Of a DNA stretch of 20,274 nucleotides, positions 1-20,274 are shown one piece after another. The translations under genes and the position numbers were made by a program. This DNA is from a virus. Each line of letters starts with the position of its first letter. Position 1 is the stretch's first letter. The stretch lies in IMG/VR virus record IMGVR_UViG_3300021389_001811, positions 1-20,274 of that record. One strand, written 5' to 3'. A model generated the notes under the pieces. It worked only from the letters and a program-made list of their open reading frames with translations, was not told the DNA's origin and did no database searches.

Positions 1-1
1 G

Positions 2-898
2 AATGCATTAAGAACATTTTTATCTACCATGAAAAACAATAGTAATATTGGTAGAAATCTAAACTTCTTGGTAAGAGATAAAGTAACACAGAAATATCTT
101 GGTGTTATCTGTATGAGTAGTGACTTCCTAGACCTTACACCTAGAGATGAATATATTGGTTGGGAACGAGAAGCCAAGACACAAAGAATGATTAATCATA
201 CTTGCATTGGTAGTACAATTGTACCAATACAGCCGCTTGGATACAACCTGGTTGGTGGGAAACTACTAGCCTTATTATGTTTGAGTAAGACAGTTGAAGA
301 AACCTGGGAACATCAATATAAAGATAAACTAGTAGGTGTTACAACTACAAGTCTATATGGCAAGACAAAGACTATACCATTATCACAGTATGATAGACTA
401 AAACATTGGAAGAAAATGGGTTGGACTGCTGGGTCAGTATCATATGAACCAGAGAAAACAACCAATACCATGATACAACAATGGTTAATGAAGAACCACA
501 CATACAAATACTTTGAATGGTATGTTGCAAAGAAACCTAGTGGTCAGCCTCATAAGAGAGACCATAGAAATAGAAGTAGAGCATTCACATATAGTAAACT
601 AGGCATTGATAAGAAACTACAAAAGTCTGAACATGCCAGAGGTATCTATTTTGGTGAGTTATTTACAAATACAAGAGAATTTTTAAGAGAAGAAACTAAT
701 ACGACAGGTCTGACAAGAGCATTTGACAATTCAGTTGAATCACTTACAGATTTATGGAAGACCAAATATGCTAGAAAACGAATAGCTAGTTTGAAGAAAC
801 AAGACCGAGTTTCAACTGAAACTCATTTCTATGACGATATTATTTTCTTGTCATGGGAAGAAACCAAAGCAAAATATTTACCACAGGTAGGGAGATGA
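2..898 (+). CDS. DUF4338/DruA-like protein, 5' end outside the window (partial)
   Basis: Function unknown. The chain resembles the DUF4338 family, which includes DruA of the Druantia anti-phage system: a YLG strand, then RDEYIGWE, then a long strand-helix segment around GSTIVPIQPLGYNLVGGKLL, then TTTSLYG and a KHWKKMGW motif near the middle. An in-frame ATG lies at 29, but it has no ribosome binding site and the frame stays open to the window edge. The residues before that ATG (LRTFLST) align with the second copy at 15967-17064 (INMISSH), so the true start is almost certainly upstream. The two copies are homologous along most of their length, including a C-terminal W(K/R)xx..A.KR block. The order of elements also recalls GNAT-like folds such as the Mom DNA-modification protein, but I cannot confirm the fold. 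Family call moderately sure; role not known. Confidence 0.6.
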   Translation, partial: NALRTFLSTMKNNSNIGRNLNFLVRDKVTQKYLGVICMSSDFLDLTPRDEYIGWEREAKTQRMINHTCIGSTIVPIQPLGYNLVGGKLLALLCLSKTVEETWEHQYKDKLVGVTTTSLYGKTKTIPLSQYDRLKHWKKMGWTAGSVSYEPEKTTNTMIQQWLMKNHTYKYFEWYVAKKPSGQPHKRDHRNRSRAFTYSKLGIDKKLQKSEHARGIYFGELFTNTREFLREETNTTGLTRAFDNSVESLTDLWKTKYARKRIASLKKQDRVSTETHFYDDIIFLSWEETKAKYLPQVGR

Positions 899-901
899 AC
901 C

Positions 902-1294
902 ATGACTGGACAATTAGAATTAGATTTAGGCGCTCAAAGTAACGAGTCTAATAAATACAAAAAAGTAAGTGACCTTGACATGTATCAAAAGGTTGCTTTA
1001 ACAACGGCAATATATCCGAGAGAACAGGCCATTATCTACCCGACATTGGGGCTGACCGGTGAAGCAGGTGAAGTTGCAAATAAAGTAAAGAAGATAATTA
1101 GAGATGGCTCAAATAGTAAAGATGAAAGATTGGTGCAAGCAATATCCTCTGAAATTGGCGATTGCCTTTGGTATATCGCTGTATTGGCTAGCGATATTGG
1201 TGTTAAGCTTTCCGACATTGCAAGCGATAATCTAGTAAAACTAGAAAAGAGAAAAGAGAAAGGTACTATCCATGGTTCTGGTGACGACAGATGA
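902..1294 (+). CDS. mazG: MazG-like nucleotide pyrophosphohydrolase
   Basis: A single-domain all-alpha NTP pyrophosphohydrolase of 130 residues. These enzymes hydrolyse NTPs or (d)NTP-like nucleotides to monophosphate and pyrophosphate. The metal-binding signature is visible: E54 and E57 in GLTGEAGEVANK, and E84 and D87 in SSEIGDCLWY, the paired ExxE/ExxD layout of the family. About 25 N-terminal residues precede the domain. A GGGAG ribosome binding site lies just before the ATG, inside the end of the upstream gene, and the stop overlaps the next start as ATGA, so translation is probably coupled. MazG is a common auxiliary gene in marine T4-like phages, where it has been proposed to alter host nucleotide or alarmone pools; the true substrate here is unknown. 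Confidence 0.88.
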   Translation: MTGQLELDLGAQSNESNKYKKVSDLDMYQKVALTTAIYPREQAIIYPTLGLTGEAGEVANKVKKIIRDGSNSKDERLVQAISSEIGDCLWYIAVLASDIGVKLSDIASDNLVKLEKRKEKGTIHGSGDDR

Positions 1295-2052
1295 AAGTCG
1301 TAATCATAACAGGTGGATTTGACCCTATTCATTCAGGACATTTAGAATATATGATATGCGCCAAGGCTCTTGGTGATGTATTAGTGGTTGGTTTGAACTC
1401 AGATAAGTGGTTAGAAAGAAAAAAAGGACAAGCTTTCTTACCATACTATGAGAGAGAACAGGTGTTATTGAATACCAAGAGTGTCGATAATGTTATTGGT
1501 TTTGATGATGATGATGACTCAGCCATAGACGCAATTCTAAAAGTACAACATTTCTACCCTAATGCAGAAATCATATTTGCAAATGGTGGCGATAGAAACA
1601 AACAAAACATACCAGAATTAGACATGTTCAAAGGTACAAATGTACAGTTTGTATTTGGTGTTGGTGGCTCTAAAAGAAATTCATCTAGTGCAATACTAGA
1701 AAAATGGACAAATACACATACAGAGAGGCCATGGGGGTACTATAAAGTCTTACACAATGAGATGAATGTAGTAAAGGTCAAAGAACTGGTAGTTATGCCA
1801 GGTCAAAGGTTGTCTATGCAAAGACATGAAAATAGGTCAGAGCATTGGTTCATATCAAAAGGTACAGCCACCGTGTACACTTTAGATAGTAGTACAGATG
1901 TTGAACTACATGGTGAGTACAATAAGTTTGATAATCTACACATTGCTCGAGGAGATTGGCACCAACTAGCCAATGAGGGCGAATCACCATTGAAAATTTT
2001 AGAGATTCAGTACGGCGAATCGTGTTCCGAAGAGGATATTGAGCGAAAATAG
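1291..2052 (+). CDS. Nucleotidyltransferase (HxGH type) fused to ManC-like cupin domain
   Basis: A 253-residue two-domain protein. Residues 1 to about 135 are a cytidylyltransferase-type nucleotidyltransferase of the RfaE/TagD kind: GGFDPIHSGH carries the HxGH motif (H14, H17), which handles the nucleotide phosphates. Residues about 145 to 250 match the C-terminal cupin of GDP-mannose pyrophosphorylase/type II mannose-6-phosphate isomerase: ERPWG, then PGQRLSMQRHENRSEHW with H179 and H185, then RGDWHQL and ILEIQYG. The ManC catalytic N-domain is absent, replaced by the HxGH domain. The likely job is making or remodelling an activated sugar for glycan or surface modification; the substrate is inference. 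It overlaps mazG by 4 nt and ends the run before a new promoter. No frameshift separates the domains, so this reads as a true fusion. Confidence 0.8.
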   Translation: MKVVIITGGFDPIHSGHLEYMICAKALGDVLVVGLNSDKWLERKKGQAFLPYYEREQVLLNTKSVDNVIGFDDDDDSAIDAILKVQHFYPNAEIIFANGGDRNKQNIPELDMFKGTNVQFVFGVGGSKRNSSSAILEKWTNTHTERPWGYYKVLHNEMNVVKVKELVVMPGQRLSMQRHENRSEHWFISKGTATVYTLDSSTDVELHGEYNKFDNLHIARGDWHQLANEGESPLKILEIQYGESCSEEDIERK

Positions 2053-2086
2053 CTGCGACAAACACGCTTTTATTTTGTGTGTATTC

Positions 2087-2106
2087 GGAAACCGTTACCA
2101 GGTAAC
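2087..2106. repeat. Palindromic operator-like site, copy 1
   Basis: GGAAACCGTTACCAGGTAAC, whose last 13 bases (2094-2106) are the near-perfect palindrome GTTACC-A-GGTAAC. It is followed by two eight-base A-tracts (2107-2114 and 2119-2126) and, 32 nt on, by the -35 box at 2139. The same 20-mer with one change stands at 4535-4554 in the same setting. No T-run follows, so it is not an intrinsic terminator. An operator or activator site next to an UP-like A-rich element is the best reading; the binding protein is unknown. Confidence 0.7.
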
Positions 2107-2138
2107 AAAAAAAACTTTAAAAAAAAGCGAATAAACGC

Positions 2139-2167
2139 TTGACTTTTGATTAAAGTACCTGTAGGAT
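2139..2167 (+). promoter_or_regulatory. Sigma70-type promoter for the vWA/metallopeptidase gene
   Basis: TTGACT (2139-2144), 17-bp spacer, TAGGAT (2162-2167). A-tracts at 2107-2126 could act as an UP element. The spacer ends in CCTG, exactly as at the sister promoter at 4588. The predicted transcript starts near 2174 and has a leader of about 26 nt. Confidence 0.75.
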
Positions 2168-2199
2168 GGACACATATGATGAAAAAGGACACAAACACT

Positions 2200-4506
2200 A
2201 TGACACTAAATCTTGAAGTTAAATCAAATCTAGCAAAATTACTTGCTAACGAAAATATTACAATTCAACACAACAAAGTTAAGACGGCTTCTTTTGATGT
2301 TAAGAACCGTGTATTAACTTTACCATTATTCAAACAAAAATCTGGTGATGTGTACGATATGCTTATCGCTCACGAATGTGCCCATGCTCTTTGGACTCCC
2401 TATGAAGAATGGCAAGGTATTGATAATGATGAGTTAAGGTCATATGTTAATGTGTTAGAAGATTGTAGAATTGATTTATTAATTCAAGCAAAATATCCTG
2501 GTGTTGTGACTAACTACAAAAATGGTTTTGATATATTAGAAAAGCAAAACTTCTTTGGTATTTCTGGTAGAGATATCAATAAAGAATTTATGATTATTGA
2601 CAAAATTAATCTAAGGTCTAAGTCATTACAAAGATTACCTTTTGATTTCAGCAAACAAGATAACGAATGGTTATCTAAAGTTGACGCTTTAGTTACCTTT
2701 GATGATGTACTTGTTCTTGCAAAAGAGATGTTAGAGTGGCAAAAAGAACAAGTTGAGCAGATGAAAAAACTGCCTGACTTTGATAATCATGTTCTTGCAA
2801 AATCTTATGGTCTTGATGATGATGACTTTGATGATGAAGATGAATTTGATAATGATGAGAATGGTTATGGTAATTCTTCAGACGCTGAACAAAATGATGA
2901 CCTTGATGATGAAAAAAATGACTTCAATAATTTTGGTGACCAAAAAGCAGATGATGAAAAAGATTCTAATAAGTCTGGTTCTGGTTCAGATAGTAACTCT
3001 GACAAAGTAGAAGAAACTAAAGATAAAGAAAAAGCAAATGCTTATGCCAAAGGTAGAGGCGGCGATGGTTTCATAGAGAAGCCATTGAAAGCAATTACAG
3101 ATGAGGCCTATACTCAAAAGCAAGAAGAATTACAAGACAAAAAAGCTAAAGGTTACAGATACGGTAAGATACCTACTCCAAATCTTGACAATCTTAGTTG
3201 TTTGACTTCTTGGAAAACTTTCTTAAAAGATATGGAAGCATATAAACTGAAAGCATTAAGAGAATATGGTACTACTAAAGGTTACTTAAAATGGTTAGAT
3301 AATTCATACAAAAATTTCACTAAAGAAAACAAGAAAACTGTTATGTATCTTGTAAAAGAATTTGAGATGAAGAAAGCTGCTACTGCTTATAAGAGAGCAA
3401 GTACAGATAAAACTGGTATTATTGACCCATTAAAACTGCCTTCTTACCAATACAACGAAGACATATTCAAAAAGTTAACAATCATTCCTGATGGCAAAAA
3501 TCATGGTATGATGATGTTACTTGATTGGTCAGGTTCAATGAGTGATGTACTTATGAATACTGTAAAACAATTAATCAACCTTGTTGAGTTTTGTAGAAAA
3601 GTTAATATACCTTTTGAAGTTTACTTCTTTACTAGTGAGAGAGGTTATTCAGAGGTTGAAAGAAAAGGTTGGTCTACTAATGTTGGTGAATACCAAATGG
3701 ATAATTTCAATCTTGTAAATTGTATTAGTCACAGAATGAATAAAAAACAATCTGACCTTGCAATGAAAACTATGTATCATATGGCACATTACTTTAATGA
3801 CAGATATACAAATAGTAGATACATGAGTAAATATAATAATCCTGATGATTATGATTATTCTCAACATGACAGTTATGGCATACCAAGTCAATACTATCTT
3901 GGTAATACACCATTGAATGAGTCTTTAATTTACATAAACAAATTAATTCCAATGTTTACTAAAAAGTATGGCATTGAGAAGTTAACTTTTATCACACTTA
4001 CAGATGGTGCTGGTAATTATTGTAGAGGTAAAATCATTGGTGCTGGTGACCCATATAGTGATGAAGAATACAATAAAACAAATGTTTATCAAATTGGTAA
4101 ATCTAAATTTACTAATGATTATGGTAGAGATATGACCGTCAACCTACTTGACCACATTAAGAAAACACACAAGTGTAATGTGATTGGTTTCTATGTTGTT
4201 AAAAGAATTAGAAAGTGGGACTTAGAACAATATATCGACTACAAAGATTGGAATGATAAAGAAATTAAATATGCTAAGATGAGAAAGGAAATGACTAAAG
4301 ATAAAGCAGTAGCTGTTAATCACAAAGGTTATGATAAATTCTTTATCTTAGATGGTAAAAAACTTGGTGTAGAAAACTTTGAAATGAATGATGTTGAAGT
4401 TAAAAAAGGTACACCGTCAGAATTCAAAAGAATATTTGGTAAATCAATGGCGAATCGTCTGGTTTCCAGAGTTGTTTTGAACAAATTTATCAAGGAGGTT
4501 GCTTAA
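2200..4506 (+). CDS. CobT-like protein: HExxH metallopeptidase domain plus vWA domain
   Basis: A 768-residue multidomain protein. Near the N-terminus HECAH (H58, E59, H62) followed by LEDCRID (E87, D88) forms a zinc-metallopeptidase-like site. Residues of roughly 205 to 285 are a low-complexity, strongly acidic linker rich in Asp. The C-terminal part is a vWA domain with the metal-ion-dependent adhesion site DWSGS (D442, S444, S446) and a later TDG (D602). This layout fits the CobT-like partner of the downstream CobS-like AAA+ ATPase; such AAA+/vWA pairs remodel or load protein substrates. The classical cobalt-chelatase role is doubtful in a phage. I chose ATG 2200, not the in-frame TTG at 2146, because the latter lies inside the promoter; AAAGGA at 2184-2189 is the ribosome binding site. 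Confidence 0.8.
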   Translation: MTLNLEVKSNLAKLLANENITIQHNKVKTASFDVKNRVLTLPLFKQKSGDVYDMLIAHECAHALWTPYEEWQGIDNDELRSYVNVLEDCRIDLLIQAKYPGVVTNYKNGFDILEKQNFFGISGRDINKEFMIIDKINLRSKSLQRLPFDFSKQDNEWLSKVDALVTFDDVLVLAKEMLEWQKEQVEQMKKLPDFDNHVLAKSYGLDDDDFDDEDEFDNDENGYGNSSDAEQNDDLDDEKNDFNNFGDQKADDEKDSNKSGSGSDSNSDKVEETKDKEKANAYAKGRGGDGFIEKPLKAITDEAYTQKQEELQDKKAKGYRYGKIPTPNLDNLSCLTSWKTFLKDMEAYKLKALREYGTTKGYLKWLDNSYKNFTKENKKTVMYLVKEFEMKKAATAYKRASTDKTGIIDPLKLPSYQYNEDIFKKLTIIPDGKNHGMMMLLDWSGSMSDVLMNTVKQLINLVEFCRKVNIPFEVYFFTSERGYSEVERKGWSTNVGEYQMDNFNLVNCISHRMNKKQSDLAMKTMYHMAHYFNDRYTNSRYMSKYNNPDDYDYSQHDSYGIPSQYYLGNTPLNESLIYINKLIPMFTKKYGIEKLTFITLTDGAGNYCRGKIIGAGDPYSDEEYNKTNVYQIGKSKFTNDYGRDMTVNLLDHIKKTHKCNVIGFYVVKRIRKWDLEQYIDYKDWNDKEIKYAKMRKEMTKDKAVAVNHKGYDKFFILDGKKLGVENFEMNDVEVKKGTPSEFKRIFGKSMANRLVSRVVLNKFIKEVA

Positions 4507-4534
4507 AAAATGGCAATTAATTTGATAGATGTTA

Positions 4535-4554
4535 GGAAACCGTTACCTGGTAAC
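4535..4554. repeat. Palindromic operator-like site, copy 2
   Basis: GGAAACCGTTACCTGGTAAC, differing from copy 1 (2087-2106) only at the palindrome centre (T for A). It is followed by A-tracts of eight (4556-4563) and seven (4568-4574) bases separated by GTTG, where copy 1 has CTTT. The -35 box of the cobS promoter starts 33 nt downstream. The match of sequence, spacing and setting argues for a shared regulator. Confidence 0.7.
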
Positions 4555-4587
4555 GAAAAAAAAGTTGAAAAAAAGAACATTATATGG

Positions 4588-4616
4588 TTGCCTTTTACAA
4601 AAAAGGCCTGTATAAT
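4588..4616 (+). promoter_or_regulatory. Sigma70-type promoter for the cobS-like gene
   Basis: TTGCCT (4588-4593), 17-bp spacer ending in CCTG, perfect TATAAT (4611-4616). Transcription should start near 4623. The leader carries GAAAGGACAAATACACTATG, closely matching the leader of the vWA gene at 2181-2202. Confidence 0.85.
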
Positions 4617-4652
4617 ATACCTATATTAATAATGAGAAAGGACAAATACACT

Positions 4653-5882
4653 ATGTTAAACACTAAACAACAAGAATTCGTAGATTACGCTGTAGAGAAA
4701 TTCGGCACTAACGAATTGACAACTGCTGAACTGAAAGAAGCTAATGCTCATTTCGGTTGCAAGTATGCCCCACAATGGCTAATCAAAAATGCCGACTACA
4801 AAGTTGGTAAATCAACATTCAGGTTACCTACTGAAGCCAATCAGGTTTCAACTGCCTCTACTATAAAGGCGTCTGTACCTGAAACTGAAAAAGTTTTGAC
4901 TACTAAAGCACCTGAAACTGCTACAGTATCAGAAGCTGCTTATGTAGTTTCATCTTTAACTGGCGACATTGTTCCTAAAAAGGATCCTGTGTTCGTTTCA
5001 TTTGGTAATTATCCTGATGTAAAATCAATTATCAAATCTAAGATGTTCTATCCTGTATTCATTACTGGTTTATCTGGTAATGGTAAAACTATGGGTGTTA
5101 CTCAAGCATGTGCTGAGAATAAAAGAGAACTGATTAGAGTTAACATTACTATCGAAACAGATGAAGATGATTTGTTAGGTGGTTACAGACTTAAAGACGG
5201 TCAAACTGTATGGCAAAACGGTCCAGTTATCGAAGCCATGGAGAGAGGCGCTGTGCTTCTTCTTGATGAGATTGACTTAGCGTCTAACAAGATTATGTGT
5301 TTACAACCTATCTTGGAAGGCTCTGGTGTCTTTGTTAAAAAGATTAACAGATTTGTAAAACCTGCCAATGGTTTCAATGTTGTTGCTACTGCCAATACAA
5401 AAGGTCAAGGTAGTGATGACGGTAAATTTATCGGTACTAATGTTCTTAACGAGGCGTTCCTTGAAAGGTTCCCAATTACTTTTGAACAAAGTTATCCAAG
5501 TGTTGCTATCGAGCAAAAAATCTTGATGTCAACTTACAAGAATTCAACTGGTAAATCAGATGATGATTTCTGTAAGAAGTTGGTAACTTGGGCTGATGTA
5601 ATCAGAAAGACCTACTTTGATGGTGGTGTTGATGAGATTATATCAACTAGAAGATTAGTCCACATCATTCAAGCGTATGCTATCTTTGGTAAAAAGATGA
5701 AAGCGGTTGAAGTCTGTACAAACAGATTTGATGATGATACAAAGAATTCATTTATTGAATTATATACAAAGGTTGACGCTGGCGCTACTGCTGAGCAGAT
5801 AAGCGAAGAAGCTAGACAAGCGGATATAACTTCACAAATGGATGACAATGATAGTGAGTCAGATGACGATAGCGCCATCTAA
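4653..5882 (+). CDS. cobS: CobS-like AAA+ ATPase (MoxR/CobS type)
   Basis: A 409-residue AAA+ ATPase. Walker A is GLSGNGKT (139-146, K145), and Walker B is LLLDEID with D205 and E206; ATANTKGQGSDDG and LERF downstream fit sensor 1 and the arginine-finger region of CobS/MoxR ATPases. About 110 N-terminal residues, partly Thr/Ala-rich, precede the ATPase core, and the tail is acidic (DDNDSESDDDS). CobS homologues are a hallmark auxiliary gene of marine T4-like phages; annotation as cobalamin biosynthesis is historical. With the adjacent vWA/metallopeptidase protein it likely forms an ATPase-vWA complex. ATG 4653 is chosen over the ATG at 4584 because the latter overlaps the -35 box; AAAGGA lies 9 to 14 nt upstream of the chosen start. 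A strong terminator follows. Confidence 0.85.
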   Translation: MLNTKQQEFVDYAVEKFGTNELTTAELKEANAHFGCKYAPQWLIKNADYKVGKSTFRLPTEANQVSTASTIKASVPETEKVLTTKAPETATVSEAAYVVSSLTGDIVPKKDPVFVSFGNYPDVKSIIKSKMFYPVFITGLSGNGKTMGVTQACAENKRELIRVNITIETDEDDLLGGYRLKDGQTVWQNGPVIEAMERGAVLLLDEIDLASNKIMCLQPILEGSGVFVKKINRFVKPANGFNVVATANTKGQGSDDGKFIGTNVLNEAFLERFPITFEQSYPSVAIEQKILMSTYKNSTGKSDDDFCKKLVTWADVIRKTYFDGGVDEIISTRRLVHIIQAYAIFGKKMKAVEVCTNRFDDDTKNSFIELYTKVDAGATAEQISEEARQADITSQMDDNDSESDDDSAI

Positions 5883-5908
5883 ATCTATCAATCATAGTGT
5901 AAGTCCTT

Positions 5909-5937
5909 GGTGGAGGGGTAGTGCCCTCCACCTTTTT
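5909..5937 (+). terminator. Intrinsic terminator after cobS
   Basis: Perfect 9-bp stem GGTGGAGGG (5909-5917) with CCCTCCACC (5924-5932), six-base loop, then TTTTT (5933-5937). It sits 27 nt after the cobS stop and closes that unit. Confidence 0.92.
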
Positions 5938-5965
5938 ACACTACAACTTAATAATGAGGAATGTG

Positions 5966-6256
5966 ATGACTAAAAAAGTTAAAAAACCAAGCGACTATTC
6001 AATTAGTCAAAAAGTTGGTGTTGATAATAAAGAACCAGTTAAGAACTTAATGGAACAAATTTATGGCAATAAAGAAGACCATGATTTTAATAAAATGTTC
6101 TCTGGTATGATTTCGGTAATTGAAGAGAATAATCTTACTGACAAAGTAAAACATCAGGTGGTAATTGCACCTAAAAAGAAAACATTGAGTTTAAAAGAAA
6201 TACAATTAGAAGCATTGAAAAAAGAAGTAAGTCAATTAAGGAAGGAGGTAAATTAA
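5966..6256 (+). CDS. Small basic protein of unknown function upstream of bS21
   Basis: I do not recognise this 96-residue protein. It starts with a Lys-rich stretch (MTKKVKKPSDYS). The last 30 residues are Lys/Glu-rich with a leucine-spaced pattern (LKEIQLEALKKEVSQL) that looks like a short coiled coil. ATG 5966 is chosen because GAGGA ends 5 nt before it; an upstream in-frame GTG at 5921 lies inside the terminator arm and cannot be the start. The stop at 6254-6256 directly abuts the bS21 start, and the strong ribosome binding site for bS21 is embedded in its last codons, so the two are probably translated together. No clear promoter is visible between the terminator and this gene. A structural or ribosome-associated role cannot be told apart from sequence. 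Confidence 0.6.
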   Translation: MTKKVKKPSDYSISQKVGVDNKEPVKNLMEQIYGNKEDHDFNKMFSGMISVIEENNLTDKVKHQVVIAPKKKTLSLKEIQLEALKKEVSQLRKEVN

Positions 6257-6460
6257 TTGAGTATAACTGTAGAAGTTAGAGGCGGTAACCTTGAAAAAGC
6301 TATGAGAGTTTTGAAGAAAAAGGTTATGAAAGAGGGTATTGTAAAAGAGTTAAGAGCTAGACAATACTATCAAAAACCGTCAGAAATAAAGAGGGAAAAG
6401 AAAAAAGAAGGCATAAAGAATTACAAAAAGAAGATGAAAAAACTGGAACAGGAAAGATAG
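6257..6460 (+). CDS. rpsU: Ribosomal protein bS21 homologue
   Basis: A 67-residue homologue of small-subunit protein bS21. The diagnostic core is clear: ITVEVRGGNLEKAMRVLKKK, then ELRARQYYQKPSEIKREKKK, matching the EVRRREFYEKP segment and basic tail of bacterial bS21. Cellular bS21 sits near the mRNA exit/anti-Shine-Dalgarno region of the 30S subunit. bS21 is among the ribosomal proteins most often carried by phages, including marine ones. The start is TTG, preceded 7 nt upstream by a near-perfect AAGGAGGT at 6242-6249, the strongest ribosome binding site I saw in the window. A phage copy could replace or compete with host bS21 to favour phage mRNAs; that role is inference. The following stretch is non-coding and GC-rich. 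Confidence 0.93.
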   Translation: MSITVEVRGGNLEKAMRVLKKKVMKEGIVKELRARQYYQKPSEIKREKKKEGIKNYKKKMKKLEQER

Positions 6461-6500
6461 AATTCCATGCCTGTGCTTATAATATGAATAAATAGTGATA

Positions 6501-6800
6501 CCAGGCAACTCGTAAGACCTGGGGCGTGGAGGGTAGCTTGACCCATGCATACGCAGAATTACAAGCCGCAGTTAGGTGGTTCTGAGATAACAAAACCACC
6601 ACCTAATTCGGGCTCATTGGTCTTCGTAGCACTACGGTGATAGGCTTAGTAAGATAAGTTAGTATAATGAGGGTGAGACCTACCTCAGCCCACCAAAATT
6701 TAGGGGCGCTAGCGTTAACCTGAATGTGTTTGTTTGGCATTTGCGCCTGGTTCAACACTCAAAAGAACTTAAGCTGCGGCTCGATTTTGGTAGTTTTTTA
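6501..6800 (+). ncRNA. Probable structured RNA of unknown family
   Basis: The interval 6461-6918 has no credible gene. By hand count 6501-6780 is about 49% G+C, against about 32% in nearby coding sequence. It holds a chain of helices: CCAGG/CCTGG (6501-6522); GCGT and GGGT with ACCC and ACGC (6524-6554); a perfect 9-bp stem TTAGGTGGT/ACCACCTAA (6572-6606); CGTA/TACG with loop GCAC (6625-6636); and pairings CTCATT/AATGAG (6613-6618 with 6666-6671) and GGTCT/AGACC (6619-6623 with 6676-6680) that would form a pseudoknot. A TATAAT lies at 6478-6483 but without a good -35. I could not fit tmRNA, RNase P RNA, a tRNA or a known riboswitch. Strand is assumed from the genes around it; ends are approximate. 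Confidence 0.6.
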
Positions 6801-6827
6801 TAGCCTCTAATATACAAAAAACTACCA
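6788..6827. repeat. Long inverted repeat, 12-bp stem
   Basis: TGGTAGTTTTTT (6788-6799) pairs perfectly with AAAAAACTACCA (6816-6827) across a 16-nt loop. It closes the GC-rich region on its right. The T-run is inside the left arm and no T-run follows the hairpin, so it is not a classical intrinsic terminator on either strand; it may fold the 3' end of the proposed RNA. Confidence 0.75.
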
Positions 6828-6852
6828 CTTGAAATATGAAATATAATGACTA

Positions 6853-6860
6853 TATAAATA
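6853..6860 (+). promoter_or_regulatory. T4-type late promoter for hsp20
   Basis: TATAAATA, an exact match to the T4 late promoter consensus recognised by the gp55 sigma factor, 58 nt before the hsp20 ATG in non-coding DNA. A weaker sigma70 reading is also possible: TTGAAA at 6829-6834 with TATATA at 6851-6856 (16-bp spacer). Late expression is the simplest interpretation. Confidence 0.6.
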
Positions 6861-6918
6861 ACTATGATATGCTCATAAGAGGTATCAAACATTAACTTGC
6901 TTAAAAAAGGAGATTAAA

Positions 6919-7374
6919 ATGACAAATCACAAAGCAATTCATTCAATTTTTACTGGACTAAAACCATTTACTGTGGGGTTTGACGATATGTTCGCTCATT
7001 TCGACCATATGGTTGACCATCTACCACACATGACGGCGGCTAATTCTTATCCACCATATGATATTGTAAAGACAGGTTCTTTAACATATGATATTCAGGT
7101 GGCATTAGCAGGCTACAGTAAGAAAGACATTTCTGTATCATTTGAGGATAATATCCTTAAAATCGAATCAGTAAAATCAAAAGAAGAAAAAGAAGTTGAA
7201 GACAATGACGGTGTATTACACAAAGGCATTGCTAAACGAAGTTTCTCAAAAGGCTTTACTATAGCAGATGATGTAGAAGTTAAAGGTGCTGAATTAAAAG
7301 ATGGACTTTTAAAAGTATCTTTAGAGAAGATTGTTCCAGACCACAAGAAAGCTAGAACTATCAATATCAAATAA
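6919..7374 (+). CDS. hsp20: Hsp20/alpha-crystallin small heat shock protein (IbpA-like)
   Basis: A 151-residue small heat shock protein. Residues about 45 to 140 form the alpha-crystallin domain: YPPYDIVKTG opens it, YDIQVALAGYSKKDISVSF and NILKIE follow, and ELKDGLLKVSLEKIVP carries the family's GxL motif. The N-terminal arm is His/Met-rich (FDDMFAHFDHMVDHL), and a short tail (ARTINIK) ends with the I-x-I oligomer-packing motif. These ATP-independent chaperones hold unfolding proteins. Hsp20 is a core-like auxiliary gene of marine T4-like phages, possibly helping virion assembly. A clean AAGGAG ribosome binding site (6906-6911) precedes the ATG. A T4-type late promoter upstream and a terminator downstream suggest an independent late transcript, unlike the neighbouring replication genes. 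Confidence 0.92.
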   Translation: MTNHKAIHSIFTGLKPFTVGFDDMFAHFDHMVDHLPHMTAANSYPPYDIVKTGSLTYDIQVALAGYSKKDISVSFEDNILKIESVKSKEEKEVEDNDGVLHKGIAKRSFSKGFTIADDVEVKGAELKDGLLKVSLEKIVPDHKKARTINIK

Positions 7375-7387
7375 CATTTTAACTATT

Positions 7388-7418
7388 GGCGTCCTAGGCT
7401 TGACATTAGGACGCCTTT
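7388..7418 (+). terminator. Terminator hairpin after hsp20, overlapping the next promoter
   Basis: Perfect 9-bp stem GGCGTCCTA (7388-7396) with TAGGACGCC (7407-7415), a 10-nt loop, then TTT. The T-run is short, so termination may be partial. The loop contains TTGACA, the -35 box of the downstream promoter. Confidence 0.75.
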
Positions 7419-7428
7419 AGTGTATTAT
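7400..7428 (+). promoter_or_regulatory. Sigma70-type promoter for tRNA-Gly and the replication operon
   Basis: TTGACA (7400-7405), 17-bp spacer, TATTAT (7423-7428). Predicted start near 7435, about 11 nt before the tRNA. The -35 sits in context GCTTGACATTA, shared with the promoters at 15897 and 17068. Confidence 0.85.
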
Positions 7429-7445
7429 GTATAACATGAACAAAT

Positions 7446-7519
7446 GCGGAATTAGTTTAAAAGTAAAACACGAGGTTTCCAACCTTGAGAAGATTGGGCA
7501 GTACAATCATTCCGCTCCA
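7446..7519 (+). tRNA. tRNA-Gly (anticodon UCC)
   Basis: 74 nt folding as a cloverleaf. The acceptor stem is a perfect 7 bp (GCGGAAT with ATTCCGC), U73 is the Gly discriminator, and CCA is encoded. D-stem is GTTT/AAAC; the anticodon stem CGAGG/CCTTG has one G-U pair; the loop TTTCCAA gives anticodon UCC (reads GGA, possibly all GGN). T-stem is GATTG/CAATC. The T-loop GGCAGTA lacks the canonical TTCRA, and the D-loop AAAAGTA lacks the GG pair, so the usual elbow contacts are altered. It sits in the leader of the clamp operon, 26 nt before the clamp start. Confidence 0.85.
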
Positions 7520-7545
7520 ATTAATTATGAAACGGAGATTATATA

Positions 7546-8211
7546 ATGAACATAAGTAGTGATACAGTTGCTATTCTGAAAAACTTTTCAGATATTAACC
7601 AGAACATCTTGGTTAAGCCAGGCAATCAACTTCAAACTATTTCAACACTAAAAAATATATTAGCACAGGCTGATGTATCAGAAAAGTTTGAACAAGAGTT
7701 TGCTATCTACGATTTACCAGAATTTTTGAGGGCTGTTGACTTGTTTGATAAGTCAGACCTTGCATTTAATGGTGGTCAAAATCTAACCATTAAAGATAGT
7801 AATAGTAAACAAGCAATTAAATATTATTTTGCAGACAAATCGGTTGTAGTTGCACCGACTAAAATGATTACCATGCCTGATAAGTATGTAACATTTTCTT
7901 TGAAAAAAGATGTCTTTGAAAAATTAATGAAAGGTGTAACGACACTTAATTTACCAGACATTGCTGTGACAGGTGATGGTTCAGAGATTAAACTAGTTGC
8001 TACTGATAAGAAAACACCATCATCAAATGACTATTCATTTGTTATTGGTGAAACTGATAAGACCTTTAAAGCTTATTTTAAAACTGAAAACTTTAAAATG
8101 ATTAAAGATGATTATGATGTAGCCATATCTTCACAAAAGATATCTCACTTTATCAATAGAAATAAACCAATACAGTATTGGATTGCTATTGAGCCAGATA
8201 GTGAATTTTAA
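7546..8211 (+). CDS. 45: DNA polymerase sliding clamp (gp45)
   Basis: A 221-residue processivity clamp, close to T4 gp45 in length. It forms a trimeric ring that tethers the polymerase and, in T4, also activates late transcription with gp33 and gp55. Family landmarks match along the chain: SSDTVAILKNFSDINQNILV at the N-terminus, FAIYDLPEFL near residue 65, VVVAPTKMITMP before residue 110, and a C-terminus YWIAIEPDSEF like that of T4 gp45. The ATG is preceded by GGAG at 7534-7537. It is the first protein gene after the promoter at 7400 and tRNA-Gly, and the clamp loader ATPase follows 26 nt later. The presence of a T4-type late promoter upstream of hsp20 fits clamp-dependent late transcription here too. 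Confidence 0.93.
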   Translation: MNISSDTVAILKNFSDINQNILVKPGNQLQTISTLKNILAQADVSEKFEQEFAIYDLPEFLRAVDLFDKSDLAFNGGQNLTIKDSNSKQAIKYYFADKSVVVAPTKMITMPDKYVTFSLKKDVFEKLMKGVTTLNLPDIAVTGDGSEIKLVATDKKTPSSNDYSFVIGETDKTFKAYFKTENFKMIKDDYDVAISSQKISHFINRNKPIQYWIAIEPDSEF

Positions 8212-8237
8212 ATTATGAAACAATTGAGGATTATATC

Positions 8238-9182
8238 ATGTCAGAATACCTATGGGTCGAGAAATATCGACCAAAGAAAATTAGTGAGTGTATATTAAGT
8301 GAAGACATTAAGAATACATTTGCTGAATTTCTAAAACAAAAAGAAATACCTAATCTGTTATTGGCTGGTACGCAAGGTACCGGTAAGACTACAGTTGCTC
8401 GTGCTTTATGTGAGGAACTTGGTGCAGATTATATTATCATAAACGGTTCAGATGAAGGCCGTCAGATTGATACATTAAGAAACAAGATTAAGAACTTTGC
8501 TTCTACCGTATCATTAACTGAACATTCAAATCATAAAGTGGTAATTATTGATGAGGCAGACTATATGAATGCCGAATCAGTACAACCTGCTTTAAGAAAC
8601 TTCATTGAAACATTTTACAAAAATTGTAGATTTATCTTTACTTGTAATTACAAGAACAAGATTTTACCTGCTTTACATAGTAGATGTACCGTAATCGACT
8701 TTGCTATCAAGAACGGACAGAAAGTCAAGACAGCACAGGCATTATTAAAAAGACTTGGTAAAGTCCTTGATGATGAGCAAGTTGAATATGATAACAAAGT
8801 ATTGGCTGAACTAATACAAAAATACTATCCTGATTTTAGACGGACTATCAATGAACTTCAAAGATATTCCGTTAGAGGTAAGATTGATAGTGGTATTTTG
8901 TTTAGTTTATCTGAAGCAAATACAAAAGAACTTGTCAAAGTCTTAAAAGAAAAAAGATTTAATGACATGCGTAAATGGGTTATTGACAATCTTGATAAAG
9001 AACCATCATCATTGTTTACTACCATATACGAACTAATGTATAATGCTTTAGAAGCTTCTTCTATACCTCAATCAATATTAATCATTGCTGGTTACCAGTA
9101 CAAGTCTGCTTTTGTGGCAGACCAAGAGATTAATATGGTTGCGTGTTTGACGGAGATTATGGCTAATTGTAAGTTTAAATAA
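8238..9182 (+). CDS. 44: Clamp loader large subunit ATPase (gp44)
   Basis: A 314-residue AAA+ clamp-loader ATPase, close to T4 gp44 length. WVEKYRPKKISECIL at the N-terminus is the classic loader opening. Walker A is GTQGTGKT (44-51), Walker B is VVIIDEAD (D105, E106), and LHSRC carries the SRC motif with the arginine finger. The C-terminal third is the helical collar. With gp62 it opens and loads the gp45 ring at primer-template junctions using ATP. A GAGG ribosome binding site precedes the ATG. The stop overlaps the next gene's start (TAATG), so the inserted oxygenase gene is translated in step with it. Confidence 0.95.
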   Translation: MSEYLWVEKYRPKKISECILSEDIKNTFAEFLKQKEIPNLLLAGTQGTGKTTVARALCEELGADYIIINGSDEGRQIDTLRNKIKNFASTVSLTEHSNHKVVIIDEADYMNAESVQPALRNFIETFYKNCRFIFTCNYKNKILPALHSRCTVIDFAIKNGQKVKTAQALLKRLGKVLDDEQVEYDNKVLAELIQKYYPDFRRTINELQRYSVRGKIDSGILFSLSEANTKELVKVLKEKRFNDMRKWVIDNLDKEPSSLFTTIYELMYNALEASSIPQSILIIAGYQYKSAFVADQEINMVACLTEIMANCKFK

Positions 9183-9646
9183 TGTTTTACATTAAACAAA
9201 ACTTTATTCACAAAAGTGAGTGTGATTACTTTATGTCACTAGCGCCTCGACCTAACAACGATATTAGATTAAAATATGGTGAAGATAATCCTCTATGGGA
9301 ACATAGAACTATTGATATTACAAATCACCATATTGTAAATAGAGTATCAGACCACATACACAAGGTATTTGGTGTTAGGTTAGAGATAGAAGAGGCACAA
9401 ATTCAAAACTGGATAGAGGGAAGTGAATCTTTACCTCATACCCATGAGAGGTGGCCACAAGTAGGATACAATTCTTTAATTTATTTAAATAACAATTTTG
9501 AGGGTGGTGAGTTTTATACACCAAATGTAACAGTAAAACCAGAACCAGGTTTACTTACATTATTTGATGGTAGTCAGACGGAACATGGTCTAAATAAAGT
9601 ATTAAATAATGATAGGTTTACATTGATATTCTGGTGGAAAAAATAA
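9182..9646 (+). CDS. 2OG-Fe(II) oxygenase-like protein inserted in the clamp loader operon
   Basis: A 154-residue protein of the 2-oxoglutarate/Fe(II) dioxygenase superfamily (prolyl-4-hydroxylase-like jelly roll). Visible marks are QNWIEGSESLPHTHERW, YNSLIYLNNNFEGGEFYTPN, DGSQTEHGLNKV and DRFTLIFWW. The distal His is H135 and the 2OG-binding Arg is R145, ten residues later, as expected. The first iron motif reads H86-T-H88-E89 rather than H-x-D, so the carboxylate ligand is either missing or shifted. Substrate unknown; relatives hydroxylate proteins or nucleic-acid bases. Such oxygenases are frequent in marine T4-like phages. Its place between 44 and 62 interrupts the T4 order, with TAATG overlap to 44 and only 4 nt to 62, so it should be made at the same time as the replisome. 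Confidence 0.75.
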   Translation: MFYIKQNFIHKSECDYFMSLAPRPNNDIRLKYGEDNPLWEHRTIDITNHHIVNRVSDHIHKVFGVRLEIEEAQIQNWIEGSESLPHTHERWPQVGYNSLIYLNNNFEGGEFYTPNVTVKPEPGLLTLFDGSQTEHGLNKVLNNDRFTLIFWWKK

Positions 9647-9650
9647 TATT

Positions 9651-10043
9651 ATGTATGAGCTAAAAGATTATTTAAAGGCAATCAATGAAACTAAAGAACC
9701 ATTACTAGACACAGATGATATTGTGTGGGAGAAAAAGTATCCTACATTTATCATTAACAGATGTTTGTCTATGTTCTATGATACAATTATGCATAGTAAC
9801 GAGATGAATGGATTACATTTTCTACCAAAACGGATGCAATTCCACTATTTTATAAATAGTATCCGAAAGAAGAAGCGATTTGGTGGGAAGTGGCTATCAC
9901 AAAAGAAAGTCAAAGACCTTGAAGTAATAAAAGAGTATTATGGTTATAGTAATCAAAAGGCTAAAGAAGCTCTTAACCTACTTTCAGACGACCAAATTGA
10001 ATTTATAAAAATTGGCCTGAAAAAAGGTGGGAGAAAAAAATGA
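9651..10043 (+). CDS. 62: Clamp loader small subunit (gp62)
   Basis: A 130-residue protein that I assign to the gp62 family of marine T4-like phages, shorter than T4 gp62. The call rests on position between 44 and regA and on family-like stretches: YPTFIINRCLSMFYDTIMHS, FINSIRKKKRFGGKW, and EYYGYSNQKAKEALNLLSDD. gp62 binds the four gp44 subunits and completes the loader. The C-terminus is basic (KKGGRKK). No good ribosome binding site is seen before the ATG, so it probably depends on translation from upstream. The stop overlaps the regA start by 4 nt (ATGA). An exact TATAAATA at 9851-9858 falls inside the gene and is probably coincidental. Confidence 0.82.
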   Translation: MYELKDYLKAINETKEPLLDTDDIVWEKKYPTFIINRCLSMFYDTIMHSNEMNGLHFLPKRMQFHYFINSIRKKKRFGGKWLSQKKVKDLEVIKEYYGYSNQKAKEALNLLSDDQIEFIKIGLKKGGRKK

Positions 10044-10480
10044 GTGAAGATACTATAAATTGGTCGCAAAGTGATATGCTAGAAGTCACTATCAAGCAAC
10101 CGGACGATTTTCTAAAAGTCAGAGAAACCCTAACTAGAATTGGTGTTGCAAGTCGTAAAGACAAAACACTTTTTCAGAGTTGTCATATTTTACACAAACA
10201 AGGTAAATATTACATTACACACTTCAAGGAGTTATTTGCCCTTGATGGTAAGAACTCTACTTTAACAGAAAACGATATACAAAGAAGAAATACAATAGCA
10301 TTATTACTACAAGACTGGAATTTAATAGAGGTAGTTAATACTTCTTTAGTTGAAAACAAGGCACCATTAAGTCAAATCAAAGTATTACCATTCAAAGAGA
10401 AAAGTGAATGGAATATGGTCGCTAAATATAATATAGGCAAAAAACCAGAAGATAGTAAAAGTGCAAGTACAACCGTTTAA
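10040..10480 (+). CDS. regA: RegA translational repressor
   Basis: A 146-residue homologue of T4 RegA, an RNA-binding protein that represses translation of early phage mRNAs by covering their start regions. The match is clear over most of the chain: MLEVTIKQPDDFLKVRETLT, then KDKTLFQSCHILHKQGKYYI, then THFKELFALDG, then RRNTIALLLQDWNLIEVV, and FKEKSEWNMVAKYNIG near the end. About 12 residues precede the usual T4 start and a 14-residue Ser/Thr-rich tail follows the usual end. It overlaps gp62 by 4 nt and the RimK-like gene by 20 nt. In T4 it also lies between 62 and 43; here three genes have been inserted between it and the polymerase. Confidence 0.95.
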   Translation: MSEDTINWSQSDMLEVTIKQPDDFLKVRETLTRIGVASRKDKTLFQSCHILHKQGKYYITHFKELFALDGKNSTLTENDIQRRNTIALLLQDWNLIEVVNTSLVENKAPLSQIKVLPFKEKSEWNMVAKYNIGKKPEDSKSASTTV

Positions 10481-11849
10481 AAATTACCTAGAAGAAGCTA
10501 CAGGCGATAAAAAGTTTTTGCGTCTGCTTATCGTTACAGATGAGTCAGAGAGTGGAAAAGAATTTCATACGGCTGGTAGATTAAAAGAAGAGTGTGAGAA
10601 GTTAAAATTTCCATTCTATGTCTTTAATGTGACAGGTGGTTATACAACTTATGAAGACGGTGTTCGTAGATTTCATAACAAAGAAGATAAAAAAGGTTTT
10701 GAAGTTGGTGCCATGACAGTTGCTATTGTTCGTGGTAGTATTACAAGAAAAGATAGTTGGTTAGACCTTGTGTCTATACTTGAAAGAGCCAATGCAACAC
10801 TTGTAAATCCAAGAACTACAATTAATATTTGTGCAGACAAATATAGAACAGCATTAAGACTTGCAGATTATGGTTTAACACAACCATTGACCAAGTTAAT
10901 TAGTGACCCCGAAAAATCTAATGAACAAGTAGAAGAATCAGGTATTAAGTTTCCTCTTATTATGAAAACATTGAGAGGTAGTAAAGGTGTTGGTGTATTG
11001 TTTGTCGATAGTCCAAAAGGGTTAGATTCTATTGTACAACTTATACACAAACAAGATGAGGACGCTGACCTATTAATACAAGAATACATTAAAACCGACT
11101 ATGATGTCAGAGTACATGTATTAGGTGGTAAAGTATTAGCTGCTATGGCAAGACCAGTTATTGAAGGAGATTTCAGGTCAAATGTATCACAAGGTTCAGT
11201 ACCTAAAAAGATTAAATTAACTGAACTAGAAATAGAAGAAAGTTTAAAGGCTGCTAAGGCAGTTGGAGGTTATTGGACTGCTGTTGATTTTATACCTAGT
11301 AAGAATAGAGAAAAACAACCACCATATTTCCTTGAAGTAAACTCTTCGCCAGGTACAGAGGGTATTGAAGACGCTACAGGTATGAATATTGCAAAAGAAG
11401 TTATAACTCACTTTGCAGATAAGAAAAATAGATATACAGTACCTACAGAATGTGGTTATAGAGAAATATTAACCATTAAACCTTTTGGTGATATAATATC
11501 AAAATTTGATACGGGTAATTCCGGCATGCCAGTTATACATGCAGATAAAATTAAACCAATGTCTAATAAGAAAGTTACATGGACTTTATTAGGTAAAACT
11601 ATTACAAGTGATATTGTAAGAACTGAAAATATTAAAGTTGGTGGCTTAAGAGATTATGATGAAGACCGATATGTCGTAAAACTAGATGTAGAATTCGCCG
11701 GTGGTTTTTACAAAGATGTAGAATTTACCATTGATGATAGAGAAGATAGGACACCTATTCTTCTTGACCGTGCATTTATGAATAGATTAAATGTTATGGT
11801 AAACCCACAAAGAAAGTATGTGATAACAACTAAATATAGTTTAGATTAG
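10461..11849 (+). CDS. rimK: RimK-like ATP-grasp ligase fused to RimB-like aspartic protease
   Basis: A 462-residue fusion. Residues about 20 to 325 are a RimK-type ATP-grasp amino-acid ligase: NPRTTINICADKYRTALRLA, the lysine-bearing IMKTLRGSKGVGVLF, LIQEYIKTDYDVRVHVLGGK, and the metal-binding FLEVNSSPGTEGIE. RimK adds glutamates to the C-terminus of ribosomal protein S6. Residues about 335 to 460 match the RimB-like retropepsin family (PF05618): FDTGNSG with the D-T-G triad at D350, then a late RTPILLDRAFMNRLNVMVNP block; cellular RimB is reported to remove RimK-added glutamates. Start is GTG 10461, overlapping regA by 20 nt with a weak ribosome binding site; MQVQPFKNYLEEA is the resulting N-terminus. 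With phage bS21 it suggests ribosome modification. Substrate is inference. Confidence 0.85.
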   Translation: MQVQPFKNYLEEATGDKKFLRLLIVTDESESGKEFHTAGRLKEECEKLKFPFYVFNVTGGYTTYEDGVRRFHNKEDKKGFEVGAMTVAIVRGSITRKDSWLDLVSILERANATLVNPRTTINICADKYRTALRLADYGLTQPLTKLISDPEKSNEQVEESGIKFPLIMKTLRGSKGVGVLFVDSPKGLDSIVQLIHKQDEDADLLIQEYIKTDYDVRVHVLGGKVLAAMARPVIEGDFRSNVSQGSVPKKIKLTELEIEESLKAAKAVGGYWTAVDFIPSKNREKQPPYFLEVNSSPGTEGIEDATGMNIAKEVITHFADKKNRYTVPTECGYREILTIKPFGDIISKFDTGNSGMPVIHADKIKPMSNKKVTWTLLGKTITSDIVRTENIKVGGLRDYDEDRYVVKLDVEFAGGFYKDVEFTIDDREDRTPILLDRAFMNRLNVMVNPQRKYVITTKYSLD

Positions 11850-11857
11850 GAGATAAT

Positions 11858-12172
11858 ATGAGTGAAGTGAAGTTATTAAGATTGAGTACAGGTGAAGATA
11901 TAATTGCCAAAGTAGGAGAAAACGACCAAGGTGTAAGTTTAAACAAACCGTTTGTAATTATACCACAACAAAAAGGTCCTGGTCAACCCATTCAATTAAT
12001 GATGTCATTGTATAATGCGTTTGGAAAAAGCGATACAGTTACGGTTGCAAAAGATAAGATTGTCTTTATGACAGAACCGAAAGATGATATCAAATCAAAT
12101 TACGAAGCAAACACAAGTAAGATAATTACTAAACCATCAGGACTTATAACAGAAACTAATTTGCCAGGGTAA
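11858..12172 (+). CDS. Small protein, possible Sm-like beta barrel
   Basis: A 104-residue protein without a firm family. The first 70 residues alternate short strands and turns: KLLRLSTGEDIIAKVGE, then VSLNKPFVIIP, QLMMSLYNAF, and DTVTVAKDKIVFMTEP. This is the pattern of a small Sm/Lsm-like barrel, in which a TGE turn joins the first two strands; the last 25 residues are polar and probably loose. If so it could bind RNA, but this is a guess from pattern alone. A good AGGAG ribosome binding site overlaps the stop of the RimK fusion. The ferredoxin gene begins 5 nt after its stop. Similar small genes near the polymerase occur in marine T4-like phages to my recollection, which I could not verify. 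Confidence 0.55.
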   Translation: MSEVKLLRLSTGEDIIAKVGENDQGVSLNKPFVIIPQQKGPGQPIQLMMSLYNAFGKSDTVTVAKDKIVFMTEPKDDIKSNYEANTSKIITKPSGLITETNLPG

Positions 12173-12177
12173 CACCA

Positions 12178-12504
12178 ATGGTAAAAGTTAATTTTGTTAG
12201 AGAGAGTGGTGAAACACTATCAACAGAGGTACCTGTTGGTTACACCATCATGGAGGCAGCTAAACAACTGGATTTACCAGAGATACCTGCTGATTGTGGT
12301 GGTTGTTGTGCATGTGCGACTTGCCATATCTATGTAGATATGTTACAATGGCCACAGTTAAAGATAGAAGAGAACTCTTTAGAACAAGAGTTGTTGGAAT
12401 ATGAAAAAGGTTATACAGACAAGTCAAGATTGGCATGTCAGATACAACTAAATGATGAATTAAATAATGTAACGGTGAAATTGAGAAAAGATGAACTTCT
12501 ATAA
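12178..12504 (+). CDS. [2Fe-2S] ferredoxin, adrenodoxin type
   Basis: A 108-residue electron carrier. The cluster ligands are in place: C40, C46 and C49 in DCGGCCACATCH (C-x5-C-x2-C), and C87 in RLACQI. The spacing and the ACATCH and LACQ signatures are those of the adrenodoxin/bacterial Isc-type vertebrate-like class, not plant-type photosynthetic ferredoxin. Two extra cysteines (C43, C44) lie inside the first loop, which is unusual. Phage ferredoxins are known in marine T4-like phages. Possible partners include ribonucleotide reductase, other reductases, or the Fe(II)/2OG oxygenase encoded nearby; none is proven. The ribosome binding site is weak, and the last 14 nt overlap the polymerase start, so expression is tied to polymerase. 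Confidence 0.92.
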   Translation: MVKVNFVRESGETLSTEVPVGYTIMEAAKQLDLPEIPADCGGCCACATCHIYVDMLQWPQLKIEENSLEQELLEYEKGYTDKSRLACQIQLNDELNNVTVKLRKDELL

Positions 12505-14980
12505 AAATGTAATTGAACACAAAGGTAAACTTCTTATTCGTGGTGTCTTAAACGGCAAAGAGTATAAAGAAAAGATTGATTTCGGTCCTACTTTATATTG
12601 TCTGACACAAGAGCATTCAGTTTATAAAACACTACAAGGCCAGTTTCTAAAACCTATTGAGTTTACTAATATAAGTGCAGCTCGTAGATTTCGTAAAGAA
12701 GTTGCCACACAAAATTCGCCAGTATATGGCCTAGAAAGATATCACTATCAATATATCGGTCAAGAATATCCAACCGAGATTGAGTGGGATAAGGAAAATA
12801 TTAAAATCTTTACCCTTGATATCGAAACAACTTGTGAAGGAGGTTTTCCAGATGTCGAAGACCCACAAGAACAGTTGTTATGTATCACAGTAAAGAATCA
12901 ATCTAATAAACAAATCATTACATGGGGTGTTGGTAAGTTTGTAACTGACCGACCAGATGTAACTTATGTCGAATGTAAAGACGAAAAACAATTGATGTTT
13001 GAGTTTATGAAATTCTGGATTAAAAATTATCCAGATGTTATCACAGGTTGGAACACCAAGTTTTTTGACTTACCATATTTGATGAATAGAATTAAACTGA
13101 TTGCAGGTGATAAAGTTGCAAACAGAATGTCGCCTTGGAATTTAATCAATAGAGGTGAAGTTGTTACACATGGTAAAGTACAAACTGTTTACAATCTATA
13201 TGGTATTTCTATGTTAGATTACCTTGACTTGTATAAGTGGTTTATTCCTACAAGACAAGAGAGTTATAGACTAGACTTTATTGGTGAACTAGAACTTGGT
13301 CGTGGTAAAGATGACGCAGGTTATGATACATTTAAAGATTGGTATACAAAAGACTTTCAATCGTTTGTTGATTACAATATTCAAGATGTTGAAATCGTTG
13401 ACGCCTTAGAAGATAAACTAGGTCTTATTGACCTGTCACTTACTGTTGCATATGATTCAAAGGTAAACTATGATGATATATTCTCACAAGTTAGAGTGTG
13501 GGATACCTTGATTGCAAATCATCTTATGCAAAAGAATATATGTGTACCACCAAGAGAAGAGAATAGTAAAGAAACAAAATACGAAGGCGCTTATGTAAAA
13601 GAACCAATCATTGGTGGCCATGACTGGATTGTTTCGTTTGATATTAATTCTCTATATCCACATATTATTATTCAATACAATATTTCGCCTGAAAAGATAC
13701 TTGGTGAATCATCACACGGTGTCAATGTTAATAAAATGATTGACATGAAAGTACCACTTAACTATCTTAAAACAGAGGGTGCATGTTTAACACCAAACGG
13801 TGCCAAGTTTAAGAATGATAGTCAAGGTTTTCTTCCTGAAATGATGGAGAAAATGTACAATGAAAGAGTTGTATTCAAACAAAGAATGTTGAAGGCGAAA
13901 GCCGAGTATCAAAAGACTAAAGACCCTAAACTTGTCAAAGAGATTGCAAGGTGTCACAATATTCAATGGTCAAAGAAGATTGCCTTGAACTCAGCTTATG
14001 GTGCAGTTGGTAATCAATACTTTAGATACTATGATGTACGACAGGCAAGTGGTATTACAACGGCTGGTCAGTTTATTATTCGTTTCATTGAGAAGAAAGT
14101 GAATGAATATCTAAATCAAATACTACAAACAAAAGGTGAAGTAGATTATATTGTTGCGTCTGATACTGATAGTATCTATGTTCGTTTTGGTAAACTAGTA
14201 GAGAAAACTTGTGAGGGTAAATCGAGAGAACAGATTATTGATTTTCTTGGTAAGGTCTGTGACAATAAGATTGAACCATATATTGAAAAGTGTTTTGAAG
14301 AGTTAGCAGATTATTCTAATGCATTTAAAAATGCCATGGTAATGAAACGAGAAGTAATTGCCAACAAAGGTATATGGGTTGCAAAGAAAAGATATATGTT
14401 AAATGTTCTTGATGACGAGGGTGTTAGACTTGCCGAACCTAAACTTAAACTTATGGGTATTGAGGCAGTTAAATCATCTACACCACAAGTTTGTCGTGGT
14501 AAGATTAAAGAGGCAATCAAGGTCATCATGGGTAAAGAAGAAACAGATTTACATAAACTTGTTGCAGATTTTAGAAAAGAGTTTATGACATTGCCGGCAG
14601 AATCAATTGCCTTTCCTAGAAGTTGTAACAATCTTAAAAAGTATAGAGATAGTGCAAACATCTTTATCAAAGGCACACCAATACATGTGAAAGGTGCATT
14701 GGTTTATAACTATCAAATACATAGACTTGGTCTACAAAGTAAATATCCTCTTATACAAGAAGGAGATAAGATTAAGTTTATTAAATTGAAACCTGCTAAT
14801 CCATTTAAATTTGATGTGATTAGTTATATGACAACTCTACCTGAAGAGTTTAAACTACAAGAGTATATCGACTATGATATACAATTTCAAAAGACTTTCC
14901 TTGACCCTATGCGTTTCATTCTGGATGCTGTGAATTGGAAAGATGAACCACAAGCAACATTGGAGGCATTCTTTGGATAA
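12491..14980 (+). CDS. 43: DNA polymerase, family B (gp43)
   Basis: The 829-residue replicative polymerase, somewhat shorter than T4 gp43. The 3'-5' exonuclease motifs are FTLDIETT (D110, E112), TGWNTKFFDLPYL, and YNIQDVEIV. The polymerase motifs are DINSLYPHI (A, D384), KIALNSAYGAVGN (B), and ASDTDSIYV (C, D558 and D560). All catalytic acids are present and the chain is unbroken, with no intein or split. It overlaps the ferredoxin gene by 14 nt and has AGATG context with little ribosome binding site, so it is likely coupled or RegA-sensitive. Its last codons encode the GGAGG that serves the next gene. It acts with gp45, 44, 62 and 41 from this window. Confidence 0.97.
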   Translation: MNFYKNVIEHKGKLLIRGVLNGKEYKEKIDFGPTLYCLTQEHSVYKTLQGQFLKPIEFTNISAARRFRKEVATQNSPVYGLERYHYQYIGQEYPTEIEWDKENIKIFTLDIETTCEGGFPDVEDPQEQLLCITVKNQSNKQIITWGVGKFVTDRPDVTYVECKDEKQLMFEFMKFWIKNYPDVITGWNTKFFDLPYLMNRIKLIAGDKVANRMSPWNLINRGEVVTHGKVQTVYNLYGISMLDYLDLYKWFIPTRQESYRLDFIGELELGRGKDDAGYDTFKDWYTKDFQSFVDYNIQDVEIVDALEDKLGLIDLSLTVAYDSKVNYDDIFSQVRVWDTLIANHLMQKNICVPPREENSKETKYEGAYVKEPIIGGHDWIVSFDINSLYPHIIIQYNISPEKILGESSHGVNVNKMIDMKVPLNYLKTEGACLTPNGAKFKNDSQGFLPEMMEKMYNERVVFKQRMLKAKAEYQKTKDPKLVKEIARCHNIQWSKKIALNSAYGAVGNQYFRYYDVRQASGITTAGQFIIRFIEKKVNEYLNQILQTKGEVDYIVASDTDSIYVRFGKLVEKTCEGKSREQIIDFLGKVCDNKIEPYIEKCFEELADYSNAFKNAMVMKREVIANKGIWVAKKRYMLNVLDDEGVRLAEPKLKLMGIEAVKSSTPQVCRGKIKEAIKVIMGKEETDLHKLVADFRKEFMTLPAESIAFPRSCNNLKKYRDSANIFIKGTPIHVKGALVYNYQIHRLGLQSKYPLIQEGDKIKFIKLKPANPFKFDVISYMTTLPEEFKLQEYIDYDIQFQKTFLDPMRFILDAVNWKDEPQATLEAFFG

Positions 14981-15365
14981 TCCTGTTAACATAAGCGGAC
15001 AATTACTAGAGGACAAAGTTGAAACTTATTGTAGAGAAAATAACATTAGTTATAAAAGAGCCAGGTCTGGCGAACATGCAATAGATTTTATTATTGAAAG
15101 TAGTAGAGGTAAAATATTTGCCGATTGTACTAATCAAAATTCAGGTGGTAGTGTAGAAGAAAAATTACCACACAAACTATGGAAATACTTTAAGAAATAT
15201 CAATATAGAAATGTGTACATTATAAAAGGCGACCATAAAATATCTAAAAGTGTATTAGACCATTGTAATGAAATGGCAAGAGGATATAATTTCGATTTAC
15301 ATTTTGTAAACTATGAACAGTTTACGAATAACTTAACAGCTAAAGAGGAGAGTTTCTTTGGCTGA
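14973..15365 (+). CDS. PD-(D/E)XK nuclease-like protein
   Basis: A 130-residue protein with the strand pattern of the PD-(D/E)XK nuclease superfamily: an N-terminal helix (LEDKVETYCRENN), then EHAIDFII (D38), then KIFADCTNQNSGGSVEEK (D51). The usual D/E-x-K is read as D51-C-T53 here, so the catalytic lysine is missing or moved; the following NQNSGG...EEKLPHKLWKY block is like the helix after the K strand in active members. It may be a structure-specific nuclease or an inactive derivative. The preferred start is TTG 14973, because GGAGG lies 6 nt upstream and it overlaps the polymerase stop by only 8 nt; an in-frame ATG at 14943 would add ten residues. It ends overlapping the methyltransferase start. 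Confidence 0.55.
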   Translation: MDNPVNISGQLLEDKVETYCRENNISYKRARSGEHAIDFIIESSRGKIFADCTNQNSGGSVEEKLPHKLWKYFKKYQYRNVYIIKGDHKISKSVLDHCNEMARGYNFDLHFVNYEQFTNNLTAKEESFFG

Positions 15366-15894
15366 TTTCCCAACCAAAAAATATGGAGTGATATATGCTG
15401 ACCCGCCTTGGCAATTTAAACTTAGGTCCGATAAAGGCAAGGATAAAAGTCCTGAAAGACACTATCCTGTGCTTAGCCTTACTGACATTTGTAGGTTACC
15501 TGTTGACACAATTACTGAGGACAATGCAGTCCTTTTAATGTGGGTATGTGACCCTATGTTAGACCAGGCGTTTAAAGTTATAGACGCCTGGGGTTTCACT
15601 TTTAAAACAGTTGGTTTTACATGGGCAAAAACGAATCGAAAGAAGTTAGGATTTTTTACAGGTCTAGGTTACTGGACAAGAGGCAATCCTGAAATGTGTT
15701 TACTTGCAACCAAAGGTAGACCAAAAAGAAAAGCTATGGATGTGGCACAATTGGTGGTATCACAACGAGGTAGACATTCCGAAAAACCACTATTACACAA
15801 AGAGATAGAAAGACTTGTGGATGGTCCATACATTGAATTATTTGCGAGAAAAAAACCTTATGATAATTGGGACTATTGGGGTAACGAAGTTTGA
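15358..15894 (+). CDS. MT-A70 family N6-adenine methyltransferase
   Basis: A 178-residue methyltransferase of the MT-A70 family, which transfers a methyl group from S-adenosylmethionine to N6 of adenine in DNA or RNA. The catalytic motif is DPPW at 15-18 (YADPPWQFK). Also seen are HYPVLSLTDICRLPV, VLLMWVCDPML, the signature GYWTRGNPEMCLLATKG, and SEKP near the C-terminal third. The target sequence cannot be read from the protein. It starts at TTG with GAGGAG a few bases upstream, both inside the end of the preceding gene (8-nt overlap). It closes the long replication run: a new promoter begins 3 nt after its stop. A role in protecting phage DNA from host restriction is plausible, especially given the GATC depletion, but is inference. 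Confidence 0.9.
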   Translation: MADFPTKKYGVIYADPPWQFKLRSDKGKDKSPERHYPVLSLTDICRLPVDTITEDNAVLLMWVCDPMLDQAFKVIDAWGFTFKTVGFTWAKTNRKKLGFFTGLGYWTRGNPEMCLLATKGRPKRKAMDVAQLVVSQRGRHSEKPLLHKEIERLVDGPYIELFARKKPYDNWDYWGNEV

Positions 15895-15896
15895 GC

Positions 15897-15925
15897 TTGA
15901 CATTAGCGATACTTTCTGTTATAAT
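15897..15925 (+). promoter_or_regulatory. Consensus sigma70-type promoter for the second DUF4338 gene
   Basis: TTGACA (15897-15902), 17-bp spacer, TATAAT (15920-15925): a full consensus match. It starts 3 nt after the methyltransferase stop, in the shared context GCTTGACATTA. Transcript start near 15932 leaves a leader of about 35 nt. Confidence 0.92.
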
Positions 15926-15966
15926 GATACTCTTATTACCAACAATTTTATTATGGATATGGAACA

Positions 15967-17064
15967 ATGAAGACCCTAAGTAGAGAACATGCCTTACATG
16001 TGGCTAATATATTCTCAGACTACTTTGATAAGTTTAGTCGTATAGACCAGTATATGCGTGACCAGAAAATGGCACAGATTGAAACTATACCGACTTCTCT
16101 GCCAGGTATGGGTTTAGATACAGAATTATTTGACGATTTTACCATGTCACCACAGGTCATGGATTTACAAATGGTTGAACTAGATAATCATACATGGGAC
16201 ACCTGTATTAATATGATATCAAGTCATAGTAATATGGTCAGTATTCCAGGTAAAAGTTTAAAACTTGCCGTAAAAGAAATGAACACAGGTAAGTATGTTG
16301 GTTTTATGAGATTTGGTTCGCCAGTTATTAACATGAGACCTAGAAATGTTTTATTAGGTAATGTACCTGATTTGCCTGTCTTTAACAAGACGGCTATTAT
16401 GGGTTTTGTAATTGTACCAGCACAACCATTCGGTTATAATTATCTTGGTGGTAAATTATTGGCTGCCTTGTGTTGTTCACATCAAGTAAGAGAGATGTTG
16501 AACAAGAAGTATGATATGAATTTAGTTATGTTTGAAACCACTAGTTTATATGGTAACAGTAAATCTGCTAGTCAATATGATGGTATGAAACCCATGTTGA
16601 AAAATAGAGGTTTAACTGATAGTGATTTTATACCAATGATACATGGTAAACCATTTAAAGATATGTTAGATTATGTTGAAGATAAAATTGGTGTCTTTAT
16701 TAAAGAAGACGCTTCAAGTAGAAAGTTAAAAATTACAACTGCTATACAAGGTCTAGTAAAGAAAGCACTAGATGGTGATGACCTAGAAAAATTTAAGACT
16801 ACAATTATTAATGCAAAAAAACTTACCGAACAGAAGCGTTATTATGTATCAAATTATGGTATAGAAAACTATATAGATATAGTAAATGGTAAGACAGATA
16901 AGATTGTCAGAGCACCAAACTACGATAGATTCCATGATAACGAACTAATAGAATGGTGGAGAAAGATGGCTACCAAAAGATTTGACAATCTAAATAGTGA
17001 TGGTCGTTTACGAAATGACCTTGAAATATGGACAAAAGAAAGTGATATTGACATTATCAGATGA
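15967..17064 (+). CDS. DUF4338/DruA-like protein, intact second copy
   Basis: A 365-residue paralogue of the truncated protein at the left edge. About 95 N-terminal residues are mostly helical in character. The shared core then begins: LKLAVKEMNTGKYVGFM, PRNVLLG, AIMGFVIVPAQPFGYNYLGG, KLLAALCCSHQVREML, MFETTSLYGNSKSASQYDG, and LIEWWRKMATKRFDNL near the end. In the DUF4338 family, DruA acts in the Druantia defence system with a large helicase, DruE; no such helicase is here. The strand-helix-strand order with a glycine-rich turn (PFGYNYLGGK) recalls GNAT folds. It has its own consensus promoter and only a modest GGA ribosome binding site. It could modify DNA, or mimic or block a host DruA. Family call moderately sure. 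Confidence 0.6.
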   Translation: MKTLSREHALHVANIFSDYFDKFSRIDQYMRDQKMAQIETIPTSLPGMGLDTELFDDFTMSPQVMDLQMVELDNHTWDTCINMISSHSNMVSIPGKSLKLAVKEMNTGKYVGFMRFGSPVINMRPRNVLLGNVPDLPVFNKTAIMGFVIVPAQPFGYNYLGGKLLAALCCSHQVREMLNKKYDMNLVMFETTSLYGNSKSASQYDGMKPMLKNRGLTDSDFIPMIHGKPFKDMLDYVEDKIGVFIKEDASSRKLKITTAIQGLVKKALDGDDLEKFKTTIINAKKLTEQKRYYVSNYGIENYIDIVNGKTDKIVRAPNYDRFHDNELIEWWRKMATKRFDNLNSDGRLRNDLEIWTKESDIDIIR

Positions 17065-17067
17065 CGC

Positions 17068-17096
17068 TTGACATTAACATCAAACTATGGTATATT
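17068..17096 (+). promoter_or_regulatory. Sigma70-type promoter for uvsX
   Basis: TTGACA (17068-17073), 17-bp spacer, TATATT (17091-17096), beginning 3 nt after the preceding stop, again in context GCTTGACATTA. A second TTGACATTA stands 20 nt upstream at 17048 but has no matching -10. Confidence 0.82.
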
Positions 17097-17117
17097 ATAC
17101 ACAACTAAGGAGAAAAT

Positions 17118-18143
17118 ATGAGCAATTTTTTAAAAGATATTATTAAAGAAACTGGCAATGAATATGCTGGTTTAGTAAGTGAGGGTGTTGATTCGGCAGA
17201 TGTAACAAGTTTCATTGACACAGGCTCATATTCGTTTAACGCATTACTATCAGGCAGTATATATGGTGGTATGCCAGGTAATAAGATTACAGCAATCGCA
17301 GGTGAAGCTGCTACAGGTAAAACATTCTTTGCATTAGGTATTTGTAAAAGTTTTTTAGACATGAACAAAGAAGCAGGTGTCATTTACTTTGAATCAGAGG
17401 GTGCAATCTCAAAGAGTATGATTGAGAGTAGAGGAGTTGATTCAACTAGAATGGTAATTGTTCCTGTTGCAACAGTACAAGAATTCAGAGCTCAAGCAAT
17501 TAAAGTAATTGAAAAATATTTAGAACAACCAGAAGACAAAAGAAAACCATTGATGTTTGTATTAGATAGTTTAGGTATGTTATCGACTACAAAAGAAATG
17601 GAAGATACAGCTGCTGGTAAAGAAACAAGAGATATGACAAGGTCACAAATTGTCAAATCTACATTCAGAGTTTTAACACTTAAATTAGGAAAGGCAAACA
17701 TTCCTATGATAATGACCAATCACACATATGATGTTATTGGTTCTATGTTCCCACAAAAAGAAATGGGTGGCGGTTCAGGTTTGAAGTACGCTGCCTCATC
17801 AATCATCTACCTAGGTAAAAGAAAAGACAAAGACGGTACCGAAGTTGTAGGTAATATTATACATTGTAAAAATTACAAGTCAAGGTTAACAAAAGAAAAC
17901 GCTCAAATTGATGTGAAACTAACATACAAAACAGGATTAGATAGACACTACGGCCTATTAGAATTAGGTGAAGAAGCTGGTGTATTTAAGAAAGTATCTA
18001 CAAGATATGAAATGCCTGATGGTACAAAAGTATTTGGTAAGAGTATCAATGAGAATCCAGATAAGTATTTTACAAAAGAGGCATTAGATAAGATTGATGA
18101 ACACACAAAAAGAAAATTCACATACGGACAAGACGAAGAGTAG
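17118..18143 (+). CDS. uvsX: UvsX RecA-like recombinase
   Basis: A 341-residue strand-exchange recombinase of the T4 UvsX group. It coats single-stranded DNA and drives recombination-dependent replication and repair. Walker A is GEAATGKT (62-69, K68), Walker B is [11 protein letters not shown], and the L2-like region follows [14 protein letters not shown] with the Gly-rich [11 protein letters not shown] segment. Length is a little short of T4 UvsX because the C-terminal acidic tail is small (YGQDEE). A clean AAGGAG (17107-17112) precedes the ATG, and it has its own promoter. The unknown small gene that follows overlaps its end by 47 nt, then gp41 helicase, keeping the T4 uvsX-40-41 type of grouping. 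No intron or split. Confidence 0.95.
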
Positions 18144-18426
18144 AAGATATACCTTTGCTCAAAAAGAGGGCACAGATTATTCTTGTATCAAGTTAACCGA
18201 GGGTAAATTTAAAGATGTAATTTACCACTACGGTAGAGTTGCGTTTGCACCTGAGTCCGAGGCAAAACCTGATGGCAAGTTGCCAATGAAATTTGATTAT
18301 ACAATTGATAAAAATCCTAACAATCTAATCCTGCTTGACAATTCTGAGTTTATAGATTATATTGGTGATATTTTATTAGAACTACTGGAGGAGAAACTAA
18401 AAGATGGTACAGCAATCACGGATTGA
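18097..18426 (+). CDS. Small unknown protein between uvsX and 41
   Basis: I do not recognise a family. The chain is about 109 residues. The N-terminal 20 are Lys/Arg-rich ([11 protein letters not shown]), the middle reads as strands ([20 protein letters not shown]), and the C-terminus is an acidic-hydrophobic helix ([17 protein letters not shown]). It stands where T4 has gene 40, but I see no membrane segment and no clear similarity. The start is uncertain: the ATG at 18097 (or TTG at 18094) gives a 47-nt overlap with uvsX, and no ATG, GTG or TTG exists in frame soon after the uvsX stop. AGAGG lies 16 nt upstream, too far for a good site. It overlaps the helicase gene by 23 nt, and the helicase ribosome binding site GGAGGAG is inside it. 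Confidence 0.65.
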
Positions 18427-19771
18427 AAATACAATACTAGCTAGCCTCTTCTATAATGAAGACTATACTAGAAAAGTTTTGCCGTTTATTAAAGAAGAAT
18501 ACTTTAGTAATCGTGTAGAACAGTTATTATTTGGTGAAGTATTTACATTCGTTGAGAAGTACAATAATCTTCCTACAAAAGACGCCATTCTAATTGAACT
18601 GAATAGTAGAAGAGATATCAATGAAGAAGAACTACAACATCTAAAAGATTATGTTGTTGCTATTGAGAATACAGAATCAGATGACCAATGGTTACTTGAA
18701 ACTACAGAGAAGTTTTGTAAAGACCGTGCTGTACACAATGCTGTGTTGGCTGGTATTAAAATATTAGATAACAAAGATAAGAAACAATCGCCAGAGGCAA
18801 TACCACATATTCTATCAGAGGCATTGTCCGTATCATTTGACAAGTCAGTTGGTCACGATTACATTGAAGACGCTGAAGCTAGATTTAAATTCTATCATAC
18901 AAAAGAAAAAAGATATCAGTTTGATTTAGATTACATGAATAGAATTACCAAAGGTGGTGTTCCAAGTAAGACATTGAATATTGCTCTTGCTGGTACTGGT
19001 GTTGGTAAGTCCTTGTTTATGTGTCATGTTGCGTCAAGTTATTTGTTACAAGGTCTTAATGTATTGTATATCACACTAGAGATGGCAGAGGAAAGAATTG
19101 CAGAAAGAATTGACGCAAACTTACTAGATGTTACTATGGAAGATTTACATGATATGCCTCAACAATTGTATGATGGCAAGATTAAAAAATTAAGAGAGAA
19201 GACACAAGGTCAACTTATTATCAAAGAATATCCAACAGCGTCTGCTCATAGTGGTCACTTCAAGTCTTTGATTAATGAACTAGCATTGAAGAAGTCTTTT
19301 AAACCTGATGTTATCTTTATTGATTATCTAAACATTTGTGCTAGTGCTAGATTTAAGGGTGGTAATATATCATCTTACTTCTACATCAAAGCAATTGCTG
19401 AAGAGTTAAGAGGTTTGGCTGTAGAAGCTAATGTGCCAATCTTTAGTGCAACACAAACAACTAGAACTGGTTTTGTAAGTACAGACTTAGGTCTTGAAGA
19501 TACCTCAGAATCTTTTGGTCTTCCGGCAACTGCTGACTTTATGTTTGCCTTGATGTCAAATGAAGAACTAGAACAACTAGGTCAGATGAAAGTAAAACAA
19601 TTGAAGAATAGATATAATGACCCAAGCGTAAACAGAGCATTCATTATTGGTGTTGACAGGTCTAAAATGAGATTGTATGATGTACAACAATCAAGCCAAA
19701 ACATTGTTGATTCAGGTCAAGTAGAAGAAAAAGAGGATGCTTATAATAAGTTTAGTGATTTTAAATTGTAG
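18404..19771 (+). CDS. 41: Replicative DNA helicase (gp41, DnaB type)
   Basis: A 455-residue hexameric helicase of the DnaB/gp41 family, close in length to T4 gp41. The N-terminal 150 residues match the primase-interacting helical domain ([16 protein letters not shown]). The RecA-like motor follows: Walker A is GTGVGKS (197-203, K202), then VLYITLEMAEERIAERIDAN, and the Walker B strand VIFIDYLNI. ATQTTRTGF carries the H3-type glutamine and arginine, and LKNRYNDP resembles the C-terminal arginine-finger segment. It unwinds the fork for gp43. A GGAGGAG ribosome binding site precedes the ATG with about ten bases between. No primase (gp61) is seen up to the right edge. Confidence 0.95.
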   Translation: MVQQSRIENTILASLFYNEDYTRKVLPFIKEEYFSNRVEQLLFGEVFTFVEKYNNLPTKDAILIELNSRRDINEEELQHLKDYVVAIENTESDDQWLLETTEKFCKDRAVHNAVLAGIKILDNKDKKQSPEAIPHILSEALSVSFDKSVGHDYIEDAEARFKFYHTKEKRYQFDLDYMNRITKGGVPSKTLNIALAGTGVGKSLFMCHVASSYLLQGLNVLYITLEMAEERIAERIDANLLDVTMEDLHDMPQQLYDGKIKKLREKTQGQLIIKEYPTASAHSGHFKSLINELALKKSFKPDVIFIDYLNICASARFKGGNISSYFYIKAIAEELRGLAVEANVPIFSATQTTRTGFVSTDLGLEDTSESFGLPATADFMFALMSNEELEQLGQMKVKQLKNRYNDPSVNRAFIIGVDRSKMRLYDVQQSSQNIVDSGQVEEKEDAYNKFSDFKL

Positions 19772-19774
19772 TAT

Positions 19775-20059
19775 ATGGTAAAGACTAGAAAAAAACAAAA
19801 AGTAAGATTTCATAAAGGCGATAAGAGACCAGGTGGAGGTTTAAGTAAAGAATTGAGTTACACAGTTGAAATGATTAAAGAGGGTAGAAAAATATTATGG
19901 CATGTAATAGAAGACCCTACAAAAAATATTGTTGGTAAATACTTCTTTGAAGAAGACGCTAACCAACTTGCAGATTTCCAAAATGAACATAAAGTCTGGA
20001 CAGAAAACGGTGGTATACCAAAATTTCTGTGGAACTGGACAGCAGGTTCTTACTCCTAA
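19775..20059 (+). CDS. Small unknown protein after the helicase
   Basis: A 94-residue protein of unknown function. The first 20 residues are strongly basic (MVKTRKKQKVRFHKGDKRP), followed by a Gly turn. The rest alternates strands and helices with many aromatics: EGRKILWHVIEDPTKNIVGK, YFFEEDANQLADFQNEHKVW, and a C-terminal WNW motif. The mixture of a basic tail and a compact aromatic-rich domain would suit nucleic-acid binding, but I cannot name a family. It starts 3 nt after the helicase stop and has no visible ribosome binding site, so translation should depend on gp41. Its position in the uvsX-41 transcript suggests a replication role; that is inference. The downstream gene has a good ribosome binding site of its own. 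Confidence 0.7.
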   Translation: MVKTRKKQKVRFHKGDKRPGGGLSKELSYTVEMIKEGRKILWHVIEDPTKNIVGKYFFEEDANQLADFQNEHKVWTENGGIPKFLWNWTAGSYS

Positions 20060-20098
20060 CACTTGCCAGAAACCCCTAAATAGTATAAGGAGTTTTAA

Positions 20099-20274
20099 AT
20101 GGCAGAAATTAAATTTGACGATTTACTAAAAGAGTTTACAGGCACAACTGTGCCTAGGTGGACAGCTCTTGTTAGTAAGATTGCAAATAAAGACAAGTTT
20201 ACCATAAACAAATCGACCACAGAGGTCACTTTAAATTATCTCACTAAAGAGTTAGAGGGGTTGTTTAAAGACGG
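20099..20274 (+). CDS. Unknown protein, cut by the right edge (partial)
   Basis: An open frame from ATG 20099 to the window end, with 58 complete codons and no stop. AAGGAG lies 6 nt before the ATG, a strong ribosome binding site, and the 39 nt before the gene are non-coding. The visible N-terminus (MAEIKFDDLLKEFTG, then VPRWTALVSKIANKDKFTI, then TLNYLTKELEGLFKD) is hydrophilic and mainly helical with no signal or membrane segment. A short unrelated frame at 19929-20129 overlaps it but has no ribosome binding site and is a shadow. I cannot assign a family from this fragment. Position after gp41 would allow a replication gene, but nothing seen supports a primase. Confidence 0.75.
   Translation, partial: MAEIKFDDLLKEFTGTTVPRWTALVSKIANKDKFTINKSTTEVTLNYLTKELEGLFKD

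Follow-up and report, generated by a model that had tools for sequence, protein, structure and literature searches.

A conserved, modular and pseudoknotted RNA between the bS21 and hsp20 genes of T4-like pelagiphages

The window analysed here, a virus record of 20,274 bases taken at its full length, had the gene order of the T4-like pelagiphages Mosig EXVC030M and HTVC008M. Its interval 6461–6918 separates two genes on the plus strand, bS21 (6257–6460; Pfam Ribosomal_S21, E 1.5e-16; stop codon at 6458–6460) and hsp20 (6919–7374; Pfam HSP20, E 1e-14; phrog_432, E 2e-43), the placement proposed in an earlier sequence-only reading. That reading also described the interval as GC-rich and devoid of a credible gene, and both statements were borne out. 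The segment 6501–6780 contained 48.6% G+C against 33.8% for the whole window and ranked first among 2000 windows 280 nt long, values elsewhere reaching 41% at most; the longest open frame did not exceed 51 codons and stops occurred in all frames. Further upstream, a strong intrinsic terminator at 5909–5937 follows a CobS-like AAA gene, which makes it probable that transcription of bS21 begins beyond this terminator. Just after hsp20, a tRNA was found at 7446–7516 (Rfam RF00005, 46.8 bits; anticodon TCC (Gly) by inspection) that ARAGORN had missed.

Positions 6463–6827 encode a conserved, modular, pseudoknotted RNA on the plus strand, the same strand as bS21 and hsp20. Its limits were inferred from conservation and covariation and not from mapped transcript ends. 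The RNA thus lies inside the interval originally delimited as 6461–6918 but does not fill it, 6853–6860 being the late promoter of hsp20 and 6863–6918 a separate, ROSE-like leader. Folding energy on its own was only modest evidence for an RNA: the plus strand gave a z score of −2.2, with 2 of 100 shuffles equally good, and the complement −3.3. Strand and reality were therefore settled by comparison. Base-pair covariation, as read from aligned sequences, was decisive for a structured RNA. In an alignment of 29 full-length sequences (A2), 88.1% of cells were paired over 78 pairs in 17 helices, cells with double changes numbered 160 against 52 after shuffling (0/500), and covariation reached 0.248 as compared to at most 0.058 with partners slid. 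The compensatory-change test on aligned relatives, which the sequence-only reading had called for, was thus met for membership among structured RNAs, since the changes exceeded both shuffled and slid controls. G-U cells outnumbered A-C cells about threefold (105:28 and 169:53), which places the RNA on the plus strand. Weaker values in the A2 count were obtained for P1 (72% of cells paired), stem 1 of PK1 and the first pseudoknot stem of module D, partly because of misalignment by MAFFT. A decayed gene, named beforehand as an outcome that would refute the RNA, or a mere chance of composition might be invoked from the only modestly unusual folding energy; this explanation is already refuted by the covariation, and loop indels, stops in all frames and pairing kept across divergent phages speak against it as well. 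We have hardly any doubt that 6463–6827 is a functional structured RNA.

Module A (6464–6530, plus strand) consisted of helix P1 (6464–6471/6523–6530) and, enclosed by it, an AU-rich loop on the 5' side together with hairpin P2 (6501–6505/6518–6522), whose loop was conserved as C-NN-YUCRUAAG-N. P2 was 100% paired in the A2 count, with three of its five pairs doubly changed. RNAalifold, applied to the MAFFT alignment of module A, recovered only P2 because P1 was misaligned; P1 was hence judged by a helix search sequence by sequence. For most of the 31 relatives, this unguided best-helix search put P1 at a distance of 0–2 nt from P2; control values per sequence ran from under 0.01 to about 0.5. 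Many different compensated versions of P1 were seen, for example CCATGCC/GGCGTGG, CCTACGC/GCGTAGG, TTTTTACGC/GCGTAAAAA and TTTTGTGTC/GACACAAAA; a later count of P1 compensation used rows selected for pairing and, being biased, is illustrative only. Module A was present in those intervals of T4-like pelagiphages that were examined; its form in HTVC008M lacks P1 and has two hairpins with CUCGUAA loops. An interaction between UUAUG and the P2 loop (CGUAA) was also weighed but discarded, since the window and many relatives do not support it.

Downstream of module A lies PK1 (6569–6600, plus strand), an H-type pseudoknot with an A-rich loop and covarying stems (stem 1, 6569–6571/6582–6584; stem 2, 6575–6581/6594–6600). 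By inspection, HTVC008M and distant contigs had this pseudoknot with other pairings. The helix of nine perfect pairs reported from the sequence alone (TTAGGTGGT/ACCACCTAA) is present in the window, but the relatives keep a slightly different helix of 7 bp, GGTGGTT/AACCACC, which is part of an H-type pseudoknot. The pseudoknot suspected at that stage proved real and was not the only one, covariation supporting pseudoknots in PK1, the core and the 3' domain.

Core C (6605–6693, plus strand) is a separable domain of ~90 nt. It is built from four helices of its own, P1 (6610–6613/6688–6691), P2 (6630–6632/6637–6639), P3 (6644–6648/6655–6659) and P4 (6669–6672/6683–6686), and a pseudoknot of 6 bp (6619–6624/6675–6680). 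In an alignment of 54 distinct core sequences (A1), these elements were paired in 93.6% of cells; double-change cells numbered 201, shuffles giving 63 (0/500), and covariation was 0.442 against at most 0.084 with partners slid. One pseudoknot pair (column 17) changed from U-A to C-G in 12 of the 54 without a break. Helix letters varied freely, junctions and pseudoknot were fixed and 32 positions were invariant, as would fit a binding or catalytic fold. For one core copy (L204), the three main helices came out of folding energy alone. A covariance model of the core, R1, scored the copy in the window at E 4e-25 and found one copy each in Mosig, Aegir, Kolga and 8 of 12 further virus contigs searched; HTVC008M and four other T4-like contigs gave no hit. 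Wherever R1 detected the core, it was single copy in the record. In an HMM listing, three loci (L167, L184 and L249) showed two adjacent partial hits, which on reading suggests a local duplication inside the core. Another five (L192, L092, L040, L002 and L147) carried core variants with P2/P3 replaced by GAGGTTATGCTCGCCGTATAAAGAG or a similar segment, possibly a further pseudoknot.

Module D (6698–6779, plus strand; helices 11–15 of the A2 count) combines a hairpin (6698–6704/6719–6725) with a 3' pseudoknot (6726–6730/6754–6758, 6736–6738/6745–6747 and 6749–6753/6765–6769) that ends in a conserved AAGCTGCG. Helix 13 taken alone was just 64% paired, partly owing to alignment gaps. The RNA finishes with a terminal hairpin at 6788–6827 on the plus strand (helices 16–17), formed by the 12-bp inverted repeat already noticed in the sequence, TGGTAGTTTTTT at 6788–6799 and AAAAAACTACCA at 6816–6827. 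This hairpin is terminator-like, with a T-run inside the stem; a simple scan did not call it an intrinsic terminator.

Comparison of relatives showed that the RNA is a mosaic in which module A is near-universal and core C and module D are optional. Some intervals combined A and D without C, others A and C without D, and in some an extra segment was inserted before C; modules were gained and lost independently of one another. Module D was found only in the bS21–hsp20 interval. Homologues occupy this interval in T4-like pelagiphages including the isolate Mosig, which blastn against 50,697 phage records retrieved at 80% identity over 335 nt. From IMG/VR, 80 loci were collected through relatives of hsp20, and a homologous interval was present in most of them; searching with an exact pattern drawn from the best-conserved segment added further loci, chance matches among them. 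The number of loci exceeds that of independent phages, several being the same contig fetched twice.

A few features of these relatives deserve mention in their own right. In six loci (L051, L052, L055, L057, L058 and L083), PK1 and the core are separated by an additional stretch (..GGGTTGTG..TTAATACACACACGGTAGTCCACGGTTAGACTAC..) that is likely another RNA module. Two annotated hypothetical proteins of Mosig, Mosig_00014 and Mosig_00015 (L002, 3065–3313), overlap the RNA and are probably spurious annotations. Differing ORFs of about 320–390 aa stand between the RNA and hsp20 in Mosig (L002, 3477–4448) and, in the same slot, in L308, L311, L313 and L317; the protein inserted in Mosig (P0001) could be assigned to no confident family. 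In one subgroup, an ORF lies between bS21 and the RNA (L177, 377–715; L088, 2001–2315), with a weak match to the winged-helix family HTH_39 below the cut-off.

The proposal of an unclassified phage RNA held up well, as no Rfam family fits and covariation is strong across dozens of phages. The scan with Rfam covariance models that had been suggested for it (Rfam 15, 4227 models) returned only the tRNA at 7446–7516 at gathering level in the window, and the RNA remained without a credible match at E values up to 10. This bears on two further explanations. The first is a ribozyme that cleaves itself, or a processing element, by which ends of mRNA or sRNA would be freed. The compact, pseudoknotted core can move between intergenic sites, as small phage ribozymes do; no Rfam ribozyme matched even at permissive E values, and we regard this explanation as improbable, cleavage being untested. 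The second is an anti-defence RNA, for instance a decoy of the pseudoknot antitoxin of a type III toxin-antitoxin system (ToxIN). Several H-type pseudoknots with A-rich loops and an exchange of modules resembling that of accessory genes would suit it. It lacks an Rfam match too, no ToxI-like tandem repeats were seen on reading (no repeat search was made), and we consider it very improbable. SAR11 bacteria are not known to carry many systems of this type.

Among known RNAs, tmRNA shares with the present one the presence of several pseudoknots and is also carried by these phages, but neither a tag frame nor a tRNA-like end was noted in the new RNA. As a candidate, tmRNA was rejected: alpha_tmRNA (RF01849) was found elsewhere in Mosig (111505–111808) and in HTVC008M (145103–145414) and not in the window, where ARAGORN detected no tmRNA either. 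GOLLD, ROOL, OLE and HEARO are likewise long, pseudoknotted intergenic RNAs of unknown function and partly phage-borne. The new RNA differs from them in being shorter (~365 nt), in having no Rfam match, in its mosaic build within one conserved interval and in a 90-nt core that also stands alone. A glnA (glutamine) riboswitch was reported in Melnitz and Mosig (PMC9004378), in a paper that also reports tmRNA and not the present RNA; this riboswitch is a structured RNA in related marine myophages as well, but the window gave no glnA match. A survey of pelagimyophages in which Riboswitch Scanner was the only means of detection described no such RNAs (PMC7029224). We did not find a published description of the RNA in the open-access literature, most subscription papers and preprints being outside our scope.

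Between the RNA and hsp20, a predicted late promoter of T4 type, TATAAATA (6853–6860, plus strand), precedes the hsp20 leader and is conserved there in almost every relative. The leader (6863–6924, plus strand) forms a hairpin at about 6865–6887 and sets TTGCTT opposite the AAGGAG Shine-Dalgarno sequence. It resembles the ROSE element (RF02523) in lying directly upstream of a small heat-shock gene, in opposing UUGCU to the AGGA of the Shine-Dalgarno sequence (by inspection) and in matching the Rfam ROSE_3 model over its full length at 6863–6924 (25.3 bits, E 0.0046). It departs from it in score: in a separate scan 6 of 11 leaders matched with 18.8–32.1 bits (best E 1.5e-4), all below the gathering score of 43. 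In 68 leaders inspected, TTGCTT...AAGGAG or AGGAGG was near-invariant, and the first hairpin was seen to covary. We therefore describe the leader as ROSE-like and conserved across T4-like pelagiphages, likely a thermometer, without calling it a ROSE member. A phage-borne ROSE-type thermometer is apparently undescribed in the open-access literature searched.

A long leader of hsp20 had been among the suggestions of the sequence-only reading. The idea that the whole RNA is a leader or riboswitch of this gene is supported by its position upstream of hsp20 in T4-like phages, but it found little favour. A late promoter and a ROSE-like leader of its own serve hsp20 beyond the RNA, an unrelated gene separates the two in several phages, and free-standing cores precede other, unrelated genes. 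We hold this reading to be highly improbable.

A second promoter-like motif, ATAAATA at 6488–6494 (plus strand), may be a T4-type late promoter with a start near 6500, a conserved AU-rich RNA loop, or both. In 48 of 49 copies of ATAAATA type, the distance to the invariant GG of P2 was 9±1 nt, which makes a late start at P2 plausible in these copies; ATATATA-type copies (n = 26) had spacings of 7–12 nt. The window contains four ATAAATA motifs, about 11 being expected. The covariation of P1, upstream of the box, shows that there is or was a longer RNA as well.

Core C was also found alone in unrelated phages. In the siphophages Aegir and Kolga, it comes after a 69-aa ORF that follows bS21. Small ORFs related to this one lie ahead of the core in several contigs, the other proteins of which are similar to those of HTVC033P and phage 023Pt_psg01. 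One carrier contig (L206) is close to 023Pt_psg01 and two (L173 and L090) to HTVC115P; SAR11 hosts are inferred for the contigs with free-standing cores from these relatives and are not proven. No named relative was found for four other carriers (L207, L218, L180 and L245). The named relatives of carrier contigs themselves gave no significant R1 match, and in HTVC115P, to which L173 and L090 are closely related, the intergenic slot held a different sequence that was not unusually stable (z +0.48). Several isolated pelagiphages have no core, which is thus not essential. Free-standing cores usually lay 0–40 nt past a stop codon, with varying genes on both sides. A downstream promoter as a rule was rejected, a promoter-like site being seen in just 6 of about 20. 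A host-encoded RNA was set aside as well: searching about 85,000 genomes of bacteria and archaea with exact core patterns gave no hit, which does not exclude divergent copies in host relatives.

We do not have proof for what the RNA does. Parts of it are shared with unrelated viruses that are known or inferred to infect the same bacteria, which makes a target within the host probable. The trans-acting RNA put forward in the sequence-only reading is the best-supported mechanism, and it remains unproven, with no transcript seen and no partner known. The RNA would arise as the 3' portion of the transcript of bS21, transcription being inferred, and in phages with ATAAATA, the window included, possibly also as a shorter late transcript from near 6500 at P2. 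It would act as RNA, its structured modules binding a SAR11 host factor identical for unrelated phages, most likely a part of the translation or RNA-decay machinery; this target, too, is inferred. The core may serve as a compact docking domain exchanged among phages, with the other modules adding to or modulating binding. In line with such a mechanism are the covariation, the single-copy core and its occurrence in T4-like phages, siphophages and further contigs, the independent gain and loss of modules, the separate promoter of hsp20 and the fixed spacing between ATAAATA and P2; a core shared by phages that have little else in common points to a host partner used by all of them. Against it stand the location of the copies, directly behind bS21 (or a small ORF after bS21) in T4-like phages and usually past stop codons when free-standing, the lack of the core in several isolated pelagiphages and the merely inferred SAR11 hosts of the carrier contigs. 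We hold this host-factor-binding mechanism tentatively, with somewhat less than even confidence.

The same position behind stop codons fits equally well a 3'-UTR element, which closes the mRNA of bS21 or another upstream gene and, in cis only, blocks exonucleases or sets the end. P1 begins 4 nt past the bS21 stop in the window, the RNA ends in a terminator-like hairpin, and free-standing cores lie mostly 0–40 nt after a stop, six of about 20 just before the promoter-like site. Conservation, however, is far above the needs of a simple block, the upstream gene differs among phages, and ATAAATA at fixed spacing suggests an own start in many of them. Such an element is rather unlikely in our view and yet stays alive as the main rival. 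The link to the ribosome through bS21, also part of the sequence-only reading, was circumstantial only: the closeness of P1 to the bS21 stop and of the Aegir and Kolga cores to bS21 speaks for it, but most free-standing copies had no bS21 on the recovered DNA. Going beyond trans action as such, a mosaic RNA of interchangeable modules might give SAR11 phages that are unrelated to each other a hold on a single host machine, possibly the ribosome carrying phage bS21, with the 90-nt core as shared docking unit; this is a speculation that we think unlikely to be right.

SAR11 are the commonest bacteria of the ocean and their phages among the most abundant viruses of the sea, while the takeover of such a streamlined host is poorly known. 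An RNA found across T4-like pelagiphages, with a core common to unrelated phages, is a concrete and testable element of host takeover or regulation. It had been overlooked by protein-based annotation, which in Mosig laid two 'hypothetical proteins' over it. The leader of hsp20 adds a likely phage-borne RNA thermometer. As a mosaic, the RNA indicates that modules of RNA are exchanged among these phages in the manner of genes.
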